Origin: Peptostreptococcaceae bacterium VA2
GTDB taxonomy: Bacteria; Bacillota; Clostridia; Peptostreptococcales; Peptostreptococcaceae
Direction of reading: 5' to 3'
NCBI GenBank assembly: GCA_000686145.1
Contig: JMMB01000007.1
Location: 2,914,001 to 2,978,000 of the forward strand
Length of the DNA stretch: 64,000 nt
Shown here: positions 1 through 64,000 of the stretch, in pieces
Position numbering within the stretch: position 1 is the first letter of the stretch
Layout: each line of letters begins with the position of its first letter
Translations under genes and position numbers: made by a program
The notes under the pieces: model-generated
Database searches by the model: none
The model's input: only the letters and a program-made list of their open reading frames with translations
What the model was told of the DNA's origin: nothing

Positions 1-366
1 ATTTGCATAATTTCCTAAATCAACATCCTTCATAGTTGCTTCAAATATATTTAGGAATAAAATACAATAAACAAACCATAGAATCCAAGGCTTTTGGAAA
101 AATTCCCATGTTTTTCCTTTTCTATCTTCGACGTTAGAAACCCTGCAAAATCCTACAATAATAGTTGGAAGAATTACACTAAGTATTTTAGCCCAACGAA
201 ACCATCCTTCAACTCCCCCCATTATCCATAATGGAAATGTTAGTAGTGATAATACCCAAATAACACTAGCAGCACGATGCTTAGTACGCATAAATTCAAC
301 AATTAAAATAAGTACAGTAAAATAAACAAGCATCGATGCAGCACACTTTATAACACTAATATCCAT
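1..366 (-). CDS. polytopic membrane protein, partial (C-terminus outside window)
   Basis: An open frame runs from ATG at 366 to the window edge (122 codons, no stop). The visible part is hydrophobic with about four membrane segments (residues ~5-22, ~32-48, ~58-75, ~92-108) and short charged loops such as VEDRKGK. A GGGGAGAAAT ribosome binding site precedes the ATG. I do not recognise the family with confidence; it may be DUF5692-like. It is divergently transcribed from a TetR regulator, and a perfect palindrome lies just upstream of its start, so TetR control is likely (inference). Confidence 0.7.
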   Translation of the reverse strand, partial: MDISVIKCAASMLVYFTVLILIVEFMRTKHRAASVIWVLSLLTFPLWIMGGVEGWFRWAKILSVILPTIIVGFCRVSNVEDRKGKTWEFFQKPWILWFVYCILFLNIFEATMKDVDLGNYAN

Positions 367-397
367 AATTTCTCCCCTTTTCTGTTTACTTTTTAAC

Positions 398-421
398 AAA
401 ACATAACGCTTGTTATGTTTT
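398..421. promoter_or_regulatory. TetR-type operator palindrome
   Basis: A perfect 10-bp inverted repeat (AAAACATAAC and GTTATGTTTT, 4-bp spacer GCTT) lies between the divergent membrane-protein gene (start 366) and the TetR gene (start 559). Size, symmetry and position fit a TetR-family operator controlling the membrane protein and probably the regulator itself. Function is inferred. Confidence 0.65.
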
Positions 422-558
422 AATAAGAGTATAGAATGTTACACACCACTTGTCAATTAGATTCTTTATCATAAAAGATGATTAAATTGACTATAGCAAT
501 TCAATTGAGTATATTAATTAGTGTATATAAATTAATGTATAATAGGATGTGACAGTTA

Positions 559-1164
559 ATGAACCTTAAAGGTAAAGATAGAATTTTAAAATCTGCAAAA
601 GAATTAATAAGTGAAAAAGGTCTACAACAAGCTTCTGTAAGAGAAATAAGCAAACTTGCAGGTGTAACTACTGGATCTATATATCACCATTATAAAAATA
701 AAGAAGAAATATTATATGAAGTTATGGATACATCTCTTAGCGAGTCACATAAAATACTAGAAGAATATATTCATGATGAGACTGTAAATTGTGAAACTAT
801 GAATTCCGATATTTTAGATAATGTATTGAAGAGCTTTATCAATAGATTTGAAAAAGACTCAGAAAATAAAATACAGCTATACTTAACAGTTCTAGGTATA
901 GAAGGAAACGAAGAAATTAAAAATAAAATGATAGTTAAATATAATACATGGATAGTAGATGTTGCTCAATTATTAACTTTAACTTATAAAGATATGACAA
1001 TATCTAAGGTAAATGCTTTAAGTTGTGTATTATTGGCAACTATAGATGGGCTGATATTGCAAAATTTAATTGGAGTTGATATAGCTAATAACGATGACAT
1101 TTTAGAAATTTATACTTTATTGTTAAAAAAGGCAATTCCTGAGGTTATTAATAGTGTTAAGTAA
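559..1164 (+). CDS. TetR/AcrR family transcriptional regulator
   Basis: A 201-residue protein, normal length for TetR repressors. The N-terminal helix-turn-helix is clear: residues ~5-50 contain the family pattern, with SVREISKLAGVTTGSIYHHY as the HTH core. The C-terminal ~150 residues are helical and would form the ligand and dimer domain; the ligand cannot be read from sequence. It is transcribed away from the membrane protein at 1-366, with a 24-bp palindrome between them, which suggests the usual arrangement of a repressor next to its target. It ends at a strong bidirectional terminator shared with nrdF. Confidence 0.88.
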   Translation: MNLKGKDRILKSAKELISEKGLQQASVREISKLAGVTTGSIYHHYKNKEEILYEVMDTSLSESHKILEEYIHDETVNCETMNSDILDNVLKSFINRFEKDSENKIQLYLTVLGIEGNEEIKNKMIVKYNTWIVDVAQLLTLTYKDMTISKVNALSCVLLATIDGLILQNLIGVDIANNDDILEIYTLLLKKAIPEVINSVK

Positions 1165-1167
1165 AAT

Positions 1168-1217
1168 AGTAAATGAAAACCATATTGATTATTTTATCAA
1201 TATGGTTTTCATTTACT
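1168..1217. terminator. bidirectional intrinsic terminator (tetR / nrdF)
   Basis: A perfect 22-bp inverted repeat (1168-1189 and 1196-1217) with a 6-nt loop lies between the converging tetR and nrdF genes. The stem is unusually long and perfect. Confidence 0.85.
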
Positions 1218-1222
1218 AAAAC

Positions 1223-2194
1223 TTAAACTATAAAATCCTCATCTTCTAATTCTTCATAAATGCCCTTTTGATATCCATTACCTTTAGTTGAAAAGAAATC
1301 ATGATTTTTAGTCTCTGTACTTAACCCATTTAGTACTATTGGATTTATATTTTCTATATGATAAAGTCCCTCAAACCCTAAATTCTCTAAAGCTCTGTTT
1401 GCATTATATTGTAAAAAGTTAATAACCTCTTCCTCTAATGTACTTTCTTTATATATGCATTTAGTATATTCTATTTCATTTTCCATAAGGCTACATAAAA
1501 TCCCATACATCTTATTCTTTAATTTTAATTTACCATCTTTATCAAATGAATTATATATTTCTTGTGCAAGAAGCCCTATATACTTACCATGCAAGGATTC
1601 ATCTCTAAGTATAAGAGATATGATTTCTCCACTAGCAATCATTTTACCTTGTCCTGCTAAGTATAAAGGATAGAAAAATCCCGAATAAAATAAGAAACTC
1701 TCTAAAAGTACACTAACAACCATTGATAAATACAAATTTTCTTCATCTTCAATATTTTCATAATGCTTTAAGATTAATTCAGCTTTTCTTTGTAATGTAG
1801 GTTCTGTTTCAATCCATTTAAATAATTCATCTATTTCATTATTTGAAAGCAATGTCATGAATATAGATGAGTAACTTTTAGCATGTATTTCTTCCATAGT
1901 TCCCATAAATGACAATACAGCTTTTCTTTGAAGATTATCTGTTAAACTCATCATAGATGGTATTCCATTATTTCCTTGCTTTGTATCTAATAATGTTAGC
2001 CCTGCCAGTACCTTTTTATATAGTTCTTTTTCTTTACTGCTTAGTTCATTCCATACTTTAATATCCTTAGAAACAGATATCTCCTCAGGTAGCCAAAATT
2101 GTTTTACATTTTGTTCCCAAAAAGCCTGTGTGAAATTATCATCTTCTTTATTCCAGTTAACAGCCTTATGTATTTTATTTAATACAAATGTCAT
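1223..2194 (-). CDS. nrdF: class Ib ribonucleotide reductase beta subunit NrdF
   Basis: A 323-residue radical-generating small subunit that supplies the tyrosyl radical used by NrdE to reduce ribonucleoside diphosphates. Dimetal ligands are visible in EEIHAKSYSSIF (Glu, His, with the radical Tyr nearby), in the helix around LLESFLFYSG, and in LRDESLHGKYIG (Glu, His). The length and the lack of an N-terminal extension fit class Ib. AGGAGG precedes the ATG. It follows nrdE by 12 bp in one operon. No flavodoxin gene nrdI and no glutaredoxin-like nrdH are adjacent, although class Ib enzymes with a manganese cofactor need NrdI; it may lie elsewhere. Confidence 0.95.
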   Translation of the reverse strand: MTFVLNKIHKAVNWNKEDDNFTQAFWEQNVKQFWLPEEISVSKDIKVWNELSSKEKELYKKVLAGLTLLDTKQGNNGIPSMMSLTDNLQRKAVLSFMGTMEEIHAKSYSSIFMTLLSNNEIDELFKWIETEPTLQRKAELILKHYENIEDEENLYLSMVVSVLLESFLFYSGFFYPLYLAGQGKMIASGEIISLILRDESLHGKYIGLLAQEIYNSFDKDGKLKLKNKMYGILCSLMENEIEYTKCIYKESTLEEEVINFLQYNANRALENLGFEGLYHIENINPIVLNGLSTETKNHDFFSTKGNGYQKGIYEELEDEDFIV

Positions 2195-2206
2195 ATATCT
2201 ATCCTC

Positions 2207-4306
2207 CTATACTGAACACACTAAGCACTCATTATTTTCTCTCGTCATTTTTGTTCTGGTGTAATATAAACTTTTCAAACCTTTTTTGTACGCATATATA
2301 TAAAGCTTAGCTATATCTCTAGTAGTTTTTTCATCGGTAACAAATAATGTTGTAGATATACCTTGGTCAATATGCTGTTGAACAACTGATACTATATCTA
2401 TAACCTTTCTCATATCCATTCTGTATGCTGATTGGTAATATAACATATTTTCATTAGTTAAAAATGGCATTGGATAAATAGTAGTTGAATCTCCATAGGT
2501 TCTCACTTCAACAATATCTGTTATCGGCATTATACTTGATGTTGCATTTTGAACATAGCTTATACTTTGCGTTGGTGCTATTGCCGTTAAATATGCATTA
2601 TATATACCATTTTCTTTTACATCATATAACAAGTTAGACCAATCCTCATTTGTAGGTATATAAATTCCATCAAATATTTTTTTCACTTTTTCTGATTTTG
2701 GTAAGTAAGACTCTTTGTAATACTTTGAAAGCACACTACTTTCTTTACCTTTAGCGTATTCTGATTTTTCAAATCCTTCAAAGGTTTTATTTTTTTCTAT
2801 AGCTATGTTCATAGATGACTTAATTGCATAATATCTGATCATAGCAAAAAATACATTACAAAAATCTATAGATTCATCTGATGTATATAATATACCTTCT
2901 CTTACTAAGTATCCATGTAAGTTCATTGCCCCTAGCCCTATAGCATGTGACTTTTCATTTCCTATTTTAATAGTTGGAACTTCTTTTATATTAGTTTCAT
3001 CTGATACAAAAGATAATGCTCTTATAGCTGTATCCACTGTACTTTCTATATCTTTATTATCCATAACATTGGCTATATTTAATGACCCTAAGTTACAACT
3101 TATATCTTGCCCCCAATTATTCACTCCACCATATCCTTCTATTTGAGAAGCTGTTTGATATTGCAAAATTTCACAGCATAAATTGGACATTTTAATTGTT
3201 CCAAAATCTTTTAATAAATGTTCTTTATTAGCCGTATCTATAAACAATACATATGGATATCCACTTTCCTGCTGCATTTGTGCTATTTTCGTTAACATTT
3301 TTCTTGGGTTTATTTTCTTCTTCTTTATATCCTTATCTTGTACTAACTTATCATACCAATCATCCATACTTATTTCATCAATATGAACTTTGTATTTTTT
3401 ATATACTGAATTAGGATAAAATGCATAGGCTACTTCGTTTTTTTGTGCTATTTCCATAAATTTATCAGGTATAATAGCCCCTAAAGCCAATGTAGCTAGT
3501 CTTATTTTATCATCTGCATTTATCTTTTTTGTATCTAAAAAATTCTCAAAGTCAGGATGAAACACTGATAAATACACAGCTCCAGATCCTTGTCTTGCTC
3601 CCATTTGGTTGAAGTAGCTAAATGACTGTTCTAACATTTTTGCTACTCCAATCACGCCACCTGCTGCTCCCTCTATATCTTTTATAGACTCACCTGTTGC
3701 TCTAAGTCTTGATAAGTTCAGTGCTACTCCACCGCCTATTTTTGATAAATGATTTGATGAAGATATTGCATAGGATATACCTTCTGTACTATCTTCTATC
3801 GATAGTAAAAAACAAGATACCATTTCTCCAGCTCTTTTTCTACCTGCATTTAAAAATGTTGGTGTTGCTGGTTGGAATTCTTGCTTTACTAACTTATCAG
3901 CTAACTTAGATGCTAGCTTTTCATCTCCATTTCCTAATGCTAATGATACTATTAGTACTTTATCATTATAATTTTCTAATATTTCTTTACCATCATTACT
4001 TTTTAGTGCATAATTTTGATAAAATTTATTTGCACTCATATATGATTGAAATTTAAAGTCATAATTATTTATATATTGATATAGTCTCTTTATAAATTCC
4101 ATATTATATTTATCTATTACATCTTTAGAATAATAGTCTTTATCTATTAAATAATATAACTTTTCTTCTATACTATTAAACTTTTTTAATCTAGGATCTA
4201 TATACCTTTTTATATAATCATCTAACGCTTCTTTGTCTTTTTCTAATTGATATTTACCTTCTTTATTTCTTATAATAACTTGATTATTAAGTTCTATCCA
4301 ATTCAT
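2207..4306 (-). CDS. nrdE: class Ib ribonucleotide reductase alpha subunit NrdE
   Basis: A 699-residue catalytic subunit. The N-terminus is short with no ATP-cone, which is typical of class Ib. Active-site segments are visible: SCFLLSIEDSTEGI (redox cysteine), the SKIGGGVALNLSRLRATG loop, NLCCEIL, the NLGSLNIANV region, and a C-terminal ECLVCSV cysteine pair that takes electrons from the external reductant. GGTGATAAAAT precedes the ATG. It is first in the nrdEF operon, and two NrdR-like boxes lie 40-90 bp upstream of its start. Confidence 0.96.
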   Translation of the reverse strand: MNWIELNNQVIIRNKEGKYQLEKDKEALDDYIKRYIDPRLKKFNSIEEKLYYLIDKDYYSKDVIDKYNMEFIKRLYQYINNYDFKFQSYMSANKFYQNYALKSNDGKEILENYNDKVLIVSLALGNGDEKLASKLADKLVKQEFQPATPTFLNAGRKRAGEMVSCFLLSIEDSTEGISYAISSSNHLSKIGGGVALNLSRLRATGESIKDIEGAAGGVIGVAKMLEQSFSYFNQMGARQGSGAVYLSVFHPDFENFLDTKKINADDKIRLATLALGAIIPDKFMEIAQKNEVAYAFYPNSVYKKYKVHIDEISMDDWYDKLVQDKDIKKKKINPRKMLTKIAQMQQESGYPYVLFIDTANKEHLLKDFGTIKMSNLCCEILQYQTASQIEGYGGVNNWGQDISCNLGSLNIANVMDNKDIESTVDTAIRALSFVSDETNIKEVPTIKIGNEKSHAIGLGAMNLHGYLVREGILYTSDESIDFCNVFFAMIRYYAIKSSMNIAIEKNKTFEGFEKSEYAKGKESSVLSKYYKESYLPKSEKVKKIFDGIYIPTNEDWSNLLYDVKENGIYNAYLTAIAPTQSISYVQNATSSIMPITDIVEVRTYGDSTTIYPMPFLTNENMLYYQSAYRMDMRKVIDIVSVVQQHIDQGISTTLFVTDEKTTRDIAKLYIYAYKKGLKSLYYTRTKMTRENNECLVCSV

Positions 4307-4347
4307 ATTTTATCACCTTTATCTCAATATTTTATTTCCTAAAAAAA

Positions 4348-4395
4348 ACACAATATATAGTTATTATTTTTTAATAAACATACTATATATTGTAT
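4348..4395 (-). promoter_or_regulatory. tandem NrdR boxes upstream of nrdE
   Basis: Two 16-bp sites resemble the NrdR consensus acaCwAwATaTwGtgt. Box 1 (4348-4363) reads ACACAATATATAGTTA and box 2 (4380-4395) reads ATACTATATATTGTAT. They are 32 bp apart centre to centre, about three helical turns, which is the tandem spacing known for NrdR repressor sites. They lie directly upstream of nrdE, so ATP/dATP-responsive NrdR repression of nrdEF is the likely control. Confidence 0.82.
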
Positions 4396-4500
4396 ATACA
4401 CAACTTTTTTATTTTTTAAACTTTTTGTTTAGTGACTATTTTAACCTAACGATTGCTGAGCCTAATATAATTAATATTTTTATTTTTTTATAAATAAAAA

Positions 4501-4547
4501 ATGTAGCAAAGATTCTTAATCTAAATTAATAAGAATCTTTGCTACAT
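4501..4547 (-). terminator. intrinsic terminator after histidine kinase gene
   Basis: An 18-bp perfect inverted repeat (4501-4518 and 4530-4547) with an 11-nt loop, followed on the minus strand by a T-rich run. It overlaps the last codons of the kinase gene and ends the response regulator/ABC/kinase operon. Confidence 0.8.
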
Positions 4548-5450
4548 CTTTAACTCTATAAACTTAACTTCGAATTTAATCCAATCTCCCTCAATCTCAA
4601 CTTCAATATTACCTCCCATACCTTCAACTAAAAGCTTTGTAATTGTAAGCCCAAGCCCTGAACTTTGATTATTTCTCGATTCATCTTTCATATAAAATCT
4701 ATTAAACAAAAGCTTACATTCTTCTTTGTCTAAATCGTATACATCATTAGCAAATGACAAGACTACTTCTTTATCTTTTTTATCCAAAAATAGCTTAAAA
4801 CTAGTTTTACTGTACTTAATAGAATTTTGAATTAAATTAATAAATACTCTTTCTATAGCATTTTTATCAAGGTTTATATATACTGGATTATTATCCAAAT
4901 TTACTTCTACATCAATTCCCTTATTTTCAAAATCATTATAAAATACAAGCAATTGCTCCCTTAGATCCTTATTAACATCTGTCACTTCAAGATTCATATT
5001 GTACTCGTTATTTTCTAATCTAGAAAAATCATAAAAAGTTTGAATCAAGTTTTGTAGCCCCTTAGATCGTCTTTCTACTACTGAAATATACTCTCTTTTT
5101 TCTTCTTCTGTAGTAGTTTCAGCATTTACAAGTTCTAAATATCCACGAATAGAGGTTAAAGGTGTTCTTAAATCATGAGACATGTTTTCAATTTCTTTTC
5201 GAATTTCCTTTTCTCTTCTTATAAACTTAATTTTATCAATCTGAGCTTCTTCTAAATAATTATTCATTTCTATTAATAAATTTTCAAAGTTTTTATCTGG
5301 AGAGCTAAATATTAGCTTACGATTACTTTCTCTATTTTCACAAATCTCTTTAAAATCCTCCGTTGCTTTTTTTATATTTTTAGAAAGCAAGAAAAAGCGT
5401 GCAGAAAAATACACACTTGGTACTAACAAAACAATTAAAATTAATTCCAT
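4542..5450 (-). CDS. sensor histidine kinase of an ABC-transporter-linked two-component system
   Basis: A 302-residue kinase with one N-terminal membrane helix (residues ~3-24) and essentially no extracellular sensor domain, then a short coiled linker. The H-box MSHDLRTPLTSIRGYLEL puts the phosphorylated His at residue 92. The N-box (NLIQNSIKYS) and the ATP lid with SGLGLTITKLLVEGMGG are intact. It is the last gene of the operon regulator - ABC ATPase - permease - kinase. Small kinases without a sensor domain next to ABC transporters often read transporter activity when peptide antibiotics are present (family knowledge; ligand unknown here). Confidence 0.9.
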   Translation of the reverse strand: MELILIVLLVPSVYFSARFFLLSKNIKKATEDFKEICENRESNRKLIFSSPDKNFENLLIEMNNYLEEAQIDKIKFIRREKEIRKEIENMSHDLRTPLTSIRGYLELVNAETTTEEEKREYISVVERRSKGLQNLIQTFYDFSRLENNEYNMNLEVTDVNKDLREQLLVFYNDFENKGIDVEVNLDNNPVYINLDKNAIERVFINLIQNSIKYSKTSFKLFLDKKDKEVVLSFANDVYDLDKEECKLLFNRFYMKDESRNNQSSGLGLTITKLLVEGMGGNIEVEIEGDWIKFEVKFIELKM

Positions 5451-5467
5451 TTTCTACACGCTCCTTT

Positions 5468-6247
5468 TTATTTAATCTCTCTTTTCTTAAATAACAATAG
5501 TCCCAATGTATAAAATACTATTACACCTATTATACCTACTACAAAACATTTCACAAATCCTTCTTGAGTACTCCAACTCATAATAGCTCTTTTAGCTGAT
5601 TCATCATAGCTATATGCTCCCATAATATTAAAAGGCATATAACTAGCTATCTTATCTAAAACTTCAATTTTACGTCCTGCCATCGATAATAACTTTGGAA
5701 TTACAATCATTATTATTGCCCAATATACTCCTGCTGTTATTTCATTTTCTAATATAAAATACAAACAATGATCAACTATAACACTAACTAAAAATAACGG
5801 AACACAAGCTACTATTGCTCGAATTAAATCATTTAAATATATAATACCACTATTTTCAAGCATAACGTATGCACTTATAATATATGCTGCACTAATTAAA
5901 ATCAAATCTATTATACATATAACTACTTCCATTAAAAACTTTGTAAAGTATATTTCACTTCTTGAAATTCCATAAGAAACAGAATTTTTTAATGTATGAT
6001 TCTTAAATTCTTGACCATAAACAATTGACACAAGCGGCAAACATATTATCATAATAATTCCCATAGATGCATAAAAACCACTAAATGAAAAACGTGTATT
6101 TCCATAAGGAAAATTCTCCTGTCCATTAGCAAACATTCCCAAAGATACATTTAAAAAAACTACAAAAGCCATACTTCCAAATAAGAAAATATAATTCCCT
6201 TTAGAATGTATATTTCTATAAAACTCACTTTTTATATAATTAAGCAT
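5468..6247 (-). CDS. ABC-2 type transporter permease
   Basis: A membrane protein of 259 residues with about six hydrophobic segments, starting with a cytoplasmic stretch (MLNYIKSEFYRNIHSKGN) typical of ABC-2 permeases in bacitracin/lantibiotic-type exporters. The start is set at ATG 6247 because GGAG lies 9 nt upstream; an in-frame TTG at 6260-6262 has no ribosome binding site. The gene overlaps the ATPase gene by 8 bp, so translation is probably coupled. Its partners are the ATPase upstream and the kinase downstream. Confidence 0.85.
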   Translation of the reverse strand: MLNYIKSEFYRNIHSKGNYIFLFGSMAFVVFLNVSLGMFANGQENFPYGNTRFSFSGFYASMGIIMIICLPLVSIVYGQEFKNHTLKNSVSYGISRSEIYFTKFLMEVVICIIDLILISAAYIISAYVMLENSGIIYLNDLIRAIVACVPLFLVSVIVDHCLYFILENEITAGVYWAIIMIVIPKLLSMAGRKIEVLDKIASYMPFNIMGAYSYDESAKRAIMSWSTQEGFVKCFVVGIIGVIVFYTLGLLLFKKREIK

Positions 6248-7160
6248 TTTCAACCACTCCAATCAAAGACATATAATAATTCTCAAGATCAATAGACTTT
6301 TCTTCTAGAGCAAGTAAACCTATTTTATTAGAAATTGCGAGTTCACTTATTCTTTCAGCTTCTCTATTAATATCAAATACCTGTATTACATCACCTGGTA
6401 AAGCTTTTAAGTCCGTATATCCTAGTTCTTCTTCTAACAATGCAGATAATTTATTAGCATTAGTAACTTTTATTTCTAAGAAGCTTTTGCATTTTTTTTC
6501 TAGATTCTCAGATGATAATTCTTCAACTAATTTACCTTTATTAAAAAAACCATAGCAAGTTGCAATATTTGATAGTTCCGATAATATATGACTTGAAATT
6601 AAAATGGTAATATTCTTTTCCTTATTAAGCTTTAGCAATAAATTTCTAATTTCAACAATTCCAGATGGGTCTAGACCATTGATTGGTTCATCAAGAATTA
6701 ACAACTCTGGCTCATTTAGCATAGCAAGAGCTAATCCTAGTCTTTGTTTCATGCCTAAAGATAAATCCTCAAATTTTTTCTTCTTTACATCAAATAAATT
6801 AACTTCTTTAAGTACCTTATCAACTTTGTCTTTACCTGGAATCCCCCTTTGGATACGATAGTACTCCATATTTTTTTGAATTGTAAGCTTTGGGTAAAAG
6901 TTTGGACATTCAATAATTGCTCCAGTTCTTTTTCTTACAGAACTTAATTCTTTTTGTGATGATTTACAAAACAACTCAAAACTTCCACTAGTTTCCTGTG
7001 ATTGACCTGTTAGAATTCTTAGAAATGTAGTCTTTCCCGCCCCATTATTTCCAACTAATCCATATATATCTCCCTGATTTACAGTAATATTTACATCTGA
7101 TAAAACTTTATCTTTTCCATATGTTTTTGATAATTTATGAGTCTTAATAACTGCTTTCAT
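6240..7160 (-). CDS. ABC transporter ATP-binding protein (BcrA-type)
   Basis: A 306-residue ATPase with Walker A GNNGAGKTT (residues 37-45), signature LSLGMKQRLGLALAML, Walker B LLILDEPINGLDPSG and a switch His in ISSHILSEL. The extra ~80 residues at the C-terminus resemble the tail of bacitracin/lantibiotic exporters (BcrA, LanF type). GGGAG precedes the ATG. Paired with the downstream permease it probably exports or clears a membrane-active antimicrobial peptide (inference). A 112-bp gap after the regulator gene contains an 11-bp tandem repeat, so the transporter may have its own regulated promoter. Confidence 0.92.
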   Translation of the reverse strand: MKAVIKTHKLSKTYGKDKVLSDVNITVNQGDIYGLVGNNGAGKTTFLRILTGQSQETSGSFELFCKSSQKELSSVRKRTGAIIECPNFYPKLTIQKNMEYYRIQRGIPGKDKVDKVLKEVNLFDVKKKKFEDLSLGMKQRLGLALAMLNEPELLILDEPINGLDPSGIVEIRNLLLKLNKEKNITILISSHILSELSNIATCYGFFNKGKLVEELSSENLEKKCKSFLEIKVTNANKLSALLEEELGYTDLKALPGDVIQVFDINREAERISELAISNKIGLLALEEKSIDLENYYMSLIGVVENA

Positions 7161-7256
7161 CTTATTCTCCCTTCTTATTCAAACATTTTTACTTATTAGT
7201 TACTTAATCAACCTTATAATAACTATAATACAAAAATATTTTTAATAAAGATTCAA

Positions 7257-7278
7257 GAAAGTTTAAAGAAAGTTTAAA
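7257..7278 (-). promoter_or_regulatory. tandem 11-bp direct repeat, candidate response-regulator site
   Basis: Two exact copies of GAAAGTTTAAA (plus-strand reading) stand head to tail at 7257-7267 and 7268-7278, overlapping the regulator stop codon and about 100 bp upstream of the ABC ATPase start. OmpR-family regulators bind direct repeats of about one helical turn, so this may be the site through which the neighbouring regulator activates the transporter. A degenerate third copy may precede it. Confidence 0.5.
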
Positions 7279-7975
7279 GATTTTTATTATTTAGCTTAAA
7301 TCCAATTCCCCATACTGTTTTTATGTATTCTTCATCTAATGATATTTCTTTAATCTTCTTTCTAATATTACTGACATGAACATTGACAGAGTTATCTTCT
7401 CCATAGTATCCATTCTTCCATACGCTTTCATATAATGCTTCTCTCGAATATACCTTGTTTGGATTTTTAAGTAATATACACAATATATCAAATTCATGTG
7501 CGGTTAAAGCTAAGTCTATATTTTTAACTTTTACCTGCCTAGATTCTTCATTCAAAGTCAATTCTTTAAATTTATACTCCTTATTTTTATTTAACTGCAT
7601 ATCAAATTTTCTATATCTTCTTAGTTGAGAATTTACTCTAGCTATAATTTCTTCTGATTCAAATGGCTTTGTTATATAGTCATCTGCTCCTAAATTTAGT
7701 ACTTTGATTTTATCTTGTAATGAAGTTTTTGCTGAGATGACTATGATTGGTATTTCTTTTATTGTCCTGATTTTTTTTATTAATTCTTCCCCTGTTATTC
7801 CTGGCAACATTAAATCAAGTAAAATTATATCAAATTCACATATAGACAATTGTAGTGATGCTTCACTGCCTGAAAATGCTTGAGTTATTTGAAATTCTTT
7901 ATTTTTTAATGTTTTTGTAATTAAGTTGTTTATATCCACATCATCTTCGACTACTAAAATATGTTCTTTATACAT
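7274..7975 (-). CDS. OmpR-family response regulator
   Basis: A 233-residue regulator. The receiver domain (1-~118) has the acidic pair ED-D at 10-12, phospho-acceptor Asp54 in LLDLMLPG, the conserved Ser in VISAK and the conserved Lys in YITKPF. The C-terminal winged helix (~130-230) has the family pattern LTAHEFDIL...VHVSNIRKKI. It is first in the operon with the ABC transporter and kinase, and pairs with the kinase at 4542-5450. The likely target is the 11-bp repeat between this gene and the ATPase gene. Confidence 0.93.
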   Translation of the reverse strand: MYKEHILVVEDDVDINNLITKTLKNKEFQITQAFSGSEASLQLSICEFDIILLDLMLPGITGEELIKKIRTIKEIPIIVISAKTSLQDKIKVLNLGADDYITKPFESEEIIARVNSQLRRYRKFDMQLNKNKEYKFKELTLNEESRQVKVKNIDLALTAHEFDILCILLKNPNKVYSREALYESVWKNGYYGEDNSVNVHVSNIRKKIKEISLDEEYIKTVWGIGFKLNNKNL

Positions 7976-8068
7976 AACTACTCCCGTCTAAATCTTTCTA
8001 TAGTACTTTCTACTATTATAATCATATTACAAATTATATAAATTAAAAAGTTATTTTCATGAAATAAA

Positions 8069-8122
8069 AAAACCATGAAGCTTCTTAATGTATTTCTACA
8101 TTAAATAAGTTTTCATGGTTTT
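8069..8122 (-). terminator. imperfect hairpin terminator after cooC
   Basis: Arms AAAACCATGAA (8069-8079) and TTCATGGTTTT (8112-8122) enclose a second short stem (TAATGTA/TACATTA). On the minus strand a T6 run follows. It ends the cooS-cooC transcript. Confidence 0.7.
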
Positions 8123-8166
8123 AAAAAAGTTTAGGATAGGCAAATTAAATAAATGCTTTTTACACT

Positions 8167-8937
8167 TTACAGTTGTATCAATCTATTTTTTATAGCTCTT
8201 ATTTGATTTTTTGCATTACTATTTATATCATATGGTGATTGATTACTTCGATCTGAATCTACAACATCTTGGCTATAGTAAACAAATCCTAGTAAATCTC
8301 CGTTTTCTAAATTATCACTTATAAACTCTTCATCTTCCTTATTTCTAATTTTATTACCAACAACAAACACTTTCTTAACACCTATATCACTTCCTAGTTG
8401 CTTAACTTTTCTATAGGTTTGTATACTTCTCTCACCAGGCTCTACTACAACTATGAAAGCATCAACTCCTTGTGCTGTACCTCTACCTAGATGCTCTATT
8501 CCTGCTTCCATGTCCATAACAACTACATCTTTGTTTTGTAGTATTAGATGAGAGCATAACCTTTTTAATAGCACATGTTCTGGACATACACATCCTGAAC
8601 CACCATAATCTACACTTCCTAAAGTAAGTAATTTTACACCATTATATTCTTTGCAGTACTTATCTGGTATATCATCTACTTTTGGATTTAATTTAAACAT
8701 TTTATTAAAAGTACCTGTTTGTGCTGCTGTTCTATCAGATATAAAGTTTTTCATCTCTGATATTGGTACTATTGATTCATATACTTCTTTTGTAAATCCT
8801 AAAGCTGATGCCAAGTTTGCATCTGGATCTGCATCTACTGCTACTACTCTGTATCCATCTTCTGCAAACATTCTTGATAGTATTGATGAGAAAGTTGTCT
8901 TTCCAACTCCACCTTTACCTGTTATTGCTATTTTCAC
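8167..8937 (-). CDS. cooC: CO dehydrogenase nickel-insertion accessory ATPase CooC
   Basis: A MinD-like P-loop ATPase that matures the Ni-Fe-S cluster of CooS. From the GTG start the protein is 256 residues: Walker A GKGGVGKTT at 7-15, Asp-rich DADPDANLA, and the metal-binding CxC motif in GSGCVCPEHVL near residue 110. The GTG at 8935-8937 is preferred over the ATG 9 bp upstream because AAAGGATG then sits at the right distance and the protein starts MKIAITGKGG like family members. It follows cooS by 24 bp and is co-transcribed with it. Confidence 0.93.
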   Translation of the reverse strand: MKIAITGKGGVGKTTFSSILSRMFAEDGYRVVAVDADPDANLASALGFTKEVYESIVPISEMKNFISDRTAAQTGTFNKMFKLNPKVDDIPDKYCKEYNGVKLLTLGSVDYGGSGCVCPEHVLLKRLCSHLILQNKDVVVMDMEAGIEHLGRGTAQGVDAFIVVVEPGERSIQTYRKVKQLGSDIGVKKVFVVGNKIRNKEDEEFISDNLENGDLLGFVYYSQDVVDSDRSNQSPYDINSNAKNQIRAIKNRLIQL

Positions 8938-8961
8938 GTTAATCATCCTTTGTCTTTATAT

Positions 8962-10881
8962 TTATGCATCTGCTTTTTCACATAGTTTTTCTTCGTATAC
9001 TTTTTCAAAATGTACACGTTTCTTCTCTATGTCTGCTATTATAGTAGCTGCTAATTCTTCTGGATTTTCATTAACTGTAAATGATGCTCCTACTTGATCT
9101 TTTAATTCTCCACAAAGTATTTCTACTGCTCTTGATGACCCACCAACAGGAGGCATTACTCCTAGGTATGTATCTATACCGCTTGCTACAATATAAGTAC
9201 CTATTGCAACAGCTTTTTCTGACATCCACTCTGGTGCTACACCTGCTAATGGTAAATCACTTATATCCATATCTACAAAGTTAGCTATAGCTGAAGCTAC
9301 ATCTAGTATACGGCTACAGTCAACGCATGATCCCATATGTAGTACTGGTGGTATATCAACTAGCTCACAAACTGTAGCTAGACCTTTCCCTGCATATTTC
9401 TTAGCTGCTGATTTTTTCATTAATCCAAATTTAGCTGCTGCTGAAGCTCCACATCCTGTAGTAATAACTAAGATATCATTTTTTATTAATTCCTTCATTA
9501 TAGTTGTATGTGCTAAATTTGATGCTACTCTTGCATTATTACACCCTACCACACCAACTACGCCTCTTATCGCTCCAGATTTTATTACGTCTACTAATGG
9601 TTTTATAGTTCCCTGTTTATCTATTTGAGCATTTACTACTCTGTCTAATTGTTTTATTATAGCGTCTACACTGTATCCAACTGTCGCACTTGATTTTAAT
9701 TCAGGTATAAGTACTCTTGACTTATCTCTGTTTTTAAAATTAAGTATTGCTTCTCTTACTATTTGTAATGCATCTTGATATGCATTTTCTTCTTTAAATT
9801 CCATATATATAGAACCTGTTATTTTTGCTTTTTTAGAAGTTGTTATAAACTTAGTATGGTAGCAATCGGCTACTCTACTAAGAGCTGGGAATATACATTG
9901 GACGTCAACTATCATTGCTTCTACCGCTCCAGTTACTAGAGCAAGTTCTTGTTGATGGAAGTCTCCAGCTATTTTTATACCATGTCTCATTGTTATTTCA
10001 TTACCTGTGCAACACATACCTGATATATTTATACCCTCTGCTCCCATTTCTTTAGCTAAAGCTACTAGTTCTGGGTCTTCTGTCGCTAATACTATCATTT
10101 CTGATAATGAAGGCTCATGACCATGAAGTATTATGTTTACTTGGTTTTCTTCTAATACACCTAGGTTTGCTTCTGTTTGCTGTGGTGTAGGTGTTCCAAA
10201 CATTATGTCACTAAATTTAGTACCTATCATAGATCCTTGCCATCCATCTGCCATAGATGTTCTTAGTGATAAATTTATTAAACTATCTATATCTGCACAA
10301 CATCCTATATGAGTTGAATGCATTACTGTAGCTATCTCTCTATCTATTGCTCTTGGCTCTATGTCAAGTTTTTTCCATATTTCTTGTCTTTTAGCTGGTG
10401 CATTTTTTAAGAATATTGATGTTCCATAAGGCTTCCCAAACTCCATTAACGCAACATCTGCAGCTTCATGTGCTATGTCATATATATCTTTTCCTTCAGT
10501 TTCTATTCCCCAGTCTTTTGCTAACTCTATTAATTTAGCTTCTTCTCTTATTTTGTAATTACCATCTCTGCTAGTTAGAGCCATAGTATGTGCTATATCT
10601 CTAGCGTGATCAGAGTGAGCTGCTGTTCCTCCAGCACACATTCTAGCAAAGTTTCTACCTACTATTGTATGGACATCTGCTCCACAAAGCCCTCTAGGTG
10701 TTTTTGGTGTTATTCTACATGGCCCCATTCCACATATTCTACAACAACCCCCTTGTAAACCAAACCCACATTGAGATTTCATAGCTATCTTTCTATCGTA
10801 CATTGTCTCTACACCGTCTTTTTCAGCTTTTTCTAATAATATGCGACTGTTTAAGTCAATAGTCATTAATTTCTTATCCAT
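8962..10881 (-). CDS. cooS: anaerobic carbon-monoxide dehydrogenase catalytic subunit CooS
   Basis: A 639-residue Ni-Fe-S enzyme that interconverts CO and CO2. Near the N-terminus the B/D-cluster cysteines are visible (QCGFGLQGGCCRICGMGPC and the following GLCGADV). C-cluster ligands appear in HIGCCADI, VVGCNNAR, TTGCGASAAAK and GSCVDCSR. The length matches monofunctional CODH. AAAGGGGG precedes the ATG. Only cooC accompanies it; no ferredoxin-like cooF, acsB or energy-conserving hydrogenase lies nearby, so the electron partner is not visible. A LysR regulator is divergently transcribed and may control it. Confidence 0.96.
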   Translation of the reverse strand: MDKKLMTIDLNSRILLEKAEKDGVETMYDRKIAMKSQCGFGLQGGCCRICGMGPCRITPKTPRGLCGADVHTIVGRNFARMCAGGTAAHSDHARDIAHTMALTSRDGNYKIREEAKLIELAKDWGIETEGKDIYDIAHEAADVALMEFGKPYGTSIFLKNAPAKRQEIWKKLDIEPRAIDREIATVMHSTHIGCCADIDSLINLSLRTSMADGWQGSMIGTKFSDIMFGTPTPQQTEANLGVLEENQVNIILHGHEPSLSEMIVLATEDPELVALAKEMGAEGINISGMCCTGNEITMRHGIKIAGDFHQQELALVTGAVEAMIVDVQCIFPALSRVADCYHTKFITTSKKAKITGSIYMEFKEENAYQDALQIVREAILNFKNRDKSRVLIPELKSSATVGYSVDAIIKQLDRVVNAQIDKQGTIKPLVDVIKSGAIRGVVGVVGCNNARVASNLAHTTIMKELIKNDILVITTGCGASAAAKFGLMKKSAAKKYAGKGLATVCELVDIPPVLHMGSCVDCSRILDVASAIANFVDMDISDLPLAGVAPEWMSEKAVAIGTYIVASGIDTYLGVMPPVGGSSRAVEILCGELKDQVGASFTVNENPEELAATIIADIEKKRVHFEKVYEEKLCEKADA

Positions 10882-11010
10882 TTCTAATCCCCCTTTTTAT
10901 TAATCTACTAATTTATTGCGATTTTAAATTATATTTATTTATGTTTTAGATTTATTTATCTTATATTTAGAATTGTAGCAAGTTTATATAGTTTTGGATA
11001 ACAAGGGTTT

Positions 11011-11027
11011 GTTGTGTATTATACAAC
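11011..11027. promoter_or_regulatory. candidate LysR operator between cooS and lysR
   Basis: The 17-bp imperfect palindrome GTTGTGTATTATACAAC has the TTGT-N7-ACAA dyad (arms within 11011-11015 and 11023-11027) and the T-N11-A layout typical of LysR regulators. It lies mid-way in the 261-bp divergent intergenic region. Confidence 0.45.
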
Positions 11028-11072
11028 TTACAGTAGTGATGCGGGTTTTGTTACATATGTATAATATTTAAA

Positions 11073-11101
11073 TTGTGTATCAGTTATAAGAGTGTTATAA
11101 T
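11073..11101 (+). promoter_or_regulatory. sigmaA-type promoter of lysR gene
   Basis: TTGTGT (11073-11078), exactly 17 bp, then TATAAT (11096-11101). The start codon follows at 11143 behind AGAAGGTGATT. Confidence 0.65.
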
Positions 11102-11142
11102 TTTATTGATATTTTTTGTATATATAACAAGAAGGTGATTAA

Positions 11143-12015
11143 ATGGATATAAAGACTTTGAAGTATTTTTTACAAATCTGTAAGGACGGTAGTTTTTCAA
11201 AGGCTTCTAAAAATCTTTACATATCTCAACAAGGTCTAAGTAAAGCTATAGGCAACTTAGAAAAAGAAATAAATGTAGATCTATTTTATAGACATGCTAA
11301 CGGTAATGAACTTACTAAATATGGTGAATATTTAAAAAGTAAAGCTATATCTATAGTCTATCAATTTGATATTCTTACAGAAGGTATTAAAGAAATGGTA
11401 GATGAAGATAAAGGCTATTTAAGAGTTGGGGTTTCCTACGGTGTTATAAATGCCTTATCTATAGATATTATAAAAGAGTTTAACAAATTATACCCAGATA
11501 TAATATTGACGATAAAGGAGTATACAGACTTTAACTGTGAGGAAGCTGTATTAAATGGCGAGGTTGATTTAGGTTTTGCTATTCATCATTTTGATAGTGG
11601 TAAGTTTAATTCACAGTTAGTCAAATCAAAAAAGTTATATGCCCTTATTAATAAGAATCACCATTTATGTGATATAGGAAAAATCGAATTTAAAGACTTA
11701 AAGAATGAAAAAATAATTATAAATAGTAATCATTCTAAACTTCGTCATAATTTCCTTATTAAATGTCTAGAAAATGAATTTGATCCAAATATAACTATAG
11801 AAACTGATGAGATGGTGCTTATACATGATTTAAGTAAGCGTAATGAAGGTATAGGTATTAGCATAGATTTTACTCATACTCCTAATTGTAAGATTAATTA
11901 TGTTCCATTTAAAGATGAAACTTTTGTATGGGATATATATATGATTACTAAAAAAGATATTTATGATAATAAATATATAACGCTATTTAAGAACTTTATA
12001 TTAAGTCGAGTATAA
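11143..12015 (+). CDS. LysR family transcriptional regulator
   Basis: A 290-residue regulator. Residues 1-~60 form the LysR winged HTH (MDIKTLKYFLQICKDGSFSK, then LYISQQGLSKAIGNLEKEI). The remaining ~200 residues form a substrate-binding-like effector domain; the effector is unknown. It is divergent from cooS, and a LysR-type dyad lies between the two genes, so it may regulate CO dehydrogenase (inference). Confidence 0.92.
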   Translation: MDIKTLKYFLQICKDGSFSKASKNLYISQQGLSKAIGNLEKEINVDLFYRHANGNELTKYGEYLKSKAISIVYQFDILTEGIKEMVDEDKGYLRVGVSYGVINALSIDIIKEFNKLYPDIILTIKEYTDFNCEEAVLNGEVDLGFAIHHFDSGKFNSQLVKSKKLYALINKNHHLCDIGKIEFKDLKNEKIIINSNHSKLRHNFLIKCLENEFDPNITIETDEMVLIHDLSKRNEGIGISIDFTHTPNCKINYVPFKDETFVWDIYMITKKDIYDNKYITLFKNFILSRV

Positions 12016-12024
12016 TTTTTTTTA

Positions 12025-12064
12025 AAAAAAGATATTATCTCAATCTTGTGATAATATCTTTTTT
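12025..12064 (+). terminator. intrinsic terminator after lysR gene
   Basis: A 15-bp stem (AAAAAAGATATTATC, 12025-12039, with GATAATATCTTTTTT, 12050-12064) ending in a T run, 10 bp past the lysR stop. Confidence 0.85.
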
Positions 12065-12114
12065 GCATTTTAGTATCTGAAATTTAAAAGTAATAAAGCT
12101 ATCATATACATAGG

Positions 12115-13404
12115 CTATCTATAGATATTTTGACTAATAACGATACTATTTCTTTTAATAAATTCATTCTTTAAATATTCATAGTAAGTTCCAGGAGTTA
12201 TAATTCCACTTATACTAAGAATATCAATTCCCGAATGACCAATTACACTATCTGCTAATAATACGCAATTAGTATTTAATCCGAAATATGTTTTAAACTT
12301 TCCTGATTTAAATTTAAAAAACTTAGCTCCAGTAGATTTATATAATACACTTGCATAGTCGTTATATTCATCTAATCTATTTTTATCTTCCTCTAATACA
12401 ATAGGAGGTTTCCATTCTATTAAATTATCTTTTATTTCATTTATTTTTTTACCTACATTTTTTTTCTGTTCTTCATTTAACTTCAGTCCATAACTAAATA
12501 ATGTCTTTTTCATGCAACCTGTACAGAAATTAATATACTTATCTTTTTCACATCTAAATAAAATCCCTCTACCAACTACACCAAATAATTTATATGATGA
12601 TTCATCATAGTTTCCATAAGATATTATTTCTCCATTATAATACAAGTCTACATGTCCAACCATTCCAATACCATTAGATGTTACATGTATAAATACTTCT
12701 AAATCTACATTTTCTTCAGATTTCCTATTTAGTTTTTCTGTATCATCACTGTTAATTTCAAAATATTCATTTACCTTTTTTAAAACCTTGTGCGGCATCA
12801 ATGCTACTAAAAAAACAGGTAAGGTAGTCCTAACTTTTCGTTTCAACTTATTCTTTGTTTTTTTAGGCATAACTTCTGTAATAAAATTTTTTATAAAATT
12901 AGTACCAAATAAAAGAAAATAAATTGCTATAATTACAAGTATTTCATTTAAATGCCTTAGTGGAGATAATAATGATGTAGCTCCAAATATAAAATAAACT
13001 ATACATTCAATTAATATTCCTAATTTTACATTAATACCATTTTTAATATAAATATATATTGTAATTAGCTTAACTACTCCATTTAAAATCATATATAAAG
13101 CAAATACTATCGGCAGTAAAGATAATGAAATATTCTCTAGATAAAATACGCAAAAACCTATGACTAAATTCAGTATTATATGCCCTATTGTAGTATTGTT
13201 GTTTATATCATCTTTTTTCTTCATAGCTATGCTTATAATCTGAGAAGCTGCATTTATAATAAATGCTATTGCAATAGATTTCATTACAATATTTAAAAAA
13301 TCAGATTTTCCATATAATATAAGAATCCCTACTGTTATTAGTGAAACCCCTGTGAAAATTAGATTTCCTCTCTTTACATAAGATCTGTTTAATTCAATCC
13401 TCAT
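12115..13404 (-). CDS. DUF308-like membrane protein fused to a papain-fold-like (permuted NlpC/P60) domain
   Basis: A 429-residue protein from ATG 13404; GAGGAG lies 7 nt upstream, inside a longer frame that begins at 13419. Residues ~10-175 hold about six membrane helices and resemble the HdeD/DUF308 pattern. A basic linker (KKTKNKLKRKVR) follows. The soluble part has GHVDLYYNGEIISYG (His near residue 250) and, ~130 residues later, NTNCVLLADSVIGHSG (Cys near 379). This His-then-Cys order and the NC motif resemble circularly permuted NlpC/P60 or LRAT-like papain folds (inference). It stands alone between lysR and a gene remnant. Function unknown. Confidence 0.72.
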   Translation of the reverse strand: MRIELNRSYVKRGNLIFTGVSLITVGILILYGKSDFLNIVMKSIAIAFIINAASQIISIAMKKKDDINNNTTIGHIILNLVIGFCVFYLENISLSLLPIVFALYMILNGVVKLITIYIYIKNGINVKLGILIECIVYFIFGATSLLSPLRHLNEILVIIAIYFLLFGTNFIKNFITEVMPKKTKNKLKRKVRTTLPVFLVALMPHKVLKKVNEYFEINSDDTEKLNRKSEENVDLEVFIHVTSNGIGMVGHVDLYYNGEIISYGNYDESSYKLFGVVGRGILFRCEKDKYINFCTGCMKKTLFSYGLKLNEEQKKNVGKKINEIKDNLIEWKPPIVLEEDKNRLDEYNDYASVLYKSTGAKFFKFKSGKFKTYFGLNTNCVLLADSVIGHSGIDILSISGIITPGTYYEYLKNEFIKRNSIVISQNIYR

Positions 13405-13652
13405 TATTATTCTCCTCATGTAGTTGTTTAATTTTTACGTTAACATTATAACATATATTTTTAAATATTATTTTGTTCGTAACTGTCCGATTACATATTA
13501 TTTTGTTTATATATGCTTTATATAAATCACAAAACTCTAACCAAGATTATATATATTCAGGCTATATTTTCAAAAATTAGAAATACAAAATCAAGAAGAT
13601 TTTTTATTTCTCTAATGTTACAATTAGTATGTAAACAAAGAGTACCTTAATA

Positions 13653-13916
13653 AAATTTAATTTTAAAAAAGTATCTGTTCAAGATGCCTGTCCTGTACGT
13701 GAAAAACCACAGGTGCATCAAGCTGTACGTAATTTACTAAAAAAGATGAACATCGATATTGTTGAAACAGAGTTTTGTGGCACACGCTCAATTTGCTGTG
13801 GAGATAATTTTTATCCATCACGAGAACTTACTAAAAATGCTAAGGATATAATTGATAAATATTTTACTGATATAGATGAGCTTGAAAAACAGATCAAAAT
13901 TTTATTCGAGCTTTAA
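13653..13916 (+). pseudogene. remnant of a CCG-domain (heterodisulfide-reductase-like) Fe-S protein
   Basis: An open frame without a start codon encodes QDACPVREKPQVHQAVRNLL and, further on, TEFCGTRSICCGDNFYPS, ending at TAA 13914-13916. The pattern DxCPVR...VHxAVRxLL...CCGDNFYP is the cysteine-rich CCG half-domain of HdrB/GlpC-like proteins. A stop at 13632-13634 closes the frame upstream, and no ATG lies in frame before the conserved cysteines, so the N-terminal part is lost. A GTG at 13713 gives a 67-codon frame but starts inside the domain. Flanking DNA shows no other coding signal. Confidence 0.7.
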
Positions 13917-14080
13917 AAAAGAGACAGGCTGCACTCCTAAGATGTTTTGCCGAAACAATATGAAAATTATTTAATAATAATCTAAGTTGTCATAAGCTAT
14001 ATGAGAAAATTTTAATATTTTAGACCACTTAAATAAATCAGATTTTATTTAACTTAAATACATCAAGCTATTTTAATCAT

Positions 14081-14122
14081 ATTAAAAGTACTCATATCCT
14101 ATAGGATATGAGTACTTTTAAT
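14081..14122 (-). terminator. perfect-palindrome terminator after VWA gene
   Basis: A 42-bp perfect palindrome (19-bp arms plus TATA loop) lies 40 bp downstream of the metallopeptidase/VWA gene. The base of the arm supplies a short T run. The 13917-14080 stretch before it shows nothing recognisable. Confidence 0.75.
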
Positions 14123-14161
14123 AGCGAAGATTTAAGACAATAATCATACCCACTATAATAT

Positions 14162-15571
14162 TTATAAAATTGGTTGTTGGTTATTCATTGAATATCCATC
14201 ATTTCTAATATCACTAATATCTGATGTATAATTTTTTATTTCAACTTTGCTAAGTTTTTTAACTGCTCCATAAGATTCTTTTAATGAAAGCTTATCTCCA
14301 CTTCCAGAAATAACCCATAAAATTTTATACCCTCTAGGTATTGCTTGTAACTTATCTTCACCTTTTCCATCAGTAAAATACACCAATAAGTTAATCTTTT
14401 TATTATTAGCATATTCAAAAACTGGAGTGAATTTAGTGCCTCCTCTTATATTAATTCGATCTTTTATATCATTTATAGACTTAACTTTATATACACGTCT
14501 AATTTCATTATCACATTCTATAATTGTAATTTCATGATTATAATTTTTTACTATATTAAGCACCTCTTTAATAGCTTGTTTAAATTCTTCATCACTAATA
14601 CTTCCGCTTATATCAAGTGCAACAGCTATTTCTGCTTTATGACCCCTAAGTTCACCTCTTAAATCTAATCTATTGGGCTGTCTTCTATTCCTTCTTGTTA
14701 TAGTCTTCTTTTTATTACTTTCAACAGTTCCCATTAACTTCTTAAGATATAAATTCCAAGGTAACTCACCCCCGCTATTTTTAAGTGCTGATATCATTCC
14801 TTCTAAATAATCCGGAATTTTACCTTTTTGAGAACTATTAATAAATTTTTCTGTAAATTCTTTAAGAGTTTTTTCATCTATATCATTAGAATCTTCCCAA
14901 ATATCATGAGTTTTTTCTGGGCTATATTGATTTTCTATATTTTCATTTTTGTTGCTATCATGTTCTTCCCCATGTTCATCTTCTTCTTGCAAATCTAATT
15001 CAGTTTGAATTTTTTCTACATAGTACTCAAAAGGCTCATAGGCTTCTAGCTTTAAAGAATAATTTAAATTTACTTGTTCTAATGTAGTAGCATATGGTGG
15101 TAAATTATTTATATATTTATTTACGACTATATCCATTGCCATATTAATGGCTAATTTACTGTACTTACCTTTTAATTCTTTTGCTCTTACTAAATGCATC
15201 GATACTATATGAAGAATTTCATGCTTGATTGTACTTTCCATTTGTTTCATATTAAGATTCAGAAAAATTATTGGATTAAAATATATAACATATTTTGCGC
15301 CTTTAAAATTTATAGCCGTTGGGCTACTTATATCAAATTTAATCTCTCTTGACGTTTGAAATAAGAAATATCCATAAAAATTATCTTTTTCCTCCATAAG
15401 GCTTAAATTAACTTTATCTACAAGATGAAAAAATTTATTCTTAAAATCTTGTGGTATCTCTATCTCAAATTTCTCGCCAGCATGATTTGCTTTTAACATA
15501 GAATACGTATTTATAATTTCATTTGTTTTATCATAAAGGTATTTTGTTTGTTTTTCAAAGTAAGTTTCCAT
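14162..15571 (-). CDS. putative zinc metallopeptidase with VWA domain (DUF2201-type), partner of MoxR ATPase
   Basis: A 469-residue soluble protein. Residues ~85-135 carry a HEILH zinc motif (117-121) like the metallopeptidase half of DUF2201 proteins. An acidic linker (~195-245) follows. The C-terminal ~150 residues form a VWA domain with an intact MIDAS start, ALDISGSISDEEF, and later FTDGKG. AAGGGGATAG precedes the ATG, and only 3 bp separate it from the AAA+ ATPase stop, so the two are translated together. MoxR/VWA pairs act as chaperone-like remodelling or metal-insertion systems (family knowledge). The substrate is not evident. Confidence 0.82.
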   Translation of the reverse strand: METYFEKQTKYLYDKTNEIINTYSMLKANHAGEKFEIEIPQDFKNKFFHLVDKVNLSLMEEKDNFYGYFLFQTSREIKFDISSPTAINFKGAKYVIYFNPIIFLNLNMKQMESTIKHEILHIVSMHLVRAKELKGKYSKLAINMAMDIVVNKYINNLPPYATTLEQVNLNYSLKLEAYEPFEYYVEKIQTELDLQEEDEHGEEHDSNKNENIENQYSPEKTHDIWEDSNDIDEKTLKEFTEKFINSSQKGKIPDYLEGMISALKNSGGELPWNLYLKKLMGTVESNKKKTITRRNRRQPNRLDLRGELRGHKAEIAVALDISGSISDEEFKQAIKEVLNIVKNYNHEITIIECDNEIRRVYKVKSINDIKDRINIRGGTKFTPVFEYANNKKINLLVYFTDGKGEDKLQAIPRGYKILWVISGSGDKLSLKESYGAVKKLSKVEIKNYTSDISDIRNDGYSMNNQQPIL

Positions 15572-15574
15572 ATG

Positions 15575-16521
15575 CTATCCCCTTATTAAACTATAAGTCT
15601 CAAAATACAATTCTACAAAATCTTCATTTTCTATGGCTCTTTTGTAAACTTGGATATAACTATTTTTAATATCCTTCATAATTCCTACCATTAGGTCTAT
15701 AGGATATATTTTTAAAAATTCAATAAATCTATTAATGTAATAGCTTGATTCATACTCATCATTTTTTATATTTAATTCTAATGTTTTTAGAATATTCACT
15801 GCCGATAGATAAAGTCTTGTGTGACTTTCATTTTTTACTTTTTCCATTATAGATAAGTCCAATGTCTTTCCTAAAAAAATATCTTCATAAGATATTAATG
15901 GACTAGAATCTGATTCAACAAAGCTTATAAACTCTTCTGCAATAACTTTTCCTACATTTCCTTTTATAACATTTAAAAATACAGCTTTAGGTATTGAGTC
16001 TTTTTGCTCCTTATAAATTTTATAACTCTTAGAAACTCTTTCATAACTTCTTGGAGTTGCTGATATATCACCTTCATTTGTTTTGTGTAGATATTCTGGG
16101 AAAGTTGAAATAAACTCTATAACCTTTTGTTCAATCTCTGCACCCATTGCCCAATTTAACCACTGCTTATAATCAGGTTCCATGTTTAACCACACAAATC
16201 TATTTTCTTGTGCCGCATCCATATCCACGACTTGATAATCAAAGTCTGACCCATATTTACTCGATGGATTCATTGCTGCTAAAATATTTACATCACTATG
16301 TAGCTTATATCCATTGATTTCTCTATTTAATATTAAGTTCATAAGTTCCTGTTGTACTGTATGCTCGCAACGATTTATCTCATCTATAAATAAAAGAACG
16401 GTATTACCGTTAGATATTTCTTCATCAATTTCTCTTAATCTGTTATGAACTGCATATACTGTACTTTTCTTTTTTAGCTCCTGACCATTGGAATTAACTT
16501 CTACATAAGATTCTATAGTTG
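15575..16521 (-). CDS. MoxR-family AAA+ ATPase, exon 2 (after group II intron)
   Basis: The second coding part of an ATPase gene split by an intron. It begins at CAACTATAGAA (16521) and encodes TIESYVEVNSNGQELKKKS, then Walker B TVLLFIDEINR, a sensor-1 segment ILAAMNPSS, the Arg-finger region around RFVWLNMEPDYKQW, and the MoxR lid. Joined to exon 1 (19123-19306) it gives 1131 nt, a 376-residue protein with the junction L-P-T-I-E. A frame starting at ATG 16567 reads through the intron 3' end, but its first ~15 residues are intron RNA. It is followed 3 bp later by the metallopeptidase/VWA gene. Confidence 0.85.
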
Positions 16522-16571
16522 ATAATGATAGGTAAGACTTTGATATTATCTCAATCTTTTCCCCCATTCCA

Positions 16572-16603
16572 CACCGTACGTGAGACTTTCATCTCATACG
16601 GCG
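16572..16603 (-). ncRNA. group II intron domain V hairpin
   Basis: The minus strand reads CGCCGTATGAG then ATGAAAGT then CTCACGTACGGTG, the catalytic domain V shape. The triad position reads CGC with a matching U-G-U on the opposite strand instead of the commoner AGC/UUC, so the pairing is kept by covariation. This supports a catalytically competent ribozyme. Confidence 0.75.
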
Positions 16604-16669
16604 TTCCATCGAGATTTTATTATTCGTTTTAAGATTAATTAACTGCCAGGCTAATTAAAATATGATAGT

Positions 16670-18457
16670 TTATATTGCTTTTGCAAGTTTTCTATATCCT
16701 TGAAGTATTTTGGTTCTTGTCGTGTTAATTGTTCGATTTATATGGTGTATTGCTAAATGACTTCTTCTATCCAGTAATACTAAGTTACTAAATTCGTTTG
16801 TCCCTCCGTACTTTATAGGTATTTTATGATGTATTTCCATCGTGCTAGGGTCTAATGTATTATATGGTACACCTAGTATAGGCTCTGTTTTCCTCATCAT
16901 TACCATACCAGGTATGAAACACGTTAGACGTGCATCTTGTTCATGTACCTGGTGTTTTAATACTTCCTGTACCCATGAATATACTCCTCCGTACATTTCC
17001 TTCGGCTCCCAATCGCTCTTTTTCACTAAGTATTCCTTGTAGCTCTTAGAAGTCATATTTCTGAAATTCCATACATTACATACTTGTGGTTTACCACGAT
17101 ACTGTAAATGTGGAATAGAGCTCATAATTTCAAAAGTTCCAGGTTCAATTTTCTTAATATTACATCCATAACTTCTAACTTGCCCATAGTATAACGTGTT
17201 ATTGACTATTTGACACAGTTTCCGTACGTTTGTATTGATATCATAATAGTTTATATATCCCAATAGGCTGCTCATAAACAAATCACTTCTCCCAAGTCTT
17301 AGACATTTTCGTAAGTGTTTCTTTATTTCTCTTATTTTCTTAGTTTCATTCTTTATATGAATGATTATTTGCTTATTGGCGTTTACTTTGATACCGTAAC
17401 CTAGAAAATCTAATCTTATCAACCCTTTATCATCGCATCTGACAATTTTACTCTTTTCCTCATTAACTTCAAGTTTGTTTTTCTTGCACCATTGTTTAAA
17501 ACGACATATTATTTGCTGTAGGTCTATCTCATTGTTACTTATGATAACAAAGTCATCTGCATAGCGGAACATAGTACCTATACGGTTTTTCTTACGTCTT
17601 TTTTTATAGTGGCTTTCATAGGTGCCTTTATTAAGACTTCGACTAGCATTGTCTAAGAAAGTATTCTTTTCCTTCCCTATTTTATTAGCTTGACTATAAC
17701 CGTTTATTCTTGCAAGTTTTTCTTCCCAATCATGTAGCATAACATTTGCTAGTACAGGACCTAATATACTTCCTTGTGCTAATCCTATGCCAGTATATCT
17801 GCCATCTATCGAGCAGTGCATGATATTACGTATCCAACGTAACAGTGTTGAATCATAAATGTTATGATTCTTTCTTAGGAAGTATATACATCTATCCAAC
17901 TCAATGGTGTCAAAGTATCCTTTTAAGTCACAATCGTATATGATAGGATTCTTATATTGTTTTAAACACGCTACTATACTACTCACACAAGTTTTTGTAC
18001 TTTTATCACGTCTGAAGCCATAACTTCTCGGACTAAAATATGGTTCTAAAACACATTCTAGTATGTTAAGTATGCACTGTTGTGCTATACGTACATTAAT
18101 ATTAGCTATTCCAAGTGTCCTAGTTTTTCCATTGGCTTTAGGTATCTCTACTTGTCTGATTAAATGTTCTCTGGTGTTTAACAATGCGAACACTTCGTCT
18201 TGTATTTCATTGATAGGTTTCTTTACAAAATCAACATATTTCCACCCATCTGGTCCTGGAGTATTACGTCCAGAGTTATTACTTAGTCGCTTTATAGCGA
18301 ACATGATATTATTTGGATGACACACTTTTCTATTTAAGTTATTCCACTTATACATGTCTTTACTACGGTTGTATATATCCATCTGGATATCAGTAGACCC
18401 ATAGTAAATGGCATATCTATCCTTGGCATTTAAATCTGCCGTACTGTCTACTTTCAT
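16670..18457 (-). CDS. ltrA: group II intron-encoded reverse transcriptase/maturase with HNH endonuclease
   Basis: A 595-residue protein. The RT domain has TPGPDGWKYVDF early, YDCDLKGYFDTI, GLAQGSILGPVLANVMLHDW, and the catalytic FRYADDFVII (YADD near residue 290). A maturase (X) region and DNA-binding region follow. The C-terminal ~60 residues form an HNH endonuclease (MEIHHKIPIKYGGTNEFSN and SHLAIHH). All domains needed for splicing and retrohoming are present with no frameshift, so the intron may be active. It lies wholly inside the intron that splits the MoxR gene. Confidence 0.95.
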   Translation of the reverse strand: MKVDSTADLNAKDRYAIYYGSTDIQMDIYNRSKDMYKWNNLNRKVCHPNNIMFAIKRLSNNSGRNTPGPDGWKYVDFVKKPINEIQDEVFALLNTREHLIRQVEIPKANGKTRTLGIANINVRIAQQCILNILECVLEPYFSPRSYGFRRDKSTKTCVSSIVACLKQYKNPIIYDCDLKGYFDTIELDRCIYFLRKNHNIYDSTLLRWIRNIMHCSIDGRYTGIGLAQGSILGPVLANVMLHDWEEKLARINGYSQANKIGKEKNTFLDNASRSLNKGTYESHYKKRRKKNRIGTMFRYADDFVIISNNEIDLQQIICRFKQWCKKNKLEVNEEKSKIVRCDDKGLIRLDFLGYGIKVNANKQIIIHIKNETKKIREIKKHLRKCLRLGRSDLFMSSLLGYINYYDINTNVRKLCQIVNNTLYYGQVRSYGCNIKKIEPGTFEIMSSIPHLQYRGKPQVCNVWNFRNMTSKSYKEYLVKKSDWEPKEMYGGVYSWVQEVLKHQVHEQDARLTCFIPGMVMMRKTEPILGVPYNTLDPSTMEIHHKIPIKYGGTNEFSNLVLLDRRSHLAIHHINRTINTTRTKILQGYRKLAKAI

Positions 18458-19122
18458 CGTTTATCGACCTTCTTCCTATTTGTTTATAGGTATGAATAAT
18501 AAAATATCGACTTGGGACGTTCCCTCCATAACTTATTATCATTACTTCACTGGTACTTCATCCCTACTCTAGTCCAATTAATTAACCTTTCAGTACTGGC
18601 ATACTTCCCCAGTCAAAGGGATATCTTAGGATATCCTTGGACCTTGGTCTGTTCCATGTAGTTTAGGTATATAGATTGACTTAGGTGCTTGCTCTACACC
18701 GTCTGTACTATAGCATACGCTATAGCGAGTAACCCTTTAACTCGTCCTCTCATGTCGTCTACATAACATATTCGGATATCAGATAATTAGCAGCATTTCT
18801 ACTACCTAGGTTACGATGCGTACATTCGCAAGTTCGTCAGTACAGTCTGTTTAGTACATTCTCACCATATCAATTTCCCCACCCGCATCACTTTCTCAGT
18901 ATGTTTAACCTTTCCTCACCATGACGTGTTAGGGATACTCGATGCGACTTTACCCCGCTTCACACACGAATGTTACCATTTGTGCATGGGGGAGTCTCAG
19001 TGTTATTCGTTCTCTAGTTTGTTTTGGGTACTAGAGCGATAATCAACCACACAGTTAGGATACCATGTATCCCGTGCTGTCCCCACTAACGAACGTTAGT
19101 GTTTAAGCACAACAACCCACAC

Positions 19123-19306
19123 GAAGCCCCCCTATTTCACCTTCTTTAAGTAGATTTCCATCAATAACAATTAAACTCCAATTATTTTCTTTGGCAAGCT
19201 TCTTTGCTAAAGCTGTTTTTCCTATTCCACTTTGTCCAACTACCAAAGGTACTTCTTTTGTCGCTAATACTAAGTCAACGCTCTTTAATGTATCTATAAA
19301 ATTCAT
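19123..19306 (-). CDS. MoxR-family AAA+ ATPase, exon 1 (Walker A part)
   Basis: The first coding part of the split ATPase. AGGAGAG precedes ATG 19306. It encodes MNFIDTLKSVDLVLATKEVP, then Walker A GQSGIGKTALAKKL and KEGEIGGL, where the exon stops after CTTC at 19123. Reading on into the intron adds RVGCCA and a stop at 19103, so without splicing only a 67-residue stub is made. It starts 11 bp after the helical-repeat gene, in one operon. Confidence 0.85.
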
Positions 19307-19317
19307 ATTTTTCTCTC

Positions 19318-20121
19318 CTACATCATCTTTAATTTTTCATCCACAGCTACTTTTTTAGCTTTTTTACTTCCATATTTATAAATAAACAGTATCTTGTCCA
19401 TTGTTATGGTGTCACTGTTTCTATCTATAGTACTACAATTTAAAAAATCTCTTATATATTTTTCTTCAACATCTTCCTTTGATAGTACTTGTTTTAATAC
19501 GTCTTCTAATTCAGCTTTAGATATTTTTTTTGCAACATATTTAATAACTAAAATATTTACTTTTAAGAATTCTAATATTTTATTTTTATCTAAATCAATT
19601 ATAAAGCTAATAGCCGCCTCATTGTTTTTAATAGCTATAAGTTGTGCATTAAACTTTGGTGATTTTATGTATCTTAATGCATCATAACTTATTTTCACAG
19701 CCTCTTCTTGTACACTTTCATAAGGTTCTTTTATATATTTTATCGAATCATAATTTTTTCTTACTGCTATTAATTGTAACTCCTCACTTGGATTTTTCAC
19801 ATATTGAATAGCCCATCCCGATTTATGTAGGGATAATTTAATGACCTTATCAGTAGGGTTTTTAATATGCTGTAAAATACTCCATCCACGGTCTAGAGCT
19901 TTTATCATCATCTCTTCTGTGGGGTCATTTATATATTTAATTGCTCTAATATTATTATCTATTGCTAATTCTTGCATCTCTTTAGTTTGATTCTCTATAT
20001 ATTCTAATACAAGTCCATTTTTTTTAATAGCAAGCAACTTCATCTCCTCTGTAGGATTGTTTATAGTTGCTATAATATTAGGATTGTTATTTATTATTTG
20101 AATGAGTTTTGATTCTTCCAT
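19318..20121 (-). CDS. alpha-helical tandem-repeat protein (DUF4116-like)
   Basis: A 267-residue protein made of about eight repeats of 23 residues. Each carries a pattern like AIKKNGLVLEYIENPTEEMQ: a short helix with Ala/Ile, then hYIxNPTEExx. The repeats end near residue 185 and a helical tail follows. Such repeats usually form a protein-binding solenoid. It is first in the operon with the MoxR ATPase and the VWA/metallopeptidase protein, so it may be an adaptor or substrate of that pair (inference). The 180 bp upstream holds only AT-rich DNA with no clear operator. Confidence 0.75.
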   Translation of the reverse strand: MEESKLIQIINNNPNIIATINNPTEEMKLLAIKKNGLVLEYIENQTKEMQELAIDNNIRAIKYINDPTEEMMIKALDRGWSILQHIKNPTDKVIKLSLHKSGWAIQYVKNPSEELQLIAVRKNYDSIKYIKEPYESVQEEAVKISYDALRYIKSPKFNAQLIAIKNNEAAISFIIDLDKNKILEFLKVNILVIKYVAKKISKAELEDVLKQVLSKEDVEEKYIRDFLNCSTIDRNSDTITMDKILFIYKYGSKKAKKVAVDEKLKMM

Positions 20122-20302
20122 AATATGCCTTTCTTTCTATATTTTTTGATTTTTATTTAGATTTAATTACTACTTATTATATTAATATACTTTTTAAATT
20201 AATTTAAACATAATAATTATACTAATGATTCATCTAAACTATTTACTTTAATCGCTATTAAATCTACTTTCATTACTTAATCCACCTATTCATGAAATTA
20301 TA

Positions 20303-20333
20303 AAACCCATTATGATTTTATCATAATGGGTTT
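20303..20333 (-). terminator. intrinsic terminator after small membrane protein gene
   Basis: A 14-bp perfect stem (AAACCCATTATGAT, 20303-20316, with its complement at 20320-20333) and a 3-nt loop, 15 bp past the stop at 20349. It ends the malY-nhaC transcript on the minus strand. Confidence 0.75.
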
Positions 20334-20348
20334 AGAATCAGATATTAT

Positions 20349-20621
20349 TTATATGTCCTTAGTACCTAATTTGGGTCTAATTACTATCACTAAAAGCACC
20401 AAAATCATACTTATAATCCAAGGCTTTAATCCAAATTTATTAATTATCAAGTTAACTCCTGATAATGTAATTAATGCGTACTTAATAAAAAATAATATTG
20501 TATTTTTAGACTTTCTTCCAGATAAAATCATTCTTATACTTAAAGCAAACATCCTTATACCTACAAATGCCATAAGTACACCTACAATATCTTGAATTAT
20601 ATAATAATAATAAAACTCCAT
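20349..20621 (-). CDS. small hydrophobic membrane protein
   Basis: A 90-residue protein with three probable membrane helices (~8-30, ~43-60, ~66-83) separated by short basic loops (RKSKN, RPKLGTKD). AAAGGAG precedes the ATG. It follows nhaC by 18 bp and ends at a strong terminator, so it is the last gene of the malY-nhaC operon. I do not recognise the family. It could be an accessory of the antiporter, but nothing in the sequence shows this. Confidence 0.65.
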   Translation of the reverse strand: MEFYYYYIIQDIVGVLMAFVGIRMFALSIRMILSGRKSKNTILFFIKYALITLSGVNLIINKFGLKPWIISMILVLLVIVIRPKLGTKDI

Positions 20622-20639
20622 ATATAACTACTCCTTTAT

Positions 20640-22070
20640 TTATATTGCTTTTTCAACTTCTTCAATTTTCTTAAGTTCTTCTTCTGTATAAGTCTTCATA
20701 CTAAATCCAGTAACTCCATATATAAATGATATTATAGGAGTTATCCAGCTTAAGAAACAGTATGGTATAAACTCAAATGGACTAACACCTAAAGTTTGGC
20801 TACAGAATATAGCATTTGAGTTCCAAGGAATTAATGGACCTCCAAGTGTTGCCGTATCTTCTATTATTCGAGATAGGTTTTCTGGCTTTAATTTAAACTC
20901 TTTGTATAATGGCGACATTACAGTTCCTACAAATACAGATGTAAACATCATAGACGAACTAAATGCATTTGCACAATAACTTGCTATAAATGTAGAACCT
21001 ATTAATTTAGTTCTAGAATTACCTATCTTATCTATCATTGGTTGTAATAACACCTCTAAAAATCCTGTATTTTGAAGTATTCCAGCTATAACAAATACTA
21101 TAAATACTAATAGTACAGTTTCTGCCATACTCATTATTCCACCACGGTTTAATAATTTATCTGCATATAAAAGACCGGTTTCTATAGAGTATCCTCCTAA
21201 CATGTAATTTAATAAATCCCCTATTTTTTCACCTTCTTGAACTACTGCTATACCTACTGCTAACATTGATGAACATAATATAGATACTATTGGTGGCTTT
21301 TGTAACAATAATAAAGCTAGTAATAATACTATTGGTATTAATGCTATAAATCCTATATTAAAATTAGCTTTTAAAATAATCATTACTTCATTTATTTGCT
21401 TGTAATCTATTGTGTTATTTGCATACTTAAATCCTATTACAGTATATAAAACAATACATATTAAATATGCTGGCACTGTTGTAAACATCATATGCTTTAT
21501 ATGTGTTATAACATCAGTTTTACAAACAGCTGCTGCTAGGTTTGTAGAATCTGATAAAGGAGATATTTTATCTCCAAAGAATGCACCAGAAATTATAGCT
21601 CCAGCTGTAAGACCAGCAGGAACTCCCATACTTGTCCCTATGCTCATTAATGCTATACCTGAAGTTCCTAAAGTTCCCCAAGATGTTCCTGTTGCTATTG
21701 ATGTTAAAGAACATACTATTAATGTTGTAAGTAAAAAATATTTTGGCGTTATTACTACTAAACCACTGTAAACTATAGTTGGTATAGTACCTGCTGATAT
21801 CCAAGTAGCTATTAAAACTCCAACTGAAAGTATAATTAAGTTAGACTGGAAGGCATCCTTTCCAACTGAAAATCCAAGTTCTTCTATTTCACTATTTGTA
21901 TAACCTAATTTCATTGCTGCTGGTACTACTATTAACCACGATAATAAAAACATTACTGTTATAGATGCATGAAATACAACCATCCCAATTGTAGTTAAAG
22001 ATACAACTGCAAGCATTACTAAAGCTGCAAACTTAAATGTAGGTTTTCTTTTTTCCATATTTTTGCTCAT
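20640..22070 (-). CDS. nhaC: NhaC-family Na+/H+ (or carboxylate-coupled) antiporter
   Basis: A 476-residue membrane protein with about 11-12 helices. The family signature is clear in the middle: GTSWGTLGTSGIALMSIG, GAFFGDKISPLSDSTNLAAA, and ENLSRIIEDTATLGGPLIPW later. GGAGAG precedes the ATG. NhaC members exchange Na+ and H+, some together with organic anions (MleN-type), so the true substrate is open. It lies downstream of malY under one sigma54 promoter, which suggests a link with sulfur amino-acid breakdown. Confidence 0.88.
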   Translation of the reverse strand: MSKNMEKRKPTFKFAALVMLAVVSLTTIGMVVFHASITVMFLLSWLIVVPAAMKLGYTNSEIEELGFSVGKDAFQSNLIILSVGVLIATWISAGTIPTIVYSGLVVITPKYFLLTTLIVCSLTSIATGTSWGTLGTSGIALMSIGTSMGVPAGLTAGAIISGAFFGDKISPLSDSTNLAAAVCKTDVITHIKHMMFTTVPAYLICIVLYTVIGFKYANNTIDYKQINEVMIILKANFNIGFIALIPIVLLLALLLLQKPPIVSILCSSMLAVGIAVVQEGEKIGDLLNYMLGGYSIETGLLYADKLLNRGGIMSMAETVLLVFIVFVIAGILQNTGFLEVLLQPMIDKIGNSRTKLIGSTFIASYCANAFSSSMMFTSVFVGTVMSPLYKEFKLKPENLSRIIEDTATLGGPLIPWNSNAIFCSQTLGVSPFEFIPYCFLSWITPIISFIYGVTGFSMKTYTEEELKKIEEVEKAI

Positions 22071-22198
22071 ATTAACTCTCCATCTATTTTTTATTTTCTT
22101 TTTTATATACTTTAATTATTCTGTGAATATATTTGATAACGTTTTCAATTTTGCGTTAACCTAGCTTAAATAATTTTTAGCTAGATTAGTTTATATAA

Positions 22199-23368
22199 TT
22201 AGTTCATTATAGCTTTCTTAATTCTACTTAATCCATCTTCAACCATAACCCTTGGACAAGCAAGATTTATTCTTTGATATCCTTTTCCACCAGTACCAAA
22301 AGATTCTCCACTATTTAAAGCTACCTTACCCTTGTCAATCAAGGCTTTTGCAACTTCTTCATCACTTAAACCCGTTTCACTAAAATCTACCCATAATAAA
22401 TATGTTCCTTCTGGTTTTCTAACCTTTAAAGATGGTATATTTTCATTTATATAGTTTATAGCAAAATCCATATTTTCTTCTATATATTTAAGATATTCAT
22501 TTAGCCAATCTTCTCCGTGATTATAACCAGCTTCTGTAGCTACTAAGCTAAATGCATTATTTCTTCTTATATCTAGTCTAATAAAAGCATTGTCTAGTAT
22601 TTGGTAATGCTCTTCATTAGGTAATATAACTTGAGATGTTTGAAGTCCTGCTATATTAAACGTTTTAGTTGGAGCCATACAAGTTATACTATTTTGTGCA
22701 AACTCTTCGCTTATTGAACCAAATGGAATATGTTTATGATTTTTAAATATTATATCACTATGTATCTCATCTGATATTACTAATACATTATGTCTAATAC
22801 ATATATCTCCTAGTTTTTTTAACTCTTCTTTAGTCCAAACTCTACCTACCGGATTGTGAGGATTACAAAGTATAAATACTTTCACATCTTTAATTTTTGA
22901 TTCTATGTCTTCATAGTCCATAACATAGTTTCCATCTTCTAATTTAATTAATGGACTTATTACAAGCTCTCTTTTATTTTGTTTTACAACACTATTAAAT
23001 GGGCTGTAAACTGGTTCTTGAATCATTATTTTATCATTCTCTTTAGTCATCTCTTGTATTAGTATGCTTATGGTTGGGATAACCCCTGGACTAAATATTA
23101 GCCACTGCGGATTTATCTTCCATCCATATCGTCTATCTATCCAGCTTGCAATAGATTCATTGTAAGATGCTGGTCTAGTTGTATATCCATAAATACCTTG
23201 CTCTAGTCTATCTCTAAGTGCATCAATTATACATGGTGCTGTTTTAAAATCCATATCTGCTATCCACATAGGTAAAAGATCATTAGTTCCATATTTTTTA
23301 TCCATTTCTGACCACTTTGCTGCAAAATTATTACTTCTGTCAATTACAGCATCAAATTTATAACTCAT
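22199..23368 (-). CDS. malY: MalY/PatB-type PLP-dependent C-S lyase (cystathionine beta-lyase family)
   Basis: A 389-residue fold-type I PLP enzyme. Visible features are LPMWIADMDFKTAP at the N-terminus, SPGVIPTISILIQ, the CNPHNPVGRVW loop, SDEIHSDI (PLP-stacking Asp) and the Schiff-base Lys in APTKTFNIAGLQ. The family cleaves cystathionine and cysteine S-conjugates to pyruvate, ammonia and a thiol. GGAGG precedes the ATG. A sigma54 promoter lies ~45 bp upstream, and the activator gene lies immediately beyond, so induction by a sulfur amino acid is plausible (inference). A weak 9-bp hairpin (22159-22186) lies between this gene and nhaC. Confidence 0.9.
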   Translation of the reverse strand: MSYKFDAVIDRSNNFAAKWSEMDKKYGTNDLLPMWIADMDFKTAPCIIDALRDRLEQGIYGYTTRPASYNESIASWIDRRYGWKINPQWLIFSPGVIPTISILIQEMTKENDKIMIQEPVYSPFNSVVKQNKRELVISPLIKLEDGNYVMDYEDIESKIKDVKVFILCNPHNPVGRVWTKEELKKLGDICIRHNVLVISDEIHSDIIFKNHKHIPFGSISEEFAQNSITCMAPTKTFNIAGLQTSQVILPNEEHYQILDNAFIRLDIRRNNAFSLVATEAGYNHGEDWLNEYLKYIEENMDFAINYINENIPSLKVRKPEGTYLLWVDFSETGLSDEEVAKALIDKGKVALNSGESFGTGGKGYQRINLACPRVMVEDGLSRIKKAIMN

Positions 23369-23413
23369 AATTGCTATACCTCCAGTATTTTTTAATTACA
23401 CTTTAGATATAAA

Positions 23414-23428
23414 GCAATATGTGTGCCA
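23414..23428 (-). promoter_or_regulatory. sigma54 (-24/-12) promoter of malY-nhaC
   Basis: On the minus strand TTGGCAC, ACATA, TTGCT match the RpoN consensus TGGCAC-N5-TTGC exactly (TGGCAC 23428-23423, TTGC 23417-23414). It sits about 45 bp upstream of the malY start, next to a sigma54 activator gene. Confidence 0.92.
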
Positions 23429-23583
23429 AAATTTATATTTTAATATTTTTTATTATTTTTATATAAAAACCTTGTAATTGTAAGGAATACATTTTCATTT
23501 TTTATTTTTATATCTATAATACAATATTATTTTTATAATGTATTTTTCTTTTTCATTATTTCTTATTATGTTTTTAACCCATT

Positions 23584-23643
23584 AATAAAATAAACGGTTT
23601 CAACAGGTGTACCATTCACCCCATTGAACCTATTTATTTTATT
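23584..23643 (-). promoter_or_regulatory. 60-bp nested inverted repeat: activator-gene terminator and possible enhancer (UAS)
   Basis: Outer arms AATAAAATAAA/TTTATTTTATT (23584-23594, 23633-23643), middle arms GGTTTCAA/TTGAACC, and an inner GGTG-N7-CACC dyad (23606-23620). It lies 6 bp past the activator stop and about 185 bp upstream of the sigma54 promoter. It could terminate the activator gene, serve as the activator's upstream binding site, or both. Confidence 0.5.
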
Positions 23644-23649
23644 TATATT

Positions 23650-25707
23650 CTAACCTTTATGTTGTTTGAGAAATTCTATTCCTTTTTCAGTAATTATAGA
23701 ACCACCACGACCAGATAAAATTTTTACAAGCTCAAATCCTTGAAGCTCTAGAAGAATACTTCTTATTTGTTGCTCTGTTAAAAATACTTGTTCTTCTACT
23801 GCGTATTCATATATCTTTCTTCTTCCTATTCTTTGCTTAAGATTGTAAGCTTGATTTATTTTTTCTAATACGAAAATATATTCATTTAAATCTCTCTTAA
23901 AGTTTAACTTTTGATAGGTTTTCTCTACTTCTAGTATTTTAGCGCATTGATTTTCAGACTCTATCGACTCAAGAATATAATCAGGTAAATCAGACACCTC
24001 TATTACACTTTTATCTGCATAAGAACAATATTCAGCTAAATTTCTTAATTCCCTTATATTGCCTTCCCAGTGATATCTCCTAAATATATCTACAACTTCA
24101 TCAGAAAGTTTAAAATGAACGTCTAAGTTTTTTTTAAATGATTCAAGTATTAAAAATACATCATCTACACGATCCCTCAATGGGCTAATTTTTAATGGAA
24201 GAACGTTTAATCTATAAAACAAATCTTTTCTAAATTTATTTTCACAAATTAATTTTCTTAAATCTCTATTTGTTGCTGCTATAATTCTTATATCTACATC
24301 AATAACTTTATCTGACCCAACTCTTCTAATTTGCTTTTCTTGTATAACTCTAAGGAGCGTTGCTTGAGAGTTTAAATCCATCTCTCCAATCTCATCTAAA
24401 AATATAGTTCCATTGTTAGCAAGTTCAAATAGTCCCTTCTTTCCACCTTTTTTGGCCCCTGTAAAAGCACCCTCATCATATCCAAAAAGTTCACTTTGTA
24501 AAAGTCCATCTTGGAAGGTACTACAGTTTACTGCAACAAATGGACCTTGCTTCCTAGCTGATGCACTGTGTATAGATTGAGTAAAAAGTTCTTTACCTGT
24601 ACCACTTTCACCTATTATTAATATAGATGAGTTTGATTGAGCCATTTTATAAGCAATTTTTTTAGTGTTTAAAATGTCTTCACTACATCCTATTATGTCA
24701 TCAAAGTTATATTTACTTACATTTCCAGAATTCATCAATTGAGCTCTAAGTTTTGCTTGCTTTTTTTCAGCCTCATAGAACTTAGCAATTTTTATTATAT
24801 ATCCACTAAAAACATTTATATCTGTATATCTAAGCTCTAGATTTATATCTATATTATTTACTTTAACAAGCTTTTGCAAGTTAATATTTTGCTTGTTTTT
24901 TACTTGACTAAAATCAAAGGATTTTATATAATCTCCAATATATTTTCCAATCATTTCATTATCATTGATAGCTAATATTTCTCTGGCCATATGACTATAA
25001 AACTGTACTATTCCATCTTCGCTTACACATATTAGACCTTCATCTATAGAAGATAGCAAAAAATCAAACTTATTTTCTAATTTAATTTGGCTGATTAAAA
25101 GCTTTTCTGTAATATAACTAGTTGGAACAACTCTATCTATAAACTTTTTTAATAAATCCTCTTTTATTAAGTGTTCTAAGTTTAACTTAATAGCTATATC
25201 AACTATACAACCTAAGTCTATTATCCTATATCCAAGGTCTATTATTTGACAGTTATGAGATTCTATTAAAACTTCTTCTCCTGGTGTTAAAACTACAGAA
25301 TCGGGTAAAATATTATCAGAACCAGGATAGCTTGGTATAAGGTTAGGTATATTAACTCCAAGTCTACGTATGATTATTATAGTTTCAAGCGCCATACTTC
25401 TAGACAAATTGTACACAAATACAGTCATATTCTTATCTACATTTGAAATTTTTTTAAAATTAGATTTTTCAAAAGTTAATTTAGGTATAATTATTTGTGC
25501 GTCCTTTGTACACATTAATAAAATTTCATCATACTTTAACTTTACAGAAATAACGATTACTTTTTCATATAAGAACGTAATATTTCCCTCTTCAAAAGAG
25601 TACAAATTTATTTTTATATTATCTCCTAAAAGATATCTTATTTGATTTGCATAAATCTCGCCTGCATCTTTTTTTAGTGTTATTATAGCTAGTTCTCTTA
25701 TTTCCAT
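23650..25707 (-). CDS. sigma54-dependent enhancer-binding activator
   Basis: A 685-residue activator. Residues 1-~200 form an N-terminal sensory region I cannot assign. Residues ~215-305 resemble a PAS domain. The AAA+ domain (~330-565) has Walker A GESGTGKE, the sigma54-contact loop GAFTGAKKGG, and Walker B GTIFLDEIGEM. The C-terminal ~90 residues lack an obvious Fis-type HTH. They end RSILLELQGFELVKILSGRG, followed by ITEKGIEFL, which looks like a winged helix. It is adjacent to a perfect sigma54 promoter driving malY-nhaC. This fits clostridial sulfur/amino-acid activators (CdsR-like control is only an analogy). AAGGAG precedes the ATG. Confidence 0.92.
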   Translation of the reverse strand: MEIRELAIITLKKDAGEIYANQIRYLLGDNIKINLYSFEEGNITFLYEKVIVISVKLKYDEILLMCTKDAQIIIPKLTFEKSNFKKISNVDKNMTVFVYNLSRSMALETIIIIRRLGVNIPNLIPSYPGSDNILPDSVVLTPGEEVLIESHNCQIIDLGYRIIDLGCIVDIAIKLNLEHLIKEDLLKKFIDRVVPTSYITEKLLISQIKLENKFDFLLSSIDEGLICVSEDGIVQFYSHMAREILAINDNEMIGKYIGDYIKSFDFSQVKNKQNINLQKLVKVNNIDINLELRYTDINVFSGYIIKIAKFYEAEKKQAKLRAQLMNSGNVSKYNFDDIIGCSEDILNTKKIAYKMAQSNSSILIIGESGTGKELFTQSIHSASARKQGPFVAVNCSTFQDGLLQSELFGYDEGAFTGAKKGGKKGLFELANNGTIFLDEIGEMDLNSQATLLRVIQEKQIRRVGSDKVIDVDIRIIAATNRDLRKLICENKFRKDLFYRLNVLPLKISPLRDRVDDVFLILESFKKNLDVHFKLSDEVVDIFRRYHWEGNIRELRNLAEYCSYADKSVIEVSDLPDYILESIESENQCAKILEVEKTYQKLNFKRDLNEYIFVLEKINQAYNLKQRIGRRKIYEYAVEEQVFLTEQQIRSILLELQGFELVKILSGRGGSIITEKGIEFLKQHKG

Positions 25708-25824
25708 AGTTACTCCTTACATCCTATTAATATATTTATTACAACCGATTATATCAATAACATAGCTGAAAATCAAAATATAAATATTATTTCTCTAAAC
25801 TAAATCATCCTTAGGCATTTATAA

Positions 25825-25865
25825 AAAAGTGGGTATCAAAATATTCAATTTTGATACCCACTTTT
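25825..25865 (-). terminator. intrinsic terminator of the gldA-dhaK operon
   Basis: An 18-bp perfect stem (25825-25842 with 25848-25865), with T-rich sequence following on the minus strand, 10 bp past the dhaK stop. Confidence 0.88.
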
Positions 25866-25874
25866 AAATTTATA

Positions 25875-27632
25875 CTACTTTATACTATTTGATATCTCTG
25901 TAAATATTACACCTAATCCATAAGCACCTGCATCTGGATGTCCTAAACTTCTCTCACCCACAGTACCTGCACGTCCCATACGTGCTACTATTTGCTCAGT
26001 TGATTTTGCTCCTTCTACAGAAACTTTTGCACCTTTTTCAAAAGCTTCTTTGAAATTTCCGCCTTCTTTTGAAATATTTGTCCAAGAATCAGCACATGGT
26101 TCTAGTGCATCTATAAGAGTCTTATCTCCAACTACTGCTCCACGACCAAATGAACGCTCACCTGTATCTTGTATTCCTTTAACTGCTGCTTGCATCATAT
26201 TTGCAAAATCACTAATATTTAATTCATTTTTATTTCCAACTGATTTAGATGCCGCTCTAAATGCAGATCCCCATATTGGTCCAGATGCTCCACCACAGTG
26301 TTCCATTATTACCATAGAGCAATCATCTAAAAATTCACCTATATTCAAATCTTTCTTAGAAAGTATTTCTTTCCATTCTCTTTTTAATTGTTTAAATCCT
26401 TTGGCAACACTCATACCAAAGTCTCCATCTCCAGCGAAAGAATCTAATTCACAGAAAGGAACTTCATTTTCTATTATAATTTCACTCATTTTGTCTACTA
26501 TGTAAGCCATGTTACCTAAAGTTACTTTTTCATCAACTATATTTGCTAAATCTTCGTCAGTTTCTAAATCAAAGCATGTTGTTGCTAATTCATCATTATT
26601 ACTTTCTATAGGAGTATACTCTACTGATTCAACAGGTCCATTAACTTTAAATGCAGGAGTATCACTTTCTTTTGATAATAATTTCTTTAACTCATCATCT
26701 AGCTTCATTATTGATACTGAAGCACCTGCCATATCAATACTTGTCATATAGTTTCCAACAAAAGTTCTGCATATTTTAATATTTCTCTCTGCTAATTCAC
26801 GAGTAACAGAATTATTAAATAAGTATAATTCTTGTAGAGGTGTTGCTCCAAATCCATTTATTAATAAAGCTATTTCTTCTTGTCCATCTTCTATTTTCAT
26901 ATCTTTTAAAATAGCATGTACTATTCTTTTAGATAAATCATCTGCCGTAGTCATTTTTTCTCTTTTTATACCAGGTTCACCATGTATACCAACACCAAAC
27001 TCTAATTCATCTTCAGCTATCTCAAATGTTGGAGTTCCTTTAGCTGGTACTGTACAAGATGTTAATCCAAAACCTAGACTTCTAACATTATCTATTGCCT
27101 TTTGAGCAACTACCTTAACTTCTCCTAGGGACATCCCTATTTCAGCTGCTGCTCCAGCTATTTTATGTACAAGTACTGTTCCTGCTACTCCACGGCGTCC
27201 TACTGTATATAAACTATCTTCAACTGCTATATCATCATCTACTTTAACATAATCAACTTTTATTCCATCCTCACTTGCTAAGTGAGCAGCATTTTTGAAG
27301 TTCATCATATCTCCACTGTAGTTTTTAATTATAAGTAATGTTCCTTTTTCACTAGCAGTAGCTTTTATAGCTTGATATACTTGTATTTGAGATGGAGAAG
27401 CAAATACATCTCCACAAACAGCTGCATCTAACATACCTTTTCCTATAAAGCCTGCATGTGCTGGTTCATGTCCACTTCCACCACCACTTATTAAACTAAC
27501 TTTGTTTTGATTTATATCTTTTTTCTTCATTACTTTATATTTTTTAACAAATTCTAATTCTGGATGAGCCATTGCTATTCCGTTGCACATCTCCATTACT
27601 ACAGTTTCGGGTCTATTAATTAGCTTTTTCAT
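25875..27632 (-). CDS. dhaK: ATP-dependent dihydroxyacetone kinase (DhaK-DhaL fusion)
   Basis: A 585-residue single-chain kinase from ATG 27632 (GAGGTGGAG just upstream; a GTG 9 bp earlier overlaps that site). The DhaK half (~1-330) has SGGGSGHEPAHAGF, AAVCGDVFASPS and GIHGEPG, including the substrate-binding His. The DhaL half (~380-585) has FAGDGDFGMSVAKGF (Mg-ATP Asp cluster), GGASGPIWGSAF, and GERSLGHPDAGA. The fusion matches ATP-dependent enzymes rather than PTS-dependent DhaKLM. It follows gldA by 30 bp; together they oxidise glycerol to dihydroxyacetone and phosphorylate it to DHAP. Confidence 0.95.
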   Translation of the reverse strand: MKKLINRPETVVMEMCNGIAMAHPELEFVKKYKVMKKKDINQNKVSLISGGGSGHEPAHAGFIGKGMLDAAVCGDVFASPSQIQVYQAIKATASEKGTLLIIKNYSGDMMNFKNAAHLASEDGIKVDYVKVDDDIAVEDSLYTVGRRGVAGTVLVHKIAGAAAEIGMSLGEVKVVAQKAIDNVRSLGFGLTSCTVPAKGTPTFEIAEDELEFGVGIHGEPGIKREKMTTADDLSKRIVHAILKDMKIEDGQEEIALLINGFGATPLQELYLFNNSVTRELAERNIKICRTFVGNYMTSIDMAGASVSIMKLDDELKKLLSKESDTPAFKVNGPVESVEYTPIESNNDELATTCFDLETDEDLANIVDEKVTLGNMAYIVDKMSEIIIENEVPFCELDSFAGDGDFGMSVAKGFKQLKREWKEILSKKDLNIGEFLDDCSMVIMEHCGGASGPIWGSAFRAASKSVGNKNELNISDFANMMQAAVKGIQDTGERSFGRGAVVGDKTLIDALEPCADSWTNISKEGGNFKEAFEKGAKVSVEGAKSTEQIVARMGRAGTVGERSLGHPDAGAYGLGVIFTEISNSIK

Positions 27633-27662
27633 ATACTCCACCTCTTATGTCTTTATTTTATT

Positions 27663-28802
27663 CTACTTTATACCCTTTTTAGCTTTGTAGTTTTTCCCTA
27701 ATTGGTCAGCTGTTATTATTGCAGCAGCTACTGACTCAACAGTTATTGGGAATGGCATAGAATGTACTGATTCTTCTGGTATACAAGATTTTTGTGCTAC
27801 TTCTATAAGTTCTTTATCACTTATTTCATCTACACCTATATCAGATAAACAAACTGGAAGTCCTACTTCTAAGCAGAAATCTAAAACTTCATTTATTTCA
27901 CTTTCAGGTGCATTTTCAAGTACTAATTGCGCTAATGTTCCAAAAGCAACTTTTTCACCGTGGAAGTATTTGTGTGTTCCTTCTAACATTGTTAATCCAT
28001 CATGTATTGCATGAGCACCAGCTAGTCCACCACTTTCAAATCCAAGTCCTGATAAAAGTATATTTGCTTCTATTATATTTTCAAGTGCTGGAGTTACTAA
28101 GTTACAATCTGAAGATATTTTTGCTTTTGATCCATCATTTAAAAGAGTTTCATAACATAATTTTGCAAGAGCAAGTGCTGTGTTAGTCCCTTTAGCTGAA
28201 CCACATACTCCTTCTCTTACTCCACAAGGTAGACCTGCATTAACATTTGAGTAAGAATTTGCTGTAGCTCTTGCTTCAAAGTAAGTAGATAATGCATCTC
28301 CCATTCCTGATACTAAGAAACGAGTAGGTGCTTTTGCTATTACTGTTGTATCTATAAGTACTACACTTGGACTTTGCTTGAAGTATGCATAATCATCAAA
28401 TGCTCCATCTGGAGTATAAAGTACAGCTGAGTGACTTGTTGGTGCATCTGTAGCAGCTATAGTAGGAACTATTATTAAAGCGTCTCCTTCTGCAACACAT
28501 TTAGCAGTATCTATTGCCTTTCCACCACCAAGACCTATAGTGCATGAGCATTCATTTTTTCTAGCAATTTCTTGTAGTCTTGCTACTTCTTGTCTTGAAC
28601 ATTCTCCTGTAAATCCACTTTCTATAAATTTAACTCCGAATTTTTTAGCTGTTTCATCTAATTTATTTTTAACACGAGCTACGTCATCTGGATGAGCTAT
28701 TAATAATGCCGATTCTCCAAAAGTTTTTATAAAATAACCTAGGTTTAATAATTCATCTTCCCCTTGAACGTATTTTGTTGGACATATAAATGCTTTTCTC
28801 AT
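27663..28802 (-). CDS. gldA: glycerol dehydrogenase
   Basis: A 379-residue iron/zinc-type alcohol dehydrogenase. NAD-binding GLGGGKAIDTAKCVAE and PTIAATDAPTSHSAV are characteristic of GldA. The metal ligands are in GMGDALSTYFEA (Asp), AGAHAIHDGL (His) and TLEGTHKYFHGEKVAFG (His). GGGAG precedes the ATG. It is first in the gldA-dhaK operon. A TATAAT lies at 28861-28856 on the minus strand with a poor -35, and AT-rich inverted repeats lie further upstream. This fits dependence on the AraC-type activator encoded next door. Confidence 0.95.
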   Translation of the reverse strand: MRKAFICPTKYVQGEDELLNLGYFIKTFGESALLIAHPDDVARVKNKLDETAKKFGVKFIESGFTGECSRQEVARLQEIARKNECSCTIGLGGGKAIDTAKCVAEGDALIIVPTIAATDAPTSHSAVLYTPDGAFDDYAYFKQSPSVVLIDTTVIAKAPTRFLVSGMGDALSTYFEARATANSYSNVNAGLPCGVREGVCGSAKGTNTALALAKLCYETLLNDGSKAKISSDCNLVTPALENIIEANILLSGLGFESGGLAGAHAIHDGLTMLEGTHKYFHGEKVAFGTLAQLVLENAPESEINEVLDFCLEVGLPVCLSDIGVDEISDKELIEVAQKSCIPEESVHSMPFPITVESVAAAIITADQLGKNYKAKKGIK

Positions 28803-29024
28803 ATAAATTTACTCCCGTCTATTTTTAATTTATTTTCGTTATTTAATCTTAATTACATTATAATACCGTTTTCCTTTTTGCACATTAGACTCACATGTCA
28901 TAATATTACAATTTACAATCGTAATTTTATTAACTAAAATAATAAAATTGTAATTTTACTACTTTTCGTTAACATCTTAACCATTTGCATGTATATATCT
29001 AATGTTTCTAACTTATTGCTATAT

Positions 29025-30059
29025 TTAATCATTTTTATAATATTTTCTATATATAGATGGGGTAACTCCCTCATATTTTTTAAATATCTTTATAAAATAT
29101 CCAGGTTCATTAAATCCAATCTCTTCACTTATTTGATTAACGCTCATATCAGTTTCTTCTAAAATATTTTTTGCCCATTGAATCTTTAATCTAGATAAAT
29201 AATTTGAAAAACTATCTCCCATTTCCTTTGCAAACAATCGGCTAAAGTAACTTTGACTTATATGACAGATTTTCGCCATTTTTTGTGCAGATATATTTTC
29301 ACTTTTGTTTTGATACATATACTCTATTGCTGGTTTTAAAGTTGAACTTATATTTGTCTTTATTTCATCGTCTTTAAAATCTGGAACACATGCATCTATC
29401 ATAGCATTTGATATTTCTTTTTTTACATTTTGAATATTTTTAGCTGTATAACCTTTAAAATCACTAGACTCTAATTGTGTTTCCTTGCCAATTGATTTTT
29501 TATACATTTCTAAGATTAAGTTTTTATCTAATGCTTCTTCTACTAAGTAATTGCATAATGAAGATAGCATATTAGCAATATTTTTTACTTCTTTGTATGG
29601 AAGAATCGGTAATTCTTCATAGTATTCTCTAAATTCATGAAGTACTTTATTAGCTAATGGTTCATGTGAAGTTGTCACTATTTTCTCCATACCTTCAGTT
29701 GTATCATAGTCTGATAGCTTTACTTGACCAGCCATTATCGCCCCCATATATCTTCCCTCTATAATAATAGGCACCGCAACATCTACTATATTGTAGTGGC
29801 ATAGATATATATAAGGTTCATTCAAACGTACCGCTTCTAATCCACCTCTTGAGTCACATTTTTGGCAATATTTTACCATCTGTGGATGAGCTCTTACAGA
29901 TTCGCAAAATTTATAGCATCTACTATGTTTGGTAATTGGGTTTCCTTTATAATCAACAGTAATTATAGCTATATTTGTAACTAAAGATAAATCATCTTGT
30001 AGCTTCTGCCACTTTTTAAAATCTATTACTTTCTCTAAATTTAATTTGTCTTTTTTCAA
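29025..30059 (-). CDS. PocR-domain AraC family regulator (glycerol/diol metabolism)
   Basis: A 344-residue regulator. Residues ~8-190 form a PocR sensory domain, with CYKFCESVRAHPQMVKYCQK and AVPIIIEGRYMGAIMAGQ. Residues ~240-340 hold two AraC HTH motifs, SAQKMAKICHISQSYFSRLF and VNQISEEIGFNEPGYFIKIF. The start is set at TTG 30059 because GGGGG lies 8 nt upstream; the longer frame from ATG 30104 has no ribosome binding site and adds 15 residues. PocR-AraC proteins respond to propanediol or glycerol, and the divergence-free neighbour gldA-dhaK (222 bp away) is the likely target. Confidence 0.88.
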   Translation of the reverse strand: MKKDKLNLEKVIDFKKWQKLQDDLSLVTNIAIITVDYKGNPITKHSRCYKFCESVRAHPQMVKYCQKCDSRGGLEAVRLNEPYIYLCHYNIVDVAVPIIIEGRYMGAIMAGQVKLSDYDTTEGMEKIVTTSHEPLANKVLHEFREYYEELPILPYKEVKNIANMLSSLCNYLVEEALDKNLILEMYKKSIGKETQLESSDFKGYTAKNIQNVKKEISNAMIDACVPDFKDDEIKTNISSTLKPAIEYMYQNKSENISAQKMAKICHISQSYFSRLFAKEMGDSFSNYLSRLKIQWAKNILEETDMSVNQISEEIGFNEPGYFIKIFKKYEGVTPSIYRKYYKND

Positions 30060-30169
30060 TTCAAATACCCCCGAACATAGTATGATTATGTCTAATTTTA
30101 TCATAAAATAAGTTTCTATTTAATAAATATAATTTATATAATTTTTAAAGTAACTTGACTTTTCTATAT

Positions 30170-30205
30170 AAAAAATACATTGATAGTATTATCAATGTAT
30201 TTTTT
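30170..30205 (-). terminator. intrinsic terminator after TrmB-type regulator gene
   Basis: A 16-bp perfect stem (AAAAAATACATTGATA, 30170-30185, with 30190-30205) with a T6 run on the minus strand. A very similar hairpin occurs at 39365-39394. Confidence 0.85.
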
Positions 30206-30225
30206 ATGGATTTAAATGAATAATA

Positions 30226-31026
30226 TTAAAATATATCTCTAATTTTAGAATAATCACTACCTAATTCTTTTTTCATCTCATCTTTACATATATCAGCACT
30301 TCTATAGAAATACATATCATGACGAACACATTCTCCAGCCATAGATATCATAGGTTTTGATTTAGTCCATATTACCTCTGCTACATTTCCACTCAAAATT
30401 TGACCAAAAACAACTTGTTTGTTATCAGACACAAGGGTAATAAATCTTCCACCCATCTCTTCGTACTTTTGTTTTAACATACCATGCTTGACATAATTGT
30501 TAAGTGGAAGAGTAGATTTTTCATTTTCACTAAAAAATACAACTCCTATTTTAATTCCCATAGATTGCATCTGTACTACTTCATCAATTATTTCGCTAAT
30601 ATCTTCTTCCCATATTTGGATTAATAACTCTTTTTCTGTGCTATTAATAATATTTCTACATTTTGCAAAAACATTATTATACTCTTTGATATGCCATATA
30701 TACTCTAAGTCTGTAACTGCTTCATAGTCTTTTAATTGTATATCTAATTCATCTAATGTGTAATTCATATCTCGTTTAATCTTTTGCGAAATTTCATTTA
30801 TAGGTATAGATGCATAACGTGTATTTCCATCCTTTTCAGAAAATAAAATAAATCCTTTTCTAACTAAGGACTCTAATGTATTATAAATTTTTGAACGAGG
30901 AACTCCAGAAAGCTTACTAGCTTCATATCCCGAATTGTTTCCATACTTTATTAAAGTTAAATAAACTTTTGACTCTGCATCTGTAAGCCCTATACTCTTC
31001 AATAAATTTATTTTTTCATCTATCAT
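30226..31026 (-). CDS. TrmB family transcriptional regulator
   Basis: A 266-residue protein. The N-terminal winged HTH (LLKSIGLTDAESKVYLTLIK, with GVPRSKIYNTLESLVRKG) is the TrmB pattern. Residues ~110-260 form the TrmB effector-like domain (phospholipase-D-like fold without its HKD motif). The start is ATG 31026 with AAGGTG 6 nt upstream; the frame can be opened 9 bp earlier at GTG 31035. It lies downstream of the cyclodeaminase-family gene, separated by a hairpin. TrmB proteins often sense sugars or small metabolites; the ligand is unknown. Confidence 0.85.
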   Translation of the reverse strand: MIDEKINLLKSIGLTDAESKVYLTLIKYGNNSGYEASKLSGVPRSKIYNTLESLVRKGFILFSEKDGNTRYASIPINEISQKIKRDMNYTLDELDIQLKDYEAVTDLEYIWHIKEYNNVFAKCRNIINSTEKELLIQIWEEDISEIIDEVVQMQSMGIKIGVVFFSENEKSTLPLNNYVKHGMLKQKYEEMGGRFITLVSDNKQVVFGQILSGNVAEVIWTKSKPMISMAGECVRHDMYFYRSADICKDEMKKELGSDYSKIRDIF

Positions 31027-31109
31027 ATATTTCACCTTTTTCTTTATAACATATAATCTTTCATGTACTACATCTAACGGCTACTGTATCATATATGTTA
31101 TCCTTAGTA

Positions 31110-31157
31110 AATATGGCAGTTGCAATATATTGTTTAATATTTTGCAACTGCCATATT
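31110..31157. terminator. 16-bp hairpin between ornithine-cyclodeaminase-type and trmB genes
   Basis: A perfect stem AATATGGCAGTTGCAA (31110-31125) with 31142-31157, 15 bp past the upstream gene's stop. The T run is on the plus-strand side only, so it may be a weak terminator or an operator for TrmB. Confidence 0.6.
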
Positions 31158-31171
31158 AATTTTTTATTAGA

Positions 31172-32158
31172 TTAATTCCATTCAGTTCCAATACCAGCTT
31201 CTTTAGCTTTTATATATATCGCCCTAGCAGTCATTAAATCAAGTAGACCTACTCCAACGTTTTTATAAACAATAATTTCATCATCGTTCTCACGCCCTAC
31301 TATGTTTCCAAGTAATACATCTCCAATATCACCAGTAAAATCTTCTTTAGTTATAATCCCCTCTTCTAAAGGTATTAATATGTCTCCAGATTCTGATAAT
31401 ACAGCTTCTTGTGAATCAAAGTATATCTTTGATGTTCTTGGAAGAATTGCTGGGTCCATCTCTTGCATATGATGTTGATATGAACCAACACAACTTACTG
31501 TAGCACCCTTTTTAACTTTAGTTCCATCAAATACCGGAGTATTTGATGGTGTTACAGTAACAATTACATCTGCATCATATATAGCCTCATCAGATGAGCT
31601 AACTGCTACTATTTCAGTTCTGTATTCTTTTAAATCCTCTTTCATTTTATTTACAAAAGCTTCTGTTCTTTCTTTGTTTAAATCATACACCTTAACAATA
31701 TCTAAGTCACGAGCAACCATCATAGCTTCTAGTTGAGCTGAAGCTTGACCTCCAGTACCTATTAATGCTCCTATTTTTGCACCTTTTATAGCAAATAAAT
31801 CAAATGCAGCACCTGAAGATGCTCCTGTACGTAATTGTGTTACATATGTTCCATCTAAAATAGAGCTTACTATTCCCGTTTTTCCATCTATCAATAATAC
31901 TTGAGCTGGAGCAGTTGGTAAATTTTCATTAATATTTTCAGGGAATATATTAACAACTTTTAACCCAGCAACATCTAGCTCTTCTACATAAGATGGCATA
32001 AATAAAAATACTCCATTATGATTTGGTGCTTGTATTGTTGTTCTTAGTGGAACCTCACTTTTCCCCTCAGAAAATAGTTTGAAAGATAATTTATTTGTTT
32101 CTATGGAATCTTTCATTGTAAATATCTTTTTAATATCATCCTTTGATAATAATAACAT
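31172..32158 (-). CDS. ornithine cyclodeaminase / mu-crystallin family protein
   Basis: A 328-residue NAD(P)-binding enzyme. The Rossmann motif GALIGTGGQASAQLEAMMVA starts near residue 130. VPLRTTIQAPNHNGVFLFMP, VVNIFPENI and DGTYVTQLRTGASSGAA are the family's substrate-binding segments. Members include ornithine cyclodeaminase, alanine dehydrogenase and ketimine reductases, so the substrate cannot be assigned. GGGAGG precedes the ATG. It is monocistronic, with the TrmB regulator gene following. Confidence 0.88.
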   Translation of the reverse strand: MLLLSKDDIKKIFTMKDSIETNKLSFKLFSEGKSEVPLRTTIQAPNHNGVFLFMPSYVEELDVAGLKVVNIFPENINENLPTAPAQVLLIDGKTGIVSSILDGTYVTQLRTGASSGAAFDLFAIKGAKIGALIGTGGQASAQLEAMMVARDLDIVKVYDLNKERTEAFVNKMKEDLKEYRTEIVAVSSSDEAIYDADVIVTVTPSNTPVFDGTKVKKGATVSCVGSYQHHMQEMDPAILPRTSKIYFDSQEAVLSESGDILIPLEEGIITKEDFTGDIGDVLLGNIVGRENDDEIIVYKNVGVGLLDLMTARAIYIKAKEAGIGTEWN

Positions 32159-32310
32159 TTTGTCCTCCCATATCTTTATACTATAGTTAAAAATATAACA
32201 CTAGTATATCCTTTTAGTAACTACTAACTTTACTATAATTATAGCAACTTTCTATGCATTGTCAATTAAGATTATTGGGCTTTTAACCAAATTATAATAT
32301 TTAATATGTT

Positions 32311-33876
32311 TTATAATATCTCTATAATTTTAGTAGCTATATTATTCCCAAAGCATTGATCATGCTCAACAAATAACATAGCAGGCTTTTCTTCAAGAAT
32401 CATATTCTCTATTTGTATACGAGAAATTACATCTATAAAGTTTAGAGGTTCATCCCAAACATAAAGCTTTGTTGGTTCACATAGACTTGCTGCAATAAGT
32501 AGCTTTTTTCTTTGCCCCTCACTCCACTCTTCTATATTTTTTTCAAATTGAGCATTTTTTACACCTAATTGATGCAAGCTACTTTTTAAATATTTTTCAT
32601 CTATTCCTTTATCATTAGAAAAATCTTTAATTTTCCCTCTTAAAAAATCTGTTTCTTGAGAAACATATGATATATTATTTGTCTTTTCTATATAACCTGT
32701 ATAATTCATATCTTTACCCATTAATAATTTTATTAGACTTGATTTACCACAGCCGTTTTTTCCTCTAAGCCAAACACGTTCTCCTGGTTTAATTTTAAGA
32801 CTTATAGGCTCCTTAAATACTTCTCTTTGATATGTTATTTGTAAATCTACAATTTCTAATAACTTCTCTGAATTTACATATATACTGTCTATTTTAAGTT
32901 TTTCTACTTCTTCTATATTTTTTAGTAATTTTGATTTTTCTTCTATTGCTTTATTCTGGCGTTTCTCTAAACACTTAGCTCTTTTCATCATTTTTGCAGC
33001 TTTATGTCCAATATAACCCTTATCTACAGGACCATTACCTATTTTAGTAGCTTCTAATTTATCAGACCAATTAGATTTTTGTTTAGCTGTTGTTTTTAAC
33101 CTGTTTATATCTTTAAGTAATTTTTTATTTTCTGCTTTTTCAAACTCATCTCGTCTATAATTATTTACTTGCCATGTAGAATAATTACCTTTTTGAATAT
33201 CTATATTATTTTTATTAATAGATAAAACATGATTAATAGTTTTATCTAAGAAATTTCTATCATGTGAAACTAATATAAAGCCTTTCTTCTTCTCTAAATA
33301 TTTAGCTACACATTCTCTACCTTCTGCATCTAAATGGTTAGTAGGTTCATCAATAAGTAAAAAGCTATTTTTTCTAAGAAATAAAGCTACTAATAGTAAT
33401 TTAGTTTGTTCTCCAGAGCTTAATGTCTTAAAATTTCTATCAAGTATTTCTGGATCTAGCCCTATTTTTCTTACTTCCTTTTCTATCATTTCATTTATGA
33501 TATACCCATCATAATTTATAAAATTGTCTAGTACTTCTCCGTATTCTTTTATATATTTAATATCGCTTGAATACTCCTCTAATTCTTTTTCCCATTTAGT
33601 AAAAGAAGCTATTGACTGCCTCATAACCTCTAATGCAACTTGATTATCATCCTCTATATCCATAGGGAAATAGTCAAAGTTTACCGGACTTATTATCTGA
33701 CCACTATATTTATATTCTTCTTTTAAGAGTTTTAAAAAAGTTGTTTTCCCTCTACCATTTCTACCTATTAGTCCTAATTTCCAATCAGTATCTATATCTA
33801 GAGATACATTTTTAAATATATCTTCTCCATGAGTATCATATTGAAAGCTTAAGTTATTTATTTTAATTTGTGCCAT
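32311..33876 (-). CDS. ABC-F ATPase, probable ribosome-protection antibiotic resistance protein
   Basis: A 521-residue soluble protein with two ABC domains and no membrane part. Domain 1 has GRNGRGKTTFLKLL and LSSGEQTKLLLVALFL; domain 2 has GKNGCGKSSLIKLL and WSEGQRKKLLIAASL. A basic interdomain linker (~240-320) is the region that reaches the ribosomal PTC in this class. The start is ATG 33876 with GGAGAGG 6 nt upstream; an 18-residue upstream extension is ignored. It resembles the Lsa/Vga/CplR type (lincosamide, pleuromutilin, streptogramin A resistance). A ~300-nt leader with an attenuator supports drug-inducible expression. Confidence 0.9.
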   Translation of the reverse strand: MAQIKINNLSFQYDTHGEDIFKNVSLDIDTDWKLGLIGRNGRGKTTFLKLLKEEYKYSGQIISPVNFDYFPMDIEDDNQVALEVMRQSIASFTKWEKELEEYSSDIKYIKEYGEVLDNFINYDGYIINEMIEKEVRKIGLDPEILDRNFKTLSSGEQTKLLLVALFLRKNSFLLIDEPTNHLDAEGRECVAKYLEKKKGFILVSHDRNFLDKTINHVLSINKNNIDIQKGNYSTWQVNNYRRDEFEKAENKKLLKDINRLKTTAKQKSNWSDKLEATKIGNGPVDKGYIGHKAAKMMKRAKCLEKRQNKAIEEKSKLLKNIEEVEKLKIDSIYVNSEKLLEIVDLQITYQREVFKEPISLKIKPGERVWLRGKNGCGKSSLIKLLMGKDMNYTGYIEKTNNISYVSQETDFLRGKIKDFSNDKGIDEKYLKSSLHQLGVKNAQFEKNIEEWSEGQRKKLLIAASLCEPTKLYVWDEPLNFIDVISRIQIENMILEEKPAMLFVEHDQCFGNNIATKIIEIL

Positions 33877-33902
33877 AATTATCCTCTCCTTTTTAAGGAA
33901 AT

Positions 33903-33957
33903 AAAAAAACTTCCTTAATTTAAATAGCATTTATTGCTACTCAAAGATAAGAAAGTT
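33903..33957 (-). terminator. attenuator terminator in ABC-F leader
   Basis: On the minus strand AACTTTCTTA (33957-33948) pairs with TAAGGAAGTT (33917-33908; one G-U), enclosing an inner TAGCA/TGCTA stem, and is followed by T7 (33909-33903). This is an intrinsic terminator 27 nt before the coding start. TTAAGGAA in the same arm can instead pair with TTCCTTAA downstream (33900-33893), a mutually exclusive fold. Confidence 0.72.
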
Positions 33958-34135
33958 GTTATATACATATATTATGACATACAAATAAAAGCTATAATTG
34001 CTTTTGTTTGAGTAATTTAGTTATAACATTTAATCTTATTTTTAACTTTAAGTAGCTTTTAGGTTTACTTAATAAAACATCTATTTTGATGCTTAAAAAC
34101 CTAATCAAACTATATTATTGTTATTTTAAATAAGA

Positions 34136-34147
34136 TTAATTGTTCAT
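34136..34147 (-). CDS. three-codon leader ORF (Met-Asn-Asn) of ABC-F attenuator
   Basis: ATG AAC AAT TAA lies ~30 nt after the predicted transcript start, with AGAGGTG 10 nt upstream. Its stop codon is in TTAATCTTATTT, which pairs perfectly with AAATAAGATTAA about 80 nt downstream. A ribosome stalled here by a drug would block that pairing and change the leader fold. This is a likely sensor of translation inhibition, as described for other ABC-F and methylase leaders. Confidence 0.55.
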   Translation of the reverse strand: MNN

Positions 34148-34180
34148 TTTATCTAATCACCTCTATGTCTATTTTTTATT

Positions 34181-34209
34181 ATTATAGTTCTTTTAAAATT
34201 TAATTGCAA
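34181..34209 (-). promoter_or_regulatory. sigmaA promoter of ABC-F leader
   Basis: Minus strand: TTGCAA (34209-34204), 17 bp, TATAAT (34186-34181). It lies just beyond the stop of the upstream kinase gene, so the ABC-F gene has its own transcript with a ~300-nt leader. Confidence 0.75.
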
Positions 34210-34238
34210 CTCATTATATAATTTTGTATGTTTAAATT

Positions 34239-35288
34239 TTAAGGAGTTTTGTTAGACAAGTATACTGAAAAAATACTCCCATTACTATTTGAACTTACTT
34301 TTATATATCCATCTTCCTTAGTAATAATTTCTCTACTTAAGTAAAGCCCAATGCCGATACCTTCCTCGTCATAAGTGTTTTCACCCCTATAAAATCTCGA
34401 GAAAATTTTTGGCATTTCTTCTTCCTTTATTCCTATTCCTTCATCTTTTATATCTATTCTTGTAAACATTTCATAACTTGTAACAGAAATGTTAATCTCA
34501 CTTTCTTTTGGAGAGTATTTTATAGCGTTATCTATAATATTAAATATAGCTTCCATTGTCCAATTTTTATCGTGAATTAACAAGATGTCTTCTTTAGAAT
34601 AAAAATTTATATTTATGTTTTTATTCTGTGCTTTTTTGTGTAGTTGAGTTATAGCACTTATTATAGTTTCATTTATACTATACCTTTGAGGTCTTAAATT
34701 TATCACAGAACTTTCTAAGCGAGACATTTTTATCATACTTTCTACTAAAAAGCATAATTTGTCTAAACAAGTTATTATTACCTTATTAAATTCTTCTCTT
34801 TCTTCCTTCGTTATACCCTCATCTTTTAAAAATTCACTATACATTTTCATACTAGCTAAAGGGGTTTTTAGTTGGTGAGATATATCAGAGATTAAAGATT
34901 TTATTTCTTCTTTATCTTGTTCTATTTTTAGGTTTTGTGATTTTAATAATTTAGTCAACTTAATAGTTTGATATTGTAATTTTGAGAATAAAGAATCATC
35001 TATTTCAGAAAATACTTCCTCTTCTTTCATATCTGATATAGTGGCTAACATATCAGACAGTTTTATTAAAATTTTACTCATATATCTTTCAAATAGTTTT
35101 TCATAAATATAAAATCCCAATAAAATAATCAATGTAAAACCTATACATATATAGTTTATTCCTAAATCCTTACTTACAAACAATATGATAACATTAAAAA
35201 TTATACATAAAGTTATTATACTAATTCTAAAAAATAGGTTGTAATTGTTAAAGTCTCTTAGTACATTATCATTGTAGTTTTTTTTCAT
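34239..35288 (-). CDS. sensor histidine kinase of second ABC-linked two-component system
   Basis: A 349-residue kinase with two close membrane helices (~20-38 and ~44-62) and only a few residues between them, so it has no extracellular sensor domain. The H-box SDISHQLKTPLASMKMYSEF puts the phospho-His at 138. The ATP-binding part has NIIDNAIKYS, DEGIGIKEEEM and GIGIGLYLSREI. It starts 2 bp after the regulator stop. It belongs with the response regulator and the FtsX-type transporter upstream, an arrangement that usually detects cell-envelope antibiotics (inference). Confidence 0.92.
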   Translation of the reverse strand: MKKNYNDNVLRDFNNYNLFFRISIITLCIIFNVIILFVSKDLGINYICIGFTLIILLGFYIYEKLFERYMSKILIKLSDMLATISDMKEEEVFSEIDDSLFSKLQYQTIKLTKLLKSQNLKIEQDKEEIKSLISDISHQLKTPLASMKMYSEFLKDEGITKEEREEFNKVIITCLDKLCFLVESMIKMSRLESSVINLRPQRYSINETIISAITQLHKKAQNKNININFYSKEDILLIHDKNWTMEAIFNIIDNAIKYSPKESEINISVTSYEMFTRIDIKDEGIGIKEEEMPKIFSRFYRGENTYDEEGIGIGLYLSREIITKEDGYIKVSSNSNGSIFSVYLSNKTP

Positions 35289-35290
35289 TT

Positions 35291-35965
35291 TTATTCTCCC
35301 AGAATATAACCAATACCAAATAAAGTAATTATATAGTGTGGATTTTTAGCATCTTCTTCTATTTTTTTTCGCAGTCTTCTAATATTTACACTAATGGCAT
35401 TTTCATCTACATAATTGCCATTACTATCCCAAAGCTTTTCTAAGATAATCTCCTTAGTAACAGCTCTTCCCTTATTTTTGGAGAGTAACTCTAAAAGTTT
35501 ATATTCTGTCGCTGTTAAATTAACTTCCTTATCTTTTACAAATACCTTTCTACTTTCAAAATCTATTTTTAAGTCTTTGTATTTAAAAATCCCTTTTTCA
35601 ATTTCTACACTTCTTTTTAAAATGGCATTAATTTTTAATTTTAATACATCCATAGAAAAAGGCTTTACAATATAATCGTCACAACCCCTTTCAAAACCTT
35701 TAATCATATCTTCCTCTGTGTCATTGGCAGTAAAGAATACTATCGGAAAATTAATTTTATCATTAAGCTGTTCACATAAATCTAAACCACTACCATCAGG
35801 TAGGTTAATATCTAAAAGTAAAAAATCTATATCATTTTCCATGATAGAAGCTTTCCCCTCTGATATATTAAATTTACTTATTACCTTATATCCTTCCTTT
35901 TTTAAAGCAAATGACACTCCTCTATTTAAAATTCTATCATCTTCTATTATTAAAATATTCTCCAT
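35291..35965 (-). CDS. OmpR-family response regulator
   Basis: A 224-residue regulator. Receiver: IIEDD at 6-10, Asp52 in LLLDINLPDGSG, Thr in FFTAND, Lys in YIVKPFSMD. Winged helix: LTATEYKLLELLSKNKGRAV, and NAISVNIRRLRKKIEED in the recognition helix. GGAGGGGG precedes the ATG. It lies between the permease gene (79 bp upstream) and the kinase gene (2 bp downstream). A direct repeat in front of the ABC ATPase gene is its likely target. Confidence 0.93.
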   Translation of the reverse strand: MENILIIEDDRILNRGVSFALKKEGYKVISKFNISEGKASIMENDIDFLLLDINLPDGSGLDLCEQLNDKINFPIVFFTANDTEEDMIKGFERGCDDYIVKPFSMDVLKLKINAILKRSVEIEKGIFKYKDLKIDFESRKVFVKDKEVNLTATEYKLLELLSKNKGRAVTKEIILEKLWDSNGNYVDENAISVNIRRLRKKIEEDAKNPHYIITLFGIGYILGE

Positions 35966-36044
35966 ATAATCCCCCTCCCATTTTATAACTTTTCATATAT
36001 ATAATTATAGTGGTAGACTTTTGAAATCTATCACTATAATAAAT

Positions 36045-38546
36045 TTATTTTAATCTCTCCGTCACACTTTTTTTGCTAGAATATTTATAAGCTATACTTG
36101 GAGTAATTAAACATACCGCAAATATTAATATTGATAAAGAAATAAGAGGAACCGTTGGGAATATAAACTTAGCGTAATCAGCTATTTTCTTCGCCATTTC
36201 ACTAATTATAAATACTATTGTCATACCTAAAGTTGACACAAATAAAGTAGTAATCCCTGCATAGTACACTCCTTCAAGAGTTAACATTTTTTTAATTTGC
36301 TTTTTAGTCATACCTATACTTTCCATCACTGCAAGCTCTTTTAACCTTATATTAATACTTGTAACCATAACATTTATAAAGTTTAATAAACCTATTAATA
36401 TAAGTATGATAGACATACCCCCACCTATAATATCCATAATCATCTCACTACTTTTAAGTTCCTTAATTTTTTCAGACTTTGATATCACAAGTAAATTCTT
36501 ATCTTTTGTCATTTTTTTAATATCAGAATTTATAGCTTTTTCATATTTCTTATCTACATTTATGTGTAACGTATAATTTACAGCACTCTTATCTAGTTTT
36601 TCCAACTGATGTAAGCTAATATAAACAGTAGGTAACCCTGTATCTACTAATAAATTAGGATCATGTATAATTTGAGTTGCATTGAAATTTAAAGAGTTAT
36701 TGTGCTTTCCTCTTAAAATAATCTTTTCTTTTTTAAAATTTTTATCTATTATATATTTATTCTTTTTCTCTGAATAACATTCATTATCTATTAAAGCCAT
36801 TTTTCCTGATTTGAAAGCTTCTACATCTATTTTTACATTATTTTTATCATTATATTTTTCTATAGCTACATCATCTACCCCTACTATTAAAGGCGATACA
36901 TAAGTAGAGTGAGCTTTTTCAATCTCCTCGCTAAAACGCATTCTTTCGTCTAACTCTTCGCTGTCTTCTCTATATACAGCTTTAAAATCAGGCATTTCAT
37001 TTATATCCCTTTGTAAGTTTGAAAGTTTGAAATTACTAACGGACTTAACACCGTCCATACTTTTTATTTCTTTAATAAATCTATCATTTATTTTTCCATC
37101 TATGGCTTTTCTATTTTGTATTTCAAAATCATTACTTACACGTTTATTAATATAATTTTCCATACTTAGACAATCTAAAAAAGTATTAACACTTAAATAT
37201 GTAATAATCCCTATAAATAAAGATGCAAATACTAAAATCGCACGTTTTTTATCTCTAAACACATTATACCATGCCATTTTATAAAGCTTTCCACCATTAG
37301 TACTTTTTCTGTCTTTCTTTTGTTTATTACCTTTTGATCCACTATATCTTAGAGATTCTGTTGGAGATATACTACCTGCTATTTTAGCTGGTTTTCTACA
37401 ACTTAAACTAATAGTAAATAGTGAAAATAATGTAGCACATATAAATATTAAAGGGCTAAACGATATCTCTGATGGCATAGCATTTACATCTGTTCCTGAT
37501 GAAATTGTGCTTATTAGCATTGGTACCAATATAAAGGATACTACAAATCCTAGTATTAAACCTATAGGTATTCCTATTGTAGAAAGTCTAAAAACTTGAC
37601 CCTTTACTATTTTTTTTATTTGTTTAGGAGATGCTCCTATTGTTTTCATCAATCCATAAAAATGTATATCCTTAGTTACTGCTATATGCATAATATTATA
37701 TATTAATAAATAACCACTAAACACTATAAATAGTCCAATTGTTCCTATAACAGCCACAGAAGATCTAGCCATCTCTTTTGAATCTTGATCTATATCGTAG
37801 CAATATTGATATAATTGACCTTCATCTAACTCTACATTTGATTCTAATAAATCTGGAGCTTCATTTTTTTTGCTATCTTTTAATGTAAAAGACAGTATTC
37901 CATTGTCTGATATATTTAAATTATTGCTTTTAATAAATTTTTCTGACACTGCTATATATCCTGTATCGAATTTAAATCCATAAGTCGTATATATACCACT
38001 TAATACAAACTCTTTTTTTATTTCACTTCCTTCATTATCACTATAAGAAATATTTATTTTATCGCCTATTTTAGATTTTTCTTTACCTAATAATTCTAAT
38101 GCCTTTTTAGACATCATCACTTCATTTTCTTTAGTAGGATAATTTCCTTTAACATCACCAATAGCTGGTGTTATTTGTTTTTGCCAGTTTTCTTTATCAT
38201 AATATTTAAGAAAAACATTCCCATTACTTTTTTGTATATCTTTCTTAACAATCTGCCCTACCAAAATTTCCTTACCAATAAAATCACTTATTCCTAATTT
38301 TTCTATTGCTTTTATTTGTTCTTCTTTTGGATTTGGCAAATATACATTAGCAGTAGTTTCTGCTAACCTTACACTCATAATGTGATAATTTTTAATAAAA
38401 CTAGCTCCTATGCTAAATACTGAAGATATCATAAAAGTAGTAAGTACTATAGCTATAACTACAAATATATTTCTTAATTTATTAGACTTTAGTGAAGAGT
38501 TGGTGATTCTTTTTATGATTTGCTTATTGTTATTTTCTAGTTTCAT
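36045..38546 (-). CDS. FtsX/MacB-type ABC transporter permease
   Basis: An 833-residue membrane protein. One membrane helix (~25-50) is followed by a large extracellular region (~60-260), three helices (~268-385), a basic cytoplasmic loop (GSKGNKQKKDRKS), a second helix near 437, another extracellular region (~460-690), and three final helices (~705-820). Two FtsX-like blocks are visible, ending ESIGMTKKQIKKMLTLEGV in the second. The start overlaps the ATPase stop by 17 bp. The large outer domains fit antimicrobial-peptide detoxification or lipoprotein-type exporters. Confidence 0.9.
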   Translation of the reverse strand: MKLENNNKQIIKRITNSSLKSNKLRNIFVVIAIVLTTFMISSVFSIGASFIKNYHIMSVRLAETTANVYLPNPKEEQIKAIEKLGISDFIGKEILVGQIVKKDIQKSNGNVFLKYYDKENWQKQITPAIGDVKGNYPTKENEVMMSKKALELLGKEKSKIGDKINISYSDNEGSEIKKEFVLSGIYTTYGFKFDTGYIAVSEKFIKSNNLNISDNGILSFTLKDSKKNEAPDLLESNVELDEGQLYQYCYDIDQDSKEMARSSVAVIGTIGLFIVFSGYLLIYNIMHIAVTKDIHFYGLMKTIGASPKQIKKIVKGQVFRLSTIGIPIGLILGFVVSFILVPMLISTISSGTDVNAMPSEISFSPLIFICATLFSLFTISLSCRKPAKIAGSISPTESLRYSGSKGNKQKKDRKSTNGGKLYKMAWYNVFRDKKRAILVFASLFIGIITYLSVNTFLDCLSMENYINKRVSNDFEIQNRKAIDGKINDRFIKEIKSMDGVKSVSNFKLSNLQRDINEMPDFKAVYREDSEELDERMRFSEEIEKAHSTYVSPLIVGVDDVAIEKYNDKNNVKIDVEAFKSGKMALIDNECYSEKKNKYIIDKNFKKEKIILRGKHNNSLNFNATQIIHDPNLLVDTGLPTVYISLHQLEKLDKSAVNYTLHINVDKKYEKAINSDIKKMTKDKNLLVISKSEKIKELKSSEMIMDIIGGGMSIILILIGLLNFINVMVTSINIRLKELAVMESIGMTKKQIKKMLTLEGVYYAGITTLFVSTLGMTIVFIISEMAKKIADYAKFIFPTVPLISLSILIFAVCLITPSIAYKYSSKKSVTERLK

Positions 38547-39222
38547 CTATTAAGTTCCCCCCTACTACCTTACCATCTTCTACTCTTATTACCCTATCAG
38601 CCAACTGTGCTATTTCTTCATTGTGTGTAATCATAGCTATAGTTTGATTGAACTTTTGAGAAGTCATTTTTAAAAGTCCTATAACATCCATACTTGTCTT
38701 ACTATCTAGATTTCCTGTTGGTTCATCTGCTAATACGATTGCTGCCTTAGTAGCTAATGCTCTTGCTATTGCTACTCTTTGCTGTTGTCCTCCCGATAAA
38801 TTGCTAGGAATATTATTTAACTTTTCTTTTAGTCCCAAAGCTTTTACTATAGAATCTACAAATTCATTATCTATCTTAGTACCATCTAATTCTATTGGAA
38901 GTACTATATTTTCATAAACATTTAAAATCGGTACTAAATTGTAATCTTGAAAAATAAATCCTATATTTCTTCTTCTAAAAATAGTTATTTCTTCATCGTT
39001 CATTTTACTTATTTTTTTATTATTTATTATTACTTCTCCACTAGTTAAATTATCAAGTCCTCCTAACATATTTAATAATGTGGATTTTCCACTTCCTGAT
39101 GTTCCAACTATAGCGACAAATTCACCTTCGTTTATTTCTATACTTACATTGTCTAATGCTTTTACTAAATTTTCGTCTTGTCCATATATTTTAACTAAGT
39201 TTTCTGCTTTTAATATACTCAT
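38530..39222 (-). CDS. ABC transporter ATP-binding protein (LolD/BceA-type)
   Basis: A 230-residue ATPase: Walker A GTSGSGKSTLLNMLGG, Q-loop FIFQDYNLVP, signature LSGGQQQRVAIARAL, Walker B IVLADEPTGNLDS, switch His MITHNEEIA. The start is ATG 39222; GGGGTG lies upstream and a GTG at 39231 is inside that site. It is first in the operon ATPase - permease - regulator - kinase. A direct repeat lies ~50 bp upstream. Confidence 0.93.
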   Translation of the reverse strand: MSILKAENLVKIYGQDENLVKALDNVSIEINEGEFVAIVGTSGSGKSTLLNMLGGLDNLTSGEVIINNKKISKMNDEEITIFRRRNIGFIFQDYNLVPILNVYENIVLPIELDGTKIDNEFVDSIVKALGLKEKLNNIPSNLSGGQQQRVAIARALATKAAIVLADEPTGNLDSKTSMDVIGLLKMTSQKFNQTIAMITHNEEIAQLADRVIRVEDGKVVGGNLIDETRK

Positions 39223-39267
39223 TTTCCCCACCCCGTTTATTTATTTTATACTTATATAATAACCCCT

Positions 39268-39287
39268 ACTTCTGACAAACTTCTGAC
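39268..39287 (-). promoter_or_regulatory. 11-bp-spaced direct repeat upstream of ABC/two-component operon
   Basis: ACTTCTGAC occurs at 39268-39276 and again at 39279-39287 (11-bp period; GTCAGAAGT on the minus strand), followed on the minus strand by an AT-rich promoter region before the ATPase start at 39222. Spacing and position fit binding by the operon's own OmpR-type regulator. Confidence 0.55.
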
Positions 39288-39364
39288 ATAAACAAAAAAT
39301 AAATCCCATAATTTTTTTCATCATGACTTTCTGATTATGTCAATTTTTATTTATAAATATAAAA

Positions 39365-39433
39365 AAATACATTGATAATATTATCAATGTATTTTTCGTA
39401 GATTTCAATGGTGGAGACGAATCGCAGGAATAA
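39365..39433 (+). repeat. hairpin plus conserved 42-nt tail, copy 1
   Basis: A 13-bp hairpin (39365-39377 with 39382-39394) runs into a tail (39392-39433) that is 38/42 identical to the tail at 44817-44858. The tail contains TGGTGGAGACG, the reverse complement of the CGTCTCCACCA end seen in many tmRNAs. It also reads DFNGGDESQE-stop in one frame. Identity unknown. The rest of 39223-39551 holds only the promoter repeat above and the terminator below. Confidence 0.55.
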
Positions 39434-39489
39434 AATCCTTAAAATCTCAAACTGTCGCAACAAAAGAATTTATATATTACTAATAAAAT

Positions 39490-39525
39490 AACTAAAGGAT
39501 ATGTTTTTAAACATATCCTTTAGTT
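39490..39525 (-). terminator. terminator after BFD-like gene
   Basis: A 17-bp perfect stem (39490-39506 with 39509-39525) and a 2-nt loop, 27 bp past the stop of the small Fe-S protein gene. Confidence 0.8.
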
Positions 39526-39551
39526 AGAGCTATAATAAAATTGTAAACTAA

Positions 39552-39851
39552 TTATCTTTTATTTTCTATGATATTTGATATAATACTTTTACATCTTCCA
39601 CAGCCTGTACCTGCTTTAGTAACTTCTCCAACTTTTTCAACAGTATCTGCTCCATTTTTTACTGCTTCTACAATTGTATCTATTGATACATTTTTACACT
39701 TACATCCACTTTTTATAAGAGCTTCTACTTCCTTAAGTTCTTCTCCATTTTCAATAACTATATCAGACATTTCTTTAAGCTCTTCAATAGTTCTAGCTCC
39801 TTGTGCTTGAGCCTTTCTAACTTGTAAGTATTTGTTCATTTCTAGTGTCAT
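39552..39851 (-). CDS. BFD-like [2Fe-2S]-binding protein
   Basis: A 99-residue protein with four cysteines as CxC (GCKCKNVS, ~54-56) and CxxC (TGCGRCKSI, ~85-88), in the order and spacing of bacterioferritin-associated-ferredoxin-like domains. The helical stretch VSIDTIVEAVKNGADTVEKV between them is typical of this fold. The start is ATG 39851 with AGGAG 9 nt upstream; a longer frame starts 18 bp before. It stands alone between terminators. It probably acts in electron transfer or iron release; its partner is not visible. Confidence 0.82.
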   Translation of the reverse strand: MTLEMNKYLQVRKAQAQGARTIEELKEMSDIVIENGEELKEVEALIKSGCKCKNVSIDTIVEAVKNGADTVEKVGEVTKAGTGCGRCKSIISNIIENKR

Positions 39852-40017
39852 ATTTATTTCTCCTATCATTTAAATTTATTATTTAATATCTTTATTTTAT
39901 AACCTTGTTATGTAATATAAAGATATTTTGATGTTCTATATATTTATACCCCTTATTAATATTTCATAAACGATATATTTTAAATTAAAAATATTTTATT
40001 AACTAATATTTTGTCAA

Positions 40018-40644
40018 TTAGAACTTACTTGCTACTTTTACAGCCTTTTCAAGCCCTGCAGCAATAATTTCTTCTGCTTTATCTTTGAATTTATTGTGAC
40101 CTTCAATCACTACTTTCTCTATATCTTTTGCACCGAAGAAGTTCATCATACTTGATACGTATTTAACAGCCATTTCCATTTCAGCTCCTGGCCCTTCAGA
40201 ATATACACCACCACTTGCGTTTAATAATGCAATTTTCTTATTTCCAATAAGACCTACTGGACCTTCTGGCGTATATTTAAATGTTTTGCCTGCACGGTTT
40301 AAGTAATCAATATATGTATGCAGTACAGCTGGGATTGTTAAATTCCATAACGGGAAACCAAATACAACTTTATCAGCTGCAAGGAATTGATCTAAATATT
40401 TATCAGCAACAGCTACTGCTTTTGCTTCCTTTTCTGTTAGATCAAGTCCTCTACTATCCTTAATAGTGCCGTTAATCATATCTACTCCTATATATGGCAA
40501 TTCTTCATTGTATAAATCAAGCTCTACCACTGTATCATTTGGATGTGATTCTTTATAACTCGCTAAAAAAGCTTCATATAATTTCACACTAACCGCCTGG
40601 TCTGATGGACGGTTGTTTGCTTTTACAAATAAAACTGTTGTCAT
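40018..40644 (-). CDS. azoR: FMN-dependent NADH:quinone oxidoreductase / azoreductase
   Basis: A 208-residue flavodoxin-fold enzyme of the AzoR/AcpD family: N-terminal LFVKANNRPSDQAVS, FMN-binding FGFPLWNLTIPAVLHTYIDY, RAGKTFKYTPEGPVGL and NASGGVYSEGPG. It reduces azo compounds and quinones by two electrons, and family members protect against thiol-reactive and quinone stress. AGGAGG precedes the ATG. It lies downstream of a small ORF and a minus-strand promoter that sits inside the MarR operator region, so it is probably repressed by the MarR protein. Confidence 0.94.
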   Translation of the reverse strand: MTTVLFVKANNRPSDQAVSVKLYEAFLASYKESHPNDTVVELDLYNEELPYIGVDMINGTIKDSRGLDLTEKEAKAVAVADKYLDQFLAADKVVFGFPLWNLTIPAVLHTYIDYLNRAGKTFKYTPEGPVGLIGNKKIALLNASGGVYSEGPGAEMEMAVKYVSSMMNFFGAKDIEKVVIEGHNKFKDKAEEIIAAGLEKAVKVASKF

Positions 40645-40820
40645 TCTCTTTCCCTCCTATTACTAACTCTCATGCTATTGTATATTTACTCACTAAAAAT
40701 GGCATTCCATTGTAATTGTTCTTACTAGGTCTTCCCATTTTTTGTGTGATATATCTATTATAAATACAAATTCAGCTCGGTTTAATGACAATGTGGCAAC
40801 ACATTGACTTTATCAGAACT

Positions 40821-41030
40821 TCATACAATATCAGTGCACAAAGTACGTTCTGTACTAGCTTTTCCTGTTCTTTTATTAACGGAACCACCTTGAATTGTGA
40901 CTCTTTCTGTTGTTATACCAGTATTCGCATATGAGAAAATTTCTTTTTTGTAAAAATCTACAACTACTTCTTGTTCAACTCTAGAATGCATTGTGTTTAC
41001 AGCATAATGTGAATCATATAGAACCTCCAT
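40821..41030 (-). CDS. small protein of unknown function between azoR and marR
   Basis: A 69-codon frame lies just downstream of a minus-strand promoter embedded in the MarR operator. The product is hydrophilic, with no membrane helix (SRVEQEVVVDFYKKE, SVNKRTGKASTERT). Its ATG has no good ribosome binding site, because a GGAGG lies just after it rather than before. It may be the remnant of a larger gene or a real small protein. I do not recognise it. Confidence 0.4.
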   Translation of the reverse strand: MEVLYDSHYAVNTMHSRVEQEVVVDFYKKEIFSYANTGITTERVTIQGGSVNKRTGKASTERTLCTDIV

Positions 41031-41080
41031 AGTATATTGATTTTTCAGCGAATTCCATTTCTTTTATAATAAAAATAACG

Positions 41081-41149
41081 TAGTCAACTTGATTGACTAT
41101 ATTATACATAGTACAATGGAATTCAGATAAAGTCAACTTAATTGACTTT
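41081..41149. promoter_or_regulatory. twin MarR operators in overlapping divergent promoters
   Basis: Two near-identical palindromes: TAGTCAA-CTTGA-TTGACTA (41081-41099) and AAAGTCAA-CTTAA-TTGACTTT (41129-41149). A plus-strand promoter TTGATT-N17-TACAAT (41089-41117) starts in site 1 and serves marR. A minus-strand promoter TTGACT (41136-41131)-N17-TACTAT (41113-41108) starts in site 2 and serves the small ORF and azoR. Binding of both sites would block both promoters. Confidence 0.75.
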
Positions 41150-41168
41150 ATTTAAGGAGGTTTTATGT

Positions 41169-41642
41169 ATGAATCATAAAATATTTAGTGAATTTGATCT
41201 TACATCACTTTTGTCATTATCCTTTAGTTCATTGGTTGATGAATTAAACGACAGAATGAGTGAGTTAGGATTTGGAGATATTAGACCTGCTCATGGTTTT
41301 ATGTTTAAATTCATAAGCCCTGATGGAGCAACAGGTATAGAAATCGCTGAATACTTAGGAATTACAAAGCAAGCTGTGAGTAAAATGGTGGATTATCTTG
41401 AGAAAAGTGGTTATGTAATGCGTCAAACTCATCCCACTGATAAGAGAGGTAAAATCATTGTTTTGACCGAACGAGGTTTGTTAGTAATGAAAGTAAAAGA
41501 GGAGATACTAACTGAGATTGAGCAACGTTGGGTTGAAAACATAGGCACTGAACGAATGCAAATGCTCAAAGAAGATTTAACAAAATTAGTTTATGAAGCA
41601 AATAAAGGTAAATTATCATCCAGATTAAGACCTGTCTGGTAG
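41169..41642 (+). CDS. MarR family transcriptional regulator
   Basis: A 157-residue regulator from ATG 41169 (AAGGAGG 8 nt upstream; the frame opens earlier at TTG 41142, inside operator 2). The winged HTH is visible in GATGIEIAEYLGITKQAVSK, then MVDYLEKSGYV, and the wing PTDKRGKIIVLTERG. The protein is divergent from azoR, and two palindromes with overlapping promoters lie between them, so autorepression and azoR repression are likely. No cysteine is obvious in the DNA-binding region, so the inducer cannot be guessed. Confidence 0.92.
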   Translation: MNHKIFSEFDLTSLLSLSFSSLVDELNDRMSELGFGDIRPAHGFMFKFISPDGATGIEIAEYLGITKQAVSKMVDYLEKSGYVMRQTHPTDKRGKIIVLTERGLLVMKVKEEILTEIEQRWVENIGTERMQMLKEDLTKLVYEANKGKLSSRLRPVW

Positions 41643-42001
41643 ATATAGCGTCTATAAAGGTAACCAACTGAACATCCATTAACTTAGGAAACAGATACTC
41701 GTCTAAATGATAGAAGTATGCGTTTTTCTGTCAATGTAGGTTTAAAATAAAGTGTGTATTCTCCCAGAAAGTGGTGATAATCAAGATATTAAATATCATT
41801 ATTGATAAGGAAAGTCACACTTTATTTTTCAAACCTGGTACCCATAGTTATTTAAAAGTATTTTATTTAACAATTATATATTTATCGTTTCAAAATTTTT
41901 GCAAGCTTCTATTGCATTATCAAGTGTATTGCAAATATTGCTGATACATCTATCCTTTCTATAAAGTAACATTTAGTAAAGTTTATAATTTTATTAAACT
42001 A
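41643..42001. other. non-coding stretch between marR and decayed LytTR gene
   Basis: No supported gene. It contains the nested inverted repeat at 41739-41835 and otherwise AT-rich DNA. Confidence 0.6.
41739..41835. repeat. 97-bp nested inverted repeat
   Basis: Ends GGTTTAAAATAAAGTGTG (41739-41756) and CACACTTTATTTTTCAAACC (41816-41835) are inverted repeats with a 3-nt offset. A smaller GATATT/AATATC dyad sits in the centre. It could be the marR terminator or the remnant of a small mobile element (MITE). No second copy is seen in the window. Confidence 0.45.
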
Positions 42002-42540
42002 CTTGAGTAATATTAATAATATAGTATTTAATGCTATAAACTTAATTATTTCATACTTTAAAACACTATAGATCATTATATTGTCAAATACGCATGCTAA
42101 TAACATATAATTTAATATACTTCCCAATATACTATACCCAAATGAAAAGCTAATACTATAGAATAAAGAATCTTTCAAAGAAACTTCAAATACTTTTTTA
42201 CATAAAAGCATTAGTAATAATACTCGGTAGATACAATATTTTATTACTACAAAGTCAACTTTAGTAGATTTTAATATTAATATACTAAGCTCTTTTTCCA
42301 TTTATTTCTTTTATACAAGAAGTAATATGATTTTTTAGGTCATCAAATTTAATAGGCTTTAAAAGATACCTCTATGCCCTTACTTCGTAACCTTCTTGCA
42401 TATATTTTACAAGTGAAGTTAAATATTATTTCTATATCTTTCTTATTCTATTTAACTTCCCCTTTTGTATGTCAAATAAAAGTATATCTACATTTTAGGA
42501 TAATTTTCAAATAATTCTTCCCTTGATCTAAAAATTAATA
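42002..42540 (-). pseudogene. decayed LytTR-family response regulator gene
   Basis: Conserved receiver pieces can be read in shifting frames: REELFENYPK, VDILLFDIQ (phospho-Asp), EIIF-TSLVKYMQEGYEVRA, a TAG stop, then RYLLKPIKFDDLKNHITSCI and KEINGKRA. The LytTR part starts LSILILKSTKVDFVVIK and soon breaks up; a frame reading ERFFIL...YIGKYIKLYVISM follows between stops. Several frameshifts and stops show the gene is dead. A 100-codon open frame at 41999-42301 is a by-product of this decay. No partner kinase is seen. Confidence 0.72.
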
Positions 42541-42751
42541 TTTCTTATTAATTTTAGTAATTTATTTATTACTTGTTTATAAATATGCTTTAAAATAATT
42601 ATAAACTATTTTAAAATATATAAAAAATACCTAAAATTTAGTAAATATAAATGTATACTAAAAAACTATAATAGTATTTGTAACAAATTTAGATTTGAAC
42701 TATAAAATAAGTACGTTTTAGACATTATTTATTTTATAGATAAGGAGGTCT

Positions 42752-42961
42752 CATTTTGGTGATGACATCGGAATAAAGAAAAGTAGTGCTCAAATTACTG
42801 ATTGCTACACAACTGATGATCTTATCGGAAAACAAATACTTGGCGTAATTAATTTTCCACCTATGCAGATTGCTGACTTTATGTCAGAAGTATTAGTACT
42901 AGGTGTCTATTCCAATCAAGGAGTAGTATTGATTAAACCTGAAAAATATATATCATTCTAG
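42752..42961 (+). pseudogene. truncated CsaA-like tRNA-binding-domain gene
   Basis: A frame without a start codon encodes HFGDDIGIKKSSAQITDCYT, NFPPMQIADFMSEVLVLGVY and NQGVVLIKP, ending at TAG 42959-42961. This is the C-terminal two thirds of CsaA, a small secretion-related chaperone with an EMAP/tRNA-binding fold (about 110 residues when whole). The first ~35 residues are missing: a TAG lies just upstream in frame, although GGAGG survives at 42744-42748. The region lies beside the decayed LytTR gene. Confidence 0.75.
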
Positions 42962-43100
42962 AATACACATAAAATAATGTCCAATCTCTTTTTTTAAAAA
43001 TCATCGAATAGGCTAATAATACAAAATCACTATATAGTCTCTAGAATAACCCACATAAGTTCTTTGGGTAAATTAGGTAAATCATAGTTTATTTTCATAT

Positions 43101-44438
43101 TTAATAATTCATTATTTCGCCATTCTTTTGTTCTTTTGATTTTAATTTAGTTAAAAACATTATTGCAGTTATTGTTGTTATAATTTCAGCAAATGTAAAT
43201 GATAGCCATACACCATTCATTCCCCAAAAGGCTGTAAGAATGAATAGAATAGGTATAATAGCTATGCATCCACGCATTATAGAAACAGCAAAGGCACTCT
43301 TCATTCTTGCGGTTGCACTTAAAAAGGCCGCTATAACAATATTAGATCCAGCAAAGAAAAATCCGGTAAAGTATAACCTTAATCCATTTTTAGCAATAGG
43401 GATTAGCTGTGCATTATTTTCACTATTAAAAGCGGCAATAATATTATCCGATAAAAAGAAAGTCAATATATATACAACAGCTGCTATGCCTAAAGATAAA
43501 GTAATAGCATATTTTAATACTCGCTTCATCAATATACTATCATTCTTTCCATAGCCCTCGCTTAGCAGCGGCTGTATTCCTTGTGCGATTCCTGTAAATA
43601 TTGAAATTACTACAAGTGCTACGTTTGCAACTATTCCATATGCCGCCACTCCTACAATTCCTGTAAAATCCAATATTACAAGATTAAATAGAATAAGAAC
43701 AAGTCCTGATGAAATTTCCGTAATAAATGCCGATAAACCAAGTCCTAAAATATTTATTATTGTTTTTATATTTACCTTACATTTTATAAATTTAAAATTA
43801 TTGTTTTGTTTTATAAAATGTGAAGATAAAATACAAAGACTTATAATCGGCGCAAGTCCTGTAGCAAAAGCCGCCCCAAACATTCCCATTGAAAGCGGAA
43901 AAATAAAGATATAGTCAAGAACAATATTTGAAAAACTCCCTGTAAGCATGGCTGCCATAGACAATCTTGGATTTCCATCATTTCGTATAAATGCAAGCAT
44001 TATATTGTTTAGGATAAAAAATGGTGAAAAGCAAAGTATTGTTGTTAAGTAATTACTTGCCATTGTTAATGTAGCACCATCTGCTCCAAGCAGCTTTGCG
44101 ATTGGTGTTGATAAAAATATTCCTACAATAAGCATAATAATTCCTACAACCATTCCTATGATAACAGTGTTAGAAAAAATTGAATTAGCTTTTTCATCTT
44201 CATTTTGTGACTTTAAAATACTATGTTTTGTTGCACCTCCAATACCAATCATCAAGCCTGCACCATTGATGATGCAATAAATTGAAATAGAAAAGTTCAA
44301 TGCAGCGAGTCCATTTGATCCAAGAGCATTGGAAACAAAAAAAGTATCTGCAAGGATATAACAGGAAAGTCCTATCATTCCTATAACATTAAGGCTCACA
44401 TATTTAAAAAAGTTTTTTAGTACGTAGTATTTATTCAT
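43101..44438 (-). CDS. MATE family multidrug/Na+ efflux protein
   Basis: A 445-residue protein with 12 membrane helices in two homologous halves. Typical segments are NVIGMIGLSCYILADTFFVS, GIGGATKHSILKSQNED, and ISIFTGIAQGIQPLLSEGYG in the second half. GGGAGGG lies 6 nt before ATG 44438; an upstream extension to 44537 covers a leader hairpin and is ignored. Codon use looks richer in GC (many GCC/GGC) than in neighbouring genes, which may indicate transfer. The substrate is unknown. A hairpin and T run in the leader suggest attenuation control. Confidence 0.9.
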   Translation of the reverse strand: MNKYYVLKNFFKYVSLNVIGMIGLSCYILADTFFVSNALGSNGLAALNFSISIYCIINGAGLMIGIGGATKHSILKSQNEDEKANSIFSNTVIIGMVVGIIMLIVGIFLSTPIAKLLGADGATLTMASNYLTTILCFSPFFILNNIMLAFIRNDGNPRLSMAAMLTGSFSNIVLDYIFIFPLSMGMFGAAFATGLAPIISLCILSSHFIKQNNNFKFIKCKVNIKTIINILGLGLSAFITEISSGLVLILFNLVILDFTGIVGVAAYGIVANVALVVISIFTGIAQGIQPLLSEGYGKNDSILMKRVLKYAITLSLGIAAVVYILTFFLSDNIIAAFNSENNAQLIPIAKNGLRLYFTGFFFAGSNIVIAAFLSATARMKSAFAVSIMRGCIAIIPILFILTAFWGMNGVWLSFTFAEIITTITAIMFLTKLKSKEQKNGEIMNY

Positions 44439-44452
44439 ATAAACCCTCCCAT

Positions 44453-44497
44453 AAAAAAATGCCCAGACAACATTCCTTCTAAGACCTAATGGAATGT
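44453..44497 (-). promoter_or_regulatory. hairpin with T run in MATE leader (possible attenuator)
   Basis: Minus strand: ACATTCC (44497-44491) pairs with GGAATGT (44476-44470), then TGTCTGGGCA and T7 (44459-44453), 15 nt before the start codon. The gap between stem and T run makes a classic terminator uncertain. Confidence 0.4.
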
Positions 44498-44538
44498 GTT
44501 TGAACACTTTGATTTGTTTTACTCGGTAGCAAAACAAA

Positions 44539-44949
44539 AGTATTTATTTACTTATATATTTAAATAATAGCATGCATCTGCTAGTTTTTCAATATATAAA
44601 TATGCTTAATATTTTTCTACTTCGTTTGTCATGTGCATTGGAAATACACTTCCAATTTCAATAAATTTATCTATCATATGAGATATAATTATATTTATAA
44701 ATTTTCTACAATTTTATGATAGTTTATCATCGTATATTTTTGTCAATTTTCTCTACCCCTATTCTCTTTTGCATTTCATGTATAAAAAAAGTATTATTAT
44801 AAAATTATGATAATACTTTTTTCGTGGATTTCAATGGCGGAGACGATTCACAGGAATAATACCCACGATTAATTTTTTACAGATATTCTATATAATTTTT
44901 GCCCCTTGGATTTTTGAGTAAAATTTTATTCTCATCTTACTAATTATTT
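44539..44949. other. non-coding stretch upstream of MATE gene
   Basis: No gene supported. It contains a short dyad ATTGGAA...TTCCAAT (about 44637-44655), the hairpin/tail repeat at 44785-44858, and AT-rich DNA. Confidence 0.6.
44785..44858 (+). repeat. hairpin plus conserved 42-nt tail, copy 2
   Basis: A 13-bp hairpin (AAAAAAGTATTAT, 44785-44797, with 44810-44822) runs into a tail at 44817-44858 that differs at only 4 of 42 positions from the tail at 39392-39433. It includes TGGCGGAGACG and reads DFNGGDDSQE-stop in one frame. The hairpin sequences of the two copies differ while their position relative to the tail is kept. Confidence 0.55.
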
Positions 44950-45468
44950 TTATAATACCTTATTTACCTCTAAGCTAAATTTATGTTCCGTAAGTGTAAG
45001 TACCATAACAAAGTATCCAACAAGCACTCCAGCAAAGCCAGTTGCAATAATCTTTAAAATAAGTGCCTGCATATAGTTTATCTCTAGCATTCCAAACATA
45101 GCTGGAATTCCTACGAAAAATGGTATTATCAAAATCATGGTCATAATAGTCAACATTACTGCTTTTAATAAAACATTCTTTGGAAAATATTTAGCTATAA
45201 TATGATCTTCTTTATTATAACCAATTTTAGGTGCAATACCTTTTTGTATGTCTTTTTTTATCATTGGAAATCCTGTAAGCGAACATAACATACCTAATAT
45301 AAAAATAGATATCACATAATCAGCAGCAATTTCTGAATGTGTAAAAAGCTTAGTTTTATCAGTAGTTTGAACAATAAATATTACCCCATTAATAACTGCA
45401 TTTACAATCCAAAAATTAATTATACTTTTTTTAAGCATATATTTATGTAAGCATATGTTTTTGTTCAT
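44950..45468 (-). CDS. four-helix membrane protein of unknown function
   Basis: A 172-residue protein with four membrane helices (~15-32, ~48-66, ~98-120, ~135-160) and a conserved-looking loop DIQKGIAPKIGYNKEDHIIA. GGGGGATAAAG precedes the ATG. It overlaps the end of the PAP2 gene by 26 bp, so translation is coupled. I do not recognise the family. It is the last gene of a three-gene operon with a lipase-like hydrolase and a PAP2 phosphatase, which suggests a membrane-lipid role (inference). Confidence 0.72.
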   Translation of the reverse strand: MNKNICLHKYMLKKSIINFWIVNAVINGVIFIVQTTDKTKLFTHSEIAADYVISIFILGMLCSLTGFPMIKKDIQKGIAPKIGYNKEDHIIAKYFPKNVLLKAVMLTIMTMILIIPFFVGIPAMFGMLEINYMQALILKIIATGFAGVLVGYFVMVLTLTEHKFSLEVNKVL

Positions 45469-46288
45469 CTTTATCCCCCACTTTATTTATATATTTGTTT
45501 TTTAATAAAGTAAATATTACTAATGTTATAGTTACTCCCATGGTAACATCTGATGCAAAATGTGCTCCTACAACAATCCTACTAATCGGAACTAATACAG
45601 TCCATAATCCTGCAAATCCTATAAACCAATTCTTCTTATCCTTTAAACTAGTAACAAATGTTGGTATTAAAGTAATCCAAACCATAATTGCAGCATTTGC
45701 ACTATGACCTGAAGGGAATGACATAAATTCATTTCCTGATGCAAACCCCTGTGGAATAAACCACATTGAGTATCCAGCAAAAGATCCTACCTCTATCATA
45801 TGTCTATAACGTTCTCTTCCCCATAGTAACTTAATTGAATTAAATGCTATTATTACAAATATAAAAGTTAATACACCTATAATTGCTGCTCTTCGTAATT
45901 CATCTTTATGTGTAGCTGCATATTTCTTAGCAATCATATATGATATTATAATATAAACAGCCATAAGAACAGGTATTAGAATCTTAGGACCATGTAAGTA
46001 TTTCACTGGTAACATAGCGGCCATAAATGAGAAGAAAATCAGTAAAACAATATAACCAACTGCACCTAAGTTATATTTTATTGATTTATCTTTATCCCTA
46101 GTTAACATTAAACTAACTGTACAAAATGTTGCTATAATTGCAGCGGGAAACTCCCCAATTGCTTCAAATATTAATCCAAATTTACTTTCAGGATTATAAA
46201 TAGCATTAGATATATTCATATCTGTAAATGCAAATACTAATAATAATATCCCAATAATAGATAATACAATTTTATACCCCTTTTTCAT
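45443..46288 (-). CDS. PAP2 family membrane phosphatase
   Basis: A 281-residue protein with about seven helices. PAP2 motifs are visible: motif 1 region KLLWGRERYRHM, motif 2 MSFPSGHSANAAI, motif 3 SRIVVGAHFASDV with the nucleophilic His. Family members dephosphorylate phosphatidic acid, PGP or undecaprenyl pyrophosphate; the last role gives bacitracin tolerance. It starts 11 bp after the hydrolase stop and overlaps the next gene. Confidence 0.9.
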   Translation of the reverse strand: MKKGYKIVLSIIGILLLVFAFTDMNISNAIYNPESKFGLIFEAIGEFPAAIIATFCTVSLMLTRDKDKSIKYNLGAVGYIVLLIFFSFMAAMLPVKYLHGPKILIPVLMAVYIIISYMIAKKYAATHKDELRRAAIIGVLTFIFVIIAFNSIKLLWGRERYRHMIEVGSFAGYSMWFIPQGFASGNEFMSFPSGHSANAAIMVWITLIPTFVTSLKDKKNWFIGFAGLWTVLVPISRIVVGAHFASDVTMGVTITLVIFTLLKNKYINKVGDKDEQKHMLT

Positions 46289-46299
46289 TTTATACCCCT

Positions 46300-47406
46300 T
46301 TAATTACTGTATTTTAAAATAAAATTACCCATCTCAATTGCACAGTCCTCACTTTGCGGATATACTCCGATGTTATCTCCATATGCATGACCAAACCCTT
46401 TATATAATACCGTAGTTGTATCGACTCCCACTTTAACTAGCTTAGATGCATAAGCTAAACATTCTACCTTTAAGAAGTCATGTTCTCCTACTGTAATAAA
46501 TGTAGGTGGTAAATCTTTTGCATCTCTAATATATGGAGTTAGATATTCATTTCTAACATCAGCAGTACCTAGAATACTTTCTAATCCTCCTACTAATCCA
46601 CTAAACATATCTAGCATCATTTCTACATTTTTTCTATGTTTTGGAGACATTTCATATTCATCTTTACTCCATTTGTAGAATTCATCTTCTACATTAGCCA
46701 TGTTTACAGTAGGATAAAGTAATAATTGTCCTTTAACCATGCCTAAATTAGCTTCAAGGTCTCTTGTAGTACAATATTGTGTTAAGTTTCCTCCAGCACT
46801 ATCTCCTGCTACAAATATATTTTTCTTATCTGCCCCTAAACCATCTGCATTATTGTAAATCCATGTTAATACAGAGTAACAATCCTCATGTCCAGTTGGA
46901 TATGGGTTTTCTGGTGCTAAACGGTAATCAACAGAGAAAGCAAGTATATCTGTTTTTTCAACAATCAATTTTACTAATTCCTCAACTACGTCAGGTGAGC
47001 CTCCGAAGAATCCTCCACCATGTATAAAGTAAAGAATTGGAGCATTGTCTTTCATAGTTTCAGACTTATAAATACGTACTGGTATTTTATATCCATCATT
47101 AGCTTCTACATATGTAGTTTCAATAGCAATCTTCTTTTCTACTATTGGTATACTCTTAACTTCACCAAACATATTTCTTAGCTTTCCAATAGATTTAGGA
47201 GAAGTATCCATCTTCATCATACTCTTAGGCATAAATTTCATTAGTGTAAATTGCTTTTTCATATCATTATAAAGACGAGGGTCCATTGCTCCGATTTCAT
47301 CACTATCAGGCAGTTTTTTAACTAAAACATTCGCTCCCTTGATATTAACTATTTCTTGTCTTTCTATAATCTTATCTAGTAATTCTTGTGAATATTTTCT
47401 GCTCAT
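46300..47406 (-). CDS. alpha/beta hydrolase (HSL/bacterial esterase family)
   Basis: A 368-residue cytosolic hydrolase: oxyanion-hole motif YFIHGGGFFGGSP, nucleophile elbow VAGDSAGGN, YRLAPENPYPTGHEDC between them, and the catalytic Asp/His near VGEHDFL and GFGHAYGD. GGGGG lies upstream of the ATG. It resembles hormone-sensitive-lipase-type esterases and has a paralogue (47532-48614) just upstream; both share a DPRxxxxM N-terminal segment. The substrate is unknown; co-transcription with PAP2 suggests lipid esters. Confidence 0.9.
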   Translation of the reverse strand: MSRKYSQELLDKIIERQEIVNIKGANVLVKKLPDSDEIGAMDPRLYNDMKKQFTLMKFMPKSMMKMDTSPKSIGKLRNMFGEVKSIPIVEKKIAIETTYVEANDGYKIPVRIYKSETMKDNAPILYFIHGGGFFGGSPDVVEELVKLIVEKTDILAFSVDYRLAPENPYPTGHEDCYSVLTWIYNNADGLGADKKNIFVAGDSAGGNLTQYCTTRDLEANLGMVKGQLLLYPTVNMANVEDEFYKWSKDEYEMSPKHRKNVEMMLDMFSGLVGGLESILGTADVRNEYLTPYIRDAKDLPPTFITVGEHDFLKVECLAYASKLVKVGVDTTTVLYKGFGHAYGDNIGVYPQSEDCAIEMGNFILKYSN

Positions 47407-47463
47407 TTTTACTTCCCCCTATTATTTAAAATTGATTTTTCTAAAAACGATTTCCTGAAATAT

Positions 47464-47514
47464 GAAAAATAAACGCATACTTTATTCAAATTTAAATATA
47501 TACGTTTATTTTTC
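47464..47514 (-). terminator. terminator between two hydrolase genes
   Basis: GAAAAATAAACG (47464-47475) with CGTTTATTTTTC (47503-47514), 12-bp perfect arms, long AT loop, T-rich end on the minus strand. It ends the GH3-pgmB-hydrolase transcript. Confidence 0.65.
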
Positions 47515-47531
47515 TTATTCAAAATTTATGA

Positions 47532-48614
47532 TTAAAGAGATTTTAAATCGTTAGCTATTTCATTCATACAATCTTCTGCTTGAGGATATAATCCTAACTT
47601 ATCTATAAACGCATGGTCCATACCTCTATATCTTATAGTTCTACAGTCAACATTTGATTCTTTTAGTCTTTTTGAGTATGATTCACCTTGAACTCTTATA
47701 AAATCATATTCTCCAACTACCATTAAAGTTTTTGGAAGATTACTTAAATCTTCTGCTAGAAGTGGTGATATATATTTGTCTTCTGCTAGTGAGCTATCTT
47801 CCATATATAAACCTAGCATCGCTCCTGTATCCTGAAGTCCACAAACAGCCTTTTTAACAAGCTCTTCATTAGACTTCATTTCATATTCATCTATACTCCA
47901 ATTGTAATATGGAGTTTCTTTATCTGATATTATCGTTGCAGGGTATATTAATGCTTGATATTTTATCATGTTAGTACCTAAATCTCTATCTTTTAATGTA
48001 CAAACTGCAGATAAGTTACCTCCCGCACTATCTCCTGATACACCTATTTTATTTGAATCTACATTGATTTCTTTACCATTGTTATACACCCATTTAATTA
48101 CATCAAAGCAATCTGTAAACCCTTTTGGAAACTTATGTTCCGGTGCTAACCTGTAATCTACAGATATAACTACTGCATTAGCTTTTTTAGCTATTAATTT
48201 ACATGGATTCTCAACTACATCTACACTACCAGCTATAAATCCACCTCCATGTATAAATACTAATGCCGGCATTTTTTCATCAGACTTTGGTGAATATATC
48301 CTAACAGGAATATCTCCATTTTTACCTTGTATTATCTTATGAATTGTTTCTATTTCTCCATTAGCTAAGTCTTCATTGTCCCATCCAAAAATGCTACGTA
48401 TCATTCCTACTGGAAAATTATTATATGTGTAAGTTTTATCTGCTTTTTTATTTTCGTATGGATACTTATCTGGATTTAACATTACATCCATTACTCTTGG
48501 ATCTAAAGTCCCTTGTTCTTCTATATCAGGTACATCTTTTATAATTATTTCTTGACCATTTATTAATTCTACTTCGCTATTTGCCCCTAATTTCTTTACT
48601 AACTCTTTATACAT
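47532..48614 (-). CDS. alpha/beta hydrolase (HSL/bacterial esterase family)
   Basis: A 360-residue paralogue of the next hydrolase: HGGGFIAGSVD oxyanion hole, VSGDSAGGNLSAV nucleophile elbow, YRLAPEHKFPKGF, and VVGEYDFIR plus MDHAFIDK for the acid and His. The start is taken at ATG 48614 because GAGGTGG lies just before it, inside a 4-codon-longer frame. It starts 15 bp after pgmB and probably shares its transcript. It may de-esterify acylated sugars released with the GH3 enzyme (inference). Confidence 0.88.
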   Translation of the reverse strand: MYKELVKKLGANSEVELINGQEIIIKDVPDIEEQGTLDPRVMDVMLNPDKYPYENKKADKTYTYNNFPVGMIRSIFGWDNEDLANGEIETIHKIIQGKNGDIPVRIYSPKSDEKMPALVFIHGGGFIAGSVDVVENPCKLIAKKANAVVISVDYRLAPEHKFPKGFTDCFDVIKWVYNNGKEINVDSNKIGVSGDSAGGNLSAVCTLKDRDLGTNMIKYQALIYPATIISDKETPYYNWSIDEYEMKSNEELVKKAVCGLQDTGAMLGLYMEDSSLAEDKYISPLLAEDLSNLPKTLMVVGEYDFIRVQGESYSKRLKESNVDCRTIRYRGMDHAFIDKLGLYPQAEDCMNEIANDLKSL

Positions 48615-48629
48615 ATTCCACCTCATAAT

Positions 48630-49289
48630 TTATATATAGTATCTATTATTTTCATTAATTATATTAGTTAAATTTATTAATTCATCTAGGTTATAAGTAG
48701 CTTTATTACACTTTATAGCGTCACCTACTGCTGATACTTTCATTTTCCCATTAAGGGCAGCTTCTACTCCAGCTTCTGCATCTTCAACTACCATACAATT
48801 TTCAGGTAATACTTCTAATTTATTTGCTGCTAATATAAAAACCTCTGGGTCTGGCTTAGATTTTGTTATCATTGTACCATCTGCTATTGCATCAAATGTA
48901 TTTGATAATCCTATTTTCTCAAGTATTAAAGAAGTATTTTTACTTGAAGAACCTATAGCTACTTTTATGTTATTTGCCTTTAAATAATCTATAACTTCAT
49001 TAACTCCTTCTAAAATATCTGAAGCTGAAAGATTTTTTAAAAGTTCTTTATATACATTATTTTTTTCTTCTAATAACTCTCCTTTTTCATCTTGAGTATA
49101 TTTTTTATTAGTATTTTCTAATATTATTTCTAAACTCTCTGCTCTACTTACGCCTCTTAATCTATTGTTTATAGTTCTATCAAAATCTATTTTTTCTTTA
49201 TCTGCTATACTCTTCCATGCCTGATAATGATATTCATCAGTAGAAACTATAACTCCATCTAAGTCAAAGATTACTGCTTTTATTCCCAT
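48630..49289 (-). CDS. pgmB: beta-phosphoglucomutase (HAD family)
   Basis: A 219-residue HAD enzyme. Motif I FDLDGVIVSTDEYHY with the two Asp, cap-domain RLRGVSRAESLEIIL that is typical of beta-PGM, motif II IGSSSKN, Lys in KSKPDPEVFI, and motif IV VVEDAEAGVEAA. It converts beta-glucose 1-phosphate to glucose 6-phosphate. It lies 21 bp downstream of the GH3 glycosidase gene. This pairing suggests phosphorolytic or glycosidic use of a beta- or alpha-glucoside; no phosphorylase gene is in the window. Confidence 0.93.
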   Translation of the reverse strand: MGIKAVIFDLDGVIVSTDEYHYQAWKSIADKEKIDFDRTINNRLRGVSRAESLEIILENTNKKYTQDEKGELLEEKNNVYKELLKNLSASDILEGVNEVIDYLKANNIKVAIGSSSKNTSLILEKIGLSNTFDAIADGTMITKSKPDPEVFILAANKLEVLPENCMVVEDAEAGVEAALNGKMKVSAVGDAIKCNKATYNLDELINLTNIINENNRYYI

Positions 49290-49310
49290 GCTATTCTCCT
49301 TAAATTACTT

Positions 49311-51026
49311 TTATAATCTTGTATCCCACATACCACAGAATGGATCTACTGGGTTTTGACCTTTAAATTGACTTCTTCCCATTAACTTCTCAAATAGTGC
49401 ATCTAATACTAAATCTGTACTATGGTAAGTATTTATAAATGTTTTTACACGAGGTACATCTATTAAGTGATATGGATTTTCTACTGATATAAATATTGTA
49501 GGCACTTTTTCCATGTATATAGGTACATTAGCTCCCATTGGCTCATCCCATTCTATTCTTACTATAGTTTGGTTACTCTTAGTAGCTAAGTTTGCTACAT
49601 ATATTATTAAGTCATATTTTCCAACTACTGATGAGAACGGAGCAACCATTCCCTCAAATCCTTCTCCAGGATTGAATATATCTACTTCAAATCCTTCTTT
49701 TTCTAATTTAGTTTTTACTACTTCACATACACCTTGTCTTGTTCCATAGAAATCACTTGCTCCTGTCCCTACATAGTATAAAAGAACTTTCTTGTATTTT
49801 TTAGGTGATATAGGTAATACATCTTTTTCTTCTTTTACTAAAGTTATAGACTTATCTGCACATTCTTTTGACCACTCTAAGTATTCTTCTTTTCCTACTA
49901 CTGTTTTTGCATTTTCAAGAGTTGGTAAAAGAGTATTTTCTTCTTTCTTAGTGTGAAGTTTTAATGATGCCTTAAGTCCAAGAACTTTCGTTACAGCGTC
50001 ATCTAAACGTTCATCTGTTATTATTCCATTTTCAACACCTTTTTTCATAAACTCATAATCTTCTTCTAAGTTACGAGTAAATAAGAACATATCGCATCCT
50101 GCTGCTATTGCCTGTGGTACTGCTTGTTCTCTTGGCATTGGTATTGTCATACCAGCCATAACAGATGCATCTGTAACTACTAAACCGTTGAAGTTTAATT
50201 GTTCTTTTAATAATCCTGTAACTAGCTCTGGTGCTAAAGATGCCGGTAATATTTCTCTATCTTCTAACTCTGGGTTTAATCTTTTAGAATATGCTGGCTG
50301 CATTATATGACCTATCATTACAGTCTTAGCTCCTGCCTCTATTGATGCTTGGTAAGCTTCTCCGTAAGTTTTATCCCAGTCTTCACAGCTCATACTGTTT
50401 ATTGAAGTTACTAGATGTTGATCTCTTTCATCCATTCCATCTCCTGGGAAGTGCTTTATAGATGCTGCCATATCATATTTTTGAACTGCTTTTACATATT
50501 CAGCACCCATATTTTTTACTATTTCAGGATTAGAACCAAATGTTCTAGTATTTGTAATTGGATTTCTAAAGTTATAATCTATATCTATTATTGGTGCAAA
50601 TGCCCAGTTGATCCCCACTGCTGAACCTTCTGCTCCACAAACGTCACCTAGTCTATATCCTTGCGTATAGTCATTAGTTGCACCTACTTCCATAGGAGAA
50701 CCAAAGCTTGTTCCTTCTAAAACTGCTCCATTTCCACCTTTTTCTAAGTTTGCAGCTATTAACATTGGTGTTTGAGAATTTTCTTGTAAAAATCTATTCG
50801 CTTCTATAACTTGCTCTAGCGGCATAGGTCTACACATTATTCCTCCAGGCTTAACTGTATCTAATAAATTTTTAAGATATTCTTTGTCATCTGAGTAAGC
50901 TATTAAGCAAAATATTTGCCCTATTTTTTCTTCTAAAGTCATATTGTTTAATGTATTTTCTACCCAAGCAACATCCTTATCATTTAATAAAAACGGTTTC
51001 CCTTTAAGTTTACTTAATCTATTCAT
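49311..51026 (-). CDS. glycoside hydrolase family 3 protein
   Basis: A 571-residue cytosolic enzyme (no signal peptide) from ATG 51026, AGGAGG 7 nt upstream. The GH3 (beta/alpha)8 domain (~10-340) has KHFPGDGMDERDQHL, a conserved substrate-binding segment, and VVTDASVMAGM with the nucleophile Asp. The ~190-residue C-terminal domain resembles the flavodoxin-like GH3 second domain. Members are NagZ-like hexosaminidases or beta-glucosidases. The presence of KH(F)PGDG and the second domain favours an N-acetylhexosaminidase-like enzyme, but the pgmB neighbour argues for a glucoside. Substrate uncertain. Confidence 0.85.
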   Translation of the reverse strand: MNRLSKLKGKPFLLNDKDVAWVENTLNNMTLEEKIGQIFCLIAYSDDKEYLKNLLDTVKPGGIMCRPMPLEQVIEANRFLQENSQTPMLIAANLEKGGNGAVLEGTSFGSPMEVGATNDYTQGYRLGDVCGAEGSAVGINWAFAPIIDIDYNFRNPITNTRTFGSNPEIVKNMGAEYVKAVQKYDMAASIKHFPGDGMDERDQHLVTSINSMSCEDWDKTYGEAYQASIEAGAKTVMIGHIMQPAYSKRLNPELEDREILPASLAPELVTGLLKEQLNFNGLVVTDASVMAGMTIPMPREQAVPQAIAAGCDMFLFTRNLEEDYEFMKKGVENGIITDERLDDAVTKVLGLKASLKLHTKKEENTLLPTLENAKTVVGKEEYLEWSKECADKSITLVKEEKDVLPISPKKYKKVLLYYVGTGASDFYGTRQGVCEVVKTKLEKEGFEVDIFNPGEGFEGMVAPFSSVVGKYDLIIYVANLATKSNQTIVRIEWDEPMGANVPIYMEKVPTIFISVENPYHLIDVPRVKTFINTYHSTDLVLDALFEKLMGRSQFKGQNPVDPFCGMWDTRL

Positions 51027-51141
51027 CAAAACTCCTCCTAGTAATTATCTAATTCTTAATTTAATTTTAAGTGTTTTATAAATTAATTACCTTCAACATT
51101 TTTATCTAAACACTGTAAATTTTTGTCCTATTAATAAAAAA

Positions 51142-51210
51142 CTACCTCAAAATGTAATTTACTAATAATATTTTAGATTTTATTAGTAAGTTATATTTAT
51201 TTTGAGGTAG
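51142..51210 (-). terminator. long hairpin terminator after AraC-GH39 gene
   Basis: CTACCTCAAAAT (51142-51153) pairs with ATTTTGAGGTAG (51199-51210), with an inner TTACTAATAA/TTATTAGTAA stem, then T6 on the minus strand. The 51027-51141 stretch otherwise holds the GH3 upstream region. Confidence 0.85.
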
Positions 51211-51228
51211 CTTTTATATTTAAATATC

Positions 51229-53715
51229 TTATTTAAAATTTATTTCAAGCAATACTATCTCATGAGGTTGTAGTATTTTACTTATATCATATGATTTTTT
51301 TATATTTTCATTTTTTCTTGTATAGCTTGGGTATGATTTACTCTTTAAATACTCTACTTCTTCTAACTCTAAATTTTTTGTAGCTCCCATTTCAACCCAA
51401 GCGTCAAAAGAGCTTCCATGATTTCTGTTTACCCTATACTCCTTTATTTCATAATCTCCACTATCAATGTTTTCTAGTACGAAATTAAATTCTTTAGAAT
51501 TATCATTTTTAAATACACTGTATCTGTCTTCTTGTGTCATTTTTGATGTATCCATATATAAATATAGTTTATCATAATGGCAATAGTTGTATAAAATTAT
51601 TTGGTATCCTTTACTACTTTTAGTTATGTAGAATCCTTCCCCTTTATCTACAACTATATTACCTAACTTAGCTAATAAATAAAACGCATTATAGGCCGCT
51701 TTTTTTATTGAGTTGATTGTTATTATCCCTACGCCACCATGAAATTCATCTTTTGGTAATGGTAATTCTTCTATAAAGTCGCTAACAGCCCAGTATGCCA
51801 AAGACTCTGTACTATCCATATTCTCCACTATATTTTTTACTATGAATGCAGATTTATAGCAAGTATCATGAGTTAATTCTCTATGACTAGGTGAAGAATT
51901 CCACTCTGTTATATATATATCTGTATCTTTTTTATTTATCTCTTTTACCTTGCTCTTTAGTTTTTCTATATAATTGTGTAAAAAATTCTCATCTTCAGGG
52001 AGTATCCCATTTTCACTTAGGGAATTAATATCGATTTCTTTCACGTCTTTATCAACAATATAGGTATAGCTATGACTATATATAAAATCAGGATCTATGT
52101 TTTTGCTAGAGTAGAAATCATAAAATTCTTTAGCCCATTTACAACTTCCATCACATATAAAGTTTATACCTGGTGCACCTACTTTTATATCTTTAGATAT
52201 AGATTTTATAGTATTATAGGTATTTTCATATAAGTTATAGTATTCATTAACATCCTTGAAACCAAAAAGGTTAACTATTTCAGGCTCATTCCATACTTCA
52301 AAGTACCAAGTTTTAACTTCTTCTAATCCATACCTACTTATACAATAATTTATAAATGATTCTATTAGAGTGTTCCACCTATTTATATCTTTAGGAGGAC
52401 TTATTATTGTCGGTCTATCAAATATTATGTTTTGTTCTTTAGCTAATTTGCTAGGCATAAATCCTAATTCAATAAATGGCTTAAGATTAATGCTATATAA
52501 AAAATCAAATAACTCATCGAGCTCTGAAAAATCCAATACTATTTTTCCACTATTATCTTCATCATAAACTTTCATCTCATCATCAAATATTCCATGAAAT
52601 CTTATATACTTAAATCCAATTTCTCTTTGAATTATTTTTAATTGATTTTGTATATCGTTATTTAATCCATCTTTAGCCCTACCTATTGTAGTTAGTAGTT
52701 TCCAATTATGATTTATTTTTTCTTTCTTTTGACTTAAATCAATCACTACATTACTTTTACTGCTTACTCTTTTATCACTGCAATCTTCTTTTACATCTAA
52801 ATATTTAAATAATGAAGCATATTTTTTATCTTCATCTATTTTTACATAATTAAAACTTTCATTATTTACTTTCATTTCTTTTAAATTATTTTTTACTTTT
52901 TTCCTATATGAGTTAGGAGTTTGTCCATAGTTTTCTTTAAATAAATTAAAGAAAGTTTTCTCATTATTAAACCCATTATTAAGAGCAATCTCTGTTATTG
53001 ATAAATCGCTATAAATTAAATCTTTTACAGCATGCTCTAGTCTAATACTGCTTAAATATGAGTGGAAATTTTTTCCTATGTATTTTCTAAAAAATTTAGA
53101 CAAATATGCATTAGACAGATATTCTTTTTCTGCCAAGGTACTAAGGCTTATATCTTCTTTATAATTTAAATCTATATATTCTATAATTCGTTTTAATCTT
53201 TCTGAGTACTTGTTTCCGCTTTTGTTATATAAATCATCTCTCTCTTTGAAATTTCTGCACAATATGTAGATTAATTCAAATACTAAAGATTGTATCTTAA
53301 TCTCACAGTCTTCGTCATCTTTGCTATAAGTCCACATAGTCTTAGCTAGTATTTTTCTAATATCATCTACAATATGTCTATCTTCATCTTTAAATAATAC
53401 TGACTTGCAATTAAATTTTATATTTTCTATATCTTCATAATAAGGTTTAATAAAATCTATAGGAATTTGAAGTGCTAAAATTATGTTATCGTCATTAGAA
53501 CTTATTGTATGTACTTCATTTGCATTGATTACTATAACATCTTCTTGGCTTAAATAATATACATTATCATCTATAACAATATTTACATTTCCCTTTAAAA
53601 CAAATAAAATCTCTAGGCTCTCATGCCAGTGATTTTGTACATAGTTAACGCTATGAATAAATATATTCATCTGCATTTTACTACTAAATCTAATAGTTTC
53701 ATAGATAGAGCTCAT
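51229..53715 (-). CDS. AraC-type regulator fused to a GH39-like glycosidase domain
   Basis: An 828-residue fusion. Residues 1-~130 form a cupin sensor (QNHWHESLEILFVLKGNVNI). Residues ~170-270 hold two AraC HTHs (LSTLAEKEYLSNAYLSKFFR and ITEIALNNGFNNEKTFFNLF). Residues ~310-800 resemble a GH39 beta-xylosidase-type barrel with acid/base Glu in FEVWNEPEIV (~475) and nucleophile Glu in YITEWNSSPSHREL (~603), plus a C-terminal beta domain. Both catalytic glutamates remain, so the domain may hydrolyse or bind a glycoside as inducer. No signal peptide. GGGAG precedes the ATG. The GH3-pgmB operon downstream is a likely target. Confidence 0.9.
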   Translation of the reverse strand: MSSIYETIRFSSKMQMNIFIHSVNYVQNHWHESLEILFVLKGNVNIVIDDNVYYLSQEDVIVINANEVHTISSNDDNIILALQIPIDFIKPYYEDIENIKFNCKSVLFKDEDRHIVDDIRKILAKTMWTYSKDDEDCEIKIQSLVFELIYILCRNFKERDDLYNKSGNKYSERLKRIIEYIDLNYKEDISLSTLAEKEYLSNAYLSKFFRKYIGKNFHSYLSSIRLEHAVKDLIYSDLSITEIALNNGFNNEKTFFNLFKENYGQTPNSYRKKVKNNLKEMKVNNESFNYVKIDEDKKYASLFKYLDVKEDCSDKRVSSKSNVVIDLSQKKEKINHNWKLLTTIGRAKDGLNNDIQNQLKIIQREIGFKYIRFHGIFDDEMKVYDEDNSGKIVLDFSELDELFDFLYSINLKPFIELGFMPSKLAKEQNIIFDRPTIISPPKDINRWNTLIESFINYCISRYGLEEVKTWYFEVWNEPEIVNLFGFKDVNEYYNLYENTYNTIKSISKDIKVGAPGINFICDGSCKWAKEFYDFYSSKNIDPDFIYSHSYTYIVDKDVKEIDINSLSENGILPEDENFLHNYIEKLKSKVKEINKKDTDIYITEWNSSPSHRELTHDTCYKSAFIVKNIVENMDSTESLAYWAVSDFIEELPLPKDEFHGGVGIITINSIKKAAYNAFYLLAKLGNIVVDKGEGFYITKSSKGYQIILYNYCHYDKLYLYMDTSKMTQEDRYSVFKNDNSKEFNFVLENIDSGDYEIKEYRVNRNHGSSFDAWVEMGATKNLELEEVEYLKSKSYPSYTRKNENIKKSYDISKILQPHEIVLLEINFK

Positions 53716-53851
53716 ATAATATCTCCCTTGTTATCTGTATAGTTTTATATTCTAACAAATATTTTCATTTATTAAAAGTAATTATATTTGAATATTAAAA
53801 TTTTTATGTTTCCTAAATTGTCAATTCAAATCAGTTTTTTTAAAATTGCCA

Positions 53852-53882
53852 TTGACCCTCCCCTTAGGGTATATATTATTAT
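53852..53882 (+). promoter_or_regulatory. 19-bp-spacer (MerR-type) promoter upstream of GNAT gene
   Basis: TTGACC (53852-53857), a 19-bp spacer, and TATTAT (53877-53882). The spacer holds the dyad ACCCT-N6-AGGGT (53855-53870). An overlong spacer with a central dyad is the hallmark of promoters activated by MerR-family regulators. No MerR gene is in the window. Confidence 0.6.
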
Positions 53883-53923
53883 AATTATAAGGTATTTAGA
53901 ATATGTGAAAGGATAGTGTAAGT

Positions 53924-54553
53924 ATGAATAAAGTAGTTTATAGAAGTTTAATTGAAGAAGATTATGAACCAATAAAAAAATTAATTGGTGAAGCCTTTGG
54001 ATTCAATGAATTTGTTAAAGATAAAAAATGTTTAGATATGATACTAAGTAACTATTTAAAAGAGTGCATTACATCAAGTTCATTTAGCAAAGTTGCTCAA
54101 AAAGATGGTAAGGTAATTGGGGTAATTTTAGGAAATGAAAAGAAAGATGAAAATCGTTTAGTATATTCTAACGGTACTTTAGATTTTTCATCTAATGATT
54201 CTGATTCTATTATGGCTAATGAAGAAAATGTAGAGTTCCTTAAAGATTTTTCAAATGTTATAGATGCTTATAATGAAATTATTAGTGGAAAAGAAGATAA
54301 TTTCCAAGGTTGTATTCAGTTATTTATTGTTTCTAAGGAATCTAGGGGTCTTGGAGTCGGTAGATCTTTAGTTAATTATTTATTTGATTATATGAAGAGT
54401 ATGAATGTAAAATCTTTATACCTTTATACAGATAATAGATGTAATTATGGTTTTTATGACAGTCAGAACTTTAAGCGTTTAAATGAGAAAGAAATCTATC
54501 TTGATTCAAATAAAGTAAATCTTAATGTATTTTTATATGGTTATGATTTTTAG
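53924..54553 (+). CDS. GNAT family N-acetyltransferase
   Basis: A 209-residue acetyltransferase. The acetyl-CoA loop VSKESRGLGVGRSLVNYLF (motif A, ~135-155) is clear, followed by the beta-strand LYLYTDNRCNYGFYDSQNF (motif B). AAAGGATAGTG precedes the ATG. Substrate unknown. It is the only plus-strand gene in this part of the window and has its own promoter with a MerR-like spacer, so it may answer to a drug or metal signal. Confidence 0.87.
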   Translation: MNKVVYRSLIEEDYEPIKKLIGEAFGFNEFVKDKKCLDMILSNYLKECITSSSFSKVAQKDGKVIGVILGNEKKDENRLVYSNGTLDFSSNDSDSIMANEENVEFLKDFSNVIDAYNEIISGKEDNFQGCIQLFIVSKESRGLGVGRSLVNYLFDYMKSMNVKSLYLYTDNRCNYGFYDSQNFKRLNEKEIYLDSNKVNLNVFLYGYDF

Positions 54554-54583
54554 TAGATATTTTTAAATAAGATAGCTTGTTTT

Positions 54584-54618
54584 AAACAGCACACTTATAT
54601 TGTATAGGTGTGCTGTTT
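54584..54618. terminator. bidirectional terminator (GNAT / GH1)
   Basis: AAACAGCACAC (54584-54594) with GTGTGCTGTTT (54608-54618), T-rich on both sides, between converging genes. Confidence 0.8.
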
Positions 54619-54669
54619 ATTTAATTCAGCCTAGTTAGTGAATAACTTGTGATTTATATGTTCTATATT

Positions 54670-57570
<2,901 letters not shown>

Positions 57571-57631
57571 TTAAATTTAGAAGATAAAAGTACATATATG
57601 TACTTTCATCTTCTATGATAAACTTCTATAT

Positions 57632-59609
<1,978 letters not shown>

Positions 59610-59643
59610 AATATATATAAACCTAATTTTTAGGATTTATATC

Positions 59644-60483
59644 TTACTTAGTACTTTTACTTACTACTCTTTCAACGTGAATAGTTAGATATAATTTTTC
59701 TTCATCTGTTAACTCATAGTTATATTTTTTCTTTATAAAATTAGCTACTTTTTCTATACAATTATATGCATTTTTATATTTAACCTTTATTACATCTAAT
59801 AAATCATCTTCATTATCTTCATATGATTTATTGCTAAGAAGCCTTTCTGCAAAATACTTTAGATGAGTAATAAATCTATAGTAATATACCGATTCTTCAT
59901 CAAATGTTATTCCATAATGATACTTAACAACATTTGTAACATCTTGCATTATTTGTGTTATTTCATAAATAATTTTTATATCCTGATCCATTTGTGCATT
60001 TACAATATGTAATGCTATAAACCCAGCTTCATCTTCTGGTAACCTAATTCCAAATTTTTCTTCTATATAATCTAAGGCTATTAATCCTATTTTAAATTCT
60101 TCTTTATAAAATCTTTTTATATCCCAAAGTAGGGCATTTTTTACATTTACTCCTTCACGAGTTCTTTCTATTGCAGCATGCATATGATCAGTTAAGGAGA
60201 TATAAATACTATCATTTAATCTTTTTCCTAGCTCTTTCTTAGCATATAGAATTATCTTATCTGATAACTCCATATAATTTAAAGGAATATTAGATATTAA
60301 TTCTTTGAATTTATCCGACATATTGGGGTCAGAAAGTTTGAATACCTTATCTATCATATCTTTTGGAATATGGTCTCCTGTACGTTTTTTAAAGGCTATT
60401 CCTCTTCCCATAACTACTATTTCTTTATTATTTTCGTCAGTCGTAATAACCACATTGTTATTAAGTATTTTTTCAATAACCAT
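59644..60483 (-). CDS. licT: BglG/LicT family transcriptional antiterminator
   Basis: A 279-residue protein. Residues 1-~55 are the co-antiterminator RNA-binding domain (MVIEKILNNNVVITTDENNK, GRGIAFKKRTGD). PRD1 (~70-165) has HMHAAIERTREGV and PRD2 (~175-275) has THLKYFAERLL and LTIHVERV, with the regulatory histidines phosphorylated by HPr or EII. GGGGGATC precedes the ATG. It is first in the bgl operon and should act on the RAT/terminator in its own leader, and possibly on the second RAT before bglP. Confidence 0.94.
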   Translation of the reverse strand: MVIEKILNNNVVITTDENNKEIVVMGRGIAFKKRTGDHIPKDMIDKVFKLSDPNMSDKFKELISNIPLNYMELSDKIILYAKKELGKRLNDSIYISLTDHMHAAIERTREGVNVKNALLWDIKRFYKEEFKIGLIALDYIEEKFGIRLPEDEAGFIALHIVNAQMDQDIKIIYEITQIMQDVTNVVKYHYGITFDEESVYYYRFITHLKYFAERLLSNKSYEDNEDDLLDVIKVKYKNAYNCIEKVANFIKKKYNYELTDEEKLYLTIHVERVVSKSTK

Positions 60484-60566
60484 TATGATCCCCCATTTCT
60501 TAATATTAAAATTAACTATAATCCGTATTTATTCTATCAAATGATCACAATATTATTTGTTGCATT

Positions 60567-60649
60567 AAAAAAAACCTATTTATTACAAATTAAGCAGACT
60601 CCCATGAATCCTTAGTAATAAATAGGTTTAGCTTGTACTTAAACAATCA
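60567..60649 (-). promoter_or_regulatory. RAT antiterminator site and overlapping terminator in bgl leader
   Basis: RAT: minus strand 60649-60625, TGATTGTTTAAG then TACAAGCTAAACC, like the LicT target. The terminator uses AAACCTATTTATTAC (60629-60615) with its complement (60586-60572), then T8 (60574-60567). The AAACC is shared, so RAT formation, stabilised by the antiterminator protein, prevents termination. This is the classic bgl/lic arrangement. Confidence 0.88.
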
Positions 60650-60690
60650 CTATCCGTTTACATTCAGTTTTTTAACCTGTTCTTTGTTAT

Positions 60691-60727
60691 ATAGTATCAA
60701 ATTTACTTTTCAGTGTCAACGTTTTCT
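60691..60727 (-). promoter_or_regulatory. bgl operon promoter with cre-like site
   Basis: Minus strand TTGACA (60719-60714), 17 bp, TACTAT (60696-60691). AGAAAACGTTGACA (60727-60714) overlaps the -35 and resembles the CcpA cre consensus TGWAANCGNTNWCA. Transcription would start about 40 nt before the RAT. The remaining part of 60484-61064 holds the leader and the terminator at 60914. Confidence 0.72.
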
Positions 60728-60913
60728 TGTCGTTTTTTGCTTTTAGAATATTTCTATCGCAAACTAATTCAAAAAATCCATTTAATCTTCCTATAATTAA
60801 TGGACTCATATATATTAAACATATTTCTCATCTTATTATATTTTTGATCATTTTTAAACTATATTCCAATTTATAAGATAAAGATGTTCCATAACACTTT
60901 CAGGCACACATAA

Positions 60914-60945
60914 AAAAAGTATTGACTATCTAGCCAATACTTTTT
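60914..60945 (-). terminator. terminator downstream of phosphodiesterase gene
   Basis: AAAAAGTATTG (60914-60924) with CAATACTTTTT (60935-60945) and a T7 run on the minus strand, about 120 bp past the gene stop at 61065. Confidence 0.7.
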
Positions 60946-61064
60946 AGAATAGATTTTAATGTTAAATACAAATCTCATAAATAATATCCATTATCATATT
61001 CTAGCAAATATACTTTATATATTTAGCTTCTGTTACTTTGTAGTAACGTCTTTTATTTAAAATT

Positions 61065-62375
61065 TTAAACAAGTATATTTTCACCTTCAGCTGTTGATAT
61101 TTCAAATCCCATTATCTTTGCAAGAGTCGGCGCAATATCTACCAATCTTAGTTCTTCTATATCCTTATTTTTTTCTATATTAATTCCCTCTATATAAAAT
61201 GATGCTCTCATATCTTTTAAGTTCTCGCAATAACCATGTTGAGCTTTTTGTGATATATTACTATCTAAATATTTTCCTATTGCATCTTCTCTTACTTCAT
61301 ATCCTGGCTTAGATATAATAACATAATCAGCATCAGGGAATCCTCTTCTACTTTCCTTAGCCTCTTGACCTGTTATTATTTCACTAATTCCACTATTTTC
61401 ATCATTTAGAAGCTCTTTTAATATATTTTCAACTTTTTCTCTTACTTCTTTATTTTCTCTATCTTTAATTTTTATTTGTCCAACTCCACCAGATCGTTGA
61501 CACCAAACTTCCCAATTTGTTACTTTGTTATTTTTATCCATTTCTATTAAATCATTTTCAGCAAAAACTACATTTGGCTTTATATCATATTTGTTATCTA
61601 TAAGTCCGTGGTCTGAAACTACACATACTACTACATTATCATTTGTAATTTCATGAGCCTTTCTTACTAATTCTCCAACTAACTCATCTATTTTTTCAAG
61701 ATCAGATATTGCCTCTTTACTATAAACCCCATTACCATGAGCAGTTTCATCATATGCTGCATAATAACATGACATAAAGAATGGCTTTTCTTCTAAGTGA
61801 TTTTTTATTTTATTTTCTAATACCCATAAAGCTGCCTTTTGTCTTATAGTATCTCCTTTGATAGTTAAATCTGTTCCACCTGCAAATCTACCGATTTCTT
61901 GTTCTATTTCTTTAACTATACCTTGTGGTAAGCTTACTGCATCTATTAGTTTACTATCATATTCGCTTCCATCTCTCCATATTTCTGGTATATGGTAATC
62001 TGATTTTGCTCCAACAGATACAGGGAAACCTATGCTAGAAGATATATATCCATTCTCTTTAGCACACTCCCATAAATTTTTAACGTTTTCACTTACATAC
62101 CAATACCATGCATCCATATGTTTTCCTGTTGGATCAAATATTTTATTAGTATGTACCCCATGAGTTGCAGGGTAAGTACCTGTTATCATAGAATGATGGC
62201 AAGTATATGTAAATGTAGGAAATACACTTTTAACACCTTTTGATGCATAAGTTCCATTTTCTACAAAATATTTCTTTAAATTAGGAAGTTTAACTCCTAT
62301 TCTTTCTGATTCAAATACAAACTCTGGTTTTAGAGCGTCTATTGATATTAATAAAACACTTGGTTTATTATTCAT
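61065..62375 (-). CDS. type I phosphodiesterase / nucleotide pyrophosphatase family protein
   Basis: A 436-residue member of the alkaline phosphatase superfamily. Metal-binding Asp in VLLISIDALKPE, nucleophile region SVFPTFTYTCHHSMITGTYP (Thr), and metal ligands in SDHGLIDN and QKAQHGYC. NPP enzymes are often secreted, but no signal peptide is present, so it acts in the cytoplasm. It follows an MFS transporter gene by 41 bp, so the substrate may be a phosphodiester imported by that transporter (inference). Confidence 0.88.
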   Translation of the reverse strand: MNNKPSVLLISIDALKPEFVFESERIGVKLPNLKKYFVENGTYASKGVKSVFPTFTYTCHHSMITGTYPATHGVHTNKIFDPTGKHMDAWYWYVSENVKNLWECAKENGYISSSIGFPVSVGAKSDYHIPEIWRDGSEYDSKLIDAVSLPQGIVKEIEQEIGRFAGGTDLTIKGDTIRQKAALWVLENKIKNHLEEKPFFMSCYYAAYDETAHGNGVYSKEAISDLEKIDELVGELVRKAHEITNDNVVVCVVSDHGLIDNKYDIKPNVVFAENDLIEMDKNNKVTNWEVWCQRSGGVGQIKIKDRENKEVREKVENILKELLNDENSGISEIITGQEAKESRRGFPDADYVIISKPGYEVREDAIGKYLDSNISQKAQHGYCENLKDMRASFYIEGINIEKNKDIEELRLVDIAPTLAKIMGFEISTAEGENILV

Positions 62376-62416
62376 TTTCTATTCTCCTTATTTTAAACAA
62401 TATTATTAATGTCGTG

Positions 62417-63652
62417 TTAATTTTTTGAGTTAATCGCTTTTGAGTTAATTACTTTTATAAGTTTTTTATTAATTAATAATCCTAGCAGTCCAAAAACTAC
62501 TATAATACTGAATAGTATTTTATATCCAAGCAAACCTTCAAATCTGTCTAGAATATTTCCATATAATGAATAGCAAAATACTGATGGTGAATATCCTATA
62601 AAACTTGCTAGTGATATAGCTGGTCCTGATATGTTCTCATCTATCTCTACTTCTTGCATTGGTGCAAACAGTAACGCTTTCATAGAGGTTACTAATGCTG
62701 CGAAAACTATCACAAATATAAAGCATATATTTACATTGATCTCCTTGTTAAATAAAACTATCATAAAAATCATAATAAATATTATTGATATAAAACTAAA
62801 TCTAAAGTACTTCGATGGAGATTTAAATTTATTGTCCGCTAAATATCCCCCTAATGGTCCTGCTAACATTTTTATTCCATATTGGTTTATCATTGAGTAA
62901 ACCCCAATTAATACTACACTTACGCTATATGTATTTCGTAAAAAAGGCATCATATATGTTAATCCACAATAAATAGCATAAGCACAAAATATATTTCCTG
63001 CTACTAACCAAACTTCTTTTGATTTTAATGCTTCTAAAGGTATACTTAAATTACTTTCTTTTTTTGTTTTTATAGGTTCATCCTTTTCTAAAACTATAAA
63101 TGATACTATCCCCATGATTATAGCTAATACAGAATAAAATAGTATTACATACTTAAGTGACCCTAACTTAGAAAGTAAATACAATGCCACAAATACTATT
63201 ATTGTATCAAATAAGCCTCTCCCAGCTTCAAAAAATCCAAATATTTTCCCTTGCTCATTTTTATCACCAAGAGCTTTCACACTCTTTACTAGGACTGGCC
63301 AGTAAAGCATATCGCTAAAAAGTGAAAATAAAATCCATATTAGTATAATCATATAATAACTTGGAAAAGTAGATAAGTATAGACCTGTAATACCAACACC
63401 TATCAGTCCACATGGTATTAATATTTTTTTAGATATTCTATCGATAAAATATATAGATCCTAGAAAGCCAAAAGTAGTAAAAAGTCCAGCTATGGATAGT
63501 ATATTCCCAATCTGAGTATGAGTTAAGTTTAAACTTTCTTGTACTGGAACATAAAATACATCTTGAATATAAGGTAATTTGTATACTACTCCTGTAGACA
63601 TTGTTAAAACTATAAATATAATGTATTTTTTTATATTATTCTCAGATTTCAT
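62417..63652 (-). CDS. MFS transporter
   Basis: A 411-residue transporter with 12 helices, from ATG 63652 (AAAGGA upstream; the frame opens 18 bp earlier at TTG). N-terminal half: YKLPYIQDVFYVPVQESLNL and FGFLGSIYFIDRISKKILIP (helix 2-3 loop). C-terminal half begins after a charged loop KDEPIKTKKES. It resembles the organophosphate/sugar-phosphate type of MFS. It is in an operon with the phosphodiesterase. A second paralogous MFS gene starts upstream and runs off the window. Confidence 0.86.
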   Translation of the reverse strand: MKSENNIKKYIIFIVLTMSTGVVYKLPYIQDVFYVPVQESLNLTHTQIGNILSIAGLFTTFGFLGSIYFIDRISKKILIPCGLIGVGITGLYLSTFPSYYMIILIWILFSLFSDMLYWPVLVKSVKALGDKNEQGKIFGFFEAGRGLFDTIIVFVALYLLSKLGSLKYVILFYSVLAIIMGIVSFIVLEKDEPIKTKKESNLSIPLEALKSKEVWLVAGNIFCAYAIYCGLTYMMPFLRNTYSVSVVLIGVYSMINQYGIKMLAGPLGGYLADNKFKSPSKYFRFSFISIIFIMIFMIVLFNKEINVNICFIFVIVFAALVTSMKALLFAPMQEVEIDENISGPAISLASFIGYSPSVFCYSLYGNILDRFEGLLGYKILFSIIVVFGLLGLLINKKLIKVINSKAINSKN

Positions 63653-63753
63653 AAATCCTTTTCCCCTCAATGTTTAGTTTTAAAGTCTATACTATTATAT
63701 ACTGTTTTTTACACTTTAAAAAGCTTTGTATTTTCATATTTTATCCAATTTTC

Positions 63754-63794
63754 CACAAAATAGCTTTGATTATTTGCCTCAAAGCTATTCTGTG
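63754..63794. repeat. imperfect hairpin between the two MFS genes
   Basis: CACAAAATAGCTTTGA (63754-63769) pairs with TCAAAGCTATTCTGTG (63779-63794) with one mismatch. No T run follows on either side. It could be the terminator of the upstream MFS gene or an operator. Confidence 0.5.
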
Positions 63795-63842
63795 AATTTA
63801 AACTACTTAAATTTATACAGATTATATTAATTTTTAATTTAT

Positions 63843-64000
63843 TTATGCAATTTCTTGCTTTTTCTTATTCTTTTTAATTGAATTTACAAGTAATGTACTA
63901 ATTATAAATCCTACTACAGCAAATCCTATCATCATCATAAATACCATTCTATATCCTGATAAACCTGGATTATTATCTAAAACATTTCCATATAGTGAAA
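63843..64000 (-). CDS. MFS transporter, C-terminal part only
   Basis: The last ~52 codons of a frame that enters from the window edge and stops at TAA 63843-63845. It encodes SLYGNVLDNNPGLSGYRMVF, a final helix, and a lysine-rich tail. It aligns with the end of the neighbouring MFS transporter (SLYGNILDRFEGLLGYKILF), so the two are paralogues. The start lies outside the window. Confidence 0.8.
   Translation of the reverse strand, partial: SLYGNVLDNNPGLSGYRMVFMMMIGFAVVGFIISTLLVNSIKKNKKKQEIA

Follow-up and report, generated by a model that had tools for sequence, protein, structure and literature searches.

Several transcription factors sense through an enzyme or an enzyme-derived domain, among them the trigger enzymes and enzyme-derived regulators Ada, PutA and NadR of E. 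coli and the ROK and SorC-type sensors. The fusion protein described here would resemble them in this respect; none of them, to our knowledge, joins AraC to a glycoside hydrolase whose active site is complete. Some GH39 xylosidases have an N-terminal AraC-like domain (PMC8543862). In that paper the AraC-GH39 proteins are treated as an annotation matter, with the AraC part trimmed before the tree was made and without regulatory analysis. A literature search confined largely to papers available without subscription returned none on the regulatory use of an intact fusion. A Klebsiella-like stretch of 192 aa on fosmid-10BT, reported as "AraC/GH39" (PMC4730625), is probably not related to these proteins. 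The AraC regulator AryK of S. aureus has been characterised (PMC3922988), and its profile (NCBIfam NF047455) describes a cupin-AraC-barrel layout that is shared by our fusion.

The window analysed here is a stretch of 64,000 nucleotides from Peptostreptococcaceae bacterium VA2. The cupin, the two AraC helix-turn-helices and the barrel that an earlier note on this DNA had read in one open reading frame are confirmed by Pfam domains (Table 1). The cupin carries a metal-type motif, H29-W-H31-x3-E35-x6-G42, plus H69, and the helices between residues 191 and 278 of the AlphaFold2 model form an AraC/XylS double helix-turn-helix. The barrel matches the GH39 profile PF01229 with E=2.9e-78 (264 bits, for a cut-off of 26). 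The structure prediction for which the earlier note had called was built from a 39-sequence alignment and has a pLDDT of 83.7. Its residues 321–828 form a (beta/alpha)8 barrel with the GH39 beta domain, which can be superposed onto GH39 beta-xylosidases with a Z-score of about 42 and an r.m.s.d. of 2.2 over some 468 residues (Z 42, r.m.s.d. 2.2 and 468 residues for PDB entry 2BS9). In fold, glutamate pair and most pocket residues the barrel is like that of XynB1 (2BS9 and 2BFG), XynB (1PX8) and XylP81; it differs from these beta-xylosidases in being located behind a cupin and an AraC DNA-binding domain, and its glycosidase activity is predicted from sequence.

Table 1. Features of the fusion gene and the adjacent operon, in window positions.
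Feature	Positions	Strand	Basis
AraC-GH39 fusion regulator, 828 aa, single ORF, ATG start	51229..53715	minus	ORF call, Pfam, AlphaFold2
Cupin/AraC_binding domain, residues 26-148	53272..53640	minus	Pfam
AraC-type double HTH, HTH_18 residues 194-272 (spans both HTHs)	52900..53136	minus	Pfam E=1.2e-19, model
GH39 domain, full barrel, residues 323-797	51325..52749	minus	Pfam, structure superposition
E477 codon, predicted acid/base (WNEP, residues 475-478)	52285..52287	minus	alignment with 2BS9
E604 codon, predicted nucleophile (TEWN, residues 603-606)	51904..51906	minus	alignment with 2BS9
Intrinsic-terminator-like hairpin between fusion and operon	51133..51220	minus	
Candidate operator GACAAAAAT-N12-GATAAAAAT, two 9-mers, direct repeat spaced 21 bp, past terminator	51098..51127	minus	
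GH3, BglX/BglP (5VQD) orthologue, KHFPGDGMDERDQH motif, likely first gene of target operon	49311..51029	minus	
Beta-phosphoglucomutase, next gene	48630..49289	minus	TIGR01990 252 bits, above curated cut-off
Alpha/beta-hydrolase esterase	47532..48626	minus	PF07859
Second esterase, same cluster	46300..47406	minus	
PAP2-family phosphatase; kept in cluster in L012, L013, L148	45443..46288	minus	

The WNEP and TEWN motifs align with the catalytic motifs of 2BS9, with glutamates E477 and E604 within WNEP and TE[WFY]N, respectively. The further pocket residues H374, W475, N476, H548, Y550, W642 and E650 are all kept. Both catalytic glutamates are thus retained, as had been claimed, and at the level of sequence the active site is complete. 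Residue 609 is a proline, as in XylP81; the other GH39 xylosidases have a tyrosine there (PMC8543862).

The architecture is not unique to the window. We collected 62 distinct AraC-GH39 fusions, which are widespread in Bacillota, with hosts in Peptostreptococcaceae, Paenibacillaceae, Tissierella, Lederbergia, Niallia, Enterococcus and Listeria. The closest named relative is that of Faecalimicrobium dakarense (Peptostreptococcaceae), at 78% identity. In the barrel tree the label "fusion" requires three changes, and a starred branch parts the single-domain GH39s from all fusions except L032 and L033. At four loci (L033, L031, L037 and G516:C7) the N-terminal part and the barrel lie in separate open reading frames, where frameshifts are possible.

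Conservation of the catalytic glutamates across the family, which the earlier note had proposed to check, is found in part: E477 and E604, together with N476 and H548, are kept in 45 of the 62 fusions and lost in 17, all of these without a GH3 neighbour. Nine pocket positions behave almost as one unit, being present nine out of nine in all 34 GH3-linked fusions, while the 17 catalytically dead fusions retain between none and eight. The dead forms are varied: the nucleophile is changed from glutamate to glycine in L005/L138 and the acid/base from glutamate to tyrosine in L006/L139, L195 and L196, while in L123–L125, of 662–690 aa, the middle of the barrel is deleted. The trees require five to six changes between the intact and lost states, of which the starred branches force three to four. 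The earlier note's view that sensors derived from enzymes as a rule lose catalysis therefore holds within this family, as AryK-type and other fusions show. As a separate observation, L005 and L138 (positions 7986-10517) have IGWN in place of TEWN and all other tested pocket residues, which makes them candidates for a dead but binding barrel.

That enzyme-dead fusions have retained the barrel in at least three to five lineages means that the architecture can persist without catalysis. This favours a pure glycoside receptor, in which the pocket binds its ligand and any catalysis is a by-product or proceeds very slowly, a reading that we regard as a real, if tentative, possibility. It sits less well with the glutamate pair, which is present in 34 of 34 GH3-linked fusions, with aspartate, glutamine or any other substitution in none, a stricter conservation than binding alone normally needs. 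The invariant pair leans towards catalysis mattering, although strong ligand recognition could explain the same pattern.

The ratio of barrel to helix-turn-helix identity lies between 0.85 and 1.24 in intact fusions and falls below 0.85 in 12 of the 17 dead ones, from which it appears that the barrel decays once catalysis is lost. This collapse of constraint, and the tracking of GH3 context by the intact pocket, make it very improbable that the barrel is a structural passenger and the cupin the sole sensor, even if L123–L125 persist despite the loss of the barrel middle. The cupin itself is conserved alongside the barrel: of its HxH-E-H motif, H31, E35 and H69 are present in 44 of the 45 intact fusions and H29 in 42. 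This joint conservation of the two domains is what generation of the inducer in cis has in its favour, whereby the barrel would cleave an imported glycoside, the protein's own cupin would bind the monosaccharide and the protein would then activate. Most dead fusions also keep the cupin motif, however, and AraC cupins of the HxH-E-H kind are common without any glycoside hydrolase, so that we consider this rather unlikely.

The state of the pocket follows the neighbouring genes. A GH3 gene is present within 5 kb of 34 of the 45 intact fusions and of none of the 17 dead ones (Fisher p=2.9e-8). One locus scan used six patterns, one of them containing WNE, and was therefore biased toward intact copies; among the 38 loci from the profile and protein search, window included, there are 15 intact fusions with and six without GH3, and none and 17 dead ones, respectively (p=4.4e-6). 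Five later plasmid-borne fusions, in annotated records called merely "helix-turn-helix domain-containing protein", obey the same split: the two with GH3 are intact and the three without are dead. Paralogues within one genome divide alike, with L148 intact beside GH3 and L141 dead in genome G004, and L202 intact beside GH3 and L210 dead in G527. Independent contrasts of pocket state against GH3 number just three to five, none contrary, and are not significant, the correlation being phylogenetically clumped.

Among the intact fusions scored as lacking GH3, L208 has a divergent GH3 that is seen by Pfam, five adjoin surface-protein genes and L205 adjoins a beta-lactamase-fold gene, none of these being glycoside genes, while others adjoin GH10, GH51-type or sugar-transporter genes. 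The neighbours of dead fusions are an M20 peptidase with an MFS gene, Gfo/Idh/MocA oxidoreductases, BCCT transporters, MATE pumps and surface proteins. The pocket is thus lost only away from GH3 and strictly kept beside it, which argues that it meets a glycoside. Since it is intact beside sugar-breakdown genes and decayed elsewhere, it is probably the sugar sensor of the switch, reading an imported glycoside. Within one regulator architecture, nature supplies the stages between complete enzyme and dead sensor, and catalysis is lost as the genomic context changes. This makes a long-standing question directly testable, namely how a sensor derived from an enzyme fares, for better or worse, once catalysis is gone.

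Two smaller observations concern individual branches. In the subclade of L015, L022, L030, L147 and L193 (intact) and L139, L195 and L196 (dead), the examined members adjoin large surface-type proteins, that beside L193 containing collagen-binding and isopeptide domains. L123 and L124, which lack the barrel middle, adjoin MATE-type transporters.

The GH3-pgmB-esterase operon is located directly downstream of the fusion in the direction of transcription, separated from it by the terminator-like hairpin. The stretch 51128–51222 folds at -26.2 kcal/mol (z -6.5), and such a hairpin is found between fusion and operon in 27 of 31 GH3-linked loci, compared with 6% of shuffles. Just past it lies the direct repeat that is the candidate operator, which has a single match in the genome within three mismatches. 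Around the repeat, a block of 31 nt is the same in L012 as in the window and differs at one position in L148, with diverged flanks; identity at four-fold sites in the same comparisons is 69% and 83%, respectively. A 44-nt bipartite motif is common to 17 thinned loci with a log-likelihood of 268.7, against at most 124 in Markov-resampled controls, a gain that overstates the independent evidence because the motif is partly homologous sequence. On the 5' side of the fusion gene no conserved block extends beyond the last 40 nt or so, a consensus promoter scan gave nothing above shuffles, and an Rfam scan of 43–64 kb had no match.

With a terminator and a shared motif between it and the operon, the fusion seems to be an activator that is transcribed separately and acts locally. 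We infer that the barrel is made at regulator dosage, that the protein binds the predicted operator at 51098–51127 and, by analogy with AraC, that it activates the adjacent operon locally. The 21-bp-spaced repeat behind the terminator also supports the earlier proposal that this operon is the target. Its position bears on whether the protein is instead a bifunctional catabolic enzyme, with the barrel as the working beta-xylosidase or glucosidase of the pathway and regulation secondary. The full active site would suit this, as would the genome search, which found no second GH39 in the host and leaves the fusion as the only one; but in 27 of 31 loci a terminator of its own separates the fusion from the operon, and the operons have GH3 enzymes of their own; we judge this role quite improbable.

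Beta-phosphoglucomutase turns beta-Glc-1-P into Glc-6-P, and by its sequence the second gene of the operon is consistent with phosphorolysis to beta-Glc-1-P by the GH3 protein. The latter aligns with 5VQD over residues 8–572 (521 bits), its KHFPGDGMDERDQH with the KHFPGDGVDYRDQH that forms the His-Asp acid/base motif, as expected of a BglP. The closest solved relatives of the barrel are beta-xylosidases, but the GH3 protein next to it is orthologous to a beta-glucoside phosphorylase. Such GH3 phosphorylases make beta-glycosyl phosphates from beta-glycosides, and just two characterised ones are given in a review (PMC8950772). The native pairing at 48630–51029 of a retaining GH3 beta-glucoside phosphorylase with a beta-phosphoglucomutase supplies an operon context for these rare enzymes. 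Upstream, at 54670–60483, the window contains two GH1 genes, a beta-glucoside PTS and an antiterminator-type regulator; regulation of these genes by the same repeat was considered and rejected, the genome having no second site within three mismatches.

Taken as a whole, the fusion is likely to be a local AraC-type activator, whose carboxy-terminal GH39 barrel senses a glycoside and has kept its active site whole. Transcribed alone, it would bind the 21-bp-spaced direct repeat just 3' of its own terminator. An imported glycoside would fill the GH39 pocket, probably being slowly turned over there, and occupancy would switch on the GH3 beta-glucoside phosphorylase, beta-phosphoglucomutase, esterases and PAP2 phosphatase. 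The cupin may sense a second ligand, for instance the released monosaccharide. That the ligand is such a glycoside, and that filling the barrel affects the binding of DNA, is what we infer. The earlier note had suggested a self-limiting timer, in which the barrel hydrolyses the inducer and induction ends as it is consumed. The catalytic pair and every pocket residue are intact, and separate transcription implies a regulator dosage at which slow turnover could matter for signalling; at that same dosage, however, the barrel would be a poor competitor of the GH3 phosphorylase, which the induced operon supplies and which acts on substrates of the same class, and such a timer seems to us quite unlikely. 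Pure sensing and generation of the inducer in cis fit the data as well as destruction of the inducer does.

A more far-reaching version of the glycoside sensor, which we put forward as a somewhat doubtful conjecture, is that catalysis is itself the signal: a glycosyl-enzyme intermediate formed in the retaining GH39 site, or a sugar released to the protein's own cupin, would set DNA binding, so that an AraC activator must turn over its inducer. Sister lineages would have dropped catalysis when their targets ceased being glycoside operons, yielding regulators such as AryK. The window fusion scores 214 bits against NF047455, below the curated cut-off of 850, and is a relative of AryK rather than AryK. 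No AryK above this cut-off is present in the sampled genomes, which leaves L122/L127 as the basis of the AryK link: it is a full-length match to the AryK profile (503 bits) and is also recognised as GH39 by Pfam (E=2.8e-14). In this lineage the nucleophile and the pocket are lost, and the gene is beside M20 peptidase and MFS genes, not GH3. Because L122/L127 connects the full-length AryK profile to Pfam GH39, AryK itself would carry a decayed GH39 barrel, linking the S. aureus regulator to a glycosidase ancestor.

The AryK-type fusions with a decayed barrel (L122/L127, L146, L197, L211 and L222) adjoin M20 peptidase and MFS genes, and the one from a Listeria monocytogenes record (L222) also adjoins inlJ.
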